A DNA stretch of 64,000 nucleotides from Methanosarcinales archaeon. Its GTDB lineage: Archaea > Halobacteriota > Methanosarcinia > Methanosarcinales > Methanoperedenaceae. The DNA is taken from NCBI GenBank assembly GCA_905339155.1, contig CAJPFJ010000011.1:1-64000 (forward strand), read 5' to 3'. A model generated the notes under the pieces. That model did no database searches. It had not been told where the DNA came from and was given only the letters and a program-made list of their open reading frames with translations. The position numbers and the translations under genes are program-made. Each line of letters begins with the position of its first letter. The first letter of the stretch is position 1. Shown one piece after another: positions 1-64,000 of the stretch.

Positions 1-115
1 TGCATAAATATACGAGTCGTTCCGTCAAAAAAACCTGTTCTCTGGCTGTCCTTTTAATTGGCATCCTTGCTTCTATGGGATTTAGAGAAAAAGGAACCTT
101 ACAGAAGTTCGCAGA

Positions 116-337
116 GTGGTAAGATTTGGGAGGGGGATAAAAGGCATTGCAGAGAGACCATTTGGAAATATTGAAGTTAGAAGAAGTAAATGCTATTACA
201 AGAAGCAAGAGAATAAATTAAAAGGGGCTATCCTTATCGCTTGTGACCATAACATTACGGCTTATTTCAACAACAAAGCATGGTGCAATCTATTCGTGAA
301 GGTGCAAAACAATGATGGAATGGGAGGGATTAATTAA
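116..337 (+). pseudogene. possible transposase C-terminal remnant
   Basis: The open frame contains a stretch reading ERPFGNI, then a basic segment, then ILIACDHNI. This loosely resembles the C-terminal catalytic-Glu region of IS1182/IS4-like DDE transposases (ER-FG-I ... AHN). The frame is closed by a stop about 30 bases upstream, and neither the earlier catalytic motifs nor inverted repeats are visible. If it is a gene trace at all, it is a decayed fragment. The rest of positions 1-475 shows only the thermosome promoter. The family match is weak and made by eye. Confidence 0.25.
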
Positions 338-363
338 TGGATGGGCTCATTCTGAACGCAATT

Positions 364-371
364 TTTATATA
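364..371 (+). promoter_or_regulatory. TATA box of thermosome 1
   Basis: The sequence TTTATATA lies 105 bases before the thermosome ATG. In archaea transcription starts about 25 bases downstream, which gives a leader of roughly 80 bases. A strong Shine-Dalgarno sequence GGAGG is at 461-465, ten bases before the ATG at 476. Confidence 0.55.
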
Positions 372-475
372 GAACCTCAAACATTGTTTTGCAAAAATCA
401 TATCCCGATATTTGAATAAATATTTAATTCATCGGGAGATCTGAATAAAACATAATAACAGGAGGATAATTATCT

Positions 476-2131
476 ATGGCAGCACAACTTGGCGGACAGC
501 CCATTATCATTTTAAGGGAAGGGACTGAGAGAACACGCGGAAAAGAAGCCCGCAATAATAATATTATGGCGGCAAAAGCGGTAGCAGATGCCGTAAGAAC
601 CACGCTTGGCCCAAAGGGCATGGACAAGATGCTCGTAAGCGGAAGCGGAGATGTTATCATAACAAATGACGGAGTTACCATTCTCAGGGAAATGGAAATA
701 GAGCATCCTGCAGCAAAAATGATTGTTGAAGTGGCAAAAACCCAGGATGATGAAGTTGGGGATGGCACTACGACCGCAGCAGTCCTTACCGGGGAATTGC
801 TCATGGGCGCGGGGGAATTAATCGAACAGGACGTCCATCCCACAATAATTGCTTCTGGCTACAGGGCTGCAGCAGATAAAGCAATTGAGCTCTTAAATGA
901 CATCACTCATACGATTTCCGAAAATGATGATGAAGCGCTCCTCAACATCGCACGAACGGCGATGACCGGGAAAGGAGCAGAAGGGGTAAAAGAAAAACTT
1001 GCAGAAATAGTCGTTACCGCAATCAAATCCATTGTGGATGAAGAGGATGGGAAGAAAGTAGTCGACATTGATAATATCAAGATAGAGAAAAAAGTCGGTC
1101 AAAGCATAGATGAGTGTGAGCTGATCAAGGGTATTGTCCTTGATAAGAATAAAGCAAGTAACAATATGCCAAACAGGATCGTTGATGCAAAGATAGCCCT
1201 TATAACAAGACCCATTGAATTCAGCAAAATGGAACTTGAAGCGCAAATCAGTATTTCAACACCAGGTGAACTAACACAATACCTGGATCAGGAAGAGCAG
1301 ATCGTTCATGACATAGTCAACAGGATAGCAGCTACGGGGGCAAATGTAGTCCTGTGCCAGCTCGGAATCGAGGAGTTGGCTCAGTATTTCCTGGCAAAAG
1401 CAAACATTCTTGCAGTTGAACGTGTAGAGAAAAAGGACATTGATAAAGTTGCAAGGGCAATTGGTGCAAATCTTATTACAAGCCTTGATGATTTTGAAGC
1501 ATCCGATATCGGCAATGCCGGGCTTGTAGAGCTGAAAGGACATGGCGAAGATAAGATGCTTTATATCACGGAATGCGTGAATCCAAAAGCTGTATCTATC
1601 CTGATCCGGGGCGGCACAGAACATGTAGTGGAAAGTACCGAGCGAGCTCTTGAGGATGCACTAAGAGCAGTTGGTGTTGCGATCGAAGATGAAAAACTGG
1701 TCGCAGGTGCAGGTTCTCCGGAAATTGAGCTTGCGTTGAGGTTAAAAGAATACGGTTCAACGCTCACAGGACGAGAGCAGCTTGCAGTCATGAAGTTTGC
1801 CGAGGCTCTTGAAGTGATCCCGAAAACACTTGCGGAAAATGCAGGGCTTGACCCCATTGATAAACTTGTGGAGCTTAGAAGCCAGCATGAGAAAGGAAAT
1901 AAGGATGTCGGCCTTAATGTATTTACAGGTAACACCGAGGATATGTGGAAGAACGGTGTTATCGAACCCCTGCGTGTAAAGACACAGGCTATAAACTCAG
2001 CAACTGAGACAGCAATAATGATCTTGAGGATTGACGATGTCCTTGCTGCATCAGGCGGCGGGGAAGCAGGCCAGCAAGGAATGGCTGGTATGGGTGGGAT
2101 GGGCGGTATGCCACCCGGAATGATGATGTAA
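476..2131 (+). CDS. ths: thermosome subunit (group II chaperonin), copy 1
   Basis: Subunit of the archaeal group II chaperonin, an ATP-driven double-ring folding machine of the cytoplasm. The 551 residues match the usual family length. Visible signatures are [10 protein letters not shown] at 44-53, the ATP-binding GDGTTT at 95-100, the late [10 protein letters not shown] segment, and a Gly-Met-rich C-terminal tail ([12 protein letters not shown]) that points into the ring cavity. The ATG at 476 is supported by GGAGG ten bases upstream. A clear paralog of equal length lies at 15965; the two diverge in the apical part but share the equatorial motifs, so hetero-oligomeric rings are plausible. 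It appears monocistronic, followed by a T-rich stretch. Confidence 0.97.
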
Positions 2132-2254
2132 CAGGGTGAGGGAATATGTTGAAGCAAATTGATCTTTCTTTTTAAAATGTCATGATTAGTTTCACTCCGC
2201 TCTTGGATCATGAATATATATTGATATGTTCATCTTCCGATCGAGGTGAATAAT

Positions 2255-2389
2255 ATGGACTTGTTCTGGAGCGGTCTGGCAAGGCGAGCATCAAAATATA
2301 CAAGGGTTGAAAGGAGAAGCCAGTTCAACGGAGTACATGAAATTGCATTTCAAAGTGCAAAACTAGAGAACCAAAATAAAGATATTTAG
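2255..2389 (+). CDS. small 44-residue basic protein, unknown
   Basis: A 44-codon frame starts at an ATG preceded by a good Shine-Dalgarno sequence (GAGGTGA at 2243-2249) and ends at TAG, immediately before a ten-base T run that looks like an archaeal terminator. It begins MDLFWSGLARRASKYTRVER and is rich in Arg/Lys, with no membrane span or Cys. No family is recognised. The ribosome-binding site, compact length and terminator make a real small protein more likely than chance. It is too short to be called routinely, and no homolog search was possible. Confidence 0.5.
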   Translation: MDLFWSGLARRASKYTRVERRSQFNGVHEIAFQSAKLENQNKDI

Positions 2390-2397
2390 GGTGTTTT

Positions 2398-2408
2398 CTT
2401 TTTTTTTT
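2398..2408 (+). terminator. T-run terminator after the small gene
   Basis: A run of ten T after C (2399-2408), nine bases past the stop of the 44-residue gene. Archaeal RNA polymerase terminates at oligo-T tracts. No strong hairpin precedes it. Confidence 0.5.
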
Positions 2409-2577
2409 CGACTCTATCATGATTTCATGAATTTATTTTTTGAAATCATCAATAACATGATCAGGACGCCAATACTCACTATATTTACAACGTACTGTTT
2501 TTAATATTGCTGTCCAGAAACCGATATCACAACATCATTTATAGTATAATATTGTAATATATATCACTATGATTTGA

Positions 2578-2764
2578 TTAAGCCTCTAATATCTTGAAGT
2601 CGACGGGAACTTTGCATCTGTCAGCATGATCCTTGATAAGCTCGGTGCAGAACGAGTGAAATGTCTTGACAATCACCTCCTTTTCCTGAAGGAGTTTCTC
2701 GATCTCTCGCGCATGTTCCTTGCTGCTTCCTTTTGAGAAGGTGATGGCGAGGATATTAGAGGGG
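2578..2764 (-). pseudogene. UvrD/Rep-type helicase fragment
   Basis: On the minus strand a frame of about 60 codons reads ILAITFSKGSSKEHAREIEK and later VKTFHSFCTELI. These match UvrD/Rep superfamily 1 helicase motifs Ia (LxxTFTNKAA-like) and Ib (TFHSF). The frame starts abruptly at the end of a methylase fragment (2763) and stops at 2578-2580 after KILEA, so Walker A, Walker B and everything C-terminal are missing. It is a short internal piece of a helicase gene, joined to methylase sequence by rearrangement. The family call is fairly secure from the two motifs; the origin of the fragment is unknown. Confidence 0.6.
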
Positions 2765-2952
2765 CGATGGTCTCACCCCTGATAAGGTCAAGTGAACATG
2801 CATCTCCGACATAAGCCTTTATCTCCGGCGCCACATTATCAGCATCCAGGGTCGCATAAGAAAAGTCCAGCCTGTTTCGCGCCACCATGACCGCCTCAGG
2901 ATTTATGTCCATACCCAAAGCGCGCCGTGTAGCGTAAAATGAGATTGCGCGG
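2763..2952 (-). pseudogene. DNA methylase fragment, copy A
   Basis: Minus-strand remnant of the methylase found in better shape at 4376-5077. It keeps the segment from RRALGMDIN through the LDFSY/YVGDA region to ETI, then switches to helicase sequence. At its upstream end about 60 bases are missing between the parts encoding LRYTA and RRALG, which shifts the frame. It directly abuts the RelE-type toxin gene at 2956. It cannot encode an active enzyme because motif IV (HPPY) and the C-terminal half are gone. Confidence 0.7.
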
Positions 2953-2955
2953 TAT

Positions 2956-3222
2956 TCAAAAATTTCTGTAAGCAATTTTCCTGGGTAAAATATCAAATAC
3001 GATTACCTGCTTAATTTTTTTATCAACTTTATATATAATACGCCAGTCACCGACACGTATTCTGTAAATATTATTATGACCTTTCATTTTTATAATGTCA
3101 TGCTTGATTGGAGCAAATGAAAATTGAAGTTCATCAAATATGTCACCACAACTATTTTGAACTTCTTCTGGAAGATGCAAAAAGCTTTTTTCAGCTTTTT
3201 TCGTCAAAACAACGTTAAACAT
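2956..3222 (-). CDS. RelE/ParE-family toxin
   Basis: An 88-residue protein of the RelE/ParE fold, typically a ribosome-dependent mRNA interferase or gyrase inhibitor. The diagnostic stretch is YRIRVGDWRIIYKVD at about 53-67, followed by a final beta-strand (VIVFDILPRK). It overlaps the 3' end of the upstream partner by 8 bases, as in translationally coupled type II TA pairs, so 3215-3415 is its probable antitoxin. It is flanked on both sides by decayed methylase fragments. RelE versus ParE activity cannot be told from sequence alone. Confidence 0.82.
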   Translation of the reverse strand: MFNVVLTKKAEKSFLHLPEEVQNSCGDIFDELQFSFAPIKHDIIKMKGHNNIYRIRVGDWRIIYKVDKKIKQVIVFDILPRKIAYRNF

Positions 3223-3415
3223 TCAAGTTCTTTCTTGCTTTTATCGCACGCCAATCCGTATAATTACCAGCTTTGAATTCTTTTTCCCCTTCTACGATAG
3301 CTATTAGCTCATCTTTCTCTGGTTTGACTTCAGGAACCAATAAGCTCTTTAAATCTTTTATTTCGGTTCTCAAAAGCTTCAGTTCCCTGTAAATGCTTTC
3401 ATGTGTTGCTGCCAT
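3215..3415 (-). CDS. probable antitoxin partner of RelE-type toxin
   Basis: A 66-residue charged protein encoded just upstream of, and overlapping, the RelE-type toxin. An N-terminal helix with heptad-like spacing (YRELKLLRTEIKDLKSLL) is followed by a Pro/Glu linker and a C-terminal segment (FKAGNYTDWRAIKARKN). This resembles the many small archaeal antitoxins whose C-terminus wraps RelE toxins. No DNA-binding motif is obvious. The role is inferred from gene order, size and overlap. Confidence 0.7.
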   Translation of the reverse strand: MAATHESIYRELKLLRTEIKDLKSLLVPEVKPEKDELIAIVEGEKEFKAGNYTDWRAIKARKNLNV

Positions 3416-3456
3416 TTTCTTTAATCCCTGAATATTATGTGTTTGGAATATTTAAA

Positions 3457-3752
3457 CCTGACCACCATTTCATTCTCCCTGAACTTCAGTGACCTTTCCC
3501 CATCACCTGTATTAATATCCACCCCACGGCGCGCCGTCCAAGAAGTTTGCATTCTACAAGCGTTGTGCCTGACCCCATTATCTGGTCAATGAGAAGTTCT
3601 CTGGGCACAGTGTAGCGCAAAATGAGGTTTCACGGGATGTATGGCGAACAAGATGTCCCTGTAATTTCCGACATGCTTCGCCCGGTCGCCACTATCGGGG
3701 AAGCGAAAGACGGTGGTTGTTTCAGGGGTGAAGGTGGAGGGGGCGAATTCTA
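3457..3752 (-). pseudogene. DNA methylase fragment, copy B (internal deletion)
   Basis: The minus strand carries the methylase N-terminal part (TFTPETTTVFRFPDSGDRA), continues with disrupted frames through the nucleotide-level equivalent of the LRYT and GTTLVE region to GVDIN, then jumps to the last codons of the gene (ERSLKFREN...). The whole middle of the gene is therefore deleted. The N-terminal end stops at the motif GGTGGAGGGGGCGA (+ strand, about 3740-3753), the same boundary found in copies C and F and, slightly altered, in D and E. It separates the TA modules at 2956-3415 and 3808-4292. Confidence 0.7.
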
Positions 3753-3807
3753 GCAACCCCTACTTTTCTTTGGCAACCATTATAAGGATATAAATCAAAT
3801 TTAAAAT

Positions 3808-4023
3808 ATGGCTGGATCGATTACAATTGAAGATGTATATGATGAGCTGAAGACGATAGAGAGAAAAATGGTAACAAAAGAAGATTTAGAAGCTCTCTTC
3901 GACTCAGTTGAAATTCTCAGTAATCCCAAAACGATGGAAGCAATACGAAAAAGCGACCTTGATATTAAAGAAGGACGGTTTAAGGAAGTGTCTTCTGTTG
4001 AGGAGCTACTCAGCGAGCTGTGA
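3808..4023 (+). CDS. probable antitoxin (pair with 4020-4292)
   Basis: A 71-residue acidic, mostly helical protein: AGSITIEDVYDELKTIERKM at the start, SVEELLSEL at the end. The stop overlaps the start of the RelE-type toxin gene. This gene order and overlap are typical of archaeal RelBE-like modules. A short AT-rich stretch at 3776-3805 could hold a promoter. This is the only TA module of the array reading on the plus strand. The function is inferred from its neighbour. Confidence 0.72.
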   Translation: MAGSITIEDVYDELKTIERKMVTKEDLEALFDSVEILSNPKTMEAIRKSDLDIKEGRFKEVSSVEELLSEL

Positions 4024-4292
4024 ACATGACTTGGACAGTCAAAAGGACAGACACCTTTCTTGAATCTCTCAGATCTATCAGAAAAAATAAAGAAGCTCTC
4101 ACGGAACTTGATAAGAAGCTCAAGCGATTGCGGGAGGACCCTTTGCATCTAGGGGGCTGGCTTTCGGGCGAACTGCATGGCAAGAAATCAACCAGGATAT
4201 CAAGTAAATATCGTCTTATTTTCACACCTGATGAAACGGAAAAAGTAGTTTATCTTAACTGGATCGACCATCGAAAGACTGCTTACGACTAA
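4020..4292 (+). CDS. RelE-type toxin
   Basis: An 89-90 residue RelE-superfamily protein, a putative mRNA interferase. Visible signatures are a helical N-terminal half (FLESLRSIRKNKEALTELDKKLKRL), then LSGELHGKKSTRISSKYRLIF, corresponding to the core beta-strands, and a terminal YLNWIDHRKTAY, with the H/R/Y residues typical of RelE/YoeB C-termini. It can start at GTG 4020, overlapping the antitoxin stop, or at ATG 4026. It faces methylase fragment copy C across an 84-base gap. Confidence 0.82.
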   Translation: MNMTWTVKRTDTFLESLRSIRKNKEALTELDKKLKRLREDPLHLGGWLSGELHGKKSTRISSKYRLIFTPDETEKVVYLNWIDHRKTAYD

Positions 4293-4375
4293 TGCTGATT
4301 ATGCCAATTTCAAAAACTCTACAAATTAAATGATGTTGTTTCCTGGATGTTCGGGGAAAAAGAAAAAAGCAGCAC

Positions 4376-5077
4376 CTACCACCACTTCATACTCTCCCTG
4401 AACTTCGCCGTCCTCTCATCCGAATCCGGTTTCCTGAACACATACAGGTGCTCATGCCCTATCAGGTAAAAATCATATTTCTTCCCGAACCATTTCTCTC
4501 TTGTGCTTTTCATCTTCCACTGCATCTTGATTATATCCTCCTTGAGAATAAAATCCGCCTCAAGGAAGTTCATCAGCACCCGCGGCGTTATGGGAATGAA
4601 ATGCTTGTTGCGCCGCGAATCACCCATGAGGATAGCACAGTGCTTTCCCGGTTTGAGGACGCGCATGCACTCAACCGCTACCCGGCTCATTTCATCCTGG
4701 AATTCGGCAATGTTATGAACGCTTGATAAATCTCCCTCGCGATTATGGGAATAAGGGATGATGCTGGCATAAGGAGGATGGGTTGCGATGAGGTCAATTG
4801 TCTCGCTCCCGATAAGGTCGAGTGAACGCGCATCCCCGACATACGTTTTTATCTCAGGCGCCACATAATCAGCATCCAGGGTCGAATAAGAAAAGTCCAG
4901 CCTGTTTCGCGCCACCATGACAGCATCCGGATTGATGTCCACGCCTACGGCGCGCCGCCCCAGAAGCTTGCATTCCACAAGCGTTGTGCCCGATCAAGCC
5001 ATCTGATCAAGAACCTGCTCACCGGGCGCCGTATATCGAAGAATGAGGTTTCGGGGGTGAAGGTGGAGGGGGCGAGT
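4376..5077 (-). pseudogene. DNA methylase (N4/N6 type), copy C, 5' end damaged
   Basis: The best-preserved copy of the repeated methylase. From about 4978 the frame is open for 200 codons: GRRAVGVDINPDAVMVARNR (end of motif I), THPPYASIIPYS (motif IV, HPPY variant of DPPY), HCAILMGDSRRN, and a C-terminal module ending FRESMKWW. Motif I itself (DQMAGSGTTLVE in copy D) is broken by a frameshift near 4980-4995, so no full-length protein can be made from this start. The 5' end also lacks about 84 bases between two copies of GGTTTCGGGGG, consistent with deletion between direct repeats. It begins exactly where the PIN toxin gene ends (5078). Confidence 0.75.
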
Positions 5078-5506
5078 TCAGATATTTTCTAAGAAAAAGA
5101 GCTCAACATCAAAGGCTTTTTTATTGATTTCCAGAAGTATTTCCTCCTCCTCTTTAAACAGTGCTGGAGAGCCTATACTTTTTGAAACTGCCATTGTGAA
5201 ACAATCTGAAAGTGAAATTGCACGTTCACACTTATATTTTCCAGCGATCATTTGAATCTCTCTACCCTCGATAACTTCAGCCCCGTCTAAAACCATATTA
5301 ATCTTCTTTTTTGCTTCTTGAAAACCTTTCTGCCTGCAAAAAACATAAAATATCTCAGAAACAACCGTTTCACTTATGTATATCGAAATTCGGCTTTCAA
5401 CTATTTTTTCTTTAAATTTTCGACCGAGAGTTGTTTCTAAAAAATATTCTATCCAGACGCCTGTATCAACTACGACTCCTGGATAAGCGCTCAAATCTTT
5501 TTTCAT
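5078..5506 (-). CDS. vapC: VapC-like PIN-domain toxin
   Basis: A 142-residue PIN-domain ribonuclease, the toxin of VapBC-type modules. Acidic active-site residues are visible in VVVDTGVWIEY (Asp near residue 14), SETVVSEIFY (Glu near 49) and LSDCFTMAVSK (Asp near 100), followed by EEEE. Such proteins cleave tRNA or rRNA when unpaired with antitoxin. The start lies 41 bases inside the upstream gene, suggesting coupled translation. The stop abuts methylase fragment copy C. Confidence 0.88.
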   Translation of the reverse strand: MKKDLSAYPGVVVDTGVWIEYFLETTLGRKFKEKIVESRISIYISETVVSEIFYVFCRQKGFQEAKKKINMVLDGAEVIEGREIQMIAGKYKCERAISLSDCFTMAVSKSIGSPALFKEEEEILLEINKKAFDVELFFLENI

Positions 5507-5723
5507 CCAGTAATCTCAACTCCTCTAGATCTTTATAAGCCTGTCCTTTCTCAATGCATCCAAAAAGAGGTAATAACTTTTTTTTATTTTTTCGTTTACC
5601 CCCTTCAAGTAAATATTTAATGGTCTCATCGTAGGAGACTCTTTTTTTCTCTTTCTGTCGAATTTCTGCCATAAATTTCATTAAAAGCTCTTTTGTATCG
5701 TCTTTTATGTGTATAACAGTCAT
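5466..5723 (-). CDS. vapB: VapB-like antitoxin
   Basis: An 85-residue protein, highly Lys/Glu-rich, beginning TVIHIKDDTKELLMKFMAEI. This looks like a short beta-strand plus helices of a ribbon-helix-helix DNA-binding N-terminus, followed by a basic segment (GGKRKNKKK) and a C-terminal toxin-binding tail. It sits directly upstream of the PIN gene and overlaps it by 41 bases. VapB identity is inferred from this arrangement. Confidence 0.75.
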   Translation of the reverse strand: MTVIHIKDDTKELLMKFMAEIRQKEKKRVSYDETIKYLLEGGKRKNKKKLLPLFGCIEKGQAYKDLEELRLLDEKRFERLSRSRS

Positions 5724-5788
5724 ATCTATCCCTTTAGATTTTATATTATCTAAAGTTTTCTAATTGTATGTCATACTGCCACCTACCA

Positions 5789-6475
5789 TCACTTCATACT
5801 CTCCTTAAATTTCGCCGTCCTCTCCTGATCATTCGGTTTCCTGAACACATACAGGTGCTCATGCCCTATCAGGTAAAAATCATATTTCTTCCCGAACCAT
5901 TTATCTCGTATGCTTTTCATCTTCCACTGCATCTTGATCATATCCTCGCGAAGTATGAACCCCGCCTCAAGAAAGCTCATCATAACCCAGGGCGTTATGG
6001 GAATGAAATGCTTGTTGCGTCGCGAATCACCCATGAGGATGGCGCAGTGCTTTCCTGGTTTGAAGAGGCGCATATACTCGACTGCGACTTTCCTCATTTC
6101 ATCCTGGAATTCGGCAATGTTATTCACGCTTGATAAATCTCCCTCGCGGTCATGAGAATAAGGGATGATGCTGGCATAAGGAGGATATGTTGCGATGAGG
6201 TCGATGGTCTCACTCCCTATAAGGTCAAGGCAGCGCGCATCACCGACATACGTTTTTATCTCAGGCGCTGATAATCAGCATCCAGGGCGCATAAGAAAAA
6301 TCCAGCCTGTTTCGCGCCACCATGATCGCATCCGGGTTTATGTCCCCACCCACGGCGCGCCGCCCCAGAAGCTTGCATTCCACAAGCGTTGTGCCCGAGC
6401 CAGCCATCTGATCAAGAACCAAATCCTTGGGCGCAGTGTAGCGCAAAATGAGGTTTCGGGAATGAAGGGGGCTAA
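5789..6475 (-). pseudogene. DNA methylase, copy D, frameshifted
   Basis: A nearly complete second copy of the methylase, split by frameshift. The upstream part (6261-6475) reads NLILRYTAPKDLVLDQMAGS, then GTTLVECKLLGRRAVG and DINPDAIMVARNRLDFSY, so motif I is intact. Around 6270-6285 a base loss destroys the LDADYVAPE segment. The downstream part (5789-6127) resumes with NIAEFQDEMRKVAVEYMRLF and ends at FKESMK, two codons earlier than copy C. At nucleotide level it is very close to copy C over hundreds of bases. It lies between the PemK/MazF and PIN TA modules. Confidence 0.75.
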
Positions 6476-6517
6476 TTAGATAAAGACTCTTGTGATCAAT
6501 ATCCTGAGTTATTGATT

Positions 6518-6850
6518 TCAATGCCGCAGGATTTCAATGACTTTTTCAATAACATCATCGATTCTTTTCTTTTTAAGGTGACCTGCTGAATAAAAGATTA
6601 TATTGCTATCGACCGTAAATATTCGGTTAGGTCTTATATGACTACTTTTTTTAAGACTGCCTTGCTCGAAATCGTTCTCATCTAAAGGGATAGCATTTTC
6701 GTCTTTAACTTTTTGACTGGTTATCAAGCATAAGATCACATCGTCACCCTTCAGCTCTGCAATTACCAGCGCCGGACGTCTCTTAGACAGTGAAAAGTCC
6801 GAAAACGGAAACGGAAGGACAACTACATCTCCTTTTACAAATCTTGCCAT
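6518..6850 (-). CDS. PemK/MazF-family mRNA interferase
   Basis: A 110-residue endoribonuclease toxin. The family signature is clear at the N-terminus: KGDVVVLPFPFSDFSLSKRR, then PALVIA, matching the MazF/PemK 'GDxxxxxFPFxD...KxRPxLVI' pattern. CLITSQ and a conserved LKKSSHIRPNRIF region follow. It overlaps the upstream antitoxin gene by 16 bases. It lies between methylase fragments D and E. Confidence 0.9.
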   Translation of the reverse strand: MARFVKGDVVVLPFPFSDFSLSKRRPALVIAELKGDDVILCLITSQKVKDENAIPLDENDFEQGSLKKSSHIRPNRIFTVDSNIIFYSAGHLKKKRIDDVIEKVIEILRH

Positions 6851-7038
6851 GCTTCATCTTCTTCCGGGCGAAGCCATTCTTTTCTCAGTGAGGATTCGCT
6901 TGCTATTGCAGTTTCCATACTCTCTTTCCGTGATTTTATTCGAAGAAAACGGATAAAATCGAGTATCTCCTCAAATATATCATCCGGAACCTGCTCGATT
7001 TCGCGTAAGATCAATTCTTTTCTTGTAACGTTTACCAT
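6835..7038 (-). CDS. DUF2281-like antitoxin
   Basis: A 67-residue protein with the pattern EQVPDDIFEEILDFIRFLRI. This is typical of DUF2281-type small proteins that precede PemK/MazF or PIN toxins (IxxLPEExxxEVLDFVxFL...). The C-terminus is Trp/Asp/Glu-rich (RKEWLRPEEDEAWQDL), a common toxin-wrapping tail. The gene is coupled to the PemK/MazF toxin by a 16-base overlap. Confidence 0.82.
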   Translation of the reverse strand: MVNVTRKELILREIEQVPDDIFEEILDFIRFLRIKSRKESMETAIASESSLRKEWLRPEEDEAWQDL

Positions 7039-7180
7039 GATATTTTGCCCAATTATATATCAATTCATTTGGCTATAATATTTTTGCCTGATATTATTTT
7101 CTTATCAGGATGATATTTCAAAAAAGAAACCGCAGATAAGCGTACTATCAACACTTTCGGTCAACATTATTTTAACGGCG

Positions 7181-7198
7181 CTGGGGTTGTTACCCCAG
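7181..7198. repeat. short perfect hairpin
   Basis: CTGGGGT and ACCCCAG form a perfect 7-bp stem with a 4-base loop, followed by a GC-rich stretch with GGCG/CGCC pairings up to about 7225. It sits at the truncated end of methylase copy E and may mark a recombination or insertion scar. No T-run follows on either strand, so a terminator role is unsupported. Confidence 0.4.
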
Positions 7199-7221
7199 AC
7201 CCCGGCGGATGCGCCGCCGCT

Positions 7222-7389
7222 GGCGGGGTTTAACATGAACTCACCGGGCGCCGTATAACGAAGAATGAGGTTTCGGGGGATGTAGGGCGACCGGTTGCCC
7301 CTGTAATTGCCAACGTGCGTCGCCAAGTCACCGCGGTCGGGGAAGCGAAAGATGGTGGTGGTTTCGGGGGTGAAGGTGGGGGGTAACAA
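7222..7389 (-). pseudogene. DNA methylase N-terminal fragment, copy E
   Basis: The minus strand encodes the methylase N-terminus (PPTFTPETTTIFRFPDRGDL ... SPYIPRNLILRYTAPGE) and then departs into unrelated sequence before motif I. It is the only copy in the array that retains the segment between the two GGTTTCGGGGG direct repeats uninterrupted. It can start at a TTG. The nuclease/DGQHR gene begins 70 bases to its right on the opposite strand. Confidence 0.7.
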
Positions 7390-7459
7390 CAGAATTATAT
7401 AATAACTATGCTCATTAAGTAAAAAGGACTGAAGCTGAAGAAGATTTCAAGATGAGGTT

Positions 7460-9754
7460 ATGAGCGACGATGAAATGGTTATGGAAGGACTTGTATCAAG
7501 AAAAGATCTGGAGCAAACATATAAAAAAAATAATGTTAAATATATTTATAAAAAAATTGTAAAGCAGGATCTTGAACCTTATATCGCAGATGGTTGGGAA
7601 AAAATAAATAGCAAAAATAAAGAATTTTTAAAATTACGAAAATTAAAAGATTTTGCCTCAGTTTTTGAAGATGAAGTTTGGTGTATTCTTTATAAAATGG
7701 GATTCGACGAGATGAATAAAGATCATAATTTTTCAATCCTGAGAAAAGGGTCGAATCTCAGTAAACAAATTGATGTATTCGCTAGAGATGATCAATGTAT
7801 TTGTGTTGTAGAATGCAAAGCGGCTGAAAAACCTCACACTAAACGATCTTTAGATAAAGATATTGACCAATTAGCGGGTATACATCATGAAATAAATCTA
7901 TCAATTTTTTCACATTATAAAAATTTAGGAAATAATAATAAATTTAAAATTATTTGGATTATTGCACTCAAAAATATTGATATTAGTGAAAATGATAGAG
8001 AACGTGCAAAATCAGCAAATATCAAAGTAATTGATGAATCAATGATAAACTATTATTCAAATCTTTCAACTCACTTCGGTCGTTCATCAAAGTATCAGTT
8101 TCTTGCAGATATGTTTCCAGGTAGAGATATTCCAGAATTAATTGAACCTGTTCCAGCCCTAAAAGGGAAGATGGGTAATACTGATTTTTACTCTTTTGTT
8201 ATTGAACCCGAAAAATTACTAAAAATTGCATATATTGCTCATAGGGCAAAAACCAACGAAGAGGATATCGATACCTATCAGAGGATGGCAAAAAAGAGTC
8301 GATTAAATAAGATAGCAGAATACATACAAAATAAAGGAATTTTTCCCACAAGTATTGTGATTAACATTGAGGCAGATAGGCCCATAAGGTTTGATCAAGC
8401 TGCTGGAATGGCGGGAAAAAATGCAATACTTGGGACTCTATATTTACCAAATAAATTCAAAACAGCATGGATTATAGATGGGCAGCATAGATTATTTGCT
8501 TATTCTAACTTACAAGAGGCACAGACTGCCACACTTCCTGTGATAGCTTTCGAAAATTTAGATTCTGATGTGCAAGCAAAATTATTTGTTGACATTAATG
8601 GGGAACAGGTAAAGGTCCCAAAAAATCTACTAAGTGACTTATATTCAACGATACATTGGAATTCAACAAATCCAAAGGATAGATTATTAGCTTTAACATC
8701 TCGACTTATTAAAGAATTAAATGACTGGCCAAAATCACCTCTTAGAGATAGAATAATTAATATTGAAGGCCATAAGACTAAGACTAGAAGTTTAACATTG
8801 ACGGCAATTACAACGGAAATGAATAAATCTCGAATGCTAGGGTCTATTCATTCCAATAAGGCAAAAGATATAACCCCAGGCCCTTTATTTCAAGAAGATT
8901 TAGATTCATCATTAATAAAAGCCAGAGATATTATCTCCGGATATTATTCAATTTATTTAAATAATGAAAAAGTTAGAAAACAATGGGATTTTGGAAGTGA
9001 AGAGGGGGGATATATCTGTACGAATCAGGGAATTATTTCAACTCTTAGAGTTTTGAAAGCGATTTTAGATCATTTAGAAAATAAAGACCATATTGAGGTT
9101 AGAAAAATAAATACAAACGAATTGTTAAATAAGATTGAAAAATATGTATCTCCAATAATTACACATTTAGCCGAAGCCTCTCCTAAAACACTTAAAGAAT
9201 TTAGAGAACAATACGGAGAAGGTGGATATAAGTCAAGCACTTTCGCATTATTCAGAAAGATAAATGAAGTATTTCCCAATTTTGAGCCATCTGGTTTTCA
9301 GGAATATTTAAAACAGGTTGACACGTCAACTAACACCGAAGCCTATGAGTATCTATTAAAAATTGAGTTAATGATTCAGAAACACGTTGTTAGTTCATTG
9401 AAATTGAAATATGGAGATGATTATTCTCAATGGTGGCATCACGGTGTAAAAGACACAATAAAGACTAGTGCAATGGCGCACGCTACACAAGAAGGGGAAT
9501 ATAAATATTTTGAAAAATATATTTATTTAATAAATTTAAAGGAGATAATAGAAGATAATTGGGATATTTTTGGAGAAACTTATACTATTGATGCTAAACC
9601 TTCAGAAAGCAAGAAAAAAAGATTGGATTGGTATACAAAGGTAAATAGCATTAGAAATAAAGTTGATCATCCTCCAAAAGGCGGTGTCACTGATGAGCAA
9701 CTTGAATACGTTATTAAAATCTATAATGAATTGATGCCCAAATTAGAAATTTAA
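7460..9754 (+). CDS. PD-(D/E)XK + DGQHR (DndB-like) + HEPN-like protein
   Basis: A 764-residue multidomain protein, probably for defence. Residues about 65-170 look like a Mrr/PD-(D/E)XK nuclease: FEDEVW helix, then QIDVFARDD with Asp105, and CVVECKAAE with Glu118-x-Lys120. The centre holds the family-defining DGQHR at 340-344 (WIIDGQHRLFAYS) followed by VDINGEQVKVPKNL, as in DndB/DGQHR proteins with a ParB-like fold. The last ~90 residues carry SIRNKVDHPP, an R-x4-H motif (Arg732, His737) typical of HEPN RNases. The coding sequence is strikingly AT-rich compared with its neighbours, suggesting transfer. A Dam-type methylase follows 24 bases later. No dndCDE, dpd or brx genes are near. The domain calls are by eye; the function is inferred. 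Confidence 0.85.
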   Translation: MSDDEMVMEGLVSRKDLEQTYKKNNVKYIYKKIVKQDLEPYIADGWEKINSKNKEFLKLRKLKDFASVFEDEVWCILYKMGFDEMNKDHNFSILRKGSNLSKQIDVFARDDQCICVVECKAAEKPHTKRSLDKDIDQLAGIHHEINLSIFSHYKNLGNNNKFKIIWIIALKNIDISENDRERAKSANIKVIDESMINYYSNLSTHFGRSSKYQFLADMFPGRDIPELIEPVPALKGKMGNTDFYSFVIEPEKLLKIAYIAHRAKTNEEDIDTYQRMAKKSRLNKIAEYIQNKGIFPTSIVINIEADRPIRFDQAAGMAGKNAILGTLYLPNKFKTAWIIDGQHRLFAYSNLQEAQTATLPVIAFENLDSDVQAKLFVDINGEQVKVPKNLLSDLYSTIHWNSTNPKDRLLALTSRLIKELNDWPKSPLRDRIINIEGHKTKTRSLTLTAITTEMNKSRMLGSIHSNKAKDITPGPLFQEDLDSSLIKARDIISGYYSIYLNNEKVRKQWDFGSEEGGYICTNQGIISTLRVLKAILDHLENKDHIEVRKINTNELLNKIEKYVSPIITHLAEASPKTLKEFREQYGEGGYKSSTFALFRKINEVFPNFEPSGFQEYLKQVDTSTNTEAYEYLLKIELMIQKHVVSSLKLKYGDDYSQWWHHGVKDTIKTSAMAHATQEGEYKYFEKYIYLINLKEIIEDNWDIFGETYTIDAKPSESKKKRLDWYTKVNSIRNKVDHPPKGGVTDEQLEYVIKIYNELMPKLEI

Positions 9755-9778
9755 GTTGACTAAGAGGAAAAAACATAA

Positions 9779-10606
9779 ATGAATTCAATTCAGGACATTA
9801 AACCATTCCTACGTTGGGCAGGAGGAAAAACACGGGTAGCCAATTTTTTAGAAGAACACTTACCTCCAAATTTTACAAATGGTAATAGATATTATGAACC
9901 CTTCCTAGGAGCTGGAAGTCTATTTTTTCGTTTAAATCCTATAAATGCAACTTTATCTGATAATAATAAAAATTTAATTGAATGTTATAAAGCAGTTCAA
10001 GAACATCCAAAATTAATTGCAAAATATCTTAAACAACATTTATCGAATAACTGTAAAGACTATTATTATAAGATGAGAGATAAATATAATGACTCTTCCC
10101 CCTCAATTGTTAAAGCTGCTCTTTTTATTTATTTGAATAAAACATGTTTTAATGGAATTTGGAGAGTAAATAAAAAGGGTCAATTTAATGTCCCTTATGG
10201 TTATAAAGAACATCCATCTTTGCCTACAAGAGATGGTTTGGTAAATTTATCTAATGCATTGTCAAAAGCAGACGTTGTCCATCGGGATTACAAAGATATA
10301 ATCAAATATGCAGAAAAAGGAGATTTTGTCTATTTTGACCCGCCATATCCTCCTCTGAATGGAACTTCTTATTTCACAAATTATACAATGGAAGGCTTTG
10401 ATAAAAATGATCATGCTGAATTAGCTTCCTTAGCCAATATATTAGATAAAAATGGATGCAATCTCATGATTTCAAATGCAGATATTCCTTTTATTAGATC
10501 TCTGTATGAGGGCAAATTCATTTTACATGAACTTGATGTAATACGATTTATAAGGGCAGATGGAAAGAGATACAAAGTTCAAGAACTTGTTATTACAAAC
10601 TATTAG
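9779..10606 (+). CDS. dam: Dam-family DNA adenine-N6 methyltransferase
   Basis: A 275-residue D12-class (MboIA/Dam/M.EcoRV-like) adenine methyltransferase. It starts KPFLRWAGGK, the hallmark N-terminus, has the SAM-binding motif EPFLGAGS at 40-47 and catalytic motif IV DPPYPP from 187. KTCFNGIWRVN... at about 120-135 is the usual target-recognition/FNGxxRxN region. Its length is normal for the family. It follows the nuclease/DGQHR gene by 24 bases on the same strand and shares its low GC, so the two probably form one operon in which this enzyme protects host DNA. The target sequence cannot be read from the gene. Confidence 0.93.
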   Translation: MNSIQDIKPFLRWAGGKTRVANFLEEHLPPNFTNGNRYYEPFLGAGSLFFRLNPINATLSDNNKNLIECYKAVQEHPKLIAKYLKQHLSNNCKDYYYKMRDKYNDSSPSIVKAALFIYLNKTCFNGIWRVNKKGQFNVPYGYKEHPSLPTRDGLVNLSNALSKADVVHRDYKDIIKYAEKGDFVYFDPPYPPLNGTSYFTNYTMEGFDKNDHAELASLANILDKNGCNLMISNADIPFIRSLYEGKFILHELDVIRFIRADGKRYKVQELVITNY

Positions 10607-10833
10607 GTATTATGTATATTGGAATAAGTCATCTATGCATTACATATTTTTTGCATTCCATTTCTATATAATAAACTACTCCCCCTTTTTTCATTCAGGA
10701 AACTCCTTTGATATCGCCTTTGACAATGAGGAGGGCATTTTGAAAGTTCACTGTACTGATTTAATCTAAGCTTAATCTGTTGTTTCCACGTTTTTCTATT
10801 TCCAGCGTGTTACAATGCAGAGGGTGGCTGTGA

Positions 10834-10956
10834 GGACATGGGGCGCGCCGCCCTTGGGATTTCTTGAGAGCAGCGGTTCGAATTCAATCAATGTTATCTT
10901 GTCAAAATAAACTCTTGTTACAGTTTTGATTCATGTCGGTTGCTTCGGGAGCATGA
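10834..10956. repeat. direct repeat, unit 1 (GC-rich, ~125 bp)
   Basis: A stretch beginning GACATGGGGCGCGCCGCC and ending TCATGTCGGTTGCTTCGGGA plus a few bases. It recurs with moderate divergence at 11091-11216 in the same orientation, about 260 bases further on. The 227 bases between the Dam gene and this repeat (10607-10833) hold no gene I can support. Frames on either strand here are repeat shadows. Confidence 0.65.
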
Positions 10957-11009
10957 CACCGGTCGATACTGTTGTATTCTTAGTAGTTTCAAATCGCCAG
11001 AGCTCTTTA

Positions 11010-11115
11010 TTTTCGCTGAAACCTCGGCGCGCATCGACTCGCTTGATTTCCGACGCGTCACAGCGGACATAACCCCGGGGCGGCTTTTGATGACATGGGG
11101 ACGCGCAGCCTGGTG
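11010..11115. repeat. GC-rich interspersed repeat, copy b
   Basis: The core reads (plus strand) CGCTGAAACCTCGGCGCGCA, TCGACTCGCTTGATTTCCG, then a GCGG...CCCCGGGGCGG block and GACATGGGGACGCG. Related copies occur at 12018-12060 and 12660-12762 in the same orientation, and at 24166-24280 and 24977-25055 inverted. The copies bracket small toxin-antitoxin-like gene pairs. It is non-coding in all copies, with mismatches and short indels. Confidence 0.65.
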
Positions 11116-11216
11116 ATTTCATGAAAGCTGCGGTTCGAATCCCGTGAATCCTGTTATCAGTTCAAAATGGACTGTTGCTCTGGTTTTGAATTCATGTCGG
11201 TTGCTTCGGAGCATGT
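11091..11216. repeat. direct repeat, unit 2 (GC-rich, ~125 bp)
   Basis: Second copy of the 10834-10956 unit: TGACATGGGGACGCGCAGCC ... GCGGTTCGAATCCCG ... TTCATGTCGGTTGCTTCGGA. The GGTTCGAATCC inside it resembles a tRNA T-arm but has no tRNA context around it. Downstream, 11217-11342 holds no gene. Confidence 0.65.
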
Positions 11217-11342
11217 TGGCGCCAGGAATATAATATTATAAAAGTAATATATTTATGGCACTTTTCACAAGGGCGCAAAGCAGAAGTACATTTTCTATGA
11301 AATATTTGCGCAAAAATGGGATTTTATGTTTGAAATAAAAGG

Positions 11343-11738
11343 TCAATCGCTAAAGCAAAAATCCTCTTCTTTTCTGAAATTTATCTCAAAATTTTTAAAG
11401 ATATCAAGCCTGCCCAGTAAGTTTGGTACTTCAGACAATGCAAAAGCTACTCTTGTTCCAACTTCCCTTCCGTTCATCGTTAAAGGTATTTTATGCACAT
11501 AAGCGATTATTTCTCCTGCTATTCCCCGGAAAACCTTCGCTTCCCCCTGTTCAACGTCCAAGCCCATTATATCACCTATTCTTTTCGAAAGGATCGTTAT
11601 ATCGGCTCCGGAATCAACAAACATGCTGAGTTCGAAAGGCTCTCCTGTAGCATCTTTCAATCCTACCTTCGCTATTGGTCTATAAACAATGCCAAGGCTC
11701 GACGAATTTTCCTTTGCGAACTTGAAACATTTTTTCAA
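11343..11738 (-). CDS. clan AA (retropepsin-like) aspartic protease
   Basis: A 131-residue single-domain aspartic protease-like protein. The active-site motif is MFVDSGADITILS, with Asp42-Ser-Gly44 in the place of the usual DTG/DSG, followed by a hydrophobic-Gly motif (NLLGRLDIF) typical of retropepsin-like clan AA members. Like retropepsins it would have to dimerise. It overlaps the stop of the upstream DUF5678-like gene by 4 bases, a coupling seen in many archaeal and bacterial pairs of these two families. Whether the pair acts as a toxin-antitoxin unit is not established. It sits between repeat copies at 11010-11216 and 12018. Confidence 0.85.
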   Translation of the reverse strand: MKKCFKFAKENSSSLGIVYRPIAKVGLKDATGEPFELSMFVDSGADITILSKRIGDIMGLDVEQGEAKVFRGIAGEIIAYVHKIPLTMNGREVGTRVAFALSEVPNLLGRLDIFKNFEINFRKEEDFCFSD

Positions 11739-11938
11739 AGGATCAAAGCCTCCTTTCCCGGAACCTGACCTAAGAAAACAATTTTTTTAGGGAATTTATC
11801 TTTTGCTTCTTGATAGACTTTCTTTACATCTTTACCATGAGATATTATTTTGTCTTCAATTATGGCAACATACTCCCCTTCATATTTAGAAATCATTTCT
11901 GCAAGGTTTACTCTGAAATATTCTAAAGCATCTTTCAT
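11735..11938 (-). CDS. DUF5678-like small protein
   Basis: A 67-residue protein with the pattern YEGEYVAIIEDKIISHGKD, then a helix (VKKVYQEAKDKFPKK) and a final strand (VFLGQVPGKEALIL). This matches DUF5678, small proteins that commonly precede clan AA aspartic proteases. It overlaps the protease gene by 4 bases. The role is unknown; an inhibitor, antitoxin or substrate-like partner of the protease is a reasonable guess. Confidence 0.8.
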   Translation of the reverse strand: MKDALEYFRVNLAEMISKYEGEYVAIIEDKIISHGKDVKKVYQEAKDKFPKKIVFLGQVPGKEALIL

Positions 11939-12017
11939 ACTATTGATTTTAGTAGAATGACTTAAAAGCTTTCCGATGTTAAAATTCTGTAGAATTCTCA
12001 GGTTGCATTTTTGTGAC

Positions 12018-12060
12018 AGAAACCTCGGCGCTCATCGACTCTCTTGATTTCCGGCGCGTA
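12018..12060. repeat. GC-rich interspersed repeat, short copy c
   Basis: AAACCTCGGCGCTCATCGAC, then TCTCTTGATTTCCGGCGCG. It is a truncated copy of the repeat at 11010, lying between the DUF5678/protease pair and the RelE-type TA. Confidence 0.6.
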
Positions 12061-12127
12061 ATGAAATGGACCTGCTTTGAAATGGATTTATTTAAATAGT
12101 AAGGCACACAAGAAATACCATGATAAA

Positions 12128-12346
12128 ATGATGAACAAAATGGTTACTCTTGATAAAGTTCTCGAAGAAACAGAACATTTAGAATTTGATGATCGGGAGT
12201 ATCTATTAAATATTCTTTCTAAAAGACAAATTGAGTTAAGAAGGATCGAAATATCTAAACGGGTAAAAGAAGCATTGAAGGCTTACAAAGAGGGAAATGT
12301 AAAGAGCGGGAAGCTTAATGAGCTATGGAAAGACCTGAATGATTGA
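12128..12346 (+). CDS. antitoxin of RelE-type module
   Basis: A charged helical protein of about 72 residues from ATG 12128 (89 if read from ATG 12077). I prefer the internal start because an AT-rich TTTATTTAAAT at 12085-12095 looks like the TATA box, placing the transcript start near 12118. It contains HLEFDDREYLLNILSKRQIE and VKSGKLNELWKDL, a pattern of archaeal addiction-module antitoxins. It overlaps the toxin gene by 8 bases. Its 3' part is duplicated in a broken chimera at 25140-25330. Confidence 0.8.
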   Translation: MMNKMVTLDKVLEETEHLEFDDREYLLNILSKRQIELRRIEISKRVKEALKAYKEGNVKSGKLNELWKDLND

Positions 12347-12614
12347 ACTTATATGGGATGAAAAGTTTAAAAGATTATTTAAAAAGTGGAGCCAGAAACA
12401 TCCTGATTTAATGGAGCAATTCAGGAATAAAATGGAATTATTTGTGATTGATCCTTTTCATCCATCATTGAAAACACATAGCTTAAGCGGCATCCTAAAA
12501 GGATCCTGGGCAATGCGAATAAATTATGAACAAAGGTTGATATTTAGATTCGTGGATAAAGAAAAAAAGAAGGTCTTGCTGATAGATTTAGGAACACATA
12601 ATGAAGTGTACTAA
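12339..12614 (+). CDS. RelE/YafQ-type mRNA interferase toxin
   Basis: A 91-residue RelE-superfamily toxin: IWDEKFKRLFKKWSQKHPDL at the N-terminus, then LKTHSLSGILKGSWAMRINY and QRLIFRFVD, the characteristic 'H-L-G-l-kg-w--Ri---yR-iy' core of YafQ/HigB/RelE toxins, and a terminal LLIDLGTHNEVY with His and Tyr near the end. It overlaps its antitoxin by 8 bases. A deleted copy of the same gene survives at 25060-25147. Confidence 0.88.
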   Translation: MIELIWDEKFKRLFKKWSQKHPDLMEQFRNKMELFVIDPFHPSLKTHSLSGILKGSWAMRINYEQRLIFRFVDKEKKKVLLIDLGTHNEVY

Positions 12615-12659
12615 CATTAAGTGGACACACTTCCATATTAAACCATTTCAAATCGCTAA

Positions 12660-12762
12660 AAATCTTTTTTCTCTGAAATCTCGGCGCGCATCGACTCTGC
12701 TGATTCCCCGGCGCGGCTTTTGATGACATGGGGACGCGCCGCCTGGTGATTTCATGAAAGCT
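12660..12762. repeat. GC-rich interspersed repeat, copy d
   Basis: Plus strand: CTCTGAAATCTCGGCGCGCA ... CCGGCGCGGCTTTTGATGAC ... GGGGACGCGCCGCCTGG. It closes the TA cassette on the right. The following sequence at about 12860-12910 (AAGCAAACGGCATCGATATC and on) is similar, inverted, to 24105-24155, so the homologous segment extends well beyond the GC-rich core. No gene is seen from 12615 to 12988. Confidence 0.6.
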
Positions 12763-12988
12763 GCGATTTTGGGTAACCACACCTATGCTCTCTTTTTATA
12801 ACCAAAAAACCATACTGACATCATACCCCAATTAGCAACAATCGAACCATCCTTATCCTAAAAGCAAACGGCATCGATATCTCCTCTCTTCCCGAAGACA
12901 AATGAGACATATCATAGTGCATATACATATCATCTGGATTGCTCATACCCCATATATTTTCACGGGGGATTATATACATAATGTGTAT

Positions 12989-13060
12989 AGTCCCGGGCGG
13001 ATTCGAACCGTCGTCTCCGGCTCCAAAGGCCAGAAGGATTGACCACTACCCTACGGGACT
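12989..13060 (-). tRNA. tRNA-Gln (anticodon TTG)
   Basis: A 72-base cloverleaf. The acceptor stem AGTCCCG pairs with CGGGACT, the D arm is present, the anticodon stem CTGGC/GCCGG closes the loop CTTTGGA (anticodon TTG), and the T arm carries GGTTCGAATCC. CCA is not encoded. No intron. Confidence 0.93.
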
Positions 13061-13103
13061 GAACCCTAAATCGTAACTAAACTACTTATTCTTTATGGGA
13101 ACT

Positions 13104-13583
13104 TCACAAGTATGCCCTTCTGAGCCTGTCCTTATGTTCCTTATACTTCCTTCTAAAAGATGCATCCTCAGTCATAATATCAACCTGCTGCCTGAGTTTC
13201 TGCTCAAGCTGGGCCTGTTTGCTTGAAAGATGTTCCTTGCACAAAAGGTTGGATGAATCTGATGAAAAATTCTGCATCCCTGCCATTATAACTGAAATTT
13301 TCCTATCAATTGGAGTAACAGTCCCGAAAGGCACAGGAGATCCGTTTTTCATTATCTTTTCAAGATCTTCATCAAATTTTGACACTTTCATGCCAACAGC
13401 TACAGATTCTCCCGGGCTTACCTCTTCCGATTTTATCTGCCATAACTTTTTATCGCCGGCAATGAATGTATCATTATATTCATGGTTAATGCCGCTCAAT
13501 ACACGCCATACGGATTTATTTTTGCTCTTATCGTAGGTTTCTTTTATGTTCCCCATCAAGGAACTTACGCTTTTTATCGCCAT
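13104..13583 (-). CDS. hypothetical protein coupled to AAA ATPase
   Basis: A 159-residue protein starting at the ATG that overlaps the stop of the upstream AAA ATPase gene (TAATG arrangement). An in-frame start at 13622 would extend it into the ATPase gene and is less likely. The sequence mixes a beta-rich first half (KLWQIKSEEVSPGESVAVGM) with a C-terminal coiled-coil-like basic helix (SSKQAQLEQKLRQQVDIMTE, then RRKYKEHKDRLRRAYL). No known domain is recognised. Tight coupling suggests it works with the ATPase, perhaps as adaptor or substrate-recognition partner. Confidence 0.75.
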   Translation of the reverse strand: MAIKSVSSLMGNIKETYDKSKNKSVWRVLSGINHEYNDTFIAGDKKLWQIKSEEVSPGESVAVGMKVSKFDEDLEKIMKNGSPVPFGTVTPIDRKISVIMAGMQNFSSDSSNLLCKEHLSSKQAQLEQKLRQQVDIMTEDASFRRKYKEHKDRLRRAYL

Positions 13584-14692
13584 TATGCGAACATACCTCT
13601 TGGCGGTTCTGATCTCTTGCAAAGCGATTCGGAAAGCGCGGCCTCAAAATGTGCCATCTTTACTTTGCCGCCTTTAAGGATGGCTTTATGCAATGCGTTC
13701 TTTAGCAACTTTTCGACAAGATCTCTTCCGGAGAAACCTGGTGTGAGTTTTGCGAGAGCCTCGATATCGACATCCTTTGCCAGTTTCTTCGGGAAAGTTG
13801 CAGTATAAAATTTCAATATTTCAACCCTTTCCTCAATTGTTGGCAGGGAAAATTCAATTTCCTCTTCAAAACGGCTGCGTATCGCGGAATCAAGCGTATG
13901 GAGCATATTTGTCGCTGCAATGGTGCATATCCCTTCATGCTCGTCTATTCCATCTAATTCAGTAAGGAGCGAATTGACTATTTCTGATACATCACCGCGG
14001 ATCTCCTGGTAATTCCTGTTGAGGGCTATAGCATCAAATTCATCGATGAATATAATGCACGGCGACATCTCGTCAGCTTTTTCATACAACTGGTGAATTT
14101 GTCGCGCCCCGTCGCCAACGTATTCTCCAATAAGTTTTGTGGCGCGAACTGGCAGGAAAGTAACATCAGTCGCATTGGCAAGTGCCTTTGCCATCATGGT
14201 TTTTCCTGTTCCTGCAGGTCCGTGGAACAAAATATTCCTGGGCACCCATGTCCCGAATTTCTCAGGGTTTGTAAGAAAACTCTCGATAAGCTTACATTTC
14301 TGTTTTGCTTTCTCCTGCCCTATGATATTCTTGAATGTGACTTCTTTTTTAATTTCAGGAACGAAGAAATCAGTCTCATAATCTTCAACTGTGAATTTTG
14401 TATTTTCCCCTATCTCAGAGTTATCAGGTTCAACTTCAATAACTTTAAAAGCAAAATCAGGGAACATTCTCCTGTCAAACAGGAAGTCTCCTTTTTTTAT
14501 TATGAATCCATTCCACTGCTCTCTTGCATAGAACTCAAAAACATCAAGCTCCGAGGTTTCCGGATATTCATGGAACATTCCTTTCAAGGGGTAACCGGCC
14601 GGTTTTACTGTTACCGTTTTTGCTCCCGTGCATTTAATGCCGGGTTCGTATTTTGCGCCTTTTTTATTATTTACCCGTTGTTTTGCTCGCAT
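13583..14692 (-). CDS. AAA-family ATPase
   Basis: A 369-residue single-module AAA ATPase. An N-terminal beta-rich domain (about 1-110) precedes the AAA core: Walker A GPAGTGKT at 158-165, Walker B IIFIDEFD at 213-220, sensor-1 ATN at 260-262, an arginine-finger region RSRFEEE from 272, and a C-terminal helical lid with GFSGRDLVEKLL. It resembles archaeal Cdc48/PAN relatives but has only one ATPase ring module and no PAN-type coiled coil, so an unfolding or remodelling role in an unknown complex is the safest call. Confidence 0.9.
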   Translation of the reverse strand: MRAKQRVNNKKGAKYEPGIKCTGAKTVTVKPAGYPLKGMFHEYPETSELDVFEFYAREQWNGFIIKKGDFLFDRRMFPDFAFKVIEVEPDNSEIGENTKFTVEDYETDFFVPEIKKEVTFKNIIGQEKAKQKCKLIESFLTNPEKFGTWVPRNILFHGPAGTGKTMMAKALANATDVTFLPVRATKLIGEYVGDGARQIHQLYEKADEMSPCIIFIDEFDAIALNRNYQEIRGDVSEIVNSLLTELDGIDEHEGICTIAATNMLHTLDSAIRSRFEEEIEFSLPTIEERVEILKFYTATFPKKLAKDVDIEALAKLTPGFSGRDLVEKLLKNALHKAILKGGKVKMAHFEAALSESLCKRSEPPRGMFA

Positions 14693-14733
14693 AATTCAAT
14701 TATTGTCACTCATCTATTAAACCATTACCCTGA

Positions 14734-15756
14734 TTATTGATTCTTCTGGAATTCTTTTATACCTGCGCCTGTGTTTTTCAAAAGATTGGATGCTAATTCC
14801 TGGGATGGCCATGAACCAAGTCCGCAGTCAGGACCAGCATATTTGATCCTGTCGCCAAAAATATCATATGCCTTTTGAAGCCTTTTTGCTATGATCCGGG
14901 GAGTTTCCATCTGAATTGTAATTTCATCTAACTTTGCAGGTTCTTTCCAGACATTCGTGTTGTATTTTTCATTAAGTACAGCAGCCATTCCAAAAATATC
15001 AGTCCGCGCAACCCCTATCCTTAAAAATTTGTCAAAATCCTCAAGGTCTTTTTTGTCAATAAGGTCAAGATATGATGGATTGGCAGCGGATTCAACACCG
15101 ATTATCCCGATTGATGGCACCCTGCATACGAGTTTATAATGAAGGGGGGAATGAAGATGGATTTCCGTATCAATTTTATTTAAACCGGACGTTCTTGTAG
15201 CAAAGGTAAGCGCCTCTATCATATCACTATCATTGAACATGATCTGCGGGTTTATCCCTATACTTGGCTCATCTATCGAGATAACTGCAATCCGGAATTG
15301 TTTAGCATTATCTATGGAATTACTGATAAATCGGTCAATGCTTGTCGCAAATGCATTCAGGACATCTTTGTAGGCAGTCCCGCCGAATTGCTTTAAATAT
15401 AATTCTATTGGCCCTGTAACGCAAAGCCTTATATTTAATTTCTTTCCGATTTTTTTTAAATATTGGGCGCCTACTTCTTCTATTGCCGAAAGCTCCATAA
15501 TCCGTGCCCTCTCCTTACTGACAATGAGCGGTTCTTCCTGGGCAGATTCATCATTTATAATTTCAAGGAACATCTGGTTCATGTCACGAAACTGGGGATA
15601 TGTGGGAACATCCACGCCCGCATCTATTTTCTGCTGCATTGCATCCTTCAATATATTTGGCAATTTCGGGTCATTGTTCTTCTGTGCCTGCTCTACCCAT
15701 TCCCTGTTTATGCCTTTTGGCAGCGGGAAGCTTCCGATATCATCAAAAAGTATCAT
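14734..15756 (-). CDS. core-MetE-like methionine synthase
   Basis: A 340-residue UROD/MetE-like TIM-barrel protein corresponding to the catalytic half of MetE, as in archaeal folate-independent methionine synthases that methylate homocysteine from a corrinoid or pterin donor. It starts FDDIGSFPLPKG, the usual N-terminal signature, and contains IDEPSIGINP, EIHLHSPLHYK, GVESAANPS and PDCGLGSWPS. In MetE zinc is held by His-x-Cys, Glu and Cys. Here the first pair reads His-Leu-His (about residue 199), while the Glu (about 218) and Cys (about 308) are present, so the zinc site may be altered. Which methyl donor it uses cannot be read from sequence. Confidence 0.82.
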   Translation of the reverse strand: MILFDDIGSFPLPKGINREWVEQAQKNNDPKLPNILKDAMQQKIDAGVDVPTYPQFRDMNQMFLEIINDESAQEEPLIVSKERARIMELSAIEEVGAQYLKKIGKKLNIRLCVTGPIELYLKQFGGTAYKDVLNAFATSIDRFISNSIDNAKQFRIAVISIDEPSIGINPQIMFNDSDMIEALTFATRTSGLNKIDTEIHLHSPLHYKLVCRVPSIGIIGVESAANPSYLDLIDKKDLEDFDKFLRIGVARTDIFGMAAVLNEKYNTNVWKEPAKLDEITIQMETPRIIAKRLQKAYDIFGDRIKYAGPDCGLGSWPSQELASNLLKNTGAGIKEFQKNQ

Positions 15757-15875
15757 ATGACTACTGATTTCTTTCCATCTGTTTATAACTTAGGGTAAAG
15801 GTCGAATTGAGTAAGTGAAGCGTGAAAATCCATAAATTGTATTATACAAATAATATAATACCACTAAACGAAATG

Positions 15876-15883
15876 CTTATATA
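15876..15883 (+). promoter_or_regulatory. TATA box of thermosome 2
   Basis: CTTATATA preceded by a purine-rich CGAAATG that fits a BRE. A start about 25 bases downstream gives a leader of roughly 60 bases. The Shine-Dalgarno sequence GGAGG is at 15954-15958. Confidence 0.65.
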
Positions 15884-15908
15884 GAATTACAAACAACGAG
15901 AATCCCTC

Positions 15909-15930
15909 GTACAACCACTTGTATTTGTAC
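15909..15930. promoter_or_regulatory. inverted repeat at thermosome 2 start site
   Basis: GTACAA (15909-15914) and TTGTAC (15925-15930) form a perfect 6-bp inverted repeat with 10-base spacing, just downstream of the predicted transcription start. The adjacent ACGAG/CTCGT pair (15896-15910) is a second small palindrome. The position fits an operator for a heat-shock-type repressor. No such element is seen before thermosome 1. Confidence 0.35.
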
Positions 15931-15964
15931 AGATTATCAGATAAAATTTTAACGGAGGCTTATT

Positions 15965-17620
15965 ATGGCAGGACAATTAGGAGGACAGCCGATCTTTATT
16001 TTAAGGGAAGGCAGTCAGAGAACAAAAGGAAGAGAAGCACAGAACAATAATATTATGGCAGCTAAGGCCGTAGCAGCAGCAGTAAGAACCACCCTTGGAC
16101 CAAAGGGAATGGACAAAATGCTCGTTGACTCAATGGGAGATATCGTAATTACCAATGACGGCGCAACCATTCTTAAGGAAATGGATATCGAGCATCCGGC
16201 AGCCAAGATGATCGTTGAAGTCGCAAAGACCCAGGACGACGAGGTCGGAGACGGCACAACCACAGCAGCAGTTCTTGCTGGCGAATTCTTAAAGAATGCA
16301 GAGGAACTATTGGAAATGGGAGTACATCCAACAGTTATAGCAAGCGGATACAGGCTTGCCTCAATAAAGGCAAAAGAAATTCTCCAGACGCTTGCAAAAA
16401 AAGTAACAAGTGAAGATAAAGACCTATTATTAAAGATCGCAGCGACTGCAATAACAGGAAAGGGCGCAGAAGCATCAAAGGGTGTTTTCGCAAACCTTAC
16501 AGTAAATGCTGTTCTTGCTGTGGTTGATATTGAAAACGGTAAAAAAGTCGTGGATATCGATGATATAAAAGTCGAGAAGAAAGTAGGCGGAAGTGTTGAA
16601 GATTCAGAATTGATCGAGGGCATGGTAATTGATAAGGAAAGAGTCCATACCAACATGCCAAAGAAAATCACTGACGCCAGAATACTGCTTATAAACGAAG
16701 CGCTTGAGATCAAGAAGACTGAAGTTGATGCAGAGATCTCAATAAAATCACCCGACCAGCTCCAGTTATTCCTTGACCAGGAAGAGCAGATGATACATGA
16801 TATGGTGACAAAAGTAATTAACTCAGGCGCTAAAGTCTTGTTCGTGCAAAAAGGAATTGATGATATTGCCCAGCATTATCTCGCAAAGGCCGGCATATAT
16901 GCGGCAAGGCGCGTAAAAAAGAGCGATATGGATAAACTTGCACGCGCAACAGGCGCAAAGATCCTGACAAGTCTCAAAGAGATAACTGATTCCGACCTTG
17001 GAAAAGCAGGCCTTGTCGAAGAAAAGAAGATTGGCGACGAAGCGATGACATATGTAACAGAATGTCATAATCCGAAAGCAGTATCAATAATCCTTCGCGG
17101 CGGAACTGAACACGTAGCCGATGAAGCAGAGCGCGCATTACATGATGCACTTCGCGTTGTGGGCGTCGCAATAGAAGATGAGACACTTGTAGCAGGCGGC
17201 GGCTCACCAGAAATAGAACTTGCATTGCGCCTTCGTGAATACGCAAGTACATTAAAAGGCAGGGAACAGTTAGCAGTTGCCAAGTTCGCTGAAGCGCTTG
17301 AAGTAATCCCGAGAACACTTGCAGAGAACGCAGGTCTTGACCCCATAAACATGCTCGTTGAAATGAGAAGCCAGCATGAGAAGGGAAACAAGACAGCAGG
17401 TCTTAACGTGTTCACAGGTAAAGTCGTGGATATGTGGAAAGAAGGTGTTGTAGAACCTCTCAGAGTAAAGACCCAGGCTATTAGCTCTGGCACTGAAGCA
17501 GCCACAATGATCCTTCGCATTGATGATGTACTGTCCAGCAAATCCGCGCCGGGAGGCGGCATGCCACCAGGCGGAATGGGTGGCATGGGCGGTATGGGTG
17601 GAATGGGCGGAATGGATTAA
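15965..17620 (+). CDS. ths: thermosome subunit (group II chaperonin), copy 2
   Basis: Second chaperonin subunit, 551 residues, collinear with copy 1 at 476. It has [10 protein letters not shown] at 44-53, GDGTTT at 95-100, [15 protein letters not shown] and a C-terminal GGM-repeat tail ([16 protein letters not shown]). The long GGM tail is the classic form; copy 1 has a shorter, Pro/Met-rich tail. It has its own strong TATA box, leader and intrinsic terminator, so it is monocistronic. The equatorial regions of the two copies are nearly identical while helical/apical parts differ, consistent with an old paralogous pair. Confidence 0.97.
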
Positions 17621-17648
17621 AAGCGGGTATTCCCCGCTTTCTTTTTTA
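17620..17648 (+). terminator. hairpin terminator after thermosome 2
   Basis: AAAGCGGG and CCCGCTTT form a perfect 8-bp stem with a 5-base loop, followed by CTTTTTTAG. The first A belongs to the stop codon. The next gene starts ten bases later, so read-through is probably limited. Confidence 0.7.
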
Positions 17649-17657
17649 GTGGTTCTT

Positions 17658-18791
17658 ATGGAAATTCTTGATACTTCTTTACATAACAAGGAAGAATTGG
17701 TCCGGTTTCTCTCAAAAGAACTCGATAAAAATCCCATTTTAATTCTTACGGGTCCCCAGGGGGGAGGAAAAACCACTCTTGCGATCAAACTCCTATCGGG
17801 GAATGTCGGGGCTTATTTTGAAGGGAGGGGGCGTGCTGCCCAGCCTGTAGTTCTTATAAGGAAAGATCTTGTTGAAAAAATGAAGGGAGAGCTTTACGAA
17901 AAAAGAAAGCTTCCAATTTATGAAGATGATGAGCAGGTTTGTGTTGATGTTTCCGTTTATGATCAGATAAAATTATTAGTTGAAAATATTTTTGATGTAA
18001 TGGAACTTGGGGAGCCAGAACTTATCAAACAGATTACCATACTGACAGAAAAATTGGGTGTTATTCCAAAGGCTATCGAACTTGTGGCAAGTGATGAAGA
18101 ACTCATTAAAAGAAGACTTGTAAGACATCTTGATGCAAAGGAACGTCTTTCGATGTTGGTCGAAAAAGAGAAAAAGTATGGCATCGAATCAAATCTATGG
18201 GGTATCCAGGGAGCAAAGATCACAGACATCATTAATCGTGAAGGTGTGACGGATTATGATGAAGACCAGATATCAAGGACTATCAAGGATTTTGACCGGG
18301 TCATCCCCACAAAAGATATGACCCTTGAAGATTGCCTCCGGACGATGATTGAAATATCAAATAATGAAAATAAAGAGAGCGGTTTTCTTGTCGAGCACTC
18401 CAATGAAGGCGAAAGGATAATAAGTGACCTTATTGTGGGAAAGGGTGCGAATTCCATAATTGGGGTAACGCTTCTTGAAATATATGTGGGTTTTCGCCAG
18501 AACAGGTCTCTTTATCGTGCATATAAACATGCAAAAGAAGGAAAACTTGAAGTCATTCATTCATACACACCATTGCTTCAGGAATTTGAGTACAATGCAA
18601 ATCCCTGGAATCCTCCAATAAGTATTGAAATTCCGGTGTTGTCCTCTGCTGATATTGCAGCTTCGGAAAGGTTTGACATAATGGTTTCTGTGATCAGGCC
18701 AGATGGAATTGTGGAATCCTCAAACAAGAAGAGGAAAAAGGAGCTGGAAGAGATTATTGAGAGGATTATTGGGGAAGAGGAACTGGATTAA
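17658..18791 (+). CDS. P-loop ATPase of unknown role
   Basis: A 377-residue protein. It starts at ATG 17658 (a GTG at 17649 is also in frame); the longer frame reaching into the thermosome gene is a shadow. A Walker A motif GPQGGGKTT lies at 32-40 after the strand PILILT. A helical, highly charged middle follows, then a second half with EIYVGFRQNRSLYRAYKHAK and VIHSYTPLLQEFEY. The end is a basic/acidic helix (NKKRKKELEEIIERIIGEEE). No clear Walker B or family signature was recognised. It probably belongs to an archaea-specific P-loop family. Confidence 0.8.
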   Translation: MEILDTSLHNKEELVRFLSKELDKNPILILTGPQGGGKTTLAIKLLSGNVGAYFEGRGRAAQPVVLIRKDLVEKMKGELYEKRKLPIYEDDEQVCVDVSVYDQIKLLVENIFDVMELGEPELIKQITILTEKLGVIPKAIELVASDEELIKRRLVRHLDAKERLSMLVEKEKKYGIESNLWGIQGAKITDIINREGVTDYDEDQISRTIKDFDRVIPTKDMTLEDCLRTMIEISNNENKESGFLVEHSNEGERIISDLIVGKGANSIIGVTLLEIYVGFRQNRSLYRAYKHAKEGKLEVIHSYTPLLQEFEYNANPWNPPISIEIPVLSSADIAASERFDIMVSVIRPDGIVESSNKKRKKELEEIIERIIGEEELD

Positions 18792-18811
18792 TTATCCGGA
18801 TTATATATAAT

Positions 18812-19156
18812 TCATTTGACAAATTCATTCTCAAGCGTGAGGGAATAGAAAAATATGGCTTCACCATCAGGCACGTCCTTCCAGAGGTTTTTATCCACGC
18901 AATCCTTGCCAAGTTCCCTGATAAGACCTTCATAGGTGACAGCAGCTATTTTATCTATGTTAATTGCGATCTCCTCAATAAGCCCATTATTAGAATTCCG
19001 CACCCTGTAGATTCCTTTATTAAAGAATTTAGGGGATATCATCGTGCTTTTCCCTGTTTTTTTTGCTTCATTTATTTTATAATCATCCAGATCGAGAATG
19101 TGTGCGACCCTTTCAATATCCAGTCTGAATGTAGTTAATGTATTCGAACCCATCAC
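18812..19156 (-). CDS. conserved-looking hypothetical protein (114 aa)
   Basis: A 114-residue soluble protein beginning MMGSNTLTTFRLDIERVAHI, with a central FFNKGIYRVRNSNNGLIEEI and a C-terminal AIFFYSLTLENEFVK. No known domain is recognised. It lies convergent to the P-loop ATPase (20-base gap) and 31 bases downstream of RNase Z on the same strand, so it may be cotranscribed with rnz. Start at 19156 or 19153. Confidence 0.7.
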   Translation of the reverse strand: MMGSNTLTTFRLDIERVAHILDLDDYKINEAKKTGKSTMISPKFFNKGIYRVRNSNNGLIEEIAINIDKIAAVTYEGLIRELGKDCVDKNLWKDVPDGEAIFFYSLTLENEFVK

Positions 19157-19187
19157 TTACAAAATATGGACATGCGTCTATTTATTT

Positions 19188-20102
19188 CTATTTATCGCAA
19201 AGTTGTATTTCGATCTCCATTAATTCTTCTGCAAGTCTGGAATTTCCAAAAACTTTTTTAGCCTCATACAGCAGCAAATCCCTTTTTTCACTATATCTTG
19301 AACTGATATGTGTGAGTATTAATTGCTTCACTTTTGCATTCTTTGCAACCTCAGCTGCTTCTTTTGAGGTTGAATGTTTTGTTTCAAGAGCCCAGTCTTT
19401 CAAATCCTCTGCAAGTGTGCTGTCATGTATCAATAGGTCAGCTCCAGCGCTTTCTTTTTCCAGGGTTTGGCATGGCCTTGTATCCCCGGAATACACTATC
19501 TTCCTCCCGGGGCGGCTCTCACCTATTACCTGCGAAGGCAGGATTGTCTTTCCGTTTATTATGATCGCCTCACCGTTTTGCAGTTTTGAGAAGAGGCGGC
19601 CCACAGGGACACCAAGTTCGATTGCCTTTTCCCTGTTAAACCTTCCCACGCGTTTTTTCTCTTCAAGCACATAGCCCAGGCTTGGAATGCCATGGTCTGT
19701 TCCAACCGCTTTTATGGAATAATCTCCTTTATCAATAATATCTCCATCCGCCAGTTCGTGCGCATTTATTACAAACCCGAGCTTGTAAAACCCAAGCTGG
19801 ATAAGTAGATTTACAAATTGTTTAGTCCAGATTGGGCCGTATATATCAAGCGGTTCTTCCCTTCCGTTAAAAGACATGGTCTGGATAAGCCCCGGAATTC
19901 CCAGGAAATGGTCGGCATGGAAATGAGTGATAAAAATGGAGCCCAGCTTCATACCCGTTTTGGCCCGCATCATCTGCTGCTGAGTTCCTTCTCCGCAGTC
20001 AAATAGCATCATATCGCCTTCCCTGTTGATAAAAATGGACGATGGATTGCGGTCTGGCGTGGGAAGCGTTCCGCCTGTGCCTAGAAAAGTTACACGAAAC
20101 AT
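19188..20102 (-). CDS. rnz: ribonuclease Z (tRNA 3' endonuclease)
   Basis: A 304-residue metallo-beta-lactamase-fold nuclease that removes the 3' trailer of tRNA precursors, needed because tRNA genes here lack encoded CCA. The zinc motif is HFHADH at 60-65 (FITHFHADHFLGIPGL). FDCGEGTQQQM lies upstream, and later GESRPGRKIVYSGDTRPC and LILTHISSRYS supply the remaining ligands and the family signature. Its length is typical of short (ElaC-type) RNase Z. Confidence 0.95.
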   Translation of the reverse strand: MFRVTFLGTGGTLPTPDRNPSSIFINREGDMMLFDCGEGTQQQMMRAKTGMKLGSIFITHFHADHFLGIPGLIQTMSFNGREEPLDIYGPIWTKQFVNLLIQLGFYKLGFVINAHELADGDIIDKGDYSIKAVGTDHGIPSLGYVLEEKKRVGRFNREKAIELGVPVGRLFSKLQNGEAIIINGKTILPSQVIGESRPGRKIVYSGDTRPCQTLEKESAGADLLIHDSTLAEDLKDWALETKHSTSKEAAEVAKNAKVKQLILTHISSRYSEKRDLLLYEAKKVFGNSRLAEELMEIEIQLCDK

Positions 20103-20184
20103 GAAGTGCTTAATTGTGCTGGGGATTTAAATAAGTGACTTTTCAAGAAGTATATTTCGAAATACCCCGCAGTTAAAAAAATTA

Positions 20185-20295
20185 TCCCGCCTCCCGGACT
20201 CGAACCGGGGACTTCGCGGTGCCTGCGCGGTATTATGTGCTTTGCACATTATCCATACTACAGCCGCGCACTCTAAGCCACTGAGTTAAGGCAGG
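20185..20295 (-). tRNA. tRNA-Tyr (anticodon GTA) with 37-base intron
   Basis: Exon 1 is 20258-20295, the intron 20221-20257, exon 2 20185-20220, giving a 74-base mature class I tRNA. The acceptor CCTGCCT/AGGCGGG has C1-G72 and discriminator A73, the archaeal tyrosine identity elements. The anticodon stem CGCGG/CCGCG closes the loop CTGTAGA after splicing. The junction forms a canonical bulge-helix-bulge: CTGT pairs with GCAG, flanked by 3-base bulges AG/T and GC/A cut between their second and third bases. The intron has a perfect ATGTGC-AAA-GCACAT hairpin. A shorter-intron reading would leave a 16-base variable arm and was discarded. Confidence 0.93.
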
Positions 20296-20351
20296 ATTAC
20301 CCTTCAATAAGCACAAATATACTTAACCCTTTTCGTTCTTTTTTGGCAAAA

Positions 20352-21515
20352 TCAAAACAGCGTTTTGAAAGCAACTCCCATGAATTTTAATAGCTGCCAC
20401 TTATTTCCGGTTTTCATAAGTTTTTGCAGAAGGACTGAAGGATGATCCATATCGCCATGTTCAGTTATGAGTTCCCTTATTTCAGGTTTGTTAATAAATG
20501 CTATGAATTCATTCAGGTTTTCATCGCTAAGTTTTCCAATACTTTTATGTATCCTCATACCGATCTCAAGTTCCCTGCCAATAGCGCTTCGCCACTTTTT
20601 TTCGTATTCCGAAAGTGCGCATTCTTTCCGAAATGCTCTTGCTGCGACTTCTCCTGCAATTTTTGCGCAAATCGCCCCCATGTAAATTCCTCCTCCTGAA
20701 GTTGGTTTGACCTGTCCTGCCGCATCACCTACAAGCATGATCCTGTCGGTTACGGTTCTTCGCGGAGGACCAAGAGGAATGCCTCCGACCACATGTTCGG
20801 TCTGTGAGCCTCTATATCTTGAAGCAACGATCGGGTGTTTCAGGAGTTTTTCAAGATAGTACCGGGCAGGAAGCCCCCGATTCCTGGCAAGACCGATACG
20901 CGCCATACCGGAAAATGGTACAGCCCATCCAAAAAATCCCGGCGCGATCTCATTTCCTGTAAAGATCTCCACATATTCCGGATCTTTCGGGATATAAGGG
21001 GCTTCGAACTGGATCCCGGATAGGAATTTTTCACATCTGGGAAGCCCTGCAACCCTTCCCACACCGCTCTGTATTCCATCGGCCCCGATGATTATATCTC
21101 CGGAAATTTCTTTTTTCTCCCCGTTTGAAATTACCGATATTTTCCCATCATCCATCCTGATAAAACGGGTTTTCATGAGAATATCTACCCCATTATTTAC
21201 AGCAAGTTCAACAAGAGACCTGTCAAAAATTTTCCGGTCTATTACATACGCTTTTATATCTTTTCCCCTGACGCAGGCTTCTTCCCCATTGGGTGCATAC
21301 ACGAATGCCCCCTTTATTTTTGTAAGAATGAAATTTCCTTCCCCTATCTCGCATTCCCTGAGCGCTTTTGTACTAATAAGACCCGTACACTGCACTGGTG
21401 AGCCAATGCTTGCATGTTCCTCAATAAGGAGGGTTTTTGCTCCGTTTAAGGCAGCGTATTTTGCAGCGATAGCGCCTGCAGGACCGGCGCCAACCACTAC
21501 AACGTCATACTTCAT
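20352..21515 (-). CDS. geranylgeranyl reductase-family flavoprotein
   Basis: A 387-residue FAD-dependent reductase. The N-terminal dinucleotide fold is VVVVGAGPAGAIAAKYAA with Gly9, 11 and 14. PVQCTGLIS at about 42-50 is typical of digeranylgeranylglycerophospholipid reductases, which saturate archaeal isoprenoid lipid chains. The second FAD motif is RIMLVGDAAGQVKPTSGGGI. The C-terminal part is helical. Methanosarcinales carry several paralogs, so the exact substrate (membrane lipid, dolichol or quinone/methanophenazine side chain) is not determined. Confidence 0.9.
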   Translation of the reverse strand: MKYDVVVVGAGPAGAIAAKYAALNGAKTLLIEEHASIGSPVQCTGLISTKALRECEIGEGNFILTKIKGAFVYAPNGEEACVRGKDIKAYVIDRKIFDRSLVELAVNNGVDILMKTRFIRMDDGKISVISNGEKKEISGDIIIGADGIQSGVGRVAGLPRCEKFLSGIQFEAPYIPKDPEYVEIFTGNEIAPGFFGWAVPFSGMARIGLARNRGLPARYYLEKLLKHPIVASRYRGSQTEHVVGGIPLGPPRRTVTDRIMLVGDAAGQVKPTSGGGIYMGAICAKIAGEVAARAFRKECALSEYEKKWRSAIGRELEIGMRIHKSIGKLSDENLNEFIAFINKPEIRELITEHGDMDHPSVLLQKLMKTGNKWQLLKFMGVAFKTLF

Positions 21516-21562
21516 ACGCCCTAAAAGGCTTGTTATGGTTAAAAATTGTTGTAATTAAAGTC

Positions 21563-22522
21563 TTATAATCTTGAAATCCCAAAGGATTTCATGAGCACTT
21601 CCTGATCGATCTTACCGCTTGTAAAGGTCCTGGCGCTGTTTAGCTCATTTATTGTGATCTCGGCAGGAGCAAAAACACCTGCATCCACCTTGAAAAAGTC
21701 AAAGCCTGCTTCCTTAAAGGTCGTAAAGAAGGGTTTGCCATAGGAAGATGAGGTTCCGGAAGGCACTTTTACGATCAGTTCTTTCACTTTATCAACATCA
21801 TACTTTACATTATAGTAGGTCTTTCCGCAGTAGATGATGCAGTCATTCGTTGAGCCCATGCATTTTGTACTATCCCCAACGATTGGCGATATGGGAGCGA
21901 TACCATAACCGCTTTTTATGGTGTTGATGTCAAAACCTATAGATTCCATCTTATGAATACCGGTCTCAACGATACGGGCTGATATCTGCACTGACCCTGC
22001 GATAGAAGCAGTAGGTGCAACCACAATATGAAGGTTGGATGGATCAACATCGCAGTCTTTTGCGATTTTTTCAGTGACCTCCTCAGGCGGCAGTTTATCA
22101 GATTCAAGTACAATCACAGCATCGCTATAAGAATCCTTGTAGTTTATCTGTGCATAGAGTTTCTTGGGGTTAAGGGAAATGGCGCGAGCAGGACCTGAAC
22201 CCATGGCAAAATATTTTCCCACGCTGATACGCCATCCTGCATATTGAGAAGCCATGCATGCGACTACTGGATGGTCGGTGCTGACCCTGATAGCCGGAAC
22301 CATGATCCTGCCAAGGTCAAAGGTAGTATATTCCAGATCCGCAAGGTCAGCAAGACATATCCTCGAAAGGTATAAACCTGCTTCATAACCCCCGGCTACG
22401 TCCACTCCCGCATCAATAACCGTGGAACCGTTTTTCTGCTCATGTATCTCAACATTCATTTCGTTTGCAAAGTCAAGCATTTCATTAAAAACACTGAGTC
22501 CGGTTTCATTTACACTTATCAT
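21563..22522 (-). CDS. mch: methenyltetrahydromethanopterin cyclohydrolase
   Basis: Catalyses interconversion of N5-formyl- and N5,N10-methenyl-tetrahydromethanopterin in the C1 pathway of methanogenesis or its reversal. From ATG 22522 ([15 protein letters not shown], the conserved N-terminus) the protein has 319 residues, the family length; an ATG five codons earlier is less likely. Conserved blocks include [74 protein letters not shown] and [13 protein letters not shown]. It is divergent from carA, with 106 bases between the start codons. Confidence 0.97.
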
Positions 22523-22628
22523 AATCTGATCACGCATTCAATCTCATATTCCTGATTAATAAATCTGTTTATTTTGATCGGAAACTTTTTGCGTAATCTA
22601 TTTACGATGCTTTTACAGTTAAGCACGC

Positions 22629-23726
22629 ATGAAAGCAGTACTCGGGCTTGAAGATGGAACTTTCGTTATTGGTGAAGGTCTTGGTGTGGAGGGCATCGTC
22701 CAGGGCGAGCTTGTTTTTACTACCCAGTACACCGGATATGAGGAAGCTCTGACTGATCCATCTTATAAAGGCCAGATATTGATGTTTACTTATCCGCTAA
22801 TAGGCAACTATGGCATAAGCGGTGAGACTTTCCAATCAAATTGCATGCAGGCTGAAGGACTTGTCGTTCGAGAAGCATGCGACCATCCATCCCATCACAT
22901 GTCCAAACGTTCCATATATGAATATTTGAAAGATGAAGGAAAATCCGGGATAATGGGCATTGACACAAGGATGCTTACGATCAAAACCAGGGAACACGGA
23001 ACCATGAAGGCTGCGATAATAGTTGGCAGTGATGACGGCAAAGAGGCTGTAAGACTTGCTAGAGAACAGGAAGATATTGGCAAGCTTGACCTGATAGGTA
23101 AAGTCACATGCAAACGGCCGTATCAAATGAAGGGCCAAAAAGATGGGGATAATATTGTAGTAATGGATTTTGGTGTAAAGAGAAACATCATCAAGAGCCT
23201 GAACAACAGGGGAGTCAATGTTACAGTCGTTCCTGCAACAACACCTGTAAAAGATATTATGAATTATGAGCCCGATGCAATACTTCTCTCAAATGGCCCG
23301 GGTGACCCCCAGCAGGCGGTAAACGGGATATCGGTGGTAAAAGAGCTTGCAGGACAGCTTCCCATATTCGGGATCTGCCTTGGCCACCAGATCATATCCC
23401 TTGCCCTTGGCGCCCAAACTTATAAAATGAAATTCGGCCACCGCGGTGCGAACCAGCCTGTAAAGGATCTGGAAAGGGGTATAGTGTATATTACATCGCA
23501 GAATCACGGCTATGCGGTTGATGAATCAAGCATTGATACAAAAGAGATCACAATCACCCAGTACAATACCAATGACAAAACCGTTGAAGGGTTAAAGCAC
23601 AGGGATCTTGAGATTATGTCAGTCCAGTATCATCCCGAAGCGAATCCCGGCCCTCTTGATACGGAGAAGATCTTCTTTGACAGGGTCGTTGAGACTACAA
23701 AAAAGATAAAGGTCATGGTGAAATGA
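22629..23726 (+). CDS. carA: carbamoyl-phosphate synthase small (glutaminase) subunit
   Basis: 365 residues. It hydrolyses glutamine and channels ammonia to CarB for carbamoyl phosphate (pyrimidine and arginine synthesis). The N-terminal CPSase domain (LEDGTFVIGEGLGVEG ... FTTQYTGYEEALTDPSYKGQ) is followed by a class I glutaminase with nucleophile Cys250 (FGICLGHQI) and His335/Glu337 (VQYHPEANPGP). carB, normally adjacent, is not downstream; the next 600 bases are pseudogene and repeat. carB is presumably elsewhere or was separated by insertion. Confidence 0.96.
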   Translation: MKAVLGLEDGTFVIGEGLGVEGIVQGELVFTTQYTGYEEALTDPSYKGQILMFTYPLIGNYGISGETFQSNCMQAEGLVVREACDHPSHHMSKRSIYEYLKDEGKSGIMGIDTRMLTIKTREHGTMKAAIIVGSDDGKEAVRLAREQEDIGKLDLIGKVTCKRPYQMKGQKDGDNIVVMDFGVKRNIIKSLNNRGVNVTVVPATTPVKDIMNYEPDAILLSNGPGDPQQAVNGISVVKELAGQLPIFGICLGHQIISLALGAQTYKMKFGHRGANQPVKDLERGIVYITSQNHGYAVDESSIDTKEITITQYNTNDKTVEGLKHRDLEIMSVQYHPEANPGPLDTEKIFFDRVVETTKKIKVMVK

Positions 23727-23928
23727 ATTCCTGTGCCAGGATGACTGTATAATTCTTGCCATAATATTTCGCGCTTATTTTATCGAAGTTTATCGGGATA
23801 TGCAGAAAACTCCTCACATGATACTTGAGGAATAGCTTATCCTGGAATTTAATCTCCTTTTCTTCCCATGGCCCGGGATCAAATCTCTGACAGCAGCCTG
23901 TTTCAGATTGTTCTTATAGTTTGTCCAT
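23713..23928 (-). pseudogene. decayed N-terminal fragment of a hypothetical protein
   Basis: The minus strand reads ETGCCQRFDPGPWEEKEIKF, then QDKLFLKYHVRSFLHIPINF and DKISAKYYGKN, a coherent protein-like stretch with a CC-x-F-x-P-x-PW pattern reminiscent of small archaeal hypothetical proteins. A TAA interrupts it four codons after the only plausible ATG (23926-23928), and the frame ends inside the 3' end of carA, so the rest is lost. The interval 23929-24160 holds no other gene; its last part (from about 24105) is repeat-related. Confidence 0.4.
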
Positions 23929-24165
23929 GAATTTTGCCCACCTTTATACTTTTATTATTTGTATGACGGGTATTATCTTTTTCTTAGGGGTTTCAATTCG
24001 TGATGGTAATGATGTCATTCTGTATATGCACTACGATATTCTCCCTGGAAACCCCGTAATTTTTCAAGAGATGATCATACACAGCATCTTTGAATGCCCT
24101 GCCTTTTATGTCTCATTAGTCTTCGGGAAGAGACATTGATGTCGCTTGCTTTTATAAAATCCCCA

Positions 24166-24280
24166 TGCGGCGCGCCCCTATGTCCTCATAACCGCCCCGG
24201 GTTACGTCCGCAGCATTGTGACGCGCCGGAGATCAACCTATTCGAGGCGCGCCGATGTTTCAGCGAAAAAAAAGAGCCTT
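24166..24280. repeat. GC-rich interspersed repeat, copy e (inverted)
   Basis: CGGCGCGCCCCTATGTCCTC ... GGGTTACGTCCGC ... GACGCGCCGGAGATCAACC ... GGCGCGCCGATGTTTCAGCG. It aligns with the reverse complement of the copies at 11010 and 12660. The upstream flank 24105-24155 also aligns, inverted, with about 12860-12910. It bounds the VapBC-like pair on the left. Confidence 0.6.
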
Positions 24281-24344
24281 GATAAGAAAGATTTAAAACT
24301 TCGCAGCGAATATAGTGTTAATATAAAACTGTATAAGGTGAAAA

Positions 24345-24560
24345 ATGGTAAATATTGTGCTAAAATTCCCTGATGATTTAAGTTGGATAATTAAGAATAA
24401 GGAGGGGCTAAAATGGGTAGAGGCGGCTATTATTAATAGGTTGACCGATATAAAAATTGGAAATCTGATGGCAGAAAAAAGCGAGTTGAAAGATGAAGAT
24501 ATAGATGAAATAGATCATAAAATAAAACGTGCTCTTTATAAAACAATAAAGGCTGAATAA
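24345..24560 (+). CDS. vapB: VapB-like antitoxin
   Basis: A 71-residue protein: VNIVLKFPDDLSWIIKNKEG, then LKWVEAAIINRLTDIKIGNL and an acidic tail. The N-terminal strand and two helices resemble a ribbon-helix-helix-like antitoxin preceding PIN toxins. Its stop codon overlaps the ATG of the PIN gene (TAATGA), indicating coupling. It is AT-rich, with an AT-rich promoter region at 24300-24335. Confidence 0.82.
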   Translation: MVNIVLKFPDDLSWIIKNKEGLKWVEAAIINRLTDIKIGNLMAEKSELKDEDIDEIDHKIKRALYKTIKAE

Positions 24561-24970
24561 TGAAATTAGTACTGGATTCCAATATCATCTTTTCAGCTTT
24601 AATAAAAAAATCAAAAACAAGAGATATTATCCTCAGCGATTTATTTGAACTGTATGCTCCTGAATACATTTTCAACGAGATAATAAAACATAAAGAACTC
24701 TTATTGAGGAAATCCAAATTAGATCAAGGGGATTTTGATGGTCTTCTCTTACTATTACAGAAACATATTCACCTTGTTACAAAAGAAAAATATGACAAGA
24801 AGATGGCTATAGCTGAGGATATTTTAAGGAATATTGATATAACGGACTCACCGTTCTTAGCTCTTGCTTTGGCTTTTAATTGCTCAATCTGGAGCAATGA
24901 TGGACATTTTCAACAGCAAAATAAGGTTGTGGTGTATACAACTAAAGACCTGATGAAAAATATCAGTTAA
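24560..24970 (+). CDS. vapC: VapC-like PIN-domain toxin
   Basis: A 136-residue PIN-domain RNase. Active-site acids: Asp6 (KLVLDSNIIFSALI), Glu in EYIFNEIIKHKE, Asp in ITDSPFLALALAF and Asp in IWSNDGHF, the standard four-acid PIN set. This subfamily (COG2405/PhnP-less PIN with 'LDSNIIFSALI') is common in archaea and differs clearly from the PIN protein at 5078. It is bracketed by repeat copies e (24166) and f (24977). Confidence 0.9.
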   Translation: MKLVLDSNIIFSALIKKSKTRDIILSDLFELYAPEYIFNEIIKHKELLLRKSKLDQGDFDGLLLLLQKHIHLVTKEKYDKKMAIAEDILRNIDITDSPFLALALAFNCSIWSNDGHFQQQNKVVVYTTKDLMKNIS

Positions 24971-24976
24971 AATTCT

Positions 24977-25055
24977 CATGCAGCGCCCCATGTCCTCATA
25001 GCTGCATTGTTACGCGCCGAGGTTTCGGCGAAAAAAAAGAGCTCTGGCGATTTGA
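24977..25055. repeat. GC-rich interspersed repeat, copy f (inverted)
   Basis: TGCAGCGCCCCATGTCCTCA ... GTTACGCGCCGAGGTTTCGG ... AGAGCTCTGGCGATTTGAAA. The last part is nearly identical, inverted, to about 10990-11025 (TTTCAAATCGCCAGAGCTCT). It lies immediately beside the truncated toxin copy, just as copy d lies beside the intact toxin. Confidence 0.6.
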
Positions 25056-25059
25056 AACG

Positions 25060-25147
25060 TTCATAATTTATTCGCATTGCCCATGTTCCTTTTAGGATGC
25101 CGCTTAAATGATCTTTTAAACTTTTCATCCCATATAAGTTCAATCAT
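25060..25147 (-). pseudogene. RelE-type toxin remnant with internal deletion
   Basis: The minus strand is almost identical to the start (IELIWDEKFKR) and to a later part (the SGILKGSWAMRINYEQ segment at DNA level) of the toxin gene at 12339-12614. About 110 bases between TTTAA motifs are removed, with fusion at the short homology. The fusion shifts the frame and ends in a stop, so no toxin is made. It follows the antitoxin remnant in the same order as the intact pair. Confidence 0.75.
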
Positions 25148-25424
25148 TCAGGTCTTTCCATAATTCATTAAGCTTCCCACTCTTTACATTTCCCTCTTTG
25201 TAAACCTTCAATGCTTCTTTTACCTGTTTAGATACTTCGATCCTTCTTAACTCAATTTGTCTTTTCGAAAGAATATTTAATAGATACTCCCGATCATCAA
25301 ATTCTAAATGTCCTGTTTCTTCGCCCCCTAAACCTTCACTCCCGAAACCACAACCGTCTTTCGCTTCCCCGATAGTGGCGACCGGGCGAAGCATGTCGAA
25401 ATTACAGGGGCATCTAGTCACCAT
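25140..25424 (-). pseudogene. chimera: methylase N-terminus fused to antitoxin C-terminus
   Basis: An open frame of 94 codons. The last 59 or so (HLEFDDREYLLNILSKRQIE ... SGKLNELWKDLND) are nearly identical to the antitoxin at 12128-12346. The first part is antisense read-through of the methylase N-terminal fragment (copy F). The antitoxin's own start is lost. The junction is at GGGGGCGAAGAAACAG, where methylase boundary GGGGGCGA meets antitoxin CGAAGAAACAG with shared CGAA. It is probably non-functional; residual expression as an orphan antitoxin cannot be excluded. Confidence 0.7.
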
Positions 25425-25522
25425 ACATCCCGCGAAACCTCATTTTGCGCTACACTGCGCCCAGAGAACTTCTCATTGACCAGATGGCGGGCTCGGACAC
25501 AACGCTTGTAGAATGCAAACTC
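25327..25522 (+). pseudogene. DNA methylase fragment, copy F
   Basis: Plus-strand methylase remnant: TFTPETTTVFRFPDSGDRAK, then frame-broken sequence equivalent to NLILRYT, DQMAGS and TTLVECKL, ending at ACTCC (25522). It is the sixth copy of the family in this window and the only one outside the 2.6-7.4 kb array. It is in the opposite orientation and has the same N-terminal boundary next to TA sequence. Confidence 0.7.
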
Positions 25523-25741
25523 CTAAATTCCCAACTTTTTAGGCACTATGATATCCAATTTTTCAACTGTTTGTCTCATATAATAAGGAGGAACTACATC
25601 CTTTTTTTCAATTTCAAATGAAGAAACAAGAATCATTACACCACTTTTCAAGAGTTCAAATTCGACTTTTTCTTCTTCGGATTCTTTTTCCTCAAATGCA
25701 TCTATTAGCAGCTTTTTTGACGGGACTAACTCCTTTGAGCC
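25523..25741 (-). pseudogene. unidentified coding remnant
   Basis: On the minus strand a frame of about 72 codons opens directly after a TGA and reads SKELVPSKKLLIDAFEEKES, then EEEKVEFELLKSGVMILVSS and YYMRQTVEKLDIIVPKKLGI before TAG. The composition is protein-like with no internal stop, but there is no usable start before an internal ATG. It may be the 3' end of a small accessory gene cut off by the methylase-fragment rearrangement. The stretch 25742-25847 holds no feature. Confidence 0.35.
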
Positions 25742-25847
25742 GATTCATAGCCGATACCACGAAATAATTCCATGAATGTCGTCCACATTAGCCATGATAT
25801 ACTCTTATATTCATACCTCAGGTGTAGGACTCTTATGAGAGTTGTAA

Positions 25848-25919
25848 TGGACCCGGCGGGATTCGAACCCGCGGCCTTTGCGTTGCGAACGCAACGATCT
25901 ACCCCTGATCTACAGGCCC
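25848..25919 (-). tRNA. tRNA-Ala (anticodon CGC)
   Basis: A 72-base cloverleaf. Acceptor GGGCCTG/CGGGTCC with G3-U70, the alanine identity pair, and A73. D arm GATC/GATC. Anticodon stem TTGCG/CGCAA around loop TTCGCAA (anticodon CGC). T arm GCGGGTTCGAATCCCGC. No intron, CCA not encoded. Confidence 0.94.
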
Positions 25920-25941
25920 GAAAAATAGGGAAATGGTTTTT

Positions 25942-26208
25942 CTACATCCGGCCCAGTTCTTCGACTGAAACGCTTTCAACACCTTTGACTTTGCTGAATT
26001 CTTCTTCGACTTTCTCAGTTCCGCCTTCGATATCGCCGACTTTTACAACTACCATTAAGGCTTTTAACCCGAATGCGACAGGTTCTTCTGAGAATCCGTG
26101 GATTCGCGCTCCTTCCGGGATAGCTTTTGTCAGGGCATCTTTGAGTTTATTAAGATCAACATCCATGCCCGAAGGCATTACTCTTAGTTTTGCTGCTACT
26201 TCTGCCAT
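25942..26208 (-). CDS. ef1b: translation elongation factor aEF-1beta
   Basis: An 88-residue guanine-nucleotide exchange factor that recharges EF-1alpha with GTP. It matches the archaeal length. Conserved features are LRVMPSGMDVDLNKLKDALT, the EEPVAFGLKALMVVV strand and the C-terminal VEEEFSKVKGVESVSVEELG. A zinc-ribbon gene lies 6 bases upstream on the same strand, the usual archaeal pairing. It is just downstream of tRNA-Ala in transcription direction order. Confidence 0.96.
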   Translation of the reverse strand: MAEVAAKLRVMPSGMDVDLNKLKDALTKAIPEGARIHGFSEEPVAFGLKALMVVVKVGDIEGGTEKVEEEFSKVKGVESVSVEELGRM

Positions 26209-26214
26209 TATCTC

Positions 26215-26388
26215 TCACGGCCCTTCGAATCCGCATCCAGGGCATTTATATGAATTGCTCTGGTGCCTGCAGGCTGCGCATCTTCCGACCTCATTCCCGC
26301 ATTGCGGGCATGGGAATCGTGCATAACCACGTTCAATAAGATTTATTCCGCATGAAACACAAATAGTTGCTTTTTCTTTTCTTACCAT
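26215..26388 (-). CDS. HVO_2753-type zinc-ribbon protein
   Basis: A 57-residue protein from ATG 26388 (61 from 26400) with four CxxC pairs: CVSC, CPQC, CAAC and CPGC, enough to bind two zinc ions. This pattern and its place directly upstream of aEF-1beta match the small archaeal HVO_2753 family, linked to motility and biofilm phenotypes in haloarchaea. The molecular role is unknown; nucleic-acid or protein binding is assumed. It is probably cotranscribed with ef1b. Confidence 0.9.
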
Positions 26389-26438
26389 AATATTCTCCAT
26401 ATGTTGGGTCTTCCATACACCTGCGAAAGCTATTAAAT

Positions 26439-27038
26439 TTATCCTTTAATAAGAGTCCCGGTAATATTATCTTTTAATGCATTTACCACCCTTCCCGGAC
26501 AATTTCCATTAACGATCTCGCAATTTATGTTATTTTTGAGGAGAAAATTCGGAAGTTCTGCATCTACACAGGTCTCTTTGCCTATGAGTTCCTCTGCTTT
26601 GAGCTCATTTTGAAGTGTGCCGTTTAAGTAAATACCATCAACATCCGTGACTTTGATAAACCTTGCTTTGAGTTTGCATGCCACCCATGCTGCAATGGTG
26701 TCTGAGGTCACATCCCATGTGTGGGGAAGTTTGTCATTCTTTTTCAGGAGGTTGTAAGGAAGCAAAATGTATGTACCGTTTCCAGGAATTTCCAGGCTGT
26801 CAATGAGTTTTACATTCGTTCCATCAGCCAGATAATACCCATATTGCTCCATCGCAAGTATTGCCATCCAGTGCGCAGCTTCTTGAGATGGATTGGCTTT
26901 TCGCACGGTGTCAGCGAAGATTGAGCCTCCCGGGACGATGAGAATAGTTTCCCCGGTTGAGTTGGAATATTCAGTGACGTCTTTTATAATTCTTTTTGCG
27001 CTCTGGATCAGGCTTCCACCTAGTTTTAGTATTATCAT
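26439..27038 (-). CDS. mfnE: amino-acid-kinase family protein, MfnE-like
   Basis: A 199-residue member of the aspartokinase/uridylate-kinase fold. From ATG 27038 it starts [19 protein letters not shown], the phosphate-binding KLGGS motif. It continues with [34 protein letters not shown] and [12 protein letters not shown]. The short single-domain form without regulatory domain and the [13 protein letters not shown] block match archaeal MfnE, the [5-(aminomethyl)furan-3-yl]methyl phosphate kinase of methanofuran synthesis. The family is secure; the MfnE assignment is a likely inference, supported by mch in the window. Confidence 0.72.
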
Positions 27039-27121
27039 AATTTTTCCAATCAGATCGTTTTCACACGGAGGCGCAGAGAAATTACTCTGCATAACACTCA
27101 CAAGTTTCAGCTATTGTTTTT

Positions 27122-27310
27122 TCAACTGCGAAGATTATCCACGAATCTCTTACTGTCGATATCATATCCCCATGCCCCAAGAGAATCCTCTACCAATCCT
27201 TTTTTCCGGGCTATTTTCTGTTCACGCACTAAATTTAGGATAGCATGAAGTTCTTTATCAAGCGCTAATAATCGCTTTTCGAGGTTCATCGAAGATTTCA
27301 TAAAGGTCAT
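27122..27310 (-). CDS. orphan antitoxin-like small protein
   Basis: A 62-residue helical protein: NLEKRLLALDKELHAILNLV, then GLVEDSLGAWGYDIDSKRFV. The LEDSxGxW-like C-terminal motif is typical of VapB-type antitoxins paired with PIN toxins. The 83 bases downstream, before the kinase gene, do not encode a PIN domain, so the toxin partner is lost or it acts on another module in trans. The true start may be ATG 27301 or 27289. Confidence 0.55.
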   Translation of the reverse strand: MTFMKSSMNLEKRLLALDKELHAILNLVREQKIARKKGLVEDSLGAWGYDIDSKRFVDNLRS

Positions 27311-27359
27311 TGATTGAATTAGTATGCTCGTATTAATATTTATTCCTTCAATGACATTT

Positions 27360-27440
27360 TCAGTGCGGCGGGGGGCAGGCTACGGTAGGGCAGCCGGAAG
27401 GGCGCGCTTTATCTGGCATTGTGTTCGAACGTCGAGGTTT
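27360..27440. repeat. GC-rich element X, copy 1
   Basis: CAGGCTACGGTAGGGCAGCC ... GGCGCGCTTTATCTGGCATT GTGTTC. It is similar to 28045-28105, where GCGGTGGGGCAGCCGGACGA is followed by GGCGCTTTGGCAGGCGCTGTG. It is non-coding, with frames on both strands only as shadows. The whole interval 27311-28218 contains repeats and no gene I can support. Confidence 0.5.
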
Positions 27441-27645
27441 CGAAGGCGTGGACTCCTTAATGGGAAAGGTGGTACAGCAGAACCGAAACAACGAACTAAT
27501 ACGAACTGAACGAACTCCAGTAGTATGATTTTGTTTCAGTTTGTTCGAGTTGGTTGCTCTTTTTGTCTGTTTTTTGACAAAGCGAAAAAATGTATGCATC
27601 AAGCCTATTTTCATAAAGAACAGCGCCGGAACGGCAGACATGGGA
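27441..27645. repeat. hairpin-forming repeat Y, copy 1
   Basis: GTGGACTCCTTAATGGGAAA then GGTGG, followed by the arm AACAACGAACTAATACGAAC and TGAACGAACTCC (27488-27518), a short loop, the right arm TTTTGTTTCAGTTTGTTCGA with GTTGGTT (27529-27555), then CTCTTTTTGTCTGTTTTTTG. The arms form an imperfect ~28-bp stem. Several right-arm positions are T where copy 2 has C, which keeps pairing through G-U if transcribed on this strand. It could be a structured RNA, terminator or MITE. Confidence 0.55.
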
Positions 27646-27720
27646 GGGGCAGGGTTTTAAAGAGCGGCAGCCTGAGGAAACTTGTTAGGGAAGCTTTGTA
27701 TAGTTTTATTCGATATCTGC

Positions 27721-27832
27721 GCCGGGCATCGGGTGATGGGGGGACGGGGATTTGTAGGAGCTCTTTGCATAAATAATTCGAGCTGTCAGGCGCCGCCGGG
27801 ACGGAGCCATGGGGATGTGAGGTGGGGGCGCT
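27721..27832. repeat. direct repeat Z, copy 1
   Basis: GCCGGGCATCGGGTGATGGG ... TGCATAAATAATTCGAGCTG, TCAGGCGCCGCCGGGAC and ATGGGGATGTGAGGTGGGGG. It recurs in the same orientation at 28947-29066. The two copies bracket repeat Y copy 2 and the TA pair 28219-28913. Confidence 0.65.
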
Positions 27833-27845
27833 TTTTTCTGGCCCG

Positions 27846-28040
27846 ATGTTTCAGGTTGTGGACTACCTAATGGGAAAGGTGGCAACGGCAGAAAAAACAA
27901 CGAACTAAACGAACTGAACGAACTCCAGGAGGATGAGTTCGTTTCAGTTCGTCTGAGTTAGTTGTTCTTTTTGTCTGTTTTTTTTTTGGCAAGGTGAAAA
28001 GATGTATGCAGCTTCTCTATTTTCATAAAAGACGGCGCCT
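27846..28040. repeat. hairpin-forming repeat Y, copy 2
   Basis: GTGGACTACCTAATGGGAAA, GGTGG, left arm AACAACGAACTAAACGAACT and GAACGAACTC (about 27896-27924), loop CAGGAGGAT, right arm GAGTTCGTTTCAGTTCGTCT and GAGTTAGTTGTT (27935-27966), then CTTTTTGTCTGTTTTTTTTTT. This is the better-paired copy, with a near-perfect ~30-bp stem followed by a long T run. Element X copy 2 follows at 28045-28105. Confidence 0.6.
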
Positions 28041-28200
28041 GGGACAGGATGCGGTGGGGCAGCCGGACGAAGGCGCTTTGGCAGGCGCTGTGTTCATGTT
28101 AAGAATATTTCAGAGTAAGCCGTTACAATAAGAAGGCAATTCAAAGGTATGGAAAACTTTAACAGATTGTTCTTCGAAATGTTTATCTATTCATACGAAA

Positions 28201-28214
28201 ATCATACGTATGAT
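28201..28214. promoter_or_regulatory. palindromic operator of TA module
   Basis: ATCATACGTATGAT is a perfect 14-bp palindrome five bases before the toxin ATG, and a further half site TCATACG lies at 28191-28197. Palindromes at this place are where type II antitoxins autorepress. The AT-rich TTTATCTAT just upstream could be the TATA element. Confidence 0.6.
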
Positions 28215-28218
28215 ATGA

Positions 28219-28485
28219 ATGCTGATACAGAAAATACTTATTTCACCCAAAGTTTCGGAGAAAATCAAATACAAACATGGCCTTGACCCAATCGTAACAA
28301 AGGATATTCTTGAGGGTAATCGCTACATAGAAAAAGTAGGTGGAAATAACTACATAGCTATCGGATTATGTTCAAGTGGCTATATTACAGTATTTTTTGA
28401 ATATGAAGCAGGAATTGCTGAGATCAAAACCGCATACAAGGCATCAGATTGGCAGATTGATCTTTATAAGAGAAAGAGAGGATGA
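28219..28485 (+). CDS. toxin-like small protein preceding Zn-finger antitoxin
   Basis: An 88-residue alpha/beta protein: ISPKVSEKIKYKHGLDPIVT at the start, YIAIGLCSSGYITVFFEYEA in the middle, and ASDWQIDLYKRKRG at the end. The fold pattern (helix then beta-sheet with a late Lys/Arg tail) resembles BrnT/RelE-type toxins. It overlaps the start of the downstream Zn-finger gene by 4 bases. Toxin-first order with a Zn-finger antitoxin second is the MqsRA/HigBA arrangement. The toxin assignment is by context. Confidence 0.72.
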   Translation: MLIQKILISPKVSEKIKYKHGLDPIVTKDILEGNRYIEKVGGNNYIAIGLCSSGYITVFFEYEAGIAEIKTAYKASDWQIDLYKRKRG

Positions 28486-28913
28486 TTATGAAATCCAAGA
28501 AGAAAGAAATTGATTATGAAAATATTCAACCTGAGGAGCTAACAGGTGAGGAAGCAGAATTTAAAGTAAAACTCGATGCCAAAATTCCGGCATATTGCAT
28601 CGACTGCCATATTAAAATGGAACCTGTAAAAATCGACATCAAAAGAGGCAATATCATGATGATGAATGTGAATGCATACAAATGCCCGAAATGCGGCAAA
28701 GAGCTTTTAGATGTTGAAACTTCCTCCAGGATAGAGCGGGAGTTTGCACTCAGGCACACAGAGGAGATCAAAGGTTATGAAGTCAAAATATCTTCGGACG
28801 GAAGGAACTACCTGATACGATTCCCGAAAGAGCTTTCCAAGATGCTTGCAACCAAGAAATTCGCAAAAATTCTGCCTGTGGATACTGATGAATTTGTGGT
28901 AAAAGTTGTGTGA
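28482..28913 (+). CDS. MqsA-like Zn-finger/AbrB-type antitoxin
   Basis: A 143-residue protein. It has two CxxC pairs (CIDCHIKME and YKCPKCGKELLD) forming a zinc finger at about 40-75, as in MqsA-type antitoxins. The C-terminal part is SSDGRNYLIRFPKELSKMLA then VDTDEFVVKVV, a beta-strand pattern like a SpoVT/AbrB DNA-binding domain rather than the helix-turn-helix usual in MqsA. It overlaps the upstream toxin-like gene by 4 bases. It probably binds the palindrome at 28201. Confidence 0.75.
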   Translation: MIMKSKKKEIDYENIQPEELTGEEAEFKVKLDAKIPAYCIDCHIKMEPVKIDIKRGNIMMMNVNAYKCPKCGKELLDVETSSRIEREFALRHTEEIKGYEVKISSDGRNYLIRFPKELSKMLATKKFAKILPVDTDEFVVKVV

Positions 28914-28946
28914 AATATCACTTTCATTTTACTCTGTATTCATCCC

Positions 28947-29066
28947 ATGCCGGGTATTCGGTGATGGGCGGGTATTTGCAGTGCCTTTATGCATAAATAA
29001 TTCGGGCTGTCAGGTGCCGCCGGGACTATGAGCATAGGGACATGGGGATGTGAGGTGGGGGCGCTG
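28947..29066. repeat. direct repeat Z, copy 2
   Basis: GCCGGGTATTCGGTGATGGG ... TGCATAAATAATTCGGGCTG, TCAGGTGCCGCCGGGAC ... ACATGGGGATGTGAGGTGGG. It closes the cassette opened by copy 1 at 27721. Copy 2 has an insertion of a few bases after CCGGGAC. The interval 28914-29137 holds no gene. Confidence 0.65.
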
Positions 29067-29137
29067 GGTTGCGTTAATTGTGGTTTAGTCTATTCTTGTC
29101 ACCGCAAAGTATGCAAAGGGCGCAACAATTCAAATAT

Positions 29138-29413
29138 CTATGCAGATTTAGCACTGACTTTCTGCGAACGCCCGGCTTTAAAGCCAATTAATCCCTCAAC
29201 CGCAGTCCTCAGAAGTTCTTTTCCGGTTGGCTTTGGTATTTCTAATCCATCTATCTTGGCAGTTTCCAGCCATAAGTTAATCGCAACCTTGATTTCCTTC
29301 AATGCCTCCTCTTCAGTTTCCCCAAAAGCGGAGCATTCGGGCAGTTCCGGAACAATGGCAATATAGCTTTCATCTTCCTCGCTATAGAAAATTTCTATTG
29401 CATACTTATACAT
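29138..29413 (-). CDS. hicB: HicB-family antitoxin
   Basis: A 91-residue protein with a HicB partial-RNase H-like domain: KYAIEIFYSEEDESYIAIVP, then ELPECSAFGETEEEALKEIK and AINLWLETAKIDGLEIPKPT, the classic HicB signature. It follows and overlaps the HicA-like gene by 8 bases. The C-terminus is a basic tail (FKAGRSQKVSAKSA) instead of a clear DNA-binding domain. Confidence 0.92.
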   Translation of the reverse strand: MYKYAIEIFYSEEDESYIAIVPELPECSAFGETEEEALKEIKVAINLWLETAKIDGLEIPKPTGKELLRTAVEGLIGFKAGRSQKVSAKSA

Positions 29414-29597
29414 GATTTTCCTCCTTCAGGAGATTATACTTATCAATGATTTTTAAAAGCTGCCTAACTTGATAAGGTTTTGCCCATCCGCCAGCATTTT
29501 GAAAATTCAGCATCTCATTTATGCCATCCCTTCTATATATCACATGGCTTCCTTTTCCTCCCCTGAATCTGAAACCAAATACTCTGCTGCGTTGCAT
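29406..29597 (-). CDS. hicA: HicA-like mRNA interferase, possibly N-terminally short
   Basis: A 63-residue dsRNA-binding-fold toxin. GFRFRGGKGSHVIYRRDG carries the catalytic His of the HicA 'KGSH' motif. Typical HicA proteins have about ten more residues before the GF-x-x-x-x-x-GSH segment. Here the frame begins at MQRSRVF, and the region upstream in the same frame offers no longer start, so the N-terminal helix may be truncated. It overlaps hicB by 8 bases. Confidence 0.8.
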   Translation of the reverse strand: MQRSRVFGFRFRGGKGSHVIYRRDGINEMLNFQNAGGWAKPYQVRQLLKIIDKYNLLKEENHV

Positions 29598-29661
29598 AAC
29601 CTGTTAAAACGTATATTTTTGAGATTGCTTTTTAATTCTTCGTAAACCGTATTTTTATCTA

Positions 29662-30771
29662 TCAAATCACTCCCATCTCCGTCAACCTCTCAGGCAGATA
29701 CTTATCCGTAACATAATCCAGCCCCTTCCCCGCAAAAGCCTGCTGTTCAGCCTTTTTCCCGATCTTTAGCATCAGGTTTATCTGGTCTTTCCAGTAGGGC
29801 GTATCAAATCTCGGGTCTGTAAGCTCGCTCTCAAGCGCCTTGATGTCCTGGTCATTGAGCTTGTCCGTGGAAAGCTGGTATTCCACGATATCAGATGCCT
29901 GCACCCCGATAAATTTCGCCGAAGGTGTCGCCATGAACTCAGATAGATGCGCGCTCTTGATTGCCCCATATGCTACGCTTGCGTAAATACGGAAGCTCCA
30001 TGGATCACCATCCGTGAATACAACCACCGGGAGCTTTAGTTCCTCATTCATGCGCTTTATGATGCGCCGGGTGCTTCGCGCCGGTTGTCCCTTCAAGTGC
30101 ACAAGGATGGCATCGAACTTTTCATCAAACCCGTTCTCGATGAGCCTGTCCTGCATACCGCCGGTCTCGATGGCGATAATGAACTTCGCATCATGCTCCA
30201 CGAACTTTATTGTCTCCACGTTGTAAGGGATCTGGTATCCTGCCTCTCCAACCTCGTCCTGGCAGTGCATGGTACGGTCGCCGCGTTTTGTTAATTCCTT
30301 GATCTTGATAGGGCCGTACAATGTCGCGCCATTCTCCTCGGGGCGCACATGGAAATCCTCGCGCTGCAATCCGGTTATTATCTCAAGGTCTTCAATCAGG
30401 CGGTCGCTTTCGGATTGTTCATTGAATTTTGCAATATCCCAGTTCTCGCTGATGTAATACAATTCTCTCAGGGTTGAGCTTTTATTCTGGTCAAGATGCC
30501 CTTTCATCAAAAGTTCCACTACATGCGATGTCTTAAGAAGCTGCGTTGCGCCCTTCACCGTTTTCGCGCTGCGCATGCTCTCGCTGTCGCCATACACCCA
30601 CACATCGCTGTCCGCATTCAATTCGATGTTCTTCTTGGTGCGTGAAGGCAACATGATGTGAGGGATGGTCTCGCTCTCGAATTGCTCATAAAAATCCTGG
30701 ATGAGTTTCTTTAAAGTCGTCTTTGAGAGGGAATCTCGTATCTCCTTATTGCTTTTCCCGGTTTCATTCAT
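29662..30771 (-). CDS. top6A: DNA topoisomerase VI subunit A
   Basis: A 369-residue catalytic subunit of type IIB topoisomerase, homologous to Spo11. The DNA-cleaving tyrosine is in [12 protein letters not shown] (Tyr105/106) within the 5Y-CAP domain. The TOPRIM domain shows IIAIETGGM and VVFTDGDPW (Glu plus Asp-x-Asp metal ligands). Its ATG overlaps the stop of top6B by 4 bases, so the subunits are made from one transcript. Confidence 0.97.
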
Positions 30772-32618
30772 ACATTTACCGCCTTTGCGCCTGTAACAAG
30801 TTCGCTCTCGATGCCCTCAACCACAAGCTGGGGCAGTCTTGCCGCTTCTTCTGAGGAAATATCCAGCCTGTAGATAATGGCTTTTTGCTCACCTGGCTTG
30901 AGCGAGACTTTCCACACATAATCGATCTGTTTCCCCATAAGGATCTTTTTTGGCTCAGGGCTTGGCGATCCGATAGAATATGGAAGTGTCTCATGAAGAT
31001 TGAAATGGTGTGCAGAATCCCCGTGATTCTTAAAATGTATCTCTACCTCGAATCCGTTCCCATTTTGCTTCACCACGCGCTGGCAAAATACATTTCTCAT
31101 TATTTTTGCAACGATGGGGGTAATATCAGGTGTGGGGCGCTCAAGTATCTCTCCAACTTTCTTTGCTATGCGCGGGAGGATCTCATAGATTATTTCCTCC
31201 TTTTCACGCCTTTTTTCAAGATTATCCTGTCTTGACAGGTAATTCTTGAGACTTCGCGCCACGTCTTTGAGGGCAAGTTCCACCTCACTTATGATTTCCG
31301 GGACATCGGCAATCGCTTCTTTTGATTCCGAGGTAAAAGGGATATGTGTGGATGCCACATGCACCAGGATTATTGCAGGACCATTGGGCAATGAGCCGCC
31401 AGGCTGGTTTAGCGAATAACTCCTCCAGTTAAGATTCTCAATTGCATGCGTTATAGCGCATGCTCCCTGCTGGTAAAGAAGAGGTACGCGATTTGCAAAG
31501 CGAAGTATCTCTACTTTTTCTTCCTTCGGGAGATTGCCGCCGTAAGCAATGCCAGCTTCCACCTGGAATGGATGACCGTTATGCACAGAGGCAGGGCGCG
31601 TGGTAGTTTCAATGAAATCCACTATATGTTCCTTCCCCACGCCTTTTCGGATAAGTTCTTCAGTTATAGGGGAAAGGCAATCAGTAGACGGTGACAGGAT
31701 CCTGACGATCTTGAATGCCGCATGAAGCCTTTTTGCTTCATCAAGGGCGATCGCTTTTGGGTCGGTTTGAGGTCCCAGGCTTGCTTTCAAGCAGATCTCA
31801 TCTGCGGTCTTTGGGCCAATTCTTGAAAATGAACTTCGCAAAAACGAGTCAAGCCTCTCTGTTTCGCAATACCGGAGCATCTTCATTAACGTACCGAGTT
31901 CAATGCCATGAGGATGCGGCAGTATCTCCTTGGCCTGCAAAGGTAGTTTATCTGTCGCCCTTTCAAATATTACCTGGTTGTTATCAGGTTCGATAAGAGT
32001 AATGCGAGCATGCGGATTTACGATCGCCGTATCCTTCACGTATTCATAAACAGACTGTCTTCGCCCCTTCGCATACGAGGCTTCCATCTCAAGTTCAAGA
32101 CGCGTTCCACGCATCCGGTCCCAATCTACGATTTTATCAACAAGTATTTCAGGTTCGTTGGTCCGGGTGTTTATAAGAAGTTCAAAATAATGGGCCGGTA
32201 CATCGCGGTCTATTTTGGATATGATTTTTACCGGCCTGCCTGAAGTTAATTGGGAATAAAGCACAGTGGCTGAGATGCCGATGCCCTGCTGCCCGCGGCT
32301 TTGTTTGACTGCATGAAAGCGTGAGCCATAAAGCAATTTTGCAAAAACCCTGGGGATTTGCTCTTTTACAATCCCGGGCCCGTTATCCTCAACTATGAGA
32401 GTTAAATTCGTCCTTGATGTATTTTCAAGTTTAATAAAAATATCAGGGAGGATGCTCGATTCCTCACAGGCGTCAAGAGAATTATCTACAGCTTCTTTAA
32501 CTGATGTTAACAGGGATCTTGTGCCCGAGTCAAAACCCAGTATCTGCCTGTTCTTTTCAAAAAATTCGGCGATACTAATGGCCTTTTGCTTTTTTGCCAG
32601 TTCTTCTGCAATGACCAT
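30768..32618 (-). CDS. top6B: DNA topoisomerase VI subunit B
   Basis: A 616-residue GHKL ATPase subunit that clamps DNA. ATP-site motifs: N-box [12 protein letters not shown] (Asn46), G1 VEDNGPGI (78-82 DNGPG), G2 [13 protein letters not shown] helix-two-turn-helix, transducer domain and C-terminal Ig-like domain fit the ~600-residue archaeal form. It is first gene of the top6BA operon. The Lrp-like gene starts 13 bases upstream. Confidence 0.97.
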
Positions 32619-32630
32619 TAAGCATCCACT

Positions 32631-32861
32631 TTAAAGTTCAGCGCCCACTATTGTTTGAGTAGCAGTGATATTTTCACTTTCCCTTATTGTATCAACAAGT
32701 TTATTTAATGCGCTCAATCCTTCAACGTTGCTTATCACAACAAAATCATATTCTCCGAACACATGATATACATCTTTTACGCCTTTTATCTTCACAAGCT
32801 CGTTATAAGCTGTTTTTTCCTGCCCCGGCACAACATTTACAAGTGTTACTCCGATTACCAA
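32631..32861 (-). CDS. Lrp/AsnC ligand-binding (RAM) domain protein
   Basis: A 76-residue stand-alone AsnC_trans_reg domain: IGVTLVNVVPGQEKTAYNEL, then GVKDVYHVFGEYDFVVIS and IRESENITATQTIVGAEL. It lacks the DNA-binding HTH of full Lrp proteins. Such domains form beta-alpha-beta-beta-alpha-beta dimers, bind amino acids and can modulate full-length Lrp regulators. It is only 12 bases upstream of top6B in the same direction, so it is probably cotranscribed. Confidence 0.92.
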   Translation of the reverse strand: MVIGVTLVNVVPGQEKTAYNELVKIKGVKDVYHVFGEYDFVVISNVEGLSALNKLVDTIRESENITATQTIVGAEL

Positions 32862-32977
32862 TTCTTATCACCGATCCTTCAATTTTTGTATCTATTTTTG
32901 ATCAAGATATACTTTAAGAATTAAAAAAGGTTTGTATAGAGTAAAAGGGAAGAAATCTGAATCAATTAACGAAGTCT

Positions 32978-35524
32978 TCAGACAAGGTCAATTGTTATTG
33001 TTCCCCCCTCAAGTACAATCTTTTCACCTACATCAACCTGCTTTGAGACATTGCCTGCTGTTACGGAATAAGGACCCACAGGTCCGGTGTCAAATCGTGT
33101 CTCACCCTGGATCGGACCAAGTGTTGAATATGGAACTATGAATACATAAGTTCCATTTGAAGATGTCACCTGTTTGTATTGGATCGTTCTTCCAATATTC
33201 GTTTTTATAGTATTGGTCAGCGTGACATTAGTGTCAGGCGGCGCACTTCCTGTGATCCTTGCTCCTGATACATATTCGAATATCTTTGCGTATCCTGATT
33301 CCTCAACAGGCAAAGGCTTGTCTTTATTTAAAATATTATATATGGATTTATATGCTTTTTCTTCATTGCCCCCTGAGGTATATGGGTTGGGGGTTGATTC
33401 ATGCACAAGCCTGTAATTGTGCAAGCCATTTGTGTCAAATATATGTAGTTTTGATTCCATGGTATTGTAATATTTCATTGACGGCCAGTAATCATTTCCC
33501 TGGGAGGTTCGTACCTGCTCATAATATCCTGTGTTAGTATTATCCCATTCCGCGATCGTTGGCTGGATCGAATATGCCATGTATGCATTGCTTACAACAT
33601 ATCGAGCTCCTGGTTTTCCATTAATGCCCAGATCATCAAGTACTTTATTTGCTTCATCTTCCGTTTGTGCTACCAGGAAAGTGGAAGCTCCCGGCGCATG
33701 ATCGGCGCCTCCGCCAATGCCTGCCTGGAACGGGTTCGCGTTAGGGATCCTGTGCCCCCAGTATGTAATTATATGACCATAATCCCACCAGCTCATGACG
33801 CCGTAATCATTCTTTGAATAGTTATATTTTTGGCCAAGGAGTGGTTTTTCGTAAATGGAAAAATATGGTAGATCAGGAACCGGGGTTTTATCTCTCATCC
33901 AGGTCAATGCATCATGCCATTCGTAAAATCCAGATGAAACGGCGCCCCATTTTGCCTGGTCCATCGTTATTTGATATGGGGATGCACCTGATGGTAAAAA
34001 TCCGGTCACAGCGATCACTAGAATAAATGACAGGACATGTTGGACGCGTATCTTTGTCAGGCATTTGAGAATATCGTTTGAATTGAACTGTTCCCAGCCG
34101 CCAAAATCTAAAAACCTGGAGCCGAGAACTCCTGAGAGGATGGCTACGTTTACTGCATAATAATATGCGAACCGGTTCTGGGCAAACATTATGCCAAGTA
34201 CGAAGACGCTCCAGATAACAAGTAATGTGTATTTTGCGTTGGATTTTTTTATAGCATAATAACAAAGAAGAATAATTGCAATAAAAGAAAGGATATAGTT
34301 ATACCCGAAATTTCCCAGGGCGGCCTCATAACTAATAGGGGAGCCTTCTGCAACAGTAACTGAGCCTCCCGTACGTGTTCCAAACAGATAATCCCATCTT
34401 CCCACGGTGGAACCATAAAGATCTGGTATTAGAATCTTCATAGCTATCAAACCTATCAATATTGCCGCAAATACAAATAGCAAAAAATGAAGACCTGAAT
34501 ATTTTCGTTTATTCATTTCTCTGGAAACAAGGCTAAAGAATCCAAAAATCAGCGCAGCTCCACCTGTTACTATGAGATGTAAATAAGAGTAATAAAATGC
34601 ACTAAGACCATTGTTTGCCTCAACATAAGGCAACACCATTATCATTGCGACGAGATAAGCAATAATACCAACGATCCCCAGATATTCTGTGGATTTTCCT
34701 CTTAGATGATCTATGATATACTGAATCACCATAAAAATGCCAAATACCACAGCGAAGAATACTCCTGTGGTCCATATCAACAGATATGCTCCGAATGATA
34801 TTCCAGCCAGAAGGGAGTATATTATGGGGATCTTTAATGCGGCCCAATCCCTGTTGAGCCAGTGATCGAAGGTGATATTCTCAGACTTTTTTATTGCAAT
34901 AATGAAAAACATCATCATAAGTGTTGTAAAAAAAACCTCTGCAACATGGTGGTCTGTGAATCCAAGAACCGATCTACTTAGGAATTGCCCAGGCAATATT
35001 GCAATCAAGAAGGCAGCTATGAGACCAGCTTTATTATCCATTAATTCTTTTCCAATAAAATATACCGGAAATACTACAAGAGCCCCCAGGATTGCCGGGA
35101 AAAACGCGCCGATCGTATCAATTGTTATTTGTGCAGGCATTCCACCGTCTGTGATAAAACCTGCGATCAAAGCGAAGAATGCTATTGTTTGATCAAAAAG
35201 CGGACCCCAGCTCAATTGGCTTCCGTATGGATACATTGTAAAAGCATCAAAAAAAATCCTGTGAGGGAAAAAGTGAATCGTATTTTCAACAAGTCTCATC
35301 TGGAAAACAGAGTCATCCATTGCAAAACCAACAACTCCTCTGTTGAAAACCGTATTTATAGGTGTAATACCTCTGATATAGAAAGAGAACAGGAATAATG
35401 CAAGCAAAATAAAATATGAAATATATTCTGTTTTGAAAACAGTTTCGGATTTAGATCCTTTTAAAATATCTTTACTTTTATCAAATCTTTTTATTTGTTT
35501 TTTATTTGTTTTGTCTCTTGCCAA
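32978..35524 (-). CDS. aglB: oligosaccharyltransferase AglB (STT3)
   Basis: An 848-residue integral membrane enzyme that transfers lipid-linked oligosaccharide to Asn in N-x-S/T sequons of surface proteins. It starts at TTG 35522-35524, backed by GAGGG eight bases upstream. About 12-13 hydrophobic segments fill residues 30-510, with the acidic motif AMDDSVFQMR in the first external loop and TDHHVAEV in the second. The soluble C-terminal part begins near 520 and carries WWDYG at about 579-583, then the beta-rich end. It heads the surface-glycan cluster and logically uses its products. Confidence 0.96.
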   Translation of the reverse strand: MARDKTNKKQIKRFDKSKDILKGSKSETVFKTEYISYFILLALFLFSFYIRGITPINTVFNRGVVGFAMDDSVFQMRLVENTIHFFPHRIFFDAFTMYPYGSQLSWGPLFDQTIAFFALIAGFITDGGMPAQITIDTIGAFFPAILGALVVFPVYFIGKELMDNKAGLIAAFLIAILPGQFLSRSVLGFTDHHVAEVFFTTLMMMFFIIAIKKSENITFDHWLNRDWAALKIPIIYSLLAGISFGAYLLIWTTGVFFAVVFGIFMVIQYIIDHLRGKSTEYLGIVGIIAYLVAMIMVLPYVEANNGLSAFYYSYLHLIVTGGAALIFGFFSLVSREMNKRKYSGLHFLLFVFAAILIGLIAMKILIPDLYGSTVGRWDYLFGTRTGGSVTVAEGSPISYEAALGNFGYNYILSFIAIILLCYYAIKKSNAKYTLLVIWSVFVLGIMFAQNRFAYYYAVNVAILSGVLGSRFLDFGGWEQFNSNDILKCLTKIRVQHVLSFILVIAVTGFLPSGASPYQITMDQAKWGAVSSGFYEWHDALTWMRDKTPVPDLPYFSIYEKPLLGQKYNYSKNDYGVMSWWDYGHIITYWGHRIPNANPFQAGIGGGADHAPGASTFLVAQTEDEANKVLDDLGINGKPGARYVVSNAYMAYSIQPTIAEWDNTNTGYYEQVRTSQGNDYWPSMKYYNTMESKLHIFDTNGLHNYRLVHESTPNPYTSGGNEEKAYKSIYNILNKDKPLPVEESGYAKIFEYVSGARITGSAPPDTNVTLTNTIKTNIGRTIQYKQVTSSNGTYVFIVPYSTLGPIQGETRFDTGPVGPYSVTAGNVSKQVDVGEKIVLEGGTITIDLV

Positions 35525-35562
35525 TATATCCCTCTTGATTTTAGTTAAGTAGAATTTACAAC

Positions 35563-35570
35563 TTATATAG
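35563..35570 (-). promoter_or_regulatory. TATA box of aglB
   Basis: CTATATAA on the minus strand, 39 bases before the TTG start. A transcript start about 25 bases downstream leaves a 5' leader of some 15 bases, just enough for the GAGGG ribosome-binding site. This marks aglB as separately transcribed from the genes at 35581 and beyond. Confidence 0.55.
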
Positions 35571-35580
35571 ATTGCGGATA

Positions 35581-36255
35581 TTAAATATTATTCCAGCCGT
35601 CGTAAACGATAAATGATTTAGTTAAGCCTAAAAACTTTTCTCTGTAAATAATAGCTCCTGGAAAAAGCTCATACAACTCTTTTTTACAAAGCAACCTTAT
35701 TGATTTTACTATTTCTAAAGCTTTTTCTTTTTCAGGAGTTTTTACATACCAGCCGAGATCATAGTGGGAAATGAGCCATATTTTCAACCATAAAGGAAAA
35801 AACTGAAACATGGGAAACAAAAAATGTGGTTCCATCGGAAAATATAAGTTTGGTGTTTGAATGAAATATCTTTTTCCTACCCGCTTTATTTCATCTGCCA
35901 TCCTGTGTTGGTCTTTTAACCCCCCCACATGCTCTATCACAGAATGTGAAAAAACAATGTCAAATTCTTTATCTTTAAAAGCCGTTAAATCCCTTGCATC
36001 GCCAGCTATGCTCTTAAAATTCGGATAATTGACTTCGCTATTATAAATATTTAGAAGTGTAATTTCCACATCCTCTTCTCTTGAAAAATTCATTTTTTCC
36101 CAGTATTCCTGAGTTCCACCAATATCAAGTATTTTTAATGGCTTTGAAAGTCTGGAAAAAAGATCCTTGAAAATATTAAAGTTTTTTTGTCGTGTCCTGG
36201 TCGCTAATGAATCTGATGATGCGGGATTTGCGAGTTTTTTTAAAATATCCATCAT
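35581..36255 (-). CDS. SAM-dependent methyltransferase (type 11)
   Basis: A 224-residue class I methyltransferase. SAM motifs: LKILDIGGTQEYWE (motif I, an ILDIGG variant), AGDARDLTAFKDKEFDIVFS and HSVIEHV (post-motif II/III). The later part YFIQTPNLYFPMEPHFLFPM is typical of methyltransferases in polysaccharide clusters. It is coupled to the glycosyltransferase upstream (1-base gap). It probably methylates a sugar or lipid-linked glycan. Confidence 0.88.
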   Translation of the reverse strand: MMDILKKLANPASSDSLATRTRQKNFNIFKDLFSRLSKPLKILDIGGTQEYWEKMNFSREEDVEITLLNIYNSEVNYPNFKSIAGDARDLTAFKDKEFDIVFSHSVIEHVGGLKDQHRMADEIKRVGKRYFIQTPNLYFPMEPHFLFPMFQFFPLWLKIWLISHYDLGWYVKTPEKEKALEIVKSIRLLCKKELYELFPGAIIYREKFLGLTKSFIVYDGWNNI

Positions 36256-36256
36256 G

Positions 36257-37399
36257 TTAGATTTCCCGAATAATATTTAAATACTGCTTACTTATTTCAT
36301 CCCATCCTATTGTCGGAGCAATATATATTTTTTTGTTTCCAAAATTCCGGAGAATTTCATTCGTTATTGCATCGCTATCTGCAGGAGGCACAAAAAATGC
36401 CCCAGAGTATCTGATCATGGATTCCTTCAACCCCCCCACTTCTGAAACAATTATTGGTTTTCCAAATGCCATGGCAATATGGGCAATACCGCTCTGTGAA
36501 GCCCTCAGGTAAGGCAGAACTATTACATCTGCTGCTGAGAAAAAAAAAGATATTTCACTATCTGTAATATATCTATCTATTAGAGAGATTTTTTCATTAG
36601 AATGCGATGAATTTATTTGATCAAGCAAGTCTTCCCTGTCTTCCCATATCTCACCAACGATCAGCAATCGGCTTCTTTTAATAATATCCTCAGGCAATTG
36701 TTCAAATGCTTTTATAAGGTACTTTATGCCTTTATATCTGCGAATTAATCCAAAACTCAAAATTACATACTCTTCCTTGATAGAGAATTTTTCTCGAGCA
36801 ATATTTTTTTCCAGGATGTCATATTGGTCGTATAATCCATGTGGGATGACATGGATCTTTCCTGGATGGATCCCATATCTGATGGCTATCAATTTCTTAT
36901 CTGACTCAGAATGGGTAATAAAGCATGAGGCATTTTTCCTCAAGAGTTTTCCCATAAACTTTGAATATAGTCTGATAGGCAGGATCCCTTCTTCCAGAGG
37001 GTCAACCACTTCGTGGAATTCCATGATGAGCTTTGAATTATATAAATAACCAATTATTTTTACTAACAAATGCATATGCGATACAGAAGACGTCCACCAC
37101 TGTAAGATAATAACATCTGGCCTGGATGCTCGAAGATACATGTAAGCACTATACCAGGTGGCAGGATCGTTATAATCCATACCATCAAAAACTTTGACTG
37201 CTGGGGACAGTTCTATATCCGATATATTCTTGCCTATATGTCCCCGTCCCGGAAATAAGAATTCTGGCAATAGCTTTCGATAATTGAGAACATATACATC
37301 ACATGATGAGGATAGGGTATTTGCAAGCCTTATTGTATAATAACTTATGCCGCTTAAAAATCGCTTTGAGGGACCCACAATGCAGATCTTCATATTCAT
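36257..37399 (-). CDS. glycosyltransferase family 4-like
   Basis: A 380-residue GT-B fold glycosyltransferase. N-terminal KICIVGPSKRFLSGISYYTI; C-terminal nucleotide-sugar domain with VILSFGLIRRYKGIKYLIKA, SFFFSAADVIVLPYLRASQS and the E-x7-E-like IVSEVGGLKES. It probably adds one sugar to the surface glycan. It is divergent from the glycosyltransferase at 37458, with about 60 bases of shared promoter region between them. Confidence 0.92.
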   Translation of the reverse strand: MNMKICIVGPSKRFLSGISYYTIRLANTLSSSCDVYVLNYRKLLPEFLFPGRGHIGKNISDIELSPAVKVFDGMDYNDPATWYSAYMYLRASRPDVIILQWWTSSVSHMHLLVKIIGYLYNSKLIMEFHEVVDPLEEGILPIRLYSKFMGKLLRKNASCFITHSESDKKLIAIRYGIHPGKIHVIPHGLYDQYDILEKNIAREKFSIKEEYVILSFGLIRRYKGIKYLIKAFEQLPEDIIKRSRLLIVGEIWEDREDLLDQINSSHSNEKISLIDRYITDSEISFFFSAADVIVLPYLRASQSGIAHIAMAFGKPIIVSEVGGLKESMIRYSGAFFVPPADSDAITNEILRNFGNKKIYIAPTIGWDEISKQYLNIIREI

Positions 37400-37457
37400 A
37401 ACTTTTACACCATCTTTATAATATATTAATACATAGGTTATGCAGAGGCCGTTCTAA

Positions 37458-38546
37458 GTGAAAATAATCCAGGTGTGCCCTCGCTATTATCCGAATATCG
37501 GAGGTGTAGAGACTCATGTGAAGGAAATAAGCGAGATGCTTGTAGATAAAGGATTTGAAGTAGAAGTTGTCTGTACTGATCCAACGTATAAATTTCCAAA
37601 AAATGAAAAAATAAATGGTGTAAAAGTAAAACGATTCTGGGCTATAGCGCCAAAAGAGTCTTATTTTTTCTCTCCGGCAATATATTTTTATTTGAGGTCG
37701 CAGAAATATGATGTTTTACATGCCCACAGTTATCATTCATTTCCTGCGTTTTTTGCAGCATTAGCAAGCAATAAAAGATTTATTTTTACTCCGCATTCAT
37801 TCGGATTTAAAAAATCAACTATTAAATATATATTTCATAGGTTATACCGGCCTCTGGGCTCATACATCTTTAAAACTGCTGATAAAGTAATATCAATTGC
37901 CCAAATGGAAAAAGAAATGCTCATTAAGACCTTCAAAATACCTATAGCCAAAATTATTTATTTACCACTTCCAATTAAGTTTGAATCCAAAAATAAACTA
38001 AAATATGAAAAAAAAATTACTAAAATAGCATTTTTTGGAAGACTCTCTCAGGAAAAAAACCTTGATGTCTTAATTCAGGCTTTTGAACAGGTCAAAAATA
38101 AAAATCCTGAATGCAAACTTTACATAGCAGGGGATGGACCTTTAAAAAAAGAACTGGAAGATGCTGGAAAAAAGGTTGGAGATGTCTATTTCACAGGACC
38201 TTTGTTCAATAATGATTTAAATGATTTTATTGACGATATTGACATATTTGTATTGCCTTCCAAATTTGAAGTCTCACCAAGATCTGTTATTGAAGCAATG
38301 TCAAAAGGCATTCCTGTCGTAACCACTCCAGTAGGAGAATTGCCGCATGTTTTCCGGGATGGGAAAGATTGTTTGTTTGCAAATATAGGTGATCCTCAGG
38401 ATATGGCCGAGAAGATTTTATGGTTTATGAATAATGAAAAAAAAGCACAAGAAATTGCACAGTCCGGGAAAGACATAGTTGAAAAAATATATGATATCAA
38501 AAATGTTATTTCGGAGTATATACGTCTGTACATTGAAAAGATATGA
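37458..38546 (+). CDS. glycosyltransferase family 4
   Basis: A 362-residue GT-B glycosyltransferase and the only plus-strand gene of the glycan cluster. N-terminal QVCPRYYPNIGGVETHVKEI is the classic GT4 start; the C-terminal half has IAFFGRLSQEKNLDVLIQAF, LYIAGDGPLKKEL and FVLPSKFEVSPRSVIEAMSK with the E-x7-E motif. It stands alone between two minus-strand blocks, convergent with the GT2 at 38586. Confidence 0.94.
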   Translation: MKIIQVCPRYYPNIGGVETHVKEISEMLVDKGFEVEVVCTDPTYKFPKNEKINGVKVKRFWAIAPKESYFFSPAIYFYLRSQKYDVLHAHSYHSFPAFFAALASNKRFIFTPHSFGFKKSTIKYIFHRLYRPLGSYIFKTADKVISIAQMEKEMLIKTFKIPIAKIIYLPLPIKFESKNKLKYEKKITKIAFFGRLSQEKNLDVLIQAFEQVKNKNPECKLYIAGDGPLKKELEDAGKKVGDVYFTGPLFNNDLNDFIDDIDIFVLPSKFEVSPRSVIEAMSKGIPVVTTPVGELPHVFRDGKDCLFANIGDPQDMAEKILWFMNNEKKAQEIAQSGKDIVEKIYDIKNVISEYIRLYIEKI

Positions 38547-38585
38547 TCATTGTTCCTTGAATTTATATTGTTTTGCCAGAATATT

Positions 38586-39383
38586 TCACCTTACATTTAT
38601 GCTCTTCGATATATGAAATTTCAGCAACCTCAAATATAATCGTAATCTCATCATAATAACTGAGAACCGGACTTTCATGCCCATATCTTTCACGTCCATC
38701 CAGTAATCAAGTATCTGTAATTGTTCTTTCACCAGGATATTCTCTTTCTTGCACAGGTTATTCCCATGAATCCTATATTTTGCCAGTGGTTCATCTATGA
38801 AATCTATCTTGTGCGATTCAGATATCCTTAGGAACAATTCATAATCTTCATCGATCCTATAACTGGCATCGAACAAACCGACATCATCCAGTACCTTCTT
38901 GCGCAGGATAACTGTTAATATAGCAATAAAATTATAGGTCAATAACTTGTTAAATATGTTACCCCTGTAAAATTTTTTATTTTTCAGATAATTTTCGATT
39001 AACTTACCCTTCTCATTTATGCTCAGTATGTCAGAGTATATCATTGCCACATCATCATGCGATTCCAGAAAATCTACCTGTTTTTCCAGCTTTTCAGGCA
39101 TCCAGACATCGTCGCAGTCCAGGAACGCTATGAACTCACCACATGCCTTCTCAATGGCAAGGTTCCTGGCATGCCCCAAGGGTACCGTTTTTTCTGCATG
39201 GAAATACCGCAGCTTTTCATCATAGCTTTTTGCGATTTGTGCGCTGTTATCAGTGGAAGCATTATCCCAGAAGATGATCTCCCAGTCCCTGTATGTCTGA
39301 GCATACACGCTGTCTATTGCCTCGCGAAGATATGTTGAGCTGTTATAGCAGTTCATTATCACGCTCACTTTCGGCTTTTGCAT
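38586..39383 (-). CDS. glycosyltransferase family 2
   Basis: A GT-A glycosyltransferase of about 265 residues from ATG 39383 (the longer frame from 39425 overlaps the preceding gene). VSVIMNCYNSSTYLREAIDS, then WDNASTDNSAQIAKSY, and the metal-binding FLDCDDVWMPEKLE (Asp-x-Asp) are visible, with RIDEDYELFLRISE as the catalytic-base region. It is the last gene of the CDP-deoxysugar block (aminotransferase, rfbF, epimerase, rfbG), so it likely transfers that sugar. Confidence 0.92.
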   Translation of the reverse strand: MQKPKVSVIMNCYNSSTYLREAIDSVYAQTYRDWEIIFWDNASTDNSAQIAKSYDEKLRYFHAEKTVPLGHARNLAIEKACGEFIAFLDCDDVWMPEKLEKQVDFLESHDDVAMIYSDILSINEKGKLIENYLKNKKFYRGNIFNKLLTYNFIAILTVILRKKVLDDVGLFDASYRIDEDYELFLRISESHKIDFIDEPLAKYRIHGNNLCKKENILVKEQLQILDYWMDVKDMGMKVRFSVIMMRLRLYLRLLKFHISKSINVR

Positions 39384-39387
39384 CTTT

Positions 39388-40500
39388 TCATTCCTCCAGG
39401 CATTTAATGAGCTCATCGCAGACATGATCTATATCCTCCTCACCGAGATCCGGATGGAGCGGCAGGGTTAGAAGCTTCGGGAAAAGAGCCTCTGTGACCG
39501 GAAAGCTGCCATCACGATAGAAGCTCAACAGATGGTTTGGCATATAATGCACACCGGTCTGGATGCCGAGAGCCTGCAATTGTTCCCTGATCTTTTCCCT
39601 ATCAACATTTCTCAATTTTATGACAAATATATGCGGTACTATTTCATCAAAATCTTGTTTGAGCAATTCAATTGAATTACACGAAGCAAGGTTCCTGCGA
39701 TACCTCTGTGCAAGCATTTTCCGTCTTGATGAGAACTCAGGCAACTTTTTCATTTGCTCGATCCCTATTGCTGCCATGATATTGCTCATATGATAGCGGA
39801 AACCCTGGCTTTTCACATCAAATTCCCAGCTCCTCTCCCCTTTATACCTTTTCTCAGTGTCTTTTTCCACGCCCAAAAGGCGTGCATCGCGCACCTTCCG
39901 GAGCACATCCACATCGTCTGTGACCACCGCCCCGCCTTCTCCGCAGGTGATGTTCTTGATCCCGTCAAAGCTAAAGCATGCTATATCCCCGAAGCTTCCA
40001 ACCTTCTGTCCATTATAATTCCCTCCGAAGGCATGACAGGCATCCTCAACGACTCGCAATCCGTTATGGTGTGCGAATTCATATATTTCATCAAGATCAC
40101 CCATACCTCCGCCATAATGTACTGGCATTACAGCCTTTGTTCTTTCCGTCAGGCGCTTTCTGGCATCCTTAACATCCAGCGTGACAGTATCTGGAATTAC
40201 CTCACAAGGAACAGGTGTTGCGCCAGTGGCTGATATTGCCTGGAATGAGGCAACATAGGTGAGTGACTGCACCAGAACCTCATCGCCGGAACCGATCCCC
40301 AATGACTGCAACGCCAGATGAAGGGCAGAAGTACCTGTATTTACACACACCACCGGCCGCCCGAGGAAATCATGGAGTTCGTTTTCAAAATCCTGCACTT
40401 CTTTCCCCATACCAAGATACTCCCGATCAAGCACCCCCATCACAGCTTTTTTCTCAGCGTTACCAATCACGGATTTTGAGAGGCGGATTATCTTTCCCAT
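39388..40500 (-). CDS. DegT/DnrJ/EryC1 sugar aminotransferase
   Basis: A PLP-dependent aminotransferase of 370 residues from ATG 40500, which overlaps the rfbF stop (TAATG). Features: VCVNTGTSALHLALQSLGIG, ALHLAL PLP-phosphate region, VVEDACHAFGGNY, and the PLP-lysine in CFSFDGIKNITCGEGG (Lys of DGIKN). It is shorter than RfbH 3-dehydrases (about 435 aa) and keeps the Lys, so an amino-transferring rather than dehydrating role is likely. The probable substrate is the CDP-4-keto-6-deoxyhexose made by its neighbours. Confidence 0.92.
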   Translation of the reverse strand: MGKIIRLSKSVIGNAEKKAVMGVLDREYLGMGKEVQDFENELHDFLGRPVVCVNTGTSALHLALQSLGIGSGDEVLVQSLTYVASFQAISATGATPVPCEVIPDTVTLDVKDARKRLTERTKAVMPVHYGGGMGDLDEIYEFAHHNGLRVVEDACHAFGGNYNGQKVGSFGDIACFSFDGIKNITCGEGGAVVTDDVDVLRKVRDARLLGVEKDTEKRYKGERSWEFDVKSQGFRYHMSNIMAAIGIEQMKKLPEFSSRRKMLAQRYRRNLASCNSIELLKQDFDEIVPHIFVIKLRNVDREKIREQLQALGIQTGVHYMPNHLLSFYRDGSFPVTEALFPKLLTLPLHPDLGEEDIDHVCDELIKCLEE

Positions 40501-41273
40501 TATTCCCAAACTTTCCATCTTGCTTTTCCAGTCTGCCATAGTTCTTCCAACACGTTCTTATCCCGCGCTGTGTCCATGCACTGCCAGAAGCCATCATGCA
40601 GGTAGGCTTTCAGTTCGCATGACTGCGCGGCATGCTCAAGCGGTTCCTCCTCAAGGACTGTGGTGTCTCCTCCTATCAGGTCAAAGAACTCAGGTTCCAG
40701 AACCAAAAAACCCCCGTTGATCCACCCCTGGGTTGTTTGCGGTTTTTCCTTGAAAGATTGCACATTCAGTTCATGGTTAATGACAAGTTCCCCGAACCTT
40801 GCTGCAGGGTGGACAGCAGTGATGGTGGCCATCTTTCCATGTTTCCTGTGGAATTTAACAAGTTTCGCTATGTCGATATTTGCCACCCCATCGCCATAAG
40901 TGAGCATAAATGTTTCATCCCCGATGTATTCCTGGAGGCGCTTTACCCGCCCTCCGGTCATTGAACTTGAGCCCGTGTCCACAAGAGTTACTTTCCAGTC
41001 CATTGTCTTTTTCCGAAGATAATTCGCATTCCCGTTAGAAAGGTCAATAGTGAAATCAGACTTTAATGAATAGTAATTCAGGAAATAGTCCTTTATCACC
41101 TCGCCCTTGTATCCAAGAGCCACTACGAAATCGTTGTATCCATAGTGCGCATATATGTTCATAATGTGCCATAGTATGGGCTGCCCTCCAATCTCCACCA
41201 TTGGTTTTGGTACGAGATCTGTGTATTCAGACAGGCGCGTGCCGAATCCGCCGGCTAAAATTACTGTTTTCAT
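40500..41273 (-). CDS. rfbF: glucose-1-phosphate cytidylyltransferase
   Basis: A 257-residue nucleotidyltransferase making CDP-glucose from CTP and glucose-1-phosphate. LAGGFGTRLSEYTDLVPKPM at 7-26 is the signature; MLTYGDGVANID, GWINGGFLVLEPEF and the C-terminal FWQCMDTARDKNVLEELW are as in RfbF. It overlaps genes on both sides by 1-4 bases, so the block is translationally coupled. Confidence 0.95.
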   Translation of the reverse strand: MKTVILAGGFGTRLSEYTDLVPKPMVEIGGQPILWHIMNIYAHYGYNDFVVALGYKGEVIKDYFLNYYSLKSDFTIDLSNGNANYLRKKTMDWKVTLVDTGSSSMTGGRVKRLQEYIGDETFMLTYGDGVANIDIAKLVKFHRKHGKMATITAVHPAARFGELVINHELNVQSFKEKPQTTQGWINGGFLVLEPEFFDLIGGDTTVLEEEPLEHAAQSCELKAYLHDGFWQCMDTARDKNVLEELWQTGKARWKVWE

Positions 41274-41719
41274 ATATGATCCTTTTCCCAGTCATAGCAA
41301 ATATTATTTTCGAAACCATCCTGTCGATCGACTTCATCCGGGTCGTGTGGTATGTTCGATACGTTCAAGAGCATATTTAGTCCATTCCCCTGCCCTTTAA
41401 ACCCCATCCAGATCATCGATGGAACAGTCAAACGCTGGTAATTACTGCGGGAGAGAATTATTTCAGAGATCTTTCCACAGGTCGAAGAGTCCTGCCTGTC
41501 ATCATACAGGACAAATTTTATCTCACCGCATGGAACAACCAGATTTAGTATCATTTTTCGGTGGCGTTTCCATGCCTTAACCGCGCCTTTTTTGATAGTT
41601 GAAAAATATGCCTCTCCGAATCCGGCAAATGTTGAGTCTGTGCATTTCATTGCATGCAGGACTTCGCCATATTCACCAGGAATGATTCTGAGCGGAGTTA
41701 GAGACACACCTTCAATCAT
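41270..41719 (-). CDS. cupin sugar epimerase/isomerase (RfbC-like)
   Basis: A 149-residue cupin related to dTDP-4-dehydrorhamnose 3,5-epimerases, but shorter. EGVSLTPLRIIPGEYGEVLH resembles the RfbC N-terminus, KAWKRHRKMILNLVVPCGEI contains the catalytic-type His, and VPSMIWMGFKGQG the usual Tyr/Trp region. Lying between rfbG and rfbF with overlapping ends, it probably epimerises or isomerises CDP-4-keto-6-deoxyglucose before amination. Confidence 0.82.
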   Translation of the reverse strand: MIEGVSLTPLRIIPGEYGEVLHAMKCTDSTFAGFGEAYFSTIKKGAVKAWKRHRKMILNLVVPCGEIKFVLYDDRQDSSTCGKISEIILSRSNYQRLTVPSMIWMGFKGQGNGLNMLLNVSNIPHDPDEVDRQDGFENNICYDWEKDHI

Positions 41720-42824
41720 TGCCGTTCACCCAAACTAAATTCCTGTCCTGTGCCATCCTGACATAGCCCTCGATCTGGTCGCAGGTCATATTGAAAACAT
41801 CATCTTTTTGTTCATAATACGTTTTATACCAGTCAACAGTGAACTTCACAGTTTCCTGGAAATTGAGATTCGCCTTCCAGCCCAGTATATGTAGTGCTTT
41901 GTCACAGCAAAGCTTCAGAAGAGTGGCCTCTTTTTCATTTTTATCCGGATGCTTTTTTACATCCACTTTTGAGTCCTGCCAAAGTTGCTGCATCTGCGCT
42001 ATCAGTTCACCCACCGAATAATTCTGATCGGCCGGCGGACCGAAATTGAATGGCTCTCCATTCAGTACTGGATCTTCAAAAAGTTTCTGTCCAACTCGAA
42101 GATATCCGCTAAGGGGCTCCAGCACATGCTGCCATGGCCGTGTAGCATTGTGATTACGAACAACCACAGGTTTTCCTTCTGACCATGCTCTCATGCAGTC
42201 AGGCACTATGCGGTCCTTTGCCCAGTCTCCTCCTCCAATGACATTTCCTGCCCTGACCGATGTGACCTTTATATTGCTTTCTTCTTTGCCGAAGAAGGAA
42301 TTTGCATATGTCTTGATCACAAGTTCAGCAGCACCTTTCGATGCGCTGTAAGGGTCTTTTCCTCCAAGGGCATCTGTTTCCCTGTAGCCCCAGATCCATT
42401 CCACATTGTCGTAGCACTTGTCGCTTGTTATCATAACAGCGTGGCAGGGATTGTTTACCTTCCTCAGTGCTTCAAGCATGTTCATCGTACCAATCACATT
42501 GGTATTTATCGTGAGCGCAGGATCGCTATACGAAACTCTCACAAGGGACTGTGCCGCTAAATGGAACACAAAATCCGGCATTATATCCTTAATAACTTTT
42601 TCAACATCCTCAAGGAAGCAGATATCTTTTTCAACATATGTAATACGATCTTTCAGGTTCGTGGCAGCGAAATGGGATGGTTCCGTGGGAATTCCATTGG
42701 ATAGGCCATATACATCCGCACCCAGCTTTAGCAGCCATGCACTGAGCCATGAGCCCTTAAAGCCTGTGTTGCCTGTGACCAGGACTTTTTTCTTGCGATA
42801 GATATCGCCGAAGAGAGAGATCAT
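41712..42824 (-). CDS. rfbG: CDP-glucose 4,6-dehydratase
   Basis: A 370-residue extended SDR that converts CDP-glucose to CDP-4-keto-6-deoxyglucose. NAD motif VTGNTGFKGSWLSAWLL (Gly18, 21, 24), MITSDKCYDN with catalytic region, and active-site Tyr-x3-Lys in DPYSASKGAAELV. The WGYRETDALGGKDPYSASK segment is characteristic of RfbG. First gene of the coupled block rfbG-epimerase-rfbF-aminotransferase-GT2. Confidence 0.95.
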   Translation of the reverse strand: MISLFGDIYRKKKVLVTGNTGFKGSWLSAWLLKLGADVYGLSNGIPTEPSHFAATNLKDRITYVEKDICFLEDVEKVIKDIMPDFVFHLAAQSLVRVSYSDPALTINTNVIGTMNMLEALRKVNNPCHAVMITSDKCYDNVEWIWGYRETDALGGKDPYSASKGAAELVIKTYANSFFGKEESNIKVTSVRAGNVIGGGDWAKDRIVPDCMRAWSEGKPVVVRNHNATRPWQHVLEPLSGYLRVGQKLFEDPVLNGEPFNFGPPADQNYSVGELIAQMQQLWQDSKVDVKKHPDKNEKEATLLKLCCDKALHILGWKANLNFQETVKFTVDWYKTYYEQKDDVFNMTCDQIEGYVRMAQDRNLVWVNGND

Positions 42825-44287
42825 AATGTCCTTTTCAGATATTGCAATATTAATAATGGATTTCTAAGTTTCTCAATAATTCTTGTGAATAATATAACAG
42901 GATTCTCCAGCATAATTCGGAAGGTCAGATATATATATGCTTTCAATAATATCCTCCTCAGGTCGTGTTCATTCCATTCAGGCGTTCTTATTATAAAACT
43001 CCTGATAAAAAGATCATCCAGGTTGAATTCGTGAACAAAATATCCCTTCTCCCCACATTCCTTAAAAAGTTTGGTTCCGGGATAGGGTGTTGCCACTGAA
43101 ATGTGGGGCGAATAACACCCGCAATACGCGGCAAACCGGATGGATTTCCACATATCTTCAAGTTTTTCACCCGGCATTCCTATCACCAGGAACATTCCAT
43201 AATCCAGACTTATTTTTCTGCAATATTCAGTCAGCTTCACAACTTTTTTCAATTGTAATGGTTTCTGGATTATATTGCTTAGTACATATTGCGATCCGCT
43301 CTCTACCGGGAAGTTCAATTTGATACATCCAGATTGCTTCATTAGGTCCAGCAGCTCTTCATCCATGGACCATACACCAACACCGTTGGGTGTATCCCAT
43401 ATGAAATTGAAACCTTCTTCTATCATACGGGAAAATAGTTCCTTTGCCCGTTTTGGGTTTGCGGTTACATTATCGTCCTCGAACATCAATTCCTCGACAC
43501 CGTACCTGTCCCGCAGCAGCCGCATCTCTTCAATAACATTGTCCACTGACCTTAATCTATAACGATTTCCCCACACCTTATATGCACTGCAAAACGTGCA
43601 TTTTGCCGGGCAGCCCCTGGATGTAATAATTGGAGAAAATCGCTTCTTGTGGCGCATGCCGTGGGATGCGGAAAGTCCAAAATATCTCTCAAGTTCCATT
43701 ATATGATACGCTGGAAAAGGTATTGAATCCAGATCAGCTATCCATTTACTCTTTTCATTCTGGATAACCTTCCCCTCTGATTTCCATCCCAGCCCATCGA
43801 TCGATTTTAGATCCGTACCTTGAATTAACGACTCAATCAAAGTTTTAAAGGACTCATCAGCTTCTCCTAGAAGAATAAAATCACAGTTTTGGTCTTTCAA
43901 GATTTCTGTCGGGCATACCGTCACATGCGGACCACCAGCTATCGTTATGCACCCAGGATGGACTCTTTTGACAAGAGCAAGAAGATGGTGATAAATTTTA
44001 TATTGCCTGCTGAACTGGCAGTTTATTCCTACAACGTCAGGCTTGAATTCACGGATATAATGTTCGATTTCATCATCAGATAAACCCACTTTTATGAGCA
44101 GATTATCTACCTTTTCTTCATGATCCCATCCGCGAATAAGGCAATCGAGGATCTTGACATTGATCCCCATGTTATCGATAACTGCTGCGAGGTATCCCAG
44201 CCCCATTGGAGGGAGTGGATTAATATCACGGGGATTTTTAAAAGTATATGCTGGTGGAGCGATCAGTAAAACTTTCTTAATAATAAT
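42821..44287 (-). CDS. B12-binding radical SAM protein
   Basis: Radical SAM enzyme with an N-terminal cobalamin-binding domain, about 488 residues if extended to 44287. The first ATG (44206) begins inside the family's conserved start PPMGLGYLAAVI. The upstream frame continues KKVLLIAPPAYTFKNPRDIN, which is obviously coding but has no ATG, GTG or TTG. A perfect AAGGAGGT lies six bases before an ATT (44285-44287), so an ATT start or a mutated start is implied. The Fe-S motif is CPAKCTFCSAYKVWG (CxxxCxxC). Family members methylate or rearrange unactivated carbons, here perhaps of a sugar or lipid. Confidence 0.85.
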   Translation of the reverse strand: MIIKKVLLIAPPAYTFKNPRDINPLPPMGLGYLAAVIDNMGINVKILDCLIRGWDHEEKVDNLLIKVGLSDDEIEHYIREFKPDVVGINCQFSRQYKIYHHLLALVKRVHPGCITIAGGPHVTVCPTEILKDQNCDFILLGEADESFKTLIESLIQGTDLKSIDGLGWKSEGKVIQNEKSKWIADLDSIPFPAYHIMELERYFGLSASHGMRHKKRFSPIITSRGCPAKCTFCSAYKVWGNRYRLRSVDNVIEEMRLLRDRYGVEELMFEDDNVTANPKRAKELFSRMIEEGFNFIWDTPNGVGVWSMDEELLDLMKQSGCIKLNFPVESGSQYVLSNIIQKPLQLKKVVKLTEYCRKISLDYGMFLVIGMPGEKLEDMWKSIRFAAYCGCYSPHISVATPYPGTKLFKECGEKGYFVHEFNLDDLFIRSFIIRTPEWNEHDLRRILLKAYIYLTFRIMLENPVILFTRIIEKLRNPLLILQYLKRTL

Positions 44288-44621
44288 AGGAATACCTCCT
44301 TGAACCCGATGCGAGCGTATAATTCTGAGACAACTTATTACCGATTATGGTCGAGTTTTCGAGTGCTGACGGGACTTTATATTGCCATGCCCCATCACCC
44401 GATGTTCGATACGATTGTACTTGTGGGAATGTCCAATATGATACAGTACTTCCAGATAGTTCATACCAATAAGCTTGTCCCTCATTCCAAAAAGTTTTTA
44501 ATTCTACGTCGGTGCCAATCGTGAAATTGGTCGGGCTATCCTGGGTAATTATTGATGAATGTGAAGCTAAAACTATCCATATAACCATTAAAACTATATG
44601 AGAGATTAATTTTAATTTCAT
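44277..44621 (-). CDS. short secreted protein, probably truncated
   Basis: A 114-residue protein with an N-terminal hydrophobic signal sequence (ISHIVLMVIWIVLASHSSII) followed by a Ser/Thr/Tyr-rich exported part with N-x-S/T sequons (NFTIG, NSTII, NYTLA) that AglB could glycosylate. Aromatic repeats such as AYWYELSGSTVSYWTF suggest an extracellular beta-rich domain. It ends abruptly in YSYYY, overlapping the extended radical SAM start, so it may be the 5' stub of a longer surface protein. Confidence 0.55.
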   Translation of the reverse strand: MKLKLISHIVLMVIWIVLASHSSIITQDSPTNFTIGTDVELKTFWNEGQAYWYELSGSTVSYWTFPQVQSYRTSGDGAWQYKVPSALENSTIIGNKLSQNYTLASGSRRYSYYY

Positions 44622-44622
44622 A

Positions 44623-45516
44623 TTATTCTATCTTATAATTAAATATAAAATCCTCATTATTGTTGATAGAGTTATCCAATACATAGCTTCTATCATACAG
44701 CCATTGAAACATCTCTTTTCTTTTATATTCAAATTGTAAACTTAAATCATCGCTTTCCAACACGATGATTGGTTTGAACTGATTAATTGTTTTCTCCGCT
44801 CCTTTTAAGAACAGAAACTCTGCACCCTGGATATCTACTTTTATGAAATCTACTCTACCAATTTTGTTCTCATACACGAAATCATCGAGAGTGGTACATT
44901 GAACCTCAATAGAACTAGAATCTCTCACTTTTACCAGTCGATTTGCTTGCGTTTGAAGATTCGTAGAAAAATATGATGAACCTTTGTTTTCTCCTAACGC
45001 AACAGGAACAATAACAATATTCTTCAGAGCATTAAGTTCAACATTTGCTTTCAGGTTTCTAATGTTTATAGGTAGTGGCTCGAAGGCATAGCAGGTACAA
45101 TGCGTCCTTTTCGCTATATTCAAAGAGAAGTGACCGAGATTCGCTCCGACATCTATAAATGTAGATTGATGATTCGTTTTTGAAACTATATAATCTAAAA
45201 GGTATTTGTCTCTTTTCGTTGATTGAAACATAACATCAAAATTCTCGCCACTATTATCAATATCTATTTCTGGATGATAATAATATTGTATATTATATGG
45301 CTCTGTGACTATTATCACATCACCGTTACGAATAATTATCTCATTTAGTTTTTGTCTGTTATGCAAATCAATTAACTTCTGTATTAATTCTTTAAACTGC
45401 CTTCGTTTTATATATCCGTCATTTATTAAATTCATTTTCAAGAAGTAATAATCAGTATATCGTTGTCCTAATAATAAATTTCCAAGCCATAATATATATG
45501 ATTTCATGTTAACCAT
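44623..45516 (-). CDS. FkbM-family methyltransferase
   Basis: A 297-residue (294 from ATG 45507) SAM-dependent methyltransferase. FIDVGANLGHFSLNIAKR is motif I, CYAFEPLPINIRNLKANVEL motif II, and DFIKVDIQGAEFLFLKGAEK the FkbM hallmark DVEGxE variant. These enzymes O-methylate sugars, which fits the glycan cluster. Confidence 0.92.
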   Translation of the reverse strand: MVNMKSYILWLGNLLLGQRYTDYYFLKMNLINDGYIKRRQFKELIQKLIDLHNRQKLNEIIIRNGDVIIVTEPYNIQYYYHPEIDIDNSGENFDVMFQSTKRDKYLLDYIVSKTNHQSTFIDVGANLGHFSLNIAKRTHCTCYAFEPLPINIRNLKANVELNALKNIVIVPVALGENKGSSYFSTNLQTQANRLVKVRDSSSIEVQCTTLDDFVYENKIGRVDFIKVDIQGAEFLFLKGAEKTINQFKPIIVLESDDLSLQFEYKRKEMFQWLYDRSYVLDNSINNNEDFIFNYKIE

Positions 45517-45686
45517 CCTAATACATAAGGAGCAAAACCAACCATTATAAACCTCCCTTTTATATTATCACATAAATTAACAATATAAATATCACTAATA
45601 TTATTAGTAGTAAAATTCCCACTTCCATAAGCGTAATCTGGATTATTATGTGGAAATTGTAAAATATTACTTACTTTTTTTATCAT
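45504..45686 (-). CDS. short unknown ORF in glycan cluster
   Basis: A 60-residue frame with 13-base overlap into the FkbM gene and a 9-base gap to the upstream gene. It reads NNPDYAYGSGNFTTNNISDI, then YIVNLCDNIKGRFIMVGFAP. No family recognised. The spacing fits an operon gene, but length and composition also fit a gene remnant in this AT-rich stretch. Confidence 0.35.
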   Translation of the reverse strand: MIKKVSNILQFPHNNPDYAYGSGNFTTNNISDIYIVNLCDNIKGRFIMVGFAPYVLGWLT

Positions 45687-45695
45687 ATAATGAAC

Positions 45696-47345
45696 CTATA
45701 TAAATTTAGTAAAATAATCTTCATAATTAAATTCAGTAAAATAATTATTAATATATTTTTGTATTTTTTTTACCTCAAATTCTTTATCAAAAGTTTCATC
45801 AATTAATTGATTTTTGATACTAATTAAATCATTTTTATTTAAATTTTCCTTCCACTCATTGAAATAAAATTTGCGAGTAATATCATATATTTTTTCGGTT
45901 TCAGCAACTGAGAATGTTTTAACACCATGTATCATTCCTTCAAAAGCTATTGAATTATCATCATATAGAACTAAATCAACTATTGGAAAAATTTCATCCC
46001 ACTTGAATGCACCATATGCCATAAAATTTTTAGGTAACTCCTTTTTAAAAGACTTTAGTATATCACACTCAATATAATCTGGATGGAATTTTAATAAGAC
46101 ATTAATTTCAGTATTTCCAAAAATATCGATTAATAAATTTAAAATTCCATTATACTTTTTTAGATCATACGAAAATGCATATACAATTTTTTTATTTATT
46201 TTTTTATTAGGATATGATATTTCAATATTACTTTTACTTTTTAAAAAATGTTTCTTAAATCTTAATGCACCACCAACAACAATTTCAGATGGATAATTCG
46301 CCTGTTCCAATAATAAATTATTAATAATTATTCCTACAGTCGCAATTTTATCCGGAAAAATTGGCAAGTGTTTTTCTATTTTACTGGGAAAATAATTTAA
46401 TAATTTATAAGACACCCCTGTATGTTGATATCCCGTTATCTTTGTATCAGATTTTAAAATATCTTTAACATAAGGATACATTTTTTCCCAGGTTTGGTTT
46501 TCATAAGGGAACAAAATAGTTTTGGGATTTAGATCGAATAATTTAATAGCGATCTCTTTTTCAATAAATACATCTAAACCTCTAAATGTCAAATAATCTT
46601 TATTTATAAATAATTGTAATAGTTCGGTACAATCATAGTTTTTATAGATAAATTTTTCGTTTAATATAATGCGACTATATAAAAAAGATTTAAATGCATT
46701 TAACGTTTTAAAAAAACTTAAAAAATACTCCAATGATACAGCATCAAAACCACAAGATTTTGTTTTTAAAAACTTAACAAAATCACTTCTCCGTATCATT
46801 TTATATACAACCAATAATTTACCATTTCTTTTTAAATCATTAATTAAGTCTCCAAAATATTCGTCTCTTAAACATTCATCCTCATCAATACTTCTATGAT
46901 CAAAGTATGTTCTTACCACATAATCATATTCTTTTTCTTTTATATCTTTTAATCTACTAATAATACTGAAGAGTAAATTAATAAATAATAATATAATTAA
47001 TTTTGGAAAAAATAGAAGTTTAGATTTAAGAAAATAGTAGTCTCTTTTTCCTATAATCCTTTTGCCATATTTCTTGTTAAGAAGCTCATATAATATTTGA
47101 TCTTCTTTACTGATTTGAACATAAATTTCTATATCAGAATCTAATAATTCACTGATTTGGATATATTTTTCTAAAAATTCATATAGTTTTGTTTCCGCTT
47201 CTAAACGATTTATAGCAGCAGATGAAAGATATTTCATAGAAAAATTGTTAACTAATATATTCGCTAATTTATCATTATATACAACAATAAACTCATTCAA
47301 AAGTGGTTTCTTATATTGTATATCACCACTACTTATTAGTTTCAT
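45696..47345 (-). CDS. putative polysaccharide-biosynthesis GT-B-like protein
   Basis: A 549-residue protein, very AT-rich and Lys/Ile/Asn-rich. A hydrophobic segment at about 110-135 (LLFFPKLIILLFINLLFSII) could be a membrane anchor. The C-terminal half looks like a GT-B/capsule-synthesis fold: TILFPYENQTWEKM, ITGYQHTGVSYKLLNYFP, KIATVGIIINNLLL, VLLKFHPDYIECDI and LVLYDDNSIAFEGMIHGVKT. This resembles capsular polysaccharide (KpsS/surface-carbohydrate) families. Its substrate is unknown. Base composition differs sharply from that of genes such as rfbG. Confidence 0.75.
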   Translation of the reverse strand: MKLISSGDIQYKKPLLNEFIVVYNDKLANILVNNFSMKYLSSAAINRLEAETKLYEFLEKYIQISELLDSDIEIYVQISKEDQILYELLNKKYGKRIIGKRDYYFLKSKLLFFPKLIILLFINLLFSIISRLKDIKEKEYDYVVRTYFDHRSIDEDECLRDEYFGDLINDLKRNGKLLVVYKMIRRSDFVKFLKTKSCGFDAVSLEYFLSFFKTLNAFKSFLYSRIILNEKFIYKNYDCTELLQLFINKDYLTFRGLDVFIEKEIAIKLFDLNPKTILFPYENQTWEKMYPYVKDILKSDTKITGYQHTGVSYKLLNYFPSKIEKHLPIFPDKIATVGIIINNLLLEQANYPSEIVVGGALRFKKHFLKSKSNIEISYPNKKINKKIVYAFSYDLKKYNGILNLLIDIFGNTEINVLLKFHPDYIECDILKSFKKELPKNFMAYGAFKWDEIFPIVDLVLYDDNSIAFEGMIHGVKTFSVAETEKIYDITRKFYFNEWKENLNKNDLISIKNQLIDETFDKEFEVKKIQKYINNYFTEFNYEDYFTKFI

Positions 47346-48309
47346 AATATTTATTCTTCCTTATACCTACAGGAATATATTCAATATTTTTTAGATCCCC
47401 ATTTGGAACAGTCAAATTGTTTTTTTCCTTATAATAAGCGTCTAATCTTTCAAATAATTTTTTGGATTTACTTATTCCATCATATTGAAGATCATAATTA
47501 AAATTAATTTTTTCATTTGATATATTAAACCAACGTGATAATGTAATTTTAGTTAAATTCCATCCTTTGGAGGCTACTTGATACCAATCCTTATCTCGTG
47601 CCGCACTTGTAGTTATAAACATAATGCCCTCATCTTTAATTATCCGATTAAATTCATTTATACTGCCCGGCATATCATCGTATTTATTATGTTCAAATGC
47701 TGAAATTGAGATAAGTGCATCAACCGCCTTATCATTTAGTGGTATATTATTAAATGTCCCTCTTAAAAATTTTATTTCCCCAAATTTATTGTGGTTTTTC
47801 GTCTTTTCATTATGATATTCTATGTAAGATTTAAGTTTCTTATTTAAATTACGTATTACTTTTCTTGGATTGAGTAATGCTTTTGGAACGGATTTTAGTA
47901 TATGCATATACGCATTGGTAGATTTACCATAGGTCATATATTCCATATATTCATTTTCAAATGATCCCAGATCAGTTTCAATAATTTCTATATCAAAAAT
48001 TCCTTTGGCTTTTTTGGGAAAATCCCTATGTGTAAAATCTAAACTGATTACATTATATCCTCGAGCCGCTAAAAGAAATTGTGTCATTCCATAACCAGCC
48101 CCAGCATCTAAAATTGTGGCCCCTGGTAAAATATTATTATTCTCTAATTGTCTGGTAATCCAAATAATATCTAAATCATAATGCCAACCATTAGGCCAAT
48201 TAAATACTTCCAGCCAATGATCTATTTCCTTTAATAATTCTTTATCTTCTAACAAACCAATGTCAAGTAATTCAATTAAATCATTCATTGTTTTCTCTTT
48301 TAAATTCAT
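47329..48309 (-). CDS. class I SAM-dependent methyltransferase
   Basis: A 326-residue (320 from an inner ATG) methyltransferase. GATILDAGAGYGMTQFLLAA is motif I; DFTHRDFP follows, then KAVDALISISAFEHNKYDDM and RIIKDEGIMFITTSAARDKD. It overlaps the 549-residue gene by 17 bases and shares its AT-rich composition, so the two probably arrived together. Likely a glycan or lipid methylase. Confidence 0.88.
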   Translation of the reverse strand: MNLKEKTMNDLIELLDIGLLEDKELLKEIDHWLEVFNWPNGWHYDLDIIWITRQLENNNILPGATILDAGAGYGMTQFLLAARGYNVISLDFTHRDFPKKAKGIFDIEIIETDLGSFENEYMEYMTYGKSTNAYMHILKSVPKALLNPRKVIRNLNKKLKSYIEYHNEKTKNHNKFGEIKFLRGTFNNIPLNDKAVDALISISAFEHNKYDDMPGSINEFNRIIKDEGIMFITTSAARDKDWYQVASKGWNLTKITLSRWFNISNEKINFNYDLQYDGISKSKKLFERLDAYYKEKNNLTVPNGDLKNIEYIPVGIRKNKYYETNK

Positions 48310-48330
48310 AAAATGTGCTTATAGATAGAT

Positions 48331-49080
48331 TCATTCTGTACTCAGCTTCGCTATTGCTCCTCCATCCGCAATAAGCGCATGACCAGTGATAAAAGATGAC
48401 CTCTTATCATCAGCAAGAAATAGAATGGTTTGACCTATTTCTTCTGGAAGGCCTATACGACCTAAAACATGTTTTTTTCCTAATTCGCACACAGAATCCT
48501 CAATATTTCCCTTTTTAACAGGTCCCCGATTTAAACCCGCCCGGAGCATAGGTGTATCTATCGCGCCAGGTAAAACAGCATTTACACGAATTTTATCAGG
48601 CGCCAATTCAATTGCCATGGCACGGGTAAAAGCTAATAATGCACCTTTACTGGCTGCATAAGCAGCAATGTTCATAGAAGTGGCAAGGGCATGTACAGAA
48701 CTTACATTTACAATTGCTCCACCATACTCTCGCATCAACGGGTGGGCATTTCTTACTGCAAGATAAACAGAACGCACATTAGTTGCCATGATAGTATCCC
48801 ATTCTTCCGGAGTGGTTTCAAGTATGGGTTTACATATCTGAATTGCTGCATTGTTAATTAAAGCATCAATTCTGCCTTCAACATCAGTAGCTTCCGCAAA
48901 AATTCTTTGCGATGCGGCAACATCCGCAACATCAGCTTGAATAAAATGATGTACACTATCTTCACTCGTAATCTGATGGTGATCTACACCTATGACGTGC
49001 CATTTCGCTTTTGCAAATATCTTGGCTGTTGCGTTTCCGATGCCACCACCAACTCCAGTAATTAAAACAATCTTTTTCAT
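48331..49080 (-). CDS. short-chain dehydrogenase/reductase
   Basis: A 249-residue classical SDR. The NAD(P) motif is ITGVGGGIGNATAKIF, LINNAAIQ the NNAG motif, and NVSSVHALATSMNIAAYAAS followed by KGAL gives the Ser-Tyr-x3-Lys catalytic set. It forms a coupled run with the 2-hydroxyacid dehydrogenase (1-base gap), CMP-sugar synthetase and cyclase, suggesting action on a keto- or hydroxy-sugar acid. Confidence 0.93.
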   Translation of the reverse strand: MKKIVLITGVGGGIGNATAKIFAKAKWHVIGVDHHQITSEDSVHHFIQADVADVAASQRIFAEATDVEGRIDALINNAAIQICKPILETTPEEWDTIMATNVRSVYLAVRNAHPLMREYGGAIVNVSSVHALATSMNIAAYAASKGALLAFTRAMAIELAPDKIRVNAVLPGAIDTPMLRAGLNRGPVKKGNIEDSVCELGKKHVLGRIGLPEEIGQTILFLADDKRSSFITGHALIADGGAIAKLSTE

Positions 49081-49081
49081 G

Positions 49082-50026
49082 TTACACCTTTAATCCATCG
49101 AGAAGATTGCGAATTGCAAGTTCATTGGTGCGCATCACCGCTTCATACGTGTTTGAGCTATTATGTGCACCAAAGATGCAGCTATCGAATTCACGCAGAG
49201 GACTATCCGGGGAAAGAGGTTCTTCTTCAAAAACATCAAGTGCGGCTCCTGCAACTTTACCTTCTCGAAGAGCATTGGCTAAAGCATTTTCATCAATAAG
49301 AGGGCCACGAGCTGTGTTTATGATAAAAACTCCTTTCTTCATGATTGCAAATTCAGGATCTCCGAGCATATGGCGATTCAAAGAAGTCAAATTACAATTT
49401 AGTGATATGAAATCAGAAACTTTCAATAACTCTTCAAAGGTTGCAATTCTTAATCCTATTTCCTTGACAAAGGAAGGCTGGATTGCAGCTTCGTCATATC
49501 CCACAATATTCATTTTTGCAGCTAATGCTCTTTTCACAAGAGCACGGCCAATGCTTCCCACGCCAATTACTCCTAAGGTCTTACCACTCAAAGAAATGCC
49601 TTGAATTTTGTTCCAATTACCTTTGCGAATTGATTGATCGAGTTTGTGCAATTGTCTTGCCAATAAAATAATATAGCCAATAACTACATCAGCTACTTCA
49701 TCACCAAAAACATTTGGAGTATTTGAGACACGTATCCCCAAACGATTAGCAGCTTCTATGTCTATTGCGTCCACGCCAACTCCCCATTTGGCTATTACTT
49801 TCAGGCGCTTTCCCTTTTCCAGGACTTTGGTTGTAAACTCATCATCCCCGGCAATCACGCCGTCAAATCGATCTATTATTTTAAATAACTCGGATTCATC
49901 TAACTTCTGCACAATATGAGGTAATTCAATCTCAATACCCTGTTCAGAAAAAAGAGAACGATAGAAATCAATAGTCTGCTGGAGTTGTTTACAGGTTATA
50001 AGAACATTCCGTTTCATAATTATCAC
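49082..50026 (-). CDS. D-isomer-specific 2-hydroxyacid dehydrogenase
   Basis: A 314-residue NAD-dependent dehydrogenase of the SerA/phosphoglycerate-dehydrogenase type. NAD motif TLGVIGVGSIGRALVKRA; catalytic Arg in INTARGPLIDE, Glu in DVFEEEPL and His in FGAHNSSNT. Its start overlaps the stop of the NeuA-like gene (ATGA). In this setting it may oxidise or reduce a 2-hydroxy/2-keto sugar acid rather than 3-phosphoglycerate. Confidence 0.93.
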   Translation of the reverse strand: MIIMKRNVLITCKQLQQTIDFYRSLFSEQGIEIELPHIVQKLDESELFKIIDRFDGVIAGDDEFTTKVLEKGKRLKVIAKWGVGVDAIDIEAANRLGIRVSNTPNVFGDEVADVVIGYIILLARQLHKLDQSIRKGNWNKIQGISLSGKTLGVIGVGSIGRALVKRALAAKMNIVGYDEAAIQPSFVKEIGLRIATFEELLKVSDFISLNCNLTSLNRHMLGDPEFAIMKKGVFIINTARGPLIDENALANALREGKVAGAALDVFEEEPLSPDSPLREFDSCIFGAHNSSNTYEAVMRTNELAIRNLLDGLKV

Positions 50027-50697
50027 TTTCTTCGAATTTCATTATATAATAATTCAGCTATCTTGAAATCGAGTTCTTCATCAATATCAGTAGATTCTAA
50101 AGCATCTATCTCAAACATCAATGGACGTTCTCCTAGACGATTGCGGCGAGTTTGCAAAGTATTATGGGTAAATATGTAAATATTCGAATTTTCCTCAAAA
50201 ATAGGTGGCAAGTCTTGAGTTCTCAACAGAATAGCAGGATTGTGATTGACCGGACGCACCAACGGATCCCATAAACGGGTATGTAGACGGGTAACTGAAA
50301 ATAGAGAATCATACTCAGGATATTTGCCAAGAAAACTCTCTATTGCTTTTGTAATCGTCCCGGTCTTTAGTAATGGATTAGTGCTATGAGTCTGAAGATA
50401 GAAATCCGCTTTGATCTGACTGACATCATGAAGTAACACTTCATTCATTGGAATGGTATCCGCGCGAATATGCTCTGGCCGCTCCAAAATCTGTACTTGT
50501 GGAAAATTCTCCGTTGCATCCTTCATGATTATAGGACTGTCAGTATCAATGACTACTTTAGCGATCAAGGGACATGCCGATAGGCTATTGACGATATGAT
50601 GATAAAGTGGGCGTCCGGCAAATAACCTATAATTCTTGCCAGGGACACGTTTGCTATCGTGACGCATCGGGACTAAGGCAACAATCTTATTTTTCAT
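50023..50697 (-). CDS. neuA: CMP-nonulosonate (acylneuraminate) cytidylyltransferase
   Basis: A 224-residue CMP-sugar synthetase. KIVALVPMRHDSKRVPGKNY is the defining N-terminus (R-x-S-K-R-x-x-x-K-N), with VVIDTDSPIIM, LLHDVSQIKADFYLQTHSTN and EIDALESTDIDEELDFKIAE. It activates a nonulosonic or similar 2-keto acid with CTP. It overlaps the cyclase gene on one side and the dehydrogenase on the other. Confidence 0.93.
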   Translation of the reverse strand: MKNKIVALVPMRHDSKRVPGKNYRLFAGRPLYHHIVNSLSACPLIAKVVIDTDSPIIMKDATENFPQVQILERPEHIRADTIPMNEVLLHDVSQIKADFYLQTHSTNPLLKTGTITKAIESFLGKYPEYDSLFSVTRLHTRLWDPLVRPVNHNPAILLRTQDLPPIFEENSNIYIFTHNTLQTRRNRLGERPLMFEIDALESTDIDEELDFKIAELLYNEIRRK

Positions 50698-51349
50698 AAA
50701 TTAGTTCTCCTTCAGGTATTCTTCTAAGTACAGCCCTTGCTGGCGCGCCATCACTTCCAACTAGCTTAAGGGGAAGGCAGATTAACTCATATTCACCAGA
50801 TGCAACATTTGCAAGATTCAAACCTTCAAGAATGATTACACCTGCACCTAATAAAATCTTATGGGTTTCTGGATTATCATTATAACATTGTATCGATAAA
50901 TAGTCTATACCAATAAGGCGAATGCCGTGCTCCACGATCCATTTCGCCGCATCATTAGTTAATGCTACATACTCAGATGAAAAATTTGTTATTTCTTTTT
51001 CCCATAAAACAGAGTTACTTGTGCGTAATAGAAGACGCTTTGTACCTAATGGCAAAGACAAATCAGAGAGGATTTCGGCGGTGATAATATTCACCCCTGG
51101 AATATATGCCACAAAAACCTGACCTATCAAAGTATCCAGTGAAATGTGTTCAATACTCGTGCCATCTTTTATGAAATGACGCGGAGCATCAATATGTGTG
51201 CCTATATGTACATCACAAGTAAGACTGGAATTATTGAAGGGATCCTTCCTTTCTATGCTCATGGTTTGAGTTAATTGGATACCAGCACTATTAGGCCATA
51301 TAGGCATATTGCTATGTAATGAAACTGAAATATCAATGATTTGGCTCAT
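50687..51349 (-). CDS. cyclase-family (kynurenine-formamidase-like) hydrolase
   Basis: A 220-residue metal-dependent hydrolase of the cyclase family. The defining motif HIGTHIDAPRHFIKDG (H-x-G-T-H-x-D-x-P-x-H) is intact, and DISVSLHSNMPIWP is the typical start. Sequence family members open amide or lactone rings. Tightly coupled to neuA and a GT2, it might act on a sugar lactone or N-formyl group; this is inference. Confidence 0.88.
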   Translation of the reverse strand: MSQIIDISVSLHSNMPIWPNSAGIQLTQTMSIERKDPFNNSSLTCDVHIGTHIDAPRHFIKDGTSIEHISLDTLIGQVFVAYIPGVNIITAEILSDLSLPLGTKRLLLRTSNSVLWEKEITNFSSEYVALTNDAAKWIVEHGIRLIGIDYLSIQCYNDNPETHKILLGAGVIILEGLNLANVASGEYELICLPLKLVGSDGAPARAVLRRIPEGELIYEK

Positions 51350-52337
51350 TTGTTTCCTCCTTTAAAAGTTTGGAATAATTAATGCTTTGCTTACTGTCTT
51401 GATCATTTGATAGATTGGCAGAATGTTTACGTTCGTTCGGGTAATAGAATGTCTGTTTAAGTCTGCTGGTAACTACACTTATTTCTGAAAAACCTTTGTA
51501 TGTTCCTGAGAACTGCATAAGTCGGAAGAGAGGTATACTTAATAATTGATCCCAAAGGACTTTTTTGTGCCATGCGTGATAATAATCATTTGTAACATTG
51601 GCTGTAAATAAATGAACAAAGTCTAATAGATTAAAATGTTCTTGTGGATTAATACGCTTCAAAGCTATTGCTTCTCTACGGTAGCGATTGAAAATCTTCA
51701 GAAATGTCTCATTATGAACATGAATGATCCCTGCATCAGCCGCATAGGCAATATAGTATCCTTTGTCGATAACCTGCTTTGCCCAATCCAGATCTTCCAG
51801 TCCTGTCAAATCTTCGTTATAAGGCATTTGTTCCCATAGCTCACGCCTGATAGCTGAATTGGCATTGTTGCAAAAAGGATGGTCGCTCTTTAAATTGGCT
51901 CGGTCAGGGAATAATTTTGAAAAAATCTGATGTTCAGAAAATTTTGTAATCTCATTTCCTCGCTGTTTACCATAAACCAGTGCTATCCCTGGATCGGAAA
52001 ATGGGGCCAGCAGTCGTTCAAGCCAGTCATGATACACCGGATAAACATGAGCACTGGCATTGACTATGTACTTACCGGTTGCTGCCTTACATCCCACATT
52101 TAGAGCACGGCCAAATGAGAACTCTTTGGGATCGATATATACGACTCTTGTCGGATAACGCGATGCGATAGAAAGAGTTGCATCAGTTGAACCGGAATCC
52201 ACAATTATGATTTCAACATTATTTACAGTCTGCTGCATAATGCCACTTAATAACCGGCCTATATGCTGTTCTTCGTTATAGCAGCGGATGATGATTGAAC
52301 ATTGGGGACTTTTTATGTCAATTATATTGTTTTTCAT
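51333..52337 (-). CDS. glycosyltransferase family 2
   Basis: A 334-residue GT-A glycosyltransferase. CSIIIRCYNEEQHIGRLLSG, then VDSGSTDATLSIASRYPTRV, NASAHVYPVYHDWLERLLAP and the base region EDLTGLEDLDWAKQVIDKGY are as in rhamnosyl/rhamnan-type GT2 enzymes (with a His rather than second Asp in the metal motif). First gene of the run 52337 to 48331. Confidence 0.92.
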   Translation of the reverse strand: MKNNIIDIKSPQCSIIIRCYNEEQHIGRLLSGIMQQTVNNVEIIIVDSGSTDATLSIASRYPTRVVYIDPKEFSFGRALNVGCKAATGKYIVNASAHVYPVYHDWLERLLAPFSDPGIALVYGKQRGNEITKFSEHQIFSKLFPDRANLKSDHPFCNNANSAIRRELWEQMPYNEDLTGLEDLDWAKQVIDKGYYIAYAADAGIIHVHNETFLKIFNRYRREAIALKRINPQEHFNLLDFVHLFTANVTNDYYHAWHKKVLWDQLLSIPLFRLMQFSGTYKGFSEISVVTSRLKQTFYYPNERKHSANLSNDQDSKQSINYSKLLKEETNEPNH

Positions 52338-52432
52338 TTCCTTATCTTTATCACATTATGTATTTTCATGCTCAATCTCTTCATTTTGTACCAAATTACT
52401 CTATTTATATTAAATCTAATACAAATATCTAT

Positions 52433-53932
52433 TCACAACCATCCAGGCCACATTCCGCTCATTCCCATCTTTTCAACAATCAAACTCATTTCATTACATA
52501 TCTTTTTATCAAATTTCAATATCAGAATACTATACACCACCCCCCCAACAACCACATCTAACAGCGTAATCCAGATATTTGAAAATGGCACAACCAAACG
52601 AAGTCCGCCCACAAATATTCCCATAACAACTGTTGCCTTTATGATATTCATTAGGCTCTCATGCTCAAGCCGTATTGTAATCATTTTAGAAAGTGAGTTC
52701 TTAGCAAGTAAAGCATTCAGATACATTGTAATAAGTGTTGCAATTGCTGCACCAATAATTCCAATCACAGGAATCAATGCTGTGTTAAGCACGATATTTG
52801 CAACAAGACCCACAGCAGTTACTTTAAATGATTCTTTTGGGCGATCCAGGGCATCCAGATACATCGTGAAGAAGAATTGGAATACATTTACCACCTGCAC
52901 AGCCAGCAAGACCATCAGTGTCAGATAGCCTTTGGCAAATTCAGCTCCGTAGAAGAAGAAGAGAAGTTTGTCCCCCAGCAATACTCCACCAATTAATACA
53001 GGAATGGCCAGTATCAATGAATAACTGATAGCACGTGACAGAGACTCTTCCACCAGCCCGATCTCGCCCCTCTTCCCCCACCCGCTAACTCTGGGCCATA
53101 GCGTATTTCGAAGGATATTAGTGGTGAATGCGGCAGCCATCGTAAACTGCAGCACAACCCTGTATATGCCCACATCTGAGTTATGCATGAAATAGCCGAT
53201 CATGAGCGTATCTGCCTGGGTGAAAACTATCATTCCCGCTGATGTCAGGAACAGCCAGAAAGCAAATGTTGAGAGGCTCTCTATGTGATTCCATCTAAAG
53301 CGCACAAGCCTCAAGTCAAGGAATCTGTATTCGATAATCCCACCGATGATCAAACCTGCTATCATACCAGTCGCAAGACCGACCGCGCCATAACCGAGAT
53401 AAATAGCTGCCACCTGAAATACGATTGATGATAATAGAGTGATTGTATTGCATGTGGCTCTTATGCCCATTTTGCCAGTGCCAGCAATGCCTATGCTGAT
53501 TCCTGACGAGAATACGTTTGCGATCATTATCACTGGCAACCATCCGACAAGACCATATGCGTTCAGATCACTGAACAAATCCTGGAAAATGAGAAGAAAA
53601 ATTACCGCAATAAGAAGGAATATTGTGCGTACCGCAAAGAATGCGCTGAAATATTCGCTCTTCTGCTCCCCTTCGCTGATGCGCTTGATAGCTGCGCCGC
53701 CAATACCTCCATCGCTTATCATGTTAAAAATCGAATAATATGTTATGAAAAGGAAATAAGCACCGAGTATGTCAGCTCCGACTGCTTGTGCGAAGTAAAT
53801 AGTGCTTAGAAAACCAGCGGATGTGAAGACAATTTGCCAGATGAGCGAAACAAGGCTCTGTCTCTGGATGGTGTCAATGCTCATTATCCGGGAGAAGGTA
53901 TTTTTTATCATATTGTGATCATTCAATTTCAC
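52433..53932 (-). CDS. Wzx-type polysaccharide flippase
   Basis: A 499-residue membrane protein of the MATE/MOP flippase superfamily with 12-14 hydrophobic segments. An N-terminal amphipathic stretch precedes LVSLIWQIVFTSAGFLSTIY and the later polysaccharide-biosynthesis C-terminal domain (GLVANIVLNTALIPVIGIIG). It would move the lipid-linked glycan across the membrane to AglB. The 94-base gap to the GT2 at 52337 holds no gene. Confidence 0.93.
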   Translation of the reverse strand: MKLNDHNMIKNTFSRIMSIDTIQRQSLVSLIWQIVFTSAGFLSTIYFAQAVGADILGAYFLFITYYSIFNMISDGGIGGAAIKRISEGEQKSEYFSAFFAVRTIFLLIAVIFLLIFQDLFSDLNAYGLVGWLPVIMIANVFSSGISIGIAGTGKMGIRATCNTITLLSSIVFQVAAIYLGYGAVGLATGMIAGLIIGGIIEYRFLDLRLVRFRWNHIESLSTFAFWLFLTSAGMIVFTQADTLMIGYFMHNSDVGIYRVVLQFTMAAAFTTNILRNTLWPRVSGWGKRGEIGLVEESLSRAISYSLILAIPVLIGGVLLGDKLLFFFYGAEFAKGYLTLMVLLAVQVVNVFQFFFTMYLDALDRPKESFKVTAVGLVANIVLNTALIPVIGIIGAAIATLITMYLNALLAKNSLSKMITIRLEHESLMNIIKATVVMGIFVGGLRLVVPFSNIWITLLDVVVGGVVYSILILKFDKKICNEMSLIVEKMGMSGMWPGWL

Positions 53933-54099
53933 CTTATAATAATCTTCAAGGTTAATAAAAGGAAATAGATTCCAGACTTGAATATCGTAACTTTTTTTTA
54001 AGAATCTCTATTTCGATTCTTTTGTTTATGCAAATAGTATTGTTTTCTATTTTTGGATACTTCCATCCTAGCAGTGATAAACTCCGTAAGGTAAAGCAT

Positions 54100-55305
54100 T
54101 CAGCTTTTATCTTCTTGCATAGTCGACAGTCTGTTTGCCACTGTCTGCCAAATATGTTCTTCTTTAGTATTCGATTTTTTAATAAAAGCATTCTGATATA
54201 GTTTATATTTGTTTTCATCTACGGTAAGTTCTTGTTTCCAGTCAATTGAATATGGCAAGTCGATATTAATGGGTCTCTTGCCAAACCAAGATGAAAAATT
54301 ATCGTCAAAAACAGTCCCTCTTTGTTTCGTCATTTCGTTAGTATAAATGAATATTACTGGTTTGCGATAAAGCACCGCATAATTTAAAGCAGTACTTGAA
54401 TGAGATATTACGAATTTTGCAGATCTTACGCAACCTATTGTATTTCCATATATTATCTTTCTGTTTCCGAAAGAACCCGGTTTGTCGCTGTAATCAGAAG
54501 TTGGATGCGCGGCAATAACAACTTTTAGGTTCTGTTCTTTTTCAATATAGTCTAAGAATTTGTTGATATTGGTGAAATACATTTCGGCAGTAACCGGGTA
54601 ATCATCATTTCCGAATAACACCTCTTCAGGATGATAGGGGACATTATCATCCAGGAAGACAGCATTTCCCGACATATCAGGAAGGAACGGTTTATTATTT
54701 TCTTCCAGGTATAGGTCATAATCCAGAGCATGCAGCCAGAGCACTTCGGTATTTCTGTCTCTTGGATAATAATAGTAGTCTTCGGACAGTTTACCACTGG
54801 CAAGCAAAAGAACTGCAGGAGAAACACCAAAATAAAAAAACGGTATCAATAGCCCCAATCTATTTCTTAATGCAGTTTTTATATTTGAATATGATATTTT
54901 GAACAATGAAAGTTCCCTTAGCAAACTCTTATTTCTGACATTTTTATCTATATTCTCCTGAGGTATAATGCCTAGAGCCATCATAGCATATTTTATTTTA
55001 TACTTGGAATAAAACCTGAACAACCACAACCTATCAAGCCAGTTGTTATTCAAGTTGATGCACATTGTACAGTTGCGGTCAAGTTTTGACATATTATCGG
55101 AAACATCCCGCTTTGAGTCAAAGATCATCAGGCCATTTCCAGAAAATGAATCCCGTGGTAAAAGGTTATAATCAGGATGTATGATTCTTGTAATATCCCA
55201 TATTTCTATTTCGAAATTATTTTTTTTTAAAATGTTAATTCCGAATCTTTTGTGATCCCTTTGGGAAAATGGTGACTCGGTTATTAAAATGACTTTTCTT
55301 ATCAT
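54100..55305 (-). CDS. putative surface-polysaccharide biosynthesis protein
   Basis: A 401-residue protein. N-terminal KVILITESPFSQRDHKRFGI looks like a GT-B N-domain. The C-terminal half has KVVIAAHPTSDYSDKPGSFG, CVRSAKFVISHSSTALNYAV and LYRKPVIFIYTNEMTKQRGT, a pattern (H-S-S-T-x-x-N-x-A) seen in capsule-synthesis and polysialyl-type glycosyltransferases. The donor sugar is unknown. The 167 bases between it and the flippase (53933-54099) contain no convincing gene. Confidence 0.75.
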   Translation of the reverse strand: MIRKVILITESPFSQRDHKRFGINILKKNNFEIEIWDITRIIHPDYNLLPRDSFSGNGLMIFDSKRDVSDNMSKLDRNCTMCINLNNNWLDRLWLFRFYSKYKIKYAMMALGIIPQENIDKNVRNKSLLRELSLFKISYSNIKTALRNRLGLLIPFFYFGVSPAVLLLASGKLSEDYYYYPRDRNTEVLWLHALDYDLYLEENNKPFLPDMSGNAVFLDDNVPYHPEEVLFGNDDYPVTAEMYFTNINKFLDYIEKEQNLKVVIAAHPTSDYSDKPGSFGNRKIIYGNTIGCVRSAKFVISHSSTALNYAVLYRKPVIFIYTNEMTKQRGTVFDDNFSSWFGKRPINIDLPYSIDWKQELTVDENKYKLYQNAFIKKSNTKEEHIWQTVANRLSTMQEDKS

Positions 55306-55395
55306 AATTTTAGGATTATTACTACTAATGTTCTTATTAAATTACCTATATCTTCATAATTAATCAAGCTAAGGTAAGCTATCAGCTTTCTAAGG

Positions 55396-57519
55396 TCAAA
55401 ATTGATGAAAAAGTCTTTTTTCAATCATTTTTGTCTTGACTTTCAATATCTTTTGTTGGTATTTCTCCATTTCATTTTGTATTAACCCCCCTCTCCCATC
55501 TGCAACTCCGATAACCTTTGTAGGATTCGATATGGAATCAACCACAATATCACCCTTTTTTCCAAATATCCCTCCTGCTACTATTCTGACATCATCATAT
55601 TCTTCAGTCCCCATTATTTTATCAACCAGTTCCATTGTCTCTAAAACATTGGTGATTTCACCAGATAATCCTGCTCTCATATCTAATCGATACATCTTGA
55701 ATCCATTTGATAAACCATATTCAATCGCTTCCTCGCTAATTGTTTTAATACCTGCATCTATTATTATTCCTTTTTTCTGCATTATCATTATCATTTCTTT
55801 AGTTACTTTAGATGAATATGGAACTGTACAAACCAAAACATTAGCATCATTACAGGCTTCAACAAGATTAGAACTCATACATATCCTTCCAGAATATTTT
55901 TCTGGTAATATTTGGTTTAAACTCATAACTACATTTTTCAATCGAATTGTGTCTTTTTCCCATATTATTATCAAAGCTCCGCGTTCAGCCAATTTTAGAG
56001 CTAATTTGTAACCTATTTTCTTATCCCCAATTATCGAGATTTTTTTTGTGCTAATATCTTGAATTAATTGACTGGTTAAGGAATCAATAGCATTTACTAT
56101 TGAATCGCTATCTTTATACATCATTAATTTGCTCTTTTTTATGACGTTACCTATATCCCTTGACATTCCATTGAGTTCTTCTTTCTTATATTCAGAATCA
56201 ACTAAGATTATATCGACCAATCCATCTACATTCTGTGCGATTTCCTTTGCATCACTCATACTGACGATTTCTGCATTTCCAATTATACATAAAGAATTTT
56301 GTCTTATAAATGGAAAAGAAGTTGTTGTCTTTTTTGGATCTAATGAACCTGAAATAGTTATAACTGAATATTTTCCTGTCTTTTTTGCAAGCGAAAAAAT
56401 CTCCCTGCCCAATCTATTTGCATTTTTCCCAATCGAAACATCCTTTAATCTCGTATTTTTTCCATAATCCAAATCCCATATATTTTTCGTAGTAAGACTT
56501 TCCTTTTTTTCTTTATCAATATCCTTTGCTATACATTCAGCAAGTTCTTCAGAAACACTTATCCTCTCAATTTCACTGACCTTTGTAATTAATTCCCGCG
56601 GATCAATTTTGAATTTTTGAGCCACTTTAAATATAGTAGTTAGAAAACTAGAATGGAACTGGGCATAGCCTGTGGTTGCGCTAATAGAATCAACCCCAAT
56701 CGATTTACTCATCATTGGCTTAACAATCCTTTCAGCTAGATTCATTGTTTTATAGACATCTATACCTGTTGAATAACCCAGCTTATCCAGTATTAGAACA
56801 ACGATTTCAGTCTGAGCATTCCCCGCGCTTCTTCCCATACCTTGAAGGGAAGTATCTACGAATGTCGCCCCTGCACTTATGGCTTCCAGGGTGTTGGACA
56901 CTGCCAGCATTAGATTGTTATGCCCATGATATCCAATTGGAGTATCGATGTTATTCTTCAGGATAGAAACATATTCCTTCACATCATGGGGAAGCATTCC
57001 ACCTGCTGAATCAACTACCACGATAACATCTGCCCCAAACGCCTCAACTTTTTTTGCTTGGTCGAGGAATTCTTCAGGAGGAACTGCATAAGATTTCATC
57101 AGGTTTGATGATACACTCATGCCCAAATCCTTAGCAATTTTTATGAATTCTGCAGATTGATTCACCTCTGTAATGTTTGTCCCAATACGTACAAAATTCA
57201 TGCCATATCTGTTTGCCAACTCGAGATCCTCTTTCCTTCCAATTCCAGGGATAAAGAACATACCGAATTTTGCTTTCTTCAGGACTTGGGAAGCAGCTTC
57301 CAGATATTCCTCATCGGTGGCTGCCGCCACCCCCTTGCCGCAGCAGGAAGCATTCATTCCCCATCCGTGCCCAATTTCTATTTGTTCAAAACCCGCATGT
57401 TCCAGGCCCGCCGCGATAATGGCAGTATCTTCAGCAGTGAACTGATAATCAATGGCATAGCTGCCATCCCGTAATGTACAGTCAAGAATTGTGATTTTTT
57501 CGAGTTGCTTTTTATTCAT
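55396..57519 (-). CDS. aldolase-dehydrogenase fusion protein
   Basis: A 707-residue fusion. Residues 1 to about 345 are a DRE-TIM metallolyase of the 4-hydroxy-2-oxovalerate aldolase/HMG-CoA lyase class: ILDCTLRDGSY (12-20 with the Arg-Asp pair), VVVDSAGGMLPHDV, and metal ligands His-x-His in YHGHNNLMLA near 198. Residues about 360-707 form a Rossmann-like module with KKISIIGDKKIGYKLALKLA, SSNLVEACNDANVLVCTVPY and GIIIDAGIKTISEEA, resembling FolD/AroE-type dehydrogenases. Aldol chemistry plus NAD(P)-dependent reduction in one chain, next to sugar aminotransferase and NeuB genes, suggests construction of an unusual keto-sugar acid. The domain order is directly visible; the reaction is inferred. 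Confidence 0.85.
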   Translation of the reverse strand: MNKKQLEKITILDCTLRDGSYAIDYQFTAEDTAIIAAGLEHAGFEQIEIGHGWGMNASCCGKGVAAATDEEYLEAASQVLKKAKFGMFFIPGIGRKEDLELANRYGMNFVRIGTNITEVNQSAEFIKIAKDLGMSVSSNLMKSYAVPPEEFLDQAKKVEAFGADVIVVVDSAGGMLPHDVKEYVSILKNNIDTPIGYHGHNNLMLAVSNTLEAISAGATFVDTSLQGMGRSAGNAQTEIVVLILDKLGYSTGIDVYKTMNLAERIVKPMMSKSIGVDSISATTGYAQFHSSFLTTIFKVAQKFKIDPRELITKVSEIERISVSEELAECIAKDIDKEKKESLTTKNIWDLDYGKNTRLKDVSIGKNANRLGREIFSLAKKTGKYSVITISGSLDPKKTTTSFPFIRQNSLCIIGNAEIVSMSDAKEIAQNVDGLVDIILVDSEYKKEELNGMSRDIGNVIKKSKLMMYKDSDSIVNAIDSLTSQLIQDISTKKISIIGDKKIGYKLALKLAERGALIIIWEKDTIRLKNVVMSLNQILPEKYSGRICMSSNLVEACNDANVLVCTVPYSSKVTKEMIMIMQKKGIIIDAGIKTISEEAIEYGLSNGFKMYRLDMRAGLSGEITNVLETMELVDKIMGTEEYDDVRIVAGGIFGKKGDIVVDSISNPTKVIGVADGRGGLIQNEMEKYQQKILKVKTKMIEKRLFHQF

Positions 57520-58627
57520 TTAAATTACCATCATTAATTATCTTTAAAAGTGCATTTATAGTATCTCTTATTCTTTCTTTGGATTGTGAGGGCTCTGTCC
57601 ATAGATTGCAGACATGCGCTGCAAAGTAATCTGCATTCTTGAATAAATTCCTGTCCTGGAGTTGCCCGGATTCATACCAATGATGTAGGGGCGGGTACCA
57701 GTTGCTTATATCAAAGCCTTCTTGCCTCATTTTTTCACTAACCCTTTTTTGAAGGTCTCCTTTAAGTAGAAAGCTATATCTCCAGAAAACTCCCTCTTCA
57801 TTATATATGGGATGTGTGATCACAGGATGTGTTAATCTACGCTGGTAATATGAAGCATTCTCTTTTCTTATAGCTACATTTCTTTCAAGATTTCCTATTT
57901 CTTTCAAGATCTTTTCTGAGATTTCTTCATTGATTTGAAATAGATACATATCCTTGAATATATATGGTATTTGCTTAAAGAGAACATTTAATCTTGGACT
58001 TTTCTCGGTCAGAGATTTCAACGTATAATAAGCCCTACGATAATCCTCAAATAGTTCATTTAATTGAACCGGGACTTCAGGCAATTTTTGTACTTCTTCT
58101 TTTAATCTTGAAGCAAATGCATCATTATCCGTTAGAACAGCGCCACCCAAGCCTGCATCGATTATTTTGGTATGGGCAAAACTGACCACCGATATATCTC
58201 CGAAGCTACCAACAACTTTTCCTCGATACTTACCTCCCAGAGCTTGTGCCGCATCTTCGATAACAGGAAGACCATTTGTCTTAGCTATCTTCAGGATTTT
58301 ATCCATATCTGCCGGTTGGCCAAAAATGTGAACAGCAATAATTGCTTTCAAATTGTGTTCTCTCTTGATAAGTTGTTCTAAGGATACAGTATCAATTGTG
58401 TAATCGCTTAAATTAATATCACAAAAAACGGGTTCTAGTCCAGCATAAAGTATAGCATTTGCTGGAGATGGATTGACTATTGTGGGAAGTGCGACTTTCC
58501 CTTTATTTAAATCTAATGCCTTTAATGAAATATATATCGCTGAAGTGCATCTACCAGTAAGAATACAATGCTTTCTCCCGAAATACTTGCATAGATGGTT
58601 TTCCAAATAAGATATTGAATTGCTCAT
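57512..58627 (-). CDS. DegT/DnrJ/EryC1-family aminotransferase
   Basis: A 371-residue PLP enzyme. CILTGRCTSAIYISLKALDL, VALPTIVNPSPANAILYAGL and VIEDAAQALGGKYRGKVVGS are typical. The PLP-lysine position reads SFAHTKIIDAGLGG, with Lys in HTKI as usual. It overlaps the aldolase fusion by 8 bases and the deacetylase by 4. Predicted to aminate a keto-sugar. Confidence 0.92.
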   Translation of the reverse strand: MSNSISYLENHLCKYFGRKHCILTGRCTSAIYISLKALDLNKGKVALPTIVNPSPANAILYAGLEPVFCDINLSDYTIDTVSLEQLIKREHNLKAIIAVHIFGQPADMDKILKIAKTNGLPVIEDAAQALGGKYRGKVVGSFGDISVVSFAHTKIIDAGLGGAVLTDNDAFASRLKEEVQKLPEVPVQLNELFEDYRRAYYTLKSLTEKSPRLNVLFKQIPYIFKDMYLFQINEEISEKILKEIGNLERNVAIRKENASYYQRRLTHPVITHPIYNEEGVFWRYSFLLKGDLQKRVSEKMRQEGFDISNWYPPLHHWYESGQLQDRNLFKNADYFAAHVCNLWTEPSQSKERIRDTINALLKIINDGNLNE

Positions 58628-59577
58628 TTCTTATATAAAAATTCAGACACAGTTATAAATTGAATTCTTTTTTCTAATATATTACATTTTGATATAATTG
58701 TATTTAAGTTTTTTTCTACCTCTGCGATGTCATATGAAACCAAAGGATGGTTTATATTGTAGAGAGGTAAGATGGTAGATGGATGTGAAATTGAAAGAAG
58801 ATAATCGTTATTTCTTATATGAGCCTCCAATCCATCTTTCATGACATGATTTCGAAAACTTAAATCTACATATCGCTTCAAAGATTTTTTATCGTACTCA
58901 GTTTTAGTCTCAATCATGGACATAGGGACTTCAAGGATTCCTATCCTATCACCCTTCTTTCCAGGTAAGCGATAGTCTGTCATAGATGGATAATATGGGC
59001 CATATGGTGTACCTTTCCAATCGATATGTCTCTCAGTATCTATTCTAACTCTACCTGGCATGGCTGTTGAATCTATCTTGATACCTAATCTAAAGAGTTC
59101 AATCATAATCTCATTAGAGTGAAAAGCTTCTCCAATTCGGGAACAAATTGGACAGAATCCAGCTTCAATCATTGCTTTGTAGCTTTCCTTTAGATCTTGT
59201 TTTATATAGGATGGTCGTGTTTCCTGAATCCATTTTCCTTCCAACTTTCTATAAAGATGTGGATGCCAACCGATTTCATCACCATTCTCTTCGAACTTTT
59301 CCCACAATTTCCTGTATTTTATCAAGAGATATGCTGCATGTTCATATATTCCTTTTAATTGGTTATCCACTCTAATAAACCAGGTGATTTTAACTGGATT
59401 GCCAAAGCTATCCTTATACTTCTTGAACGTTTCAACCAGGAGAGGGATACCAGTTTCAATGCCATTCCACTGCATTTCCCCTTTCATGGGCTGGGATAAT
59501 GAAGAATCAAAAAAATCACTATCTACATCAATGGTCAGAGCAATGTTGAAAATATCTCTATTCATAAAAAAAATCAC
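58624..59577 (-). CDS. polysaccharide deacetylase-like protein
   Basis: A 317-residue protein (313 from ATG 59565). NIALTIDVDSDFFDSSLSQP carries the Asp-Asp-type catalytic/metal motif of NodB-like carbohydrate esterases, and EIGWHPHLYRKLEGKW supplies the His pair. It probably removes an N-acyl group from a sugar intermediate. It overlaps both neighbours by 4 bases, so translation is coupled. Confidence 0.8.
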   Translation of the reverse strand: MIFFMNRDIFNIALTIDVDSDFFDSSLSQPMKGEMQWNGIETGIPLLVETFKKYKDSFGNPVKITWFIRVDNQLKGIYEHAAYLLIKYRKLWEKFEENGDEIGWHPHLYRKLEGKWIQETRPSYIKQDLKESYKAMIEAGFCPICSRIGEAFHSNEIMIELFRLGIKIDSTAMPGRVRIDTERHIDWKGTPYGPYYPSMTDYRLPGKKGDRIGILEVPMSMIETKTEYDKKSLKRYVDLSFRNHVMKDGLEAHIRNNDYLLSISHPSTILPLYNINHPLVSYDIAEVEKNLNTIISKCNILEKRIQFITVSEFLYKK

Positions 59578-60212
59578 GCTTTTTTTGAATTGGACCAGCC
59601 CGCAAAATCTTTATATAAATATACCGTGAATTCAAATAGGGGATAATCGTGCCTTAGAGTCACTCTTTTAGTAATCGACTTGCAAAATTTAAAAACGTCC
59701 TCCGGATTATAATAAAAAAGATTGTCCTCTTTATAATCTACATACGAAGTGAGCATATCGATAGCTACACCAATATTACTCAGATCATATGCTTTTCTAA
59801 TAATATCCTTAATCAAATATTCATTATTATCATATAATAAACGATTGTTAAATGTCTGGGTTGAAATTACATAATCAAATTTTTGATGGATAGTATCCGT
59901 TTGAATATCTTTTATCTCAAACCGGGCTTCAGGGAATTTATTTCTGCAAATATGAATAAAATCTGGATAAATATCATATCCAGTATAGTCTACATTTATT
60001 CCGCCATTCTTGAGATATTGATAAAAATCTGCAAAACCACAACCTAAATCTAAAATAGAATGGTTGTTAAGTTCACCAACTTCGGACATTATTTTAAAAC
60101 GTATTAACTGCCTGTCTTTAACACCTGATGCTAAAGCTCTTATATCATATCCATATTTGTCTAATCGATCATGATATCTTTTTACAATTAAATCTTTATC
60201 ATCTTTTCTCAT
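59574..60212 (-). CDS. SAM-dependent methyltransferase
   Basis: A 212-residue class I methyltransferase. HSILDLGCGFADFYQYLKNG is motif I; VDYTGYDIYPDFIHICRNKF and DYVISTQTFNNRLLY follow. The ATG overlaps nothing upstream (a 34-base gap to the ATP-grasp gene). Likely methylates a sugar. Confidence 0.9.
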   Translation of the reverse strand: MRKDDKDLIVKRYHDRLDKYGYDIRALASGVKDRQLIRFKIMSEVGELNNHSILDLGCGFADFYQYLKNGGINVDYTGYDIYPDFIHICRNKFPEARFEIKDIQTDTIHQKFDYVISTQTFNNRLLYDNNEYLIKDIIRKAYDLSNIGVAIDMLTSYVDYKEDNLFYYNPEDVFKFCKSITKRVTLRHDYPLFEFTVYLYKDFAGWSNSKKA

Positions 60213-60246
60213 ATATTTAGGTTATAAATTTTTGGGAAATTCAGAT

Positions 60247-61437
60247 CTATTCAACTTCTATTATTAGCAATTTTTCTACCATTTCAATGATTTCTAATGC
60301 ATTATCTCTTGTATCTGAAAAAGCTATAATATGCCCTATCCTATCATCACCACAGGTCAATGGCCTAACCTCATCATTTATATTTAAATATATCTCAAAA
60401 TCATATACTCCATTAATCTTTTTTATTTGATCTAATCCCTTTATATCCTTTATTCTTCCAGGTTTCGTTGCGATAAATTTTAATACTGCACCTCTACTCG
60501 TGGTAGAATTAAGATCCGGTTCTTCTCCCAGTGCCAATTTGATAACCCCCTCCACAACATCTACTCCAGTCACATAAGGAATTATTTCCGTGAATACCTT
60601 AAATCCGGGCCCTCTTGCAGCAAGTTCAACCATTTTTGGACCTTCCGATGTCATCATTAGCTCCATATGCACAGGTCCGTTATCGATACCTACCGCTTTA
60701 ATTGCATTTATTGCAACATTGCAGATTTTTTTCAATGTTTCCCCGGTATAGTTAGAAGGAAAAATCACTGTTGTATCTAAAAGAAAAGGTGGGGGGGTTC
60801 TTATTTTATCTGAGAGAGTCAATATTTTTACATCATTTTTATAAACAAACGCTTCCACGCTTACCTCCACACCATCCATGAAGGATTCAACAAGGACTTT
60901 GCCTTGCCTGGAATTATTCTTTGAATTTTCAAAAGCATCTTTGATTTCATCTTCATTTAGAACTAATGAAACACCCCGGCTACCCGCATTATCCGCTGGC
61001 TTGATTACTACCGGAAATCCGATATGTTTGATTGCTTCTATGGCTTCGTTCAAAGAATAAACTATCATAAATTGAGGGGAGGGAACATCATATTCCAAGA
61101 ACTTTTCCCTCATAAGGCCTTTATCAGTAGCAATACTAGCGGTTTTGCGATTTATACCTGGCAATTTTAATTCTTCCGAAATTGCAGCTACTGTCCTGAC
61201 ACTGACCTCAGAAGATACTGAGAATACTGCATCAATCATGTATTTTCTGGCAACCTGAATTAACGTCAAGCTATCTTTAACATCGATAGCCAACGGCACA
61301 TCTGCAATGCCCATTCCAGGTGCATTTGGTTTTACGTCAGCAACTATTGTACAAAGACCCATCTCTTTTGCTTTAACTATTCCTTTATATTGGGCTGGAC
61401 CGGCCCCAACTATCAATACTTTCTTTATAGTATTCAA
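60247..61437 (-). CDS. ATP-grasp ligase
   Basis: A 396-residue ATP-grasp protein of the carbamoyl-phosphate-synthase/biotin-carboxylase-like type. KVLIVGAGPAQYKGIVKAKE is the pre-ATP-grasp Rossmann part. GFPVVIKPADNAGSRGVSLV and GKVLVESFMDGVEVSVEAFV are the ATP-binding strands. MVELAARGPGFKVFTEIIPY the Mg site. It would join a carboxylate to an amine or thiol, perhaps adding an amino-acid or acyl substituent to an amino sugar. It starts 3 bases after the PseG-like gene. Confidence 0.9.
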   Translation of the reverse strand: MNTIKKVLIVGAGPAQYKGIVKAKEMGLCTIVADVKPNAPGMGIADVPLAIDVKDSLTLIQVARKYMIDAVFSVSSEVSVRTVAAISEELKLPGINRKTASIATDKGLMREKFLEYDVPSPQFMIVYSLNEAIEAIKHIGFPVVIKPADNAGSRGVSLVLNEDEIKDAFENSKNNSRQGKVLVESFMDGVEVSVEAFVYKNDVKILTLSDKIRTPPPFLLDTTVIFPSNYTGETLKKICNVAINAIKAVGIDNGPVHMELMMTSEGPKMVELAARGPGFKVFTEIIPYVTGVDVVEGVIKLALGEEPDLNSTTSRGAVLKFIATKPGRIKDIKGLDQIKKINGVYDFEIYLNINDEVRPLTCGDDRIGHIIAFSDTRDNALEIIEMVEKLLIIEVE

Positions 61438-61440
61438 AAA

Positions 61441-62445
61441 TTATTCTCCATTATATAGATTATTATATATTATTTTGTAAATTCTTTCTTTTCCCCTGCC
61501 ATCAACAAGTGTTTTTCCTTTCTGGCTCAACGATTTACGTTTCTCATAAGAATTTGTTAAGTAAAAAAAATCTCCCACATCTTCCTTTATAGGGCTCTCG
61601 TAATTAAGAACCCGGACCGCTCCTTTCTCCTCAATATTTCTGGCAAATCTCTTTTCCCAGAGGTTCTGAGGCATAACTATGGTAGGGGTTCCAACTGAGA
61701 GAAGTTCCATCATAGTTGTACCTGCTCCGGAAAAAGCCAGATCAGCTCTGGTCATATAGTAAGACATATTGGAAATTGAATGATGAAAACGAATATTTGA
61801 AGGAAGATCTTGAGGCAATTCAGACCTCCATAAAGGACCTAAGATAACATCGATATTAATATCAGGAATTCCAGTATCTTTAAAAAGCTGAAGGACTTTC
61901 TTCGTATTTCCGTTCGGATCTGCGCCTCCGAATGTTATTAATACATTTTTCACTTCTGGAGAAATATTTCTTCTATCCACGATATGCTTATTGAATTCAT
62001 CTCTTATAATTGCATACTCAGTACCTTCATAATATTGAAGATTATCTCTAATGGGCATAGAATCATTTAAATTCTGGTTGAATAGATTGATGATCACATC
62101 TATAAATCGATTATCATAATCGAAATAATCAAGGGCAATAATTTTGAGATGAGAAAAATGAGATTTCAGGGTTTCAAAAAGCCCGTTATCACTGCTGAGT
62201 TGGTCAAAGAGAAGCAAGTCAACTTCTTGTTTGGAAACCAATTCTTCAATGTTTTCATCCACAAAATAAGTTATACATTGTTCCTTCAAAATCTTACTTA
62301 AACCTGCATTATTATTAATATGGAAAATAACTTTGAATTCCTTTTCAAGTATTCTGGCCAAACCCAAAGAGCGATAAATATGCCCCATTCCCATTTTAGG
62401 GCTTCCAATTACTTTACATAGTATCGTTTTTACATTATCATTCAT
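61441..62445 (-). CDS. PseG/SpsG-like glycosyl hydrolase or transferase
   Basis: A 334-residue GT-B fold protein of the PseG/SpsG family. KVIGSPKMGMGHIYRSLGLA is the signature (G-x-G-H-xx-R), LLFDQLSSDNG and NVLITFGGADPNGNTKKVLQ are conserved, as is MTRADLAFSGAGTTMMELLS. PseG removes UDP from UDP-2,4-diacetamido sugars in pseudaminic acid synthesis. It overlaps neuB by 4 bases, as in many nonulosonate loci. Confidence 0.9.
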   Translation of the reverse strand: MNDNVKTILCKVIGSPKMGMGHIYRSLGLARILEKEFKVIFHINNNAGLSKILKEQCITYFVDENIEELVSKQEVDLLLFDQLSSDNGLFETLKSHFSHLKIIALDYFDYDNRFIDVIINLFNQNLNDSMPIRDNLQYYEGTEYAIIRDEFNKHIVDRRNISPEVKNVLITFGGADPNGNTKKVLQLFKDTGIPDINIDVILGPLWRSELPQDLPSNIRFHHSISNMSYYMTRADLAFSGAGTTMMELLSVGTPTIVMPQNLWEKRFARNIEEKGAVRVLNYESPIKEDVGDFFYLTNSYEKRKSLSQKGKTLVDGRGKERIYKIIYNNLYNGE

Positions 62446-63488
62446 ATTTTATCCCACGTTATTGGTTCCTGGGACTCAATATCAACAGTGGCTTTGCGAC
62501 CAACAATAATTTCAATATATTTAGGTTTTAGACCTATCCCTGGCCTAAGAACTGTCAGCATATCTATAGTAATTATTGTACCTTTTGGAATATTCACTTT
62601 GGCAAATAAACTGCGTCTTCCCCGATGATAGTGGATTAATTCTCTCTCCAAAACTTCTTTTCGTTGAGAACCGATGGCTTTTTCTATATCTCTTATTCCC
62701 CGGACCATCGCCATAAGTTCATCGGGTTCCATAGCAAATGGATGGTCGGGCCCTTTCAATTTTCGGGAAATTGTGAAATGCTTTTCGATGACATTGGCAC
62801 CTCGGGAAACCGCTGCAAATGGAATTGCAACCCCAATAGTATGGTCGGAGTAACCTACTGGATATGGAAAAGCCTGCTTCAGGGTATCCATTGCCGCAAG
62901 GTTAACGGCTTCCACATCAAGTGGATAACCTATACCACAGTGCAGTAAAATTATTTTGTCATTACCTTCCTCTAAAATTGCATTTATGGCTTCTTCTATC
63001 TCACATAGATTGGCCATTCCGGTGGACAGGATAATGGGCTTACCTTTTCTGGCAATATGCCTAAGCAGGGGAAGATGTACTAACTCGAAAGAGGCGATTT
63101 TAAACGCAGGAATACCCAACTCATCCAAGTCATCTACCGCTTTCTCATCAAAAGGTGTGGATAAAAAAACAATGCTCTGCTCCTTTGCATAATCTATAAG
63201 CTCGCCCAGCCAATCAGGAGGTAATTCCAGATTTTTGTATAGTTCATAAAGTGTCTTTGCGCCTGCAATGTCGATGTTAACAATACTATCTTTGGTTCTG
63301 GCTGCTATTTTATCCGCAGTGAAACTCTGGAACTTGACTGCATCAGCTCCAGCAGAAGCCGCAACGTCTATAAGTTGTTTAGCCTGTTTCAATTTGCCAT
63401 CATGATTACTACCTGCTTCAGCAATAATAAAACAGGGTTCACCTTGACTAATTATTTTATTTTCTATTAATATATTATGCATTGTCAT
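62442..63488 (-). CDS. neuB: NeuB-family nonulosonate synthase
   Basis: Sialic/pseudaminic/legionaminic acid synthase, condensing phosphoenolpyruvate with a six-carbon amino sugar. Starts MTMHNILIENKIISQGEPCF at ATG 63488 (348 residues); the longer frame overlaps the neighbouring gene and is unlikely. FIIAEAGSNHDGKLKQAKQL, DAVKFQSFTADKIAARTKDS, FDEKAVDDLDELGIPAFKIA and VGYSDHTIGVAIPFAAVSRG are conserved, and a C-terminal SAF (antifreeze-like) domain follows (RSLFAKVNIPKGTIITIDML). Confidence 0.95.
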   Translation of the reverse strand: MTMHNILIENKIISQGEPCFIIAEAGSNHDGKLKQAKQLIDVAASAGADAVKFQSFTADKIAARTKDSIVNIDIAGAKTLYELYKNLELPPDWLGELIDYAKEQSIVFLSTPFDEKAVDDLDELGIPAFKIASFELVHLPLLRHIARKGKPIILSTGMANLCEIEEAINAILEEGNDKIILLHCGIGYPLDVEAVNLAAMDTLKQAFPYPVGYSDHTIGVAIPFAAVSRGANVIEKHFTISRKLKGPDHPFAMEPDELMAMVRGIRDIEKAIGSQRKEVLERELIHYHRGRRSLFAKVNIPKGTIITIDMLTVLRPGIGLKPKYIEIIVGRKATVDIESQEPITWDKI

Positions 63489-63489
63489 T

Positions 63490-64000
63490 TTAATCGGGCA
63501 GATACTTTCTGAACACTGGCTGAATTTTTTTTCCTTCCAGGATTTTTTCAATATTCCCTTCCTCAACTGCCTGCGACATTATTTTCAATGAATCTTCGTA
63601 AGCTTCAAGGGTCTTTTCAATGTCTTCATTGCTGTGAGATAAGCTGATATTGTGCACTCCTATCGTAAGAATGCCTCTCTTTATCACCTCTTGTTGAAAT
63701 AGGCTTTTTAATTCCAGAGATTCATTTCCATTGGTATCTCTAAAATAGATTGCAGAGTGAGCTGGCAGACCTATACATTGAGTATAATCCTGTAACATAT
63801 TTTCACGGGACAATTTATTATACCCATCCATTAATTTCTTTCCCTGGATTTTGAAATGCTCTATGGCATTTTTATCCTGCATCTCTTTAATAGTAGTTAT
63901 TGCGGAAGCAAGTGAGAGGGTTTCACCACCGAAAGTAAATGAAAAAAATACATCCTCAAACTTTTTCATTATCTCACGTTTGCCCACAATAGTTGAAATT
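63490..64000 (-). CDS. class III aminotransferase (GSA-AM-like), C-terminal part
   Basis: The 3' part of a gene cut by the window edge. The frame is open to the end, reading VGKREIMKKFEDVFFSFTFG, then GETLSLASAITTIKEM, the region after the PLP-lysine in glutamate-1-semialdehyde-aminomutase-like aminotransferases (SFTFGGE matches their phosphate-binding Thr). The C-terminal tail IQPVFRKYLPD matches this class. It ends one base before the neuB start. Such enzymes in surface-sugar clusters aminate sugar aldehydes or ketones. Confidence 0.85.
   Translation of the reverse strand, partial: ISTIVGKREIMKKFEDVFFSFTFGGETLSLASAITTIKEMQDKNAIEHFKIQGKKLMDGYNKLSRENMLQDYTQCIGLPAHSAIYFRDTNGNESLELKSLFQQEVIKRGILTIGVHNISLSHSNEDIEKTLEAYEDSLKIMSQAVEEGNIEKILEGKKIQPVFRKYLPD

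What the first reader, a model, noticed from the sequence alone, without database searches (positions are those of the whole stretch)
7460..10606. Two-gene candidate defence system: nuclease-DGQHR-HEPN fusion plus Dam methylase
One 764-residue protein combines a PD-(D/E)XK-like site (Asp105, Glu118-x-Lys120), a DndB-type DGQHR core (340-344) and a terminal HEPN R-x4-H motif (Arg732/His737). A DNA-cutting and an RNA-cutting active site may thus flank a DNA-sensing ParB-like core. A Dam-type methylase follows 24 bases later with the same low GC. DGQHR proteins are known from phosphorothioation (Dnd) and deazapurine (Dpd) systems, but no partner genes of those systems are here. A self-contained modification/abortive-infection unit is a reasonable hypothesis. 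It sits next to a TA array.
Basis: partly seen in the sequence, partly recalled or inferred. Interest (0 to 1): 0.8.

Follow-up and report, generated by a model that had tools for sequence, protein, structure and literature searches.

The report
Restriction system with swappable DNA-marking partner
A methane-oxidising archaeon carries a two-gene cassette that looks like a DNA self-marking enzyme plus a three-part cutting protein that reads the mark, and in some relatives the marking enzyme appears to be replaced by a completely different, radical-SAM type of enzyme, which hints at an unknown kind of DNA mark.

Summary
Gene 7460-9754 encodes a predicted PD-(D/E)XK nuclease fold (residues 65-200), a ParB/DndB-type DGQHR core (236-384) and a HEPN fold (622-764). 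A DpnM/Dam-type adenine methylase follows 24 bases later. Of 20 full-length members, window included, a Dam-type gene is directly adjacent in 13, a radical-SAM gene is adjacent (1) or one gene away (4), and neither is seen in 2. On the tree the partners change at least three times, and one origin of the radical-SAM pairing is rejected. Relatives of the radical-SAM enzyme also sit beside DrmA/DrmB, PbeA/PbeC and SNF2/ParB cassettes, though others do not. Best reading: a compact restriction-modification-like system whose three-domain protein is the mark-gated effector and whose marking enzyme is exchangeable. HEPN catalysis looks optional (motif in 17 of 20). Against: two members without a partner, no marked GATC avoidance in the window's contig, no bench test. 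The open-licence papers searched do not show this. Most novel reading: the radical-SAM enzyme writes an unknown protective DNA mark.

The parts
7460..9754 (+). three-domain effector gene (PD-(D/E)XK - DGQHR/ParB - HEPN), 764 aa
7652..8059 (+). PD-(D/E)XK nuclease fold, residues 65-200
7667..7669 (+). E70, invariant glutamate before the nuclease core
   Evidence: 20 of 20
7772..7774 (+). D105, catalytic aspartate candidate
   Evidence: 19 of 20, N in L126
7811..7819 (+). E118-C-K120, E-x-K motif
   Evidence: E118 20 of 20; K120 17 of 20
8165..8611 (+). DGQHR / ParB-type core, residues 236-384
8477..8491 (+). DGQHR pentapeptide 340-344
   Evidence: 20 of 20
9323..9751 (+). HEPN fold, residues 622-764
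   Evidence: PF18731 Swt1-like HEPN, below cut-off, in 4 of 5 relatives scanned and 2 of 9, not in the window protein
9653..9670 (+). R732-x4-H737 HEPN motif
   Evidence: 17 of 20; lost in G407, L030, L031
9755..9778 (+). 24-base spacer with an AAGAGG ribosome-binding-like stretch
   Evidence: sequence
9779..10606 (+). Dam-type (D12, DpnM-like) DNA adenine methylase, 275 aa
   Evidence: TIGR00571, PF02086; best solved relative M.DpnII-1 2dpm E 2.3e-54

Best explanation
A compact restriction-modification-like defence cassette. Shown: the predicted fold of each domain, residue conservation, and gene pairing across archaea, bacterial plasmids and virus-like contigs. Inferred: the Dam-type enzyme marks host DNA, probably by N6-adenine methylation at GATC or a related site. 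The 764-residue protein binds DNA and a nucleotide through its ParB-like DGQHR core, reads the absence of the mark on incoming DNA, and cuts it with the PD-(D/E)XK domain. The HEPN domain adds RNA cleavage, or in some relatives only a structural or sensing role, as a back-up or abortive arm. In some relatives a radical-SAM enzyme, with or without a small DGQHR-family protein, supplies the mark instead of Dam.
For: Dam is directly adjacent in 13 of 20 full-length loci, upstream in 5 and downstream in 8, overlapping in several. In L126 a radical-SAM gene directly follows and overlaps the large gene, the layout otherwise seen with Dam; in pNL1, Agrobacterium, G407 and G606 it is one gene away in the same cluster. 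The tree needs at least 3 Dam/radical-SAM changes, and starred branches force 3 changes of the radical-SAM label; a single origin of the radical-SAM pairing is rejected, p-AU 0.000193. A 57%-identical relative (G606) has the radical-SAM cluster and no Dam match in 19 kb. The window's Dam is closest among solved proteins to the methylase of the DpnII restriction system and scores higher with a type II (295.6 bits) than with an orphan (238) methylase model. Only 26 of 185 genomes of the order have a Dam-like gene at all at E<=1e-15. Nuclease residues are nearly invariant. A DndB-like ParB-fold protein bound ATP and GTP in vitro (PMC12704722, passages).
Against: G076 (60% identical, nuclease residues intact) and G059 have no Dam or radical-SAM neighbour in the stretch held. 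Neither genome shows Dam at E<=1e-15 in the order search or the radical SAM at E<=1e-20. GATC is not notably avoided in 80 kb of the own contig (319 seen, 370 expected, rank 5 of 16); it is mildly low in two other Dam loci (L002 0.79, L022 0.64) and not low in two radical-SAM loci (1.05, 1.03), but unrelated loci vary as much. Dam and effector distances agree only inside the close archaeal cluster; among 7 representatives r is 0.15, not significant. The Dam type is not exclusive: in 7 of 8 further stretches with a Dam gene no match to the effector was found. K120 is lost in 3 of 5 radical-SAM-paired proteins and D105 in one. No activity has been measured.
Confidence: 0.62

Rival explanations
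1. The effector is mainly an abortive or toxin-like protein (HEPN RNase plus DNase) held in check by the Dam mark on host DNA, so the pair behaves as an addiction or suicide unit rather than as direct restriction.
For: HEPN fold with its best second-look match to AbiF; the system sits among TA pairs and relatives lie on virus-like contigs; PD-lambda-5 is called a compacted prophage version of an RM+Abi system (PMC9519451, passages).
Against: The HEPN R/H pair is lost in 3 of 20 while the nuclease D and E are kept in 19 and 20 of 20; an addiction reading does not by itself explain the change from Dam to a radical-SAM enzyme.
Confidence: 0.15
2. The protein is part of the modification machinery, a DndB/DpdB-like helper or regulator that nicks or opens DNA for the marking enzyme.
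For: DGQHR core related to DndB and DpdB; small DGQHR-family proteins accompany the radical-SAM enzyme in 4 of 5 loci.
Against: Dam-type enzymes need no helper (general knowledge); where a small DGQHR-family protein is present the large protein is there in addition; the DndB- and DpdB-type equivalog cut-offs are far from met (97.8 of 450 and 89.7 of 300 bits).
Confidence: 0.1
3. A mobile-element function, such as phage or plasmid self-protection or competition with other elements, rather than host defence.
For: Nine of the 20 loci lie on virus-like contigs, some by eye beside phage structural genes or an integrase; pNL1 is a conjugative plasmid; in G606 the neighbouring genes look phage-like by eye.
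Against: The window copy lies among housekeeping and TA genes, and I saw no phage-like gene by eye in its first 20 kb. This reading is compatible with restriction as the biochemical activity.
Confidence: 0.1

Closest known systems
Type II restriction-modification with DpnM/Dam-class methylases (DpnII-like)
   Same: adjacent D12 adenine methylase and a protein with a PD-(D/E)XK nuclease fold; methylase closest among solved proteins to M.DpnII-1
   Different: nuclease fused to a ParB-like core and a HEPN fold; in some relatives a radical-SAM gene is found instead of the methylase
Dnd phosphorothioation systems (DndB)
   Same: DGQHR/DndB core of the ParB superfamily; exchange of the mark has a precedent, since many DndDE-type systems carry cytosine methylases instead of phosphorothioation (PMC10853773, abstract)
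   Different: no DndC over cut-off in the own genome; nuclease and HEPN folds in the same chain
Dpd 7-deazaguanine systems (DpdB)
   Same: DpdB-like DGQHR core (PADLOC DpdB E 1e-27)
   Different: equivalog cut-off not met; presence of DpdA not searched
GmrSD / BrxU / SspE nucleases
   Same: ParB/Srx-type NTP-binding domain coupled to a nuclease (PMC4619093, PMC12707154, passages)
   Different: PD-(D/E)XK instead of HNH/DUF1524; paired with a marking enzyme
PD-lambda-5
   Same: described as a compacted prophage version of an RM+Abi system with a methylase (PMC9519451, section 7 and passages)
   Different: no PADLOC PD-Lambda-5_A match to five family members; the methylase matches the PD-Lambda-5_B model weakly (51.3 bits against 295.6 for type II)

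Membership tests
Restriction-modification (type II-like) | adjacent DNA methylase gene | tested here: met
   24 bases away in the window; 13 of 20 full-length loci
Restriction-modification (type II-like) | nuclease fold with catalytic residues | tested here: met
   predicted fold and conserved residues
Restriction-modification (type II-like) | methylase protects the site the nuclease cuts | not testable with these tools
   needs biochemistry; GATC counts inconclusive
Dam / D12 adenine methylase | curated family score | tested here: met
   260.7 bits, cut-off 114.85
Dnd phosphorothioation | DndC present | tested here: not met
   own genome has no TIGR03183 match over cut-off; two weak hits (38 bits, cut-off 290.4), and weak hits also ring in 5 of 14 control genomes
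Dnd phosphorothioation | DGQHR_dnd_1 equivalog score | tested here: not met
   97.8 bits, cut-off 450
Dpd | DpdB equivalog score | tested here: not met
   89.7 bits, cut-off 300
Dpd | DpdA present | not tested
   not searched
HEPN superfamily | HEPN helical fold | tested here: met
HEPN superfamily | R-x4-6-H motif | tested here: met
   present in the window; 17 of 20 family members
ParB-CTPase fold | fold match and conserved DGQHR/QR motifs | tested here: met
   (Q274-R275 and DGQHR 20 of 20)
ParB-CTPase fold | NTP binding | not testable with these tools
   a DndB-like protein binds ATP and GTP (PMC12704722, passages)
GmrSD type IV | DUF262 with DUF1524/HNH | tested here: not met
   no such Pfam match in the window protein at E<=1; GmrSD_N only weak in single relatives
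PD-lambda-5 | PD-Lambda-5_A component | tested here: inconclusive
   no match in 5 family members at E<=10, but HMMER filters drop weak matches
Radical SAM (the alternative partner) | C-x3-C-x2-C motif | tested here: met
   invariant in 9 of 9 aligned
Radical SAM (the alternative partner) | Pfam PF04055 score over cut-off | tested here: inconclusive
   matched but at 20.8 to 24.5 bits, under the cut-off of 29.5, in 4 of 4 scanned; RefSeq names most of the plasmid ones radical SAM proteins

The most novel reading that the evidence does not exclude
The radical-SAM enzyme found instead of Dam, usually with a small DGQHR-family protein and sometimes a GHKL ATPase, is the writer of an undescribed protective DNA modification. 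It is a portable self-marking module plugged into at least four different restriction cassettes: the three-domain nuclease found here, DISARM-like DrmA/DrmB, PbeA/PbeC, and a SNF2 helicase with ParB-like proteins.
Probability: 0.4. Interest if true: 0.92.

Novelty: new variant of a known kind. Interest (0 to 1): 0.74.

Why it matters
If right, one protein joins a DNA-cutting fold, a nucleotide-switch fold known from chromosome segregation, and an RNA-cutting fold in a mark-gated defence enzyme. It also makes the open question of what ParB-like DGQHR proteins do in DNA-mark systems testable in a two-gene setting. The repeated change from an adenine methylase to a radical-SAM enzyme beside the same effector predicts a new kind of DNA mark, which could be sought in Novosphingobium aromaticivorans DSM 12444, whose plasmid pNL1 carries such a cluster.

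Tried and rejected
Chance motifs: rejected by conservation across 20 family members and by fold matches.

Dnd or Dpd membership: rejected or left open (see membership test).

GATC avoidance as support for the Dam specificity: not convincing, so not used.

Co-divergence of Dam and effector: strong on ten pairs (r 0.87, 1 of 10000 permutations as high; L026 and L031 left out, L127 not yet fetched), but it vanished when the close archaeal cluster was reduced to one member (r 0.15, 5873 of 20000 permutations as high). I do not claim it.

Sequence search of solved structures with the effector alone and as a profile: 0 matches at E<=1. Further viral scans with the N-terminal part and with single relatives gave no new contig. 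Plasmid and phage searches with other relatives gave no new full-length locus.

Rows dropped: the partial loci G062, G199 and G055 (contig edge) are outside the 20. G055 has a short match to the end of the effector and, 50 bases on, a 63% Dam. G017 and BLZ2 are the same contig (same length and place) and counted once. L025/L026 are near copies but counted as two. Three of the five full-length plasmid records are near copies of the two counted.

The K120 loss in radical-SAM-paired proteins (3 of 5 against 0 of 13, Fisher p 0.012) is not independent (two are sisters) and is only noted.

Full report
WHAT IS THERE. The window lies in an archaeal genome (G000, 3.34 Mb in 79 contigs). A relative marked as of the same genus (G017) carries the same contig as Candidatus Methanoperedens sp. 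BLZ2. The genes at 7460-9754 and 9779-10606 are on one strand, 24 bases apart, each with a GAGG-containing stretch before its start. Their GC is 0.31 and 0.30 against 0.39 for the window, which fits recent acquisition (inference).

CONSERVATION. In the 20 full-length members E70, Q103, E118, C119, Q274-R275 and DGQHR are 20 of 20, and D105 is 19 of 20 (N in L126). K120 is 17 of 20 (R in pNL1 and L126, T in Agrobacterium). R732 with H737 is 17 of 20 (lost in G407, L030 and L031). The nuclease and DGQHR sites are therefore at least as constrained as the HEPN site.

THE SMALL PROTEIN. It is a D12/Dam-class methylase (TIGR00571 260.7 bits). Its best solved relative is the DpnII-1 methylase (2dpm, E 2.3e-54), then DNA adenine methylases (E about 2e-40). 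PADLOC scores it 295.6 bits as a type II methylase and 238 as an orphan one. GATC specificity is likely but not shown.

NEIGHBOURHOOD SURVEY. Searches with the large protein covered 99 relatives (7 genomes at E<=0.001, own included), 392 of the phylum (5), 185 of the order (7) and 237 of the class (7), these three at E<=1e-30; then 232 of G407's class (2) and 58 of G234's class (2) at E<=1e-25. The sets overlap. The genome-contig collection gave 1 locus. Plasmids gave 45 records, 5 with at least 80% coverage. Phage records gave 4, core only. Viral contigs gave 45 loci of which 7 are full-length, and a later scan 27 of which 2 full-length ones were new. After removing repeats, 20 full-length loci remain, the window included. 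A Dam-type gene is directly adjacent in 13: the window, G025, BLZ2, G420, G234, L025-L031 and L127. In L031 the Dam reading frame has one in-frame stop. A radical-SAM gene is in the cluster in 5: directly next in L126, one gene away in pNL1, Agrobacterium, G407 and G606. Neither is seen in G076 and G059. Only 26 of 185 genomes of the order have any Dam-like gene at E<=1e-15, so this adjacency is not background. Eight further stretches with a Dam gene were fetched. One (G055) has a short match to the end of the large gene. In the other seven no match to the large protein was found, and one of these Dams (G057) is 56% identical to ours, so this Dam type is not exclusive to the system.

PARTNER EXCHANGE. 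The tree of the 20 proteins needs at least 3 changes between Dam and radical-SAM partners. Starred branches force 3 changes of the radical-SAM label, and holding the radical-SAM loci together is rejected (p-AU 0.000193). L126 carries the large gene followed by an overlapping radical-SAM gene, the layout otherwise seen with Dam. G606 is 57% identical to the window protein, yet has the radical-SAM gene and a small DGQQR protein and no Dam match in 19 kb. L126 and L127 were fetched after the pattern had been noted, and both fitted it (notes).

THE RADICAL-SAM GENE. Nine aligned enzymes share an invariant C-x3-C-x2-C motif. Pfam Radical_SAM is below cut-off in the 4 scanned. A B12-binding match appears in the 2 archaeal ones scanned (one just over, one under cut-off) and in neither of the 2 bacterial ones. 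In 12 plasmid records with the pNL1-type enzyme, a DGQHR gene overlaps the match in 11 and the twelfth is unannotated. I opened 5 of the 7 plasmid records of that list that lack the large gene. All 5 have a SNF2-type helicase and ParB-like genes near the enzyme; PADLOC finds the one such helicase scanned similar to ZorD and DpdE. In archaea the enzyme was found in 14 of 392 genomes, 15 places. I examined 12 of the 15: 8 lie beside a restriction cassette (G407 the large protein; L113, L114, L116 and L118 DrmA/DrmB; L115, L117 and L119 PbeA/PbeC) and 4 do not (L120-L123). PADLOC names were obtained directly for L114, L115 and L118; the others are by similarity. A further one in BLZ2 sits beside a GHKL gene with none of these cassettes in 14.5 kb. 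In viral contigs at least 471 relatives matched and 80 were kept. Of the first 39 listed, 10 lie beside one of these cassettes. The other 41 were tested only for a literal DGQ(H/Q)R motif, with 0 hits, a test that would also miss the pNL1-type small protein. So the family is wider than defence. The marking role is an inference from its place beside cassettes that elsewhere carry a DNA-marking gene (general knowledge for DISARM; for PbeABCD linked to Dnd genes see PMC10853773, passages).

MECHANISM. Best reading: Dam, or the radical-SAM enzyme, marks host DNA; the DGQHR core senses DNA and a nucleotide; the PD-(D/E)XK domain cuts unmarked DNA; HEPN adds RNA cutting or is structural. A DndB-like protein of this fold bound ATP and GTP, and changing the conserved arginine of the P motif abolished nucleotide binding in that study's controls (PMC12704722, passages). 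GmrS domains share a DGQHR-like motif in a ParB/Srx fold (PMC4619093, passages), so coupling of this fold to a nuclease has precedent. So has the exchange of marks: many DndDE-type systems carry cytosine methylases instead of phosphorothioation (PMC10853773, abstract).

KNOWN OR NEW. Nine searches of the open-licence library and parts of eight papers did not show this three-domain protein, its pairing with Dam, or a radical-SAM gene as a partner of restriction cassettes. Seen were passages of PMC4619093, PMC12839542, PMC12707154, PMC3226654 and PMC12926258; abstract, outline and passages of PMC10853773 and PMC12704722; and section 7 plus passages of PMC9519451. The other papers in the listings were seen as listings only. 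Supplements and most subscription papers were out of reach. PADLOC knows the pieces only as DpdB-like or DndB-like, as weak CARF-nuclease, Csx1, ZorD or AbiD matches, and as the unnamed candidate PDC-M34B over the HEPN part.

LIMITS. All functional steps are inferred. Counts rest on 20 loci, two of them near copies. The two loci without a partner remain unexplained; in G076, a fragmented genome, 1.4 and 1.9 kb of flank are available. Interest is 0.74: the window cassette alone is a new architecture of a known kind, and the change to a radical-SAM enzyme makes a new DNA mark testable.

Noticed in passing
2751-7374 (-) and 25397-25531 (+): Seven partial matches to one N4/N6-type DNA methylase (PF01555 in L016) lie mostly between the TA pairs and end next to the cassette; all seven hits in the own genome are on this contig. 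By eye, similar copies or fragments lie near the system in L002, L015, L016 and L022 and near other Dam genes in L079-L083, as if the gene marks an exchange hot spot.
   Followed up: partly
2959-7038 and 12077-12611: Array of toxin-antitoxin pairs: two ParE-like, a PIN toxin with a VapB-like gene, a PemK/MazF-like and a YafQ/YoeB-like toxin.
   Followed up: yes
L113, L114, L116, L118 (DrmA/DrmB); L115, L117, L119 (PbeA/PbeC): Radical-SAM gene, often with a small DGQHR-family or GHKL gene, beside DISARM-like and Pbe-type restriction genes.
   Followed up: partly
L079 and L080: GATC is strongly avoided on two contigs of same-genus genomes that carry a different Dam (2 seen, 27 expected; 26 seen, 54 expected).
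   Followed up: no
L025:12821-14321 and L026:14221-15700: A small DGQHR-family gene next to what looks by eye like a GIY-YIG nuclease gene, near the cassette.
   Followed up: no
L029:8969-9742: A second, different Dam-type gene upstream of the large gene, in addition to the one downstream.
   Followed up: no
L031:5589-6401: The Dam-type gene beside an open large gene has one in-frame stop.
   Followed up: partly
45001-48000: Three kilobases of very low GC (0.23-0.26) in the window.
   Followed up: no
L077:2616-7828: A Dam 56% identical to the window's sits behind a phosphoesterase-like gene (by eye), an ORC-CDC6-like ATPase (PF24389) and a third gene, possibly another undescribed cassette.
   Followed up: no
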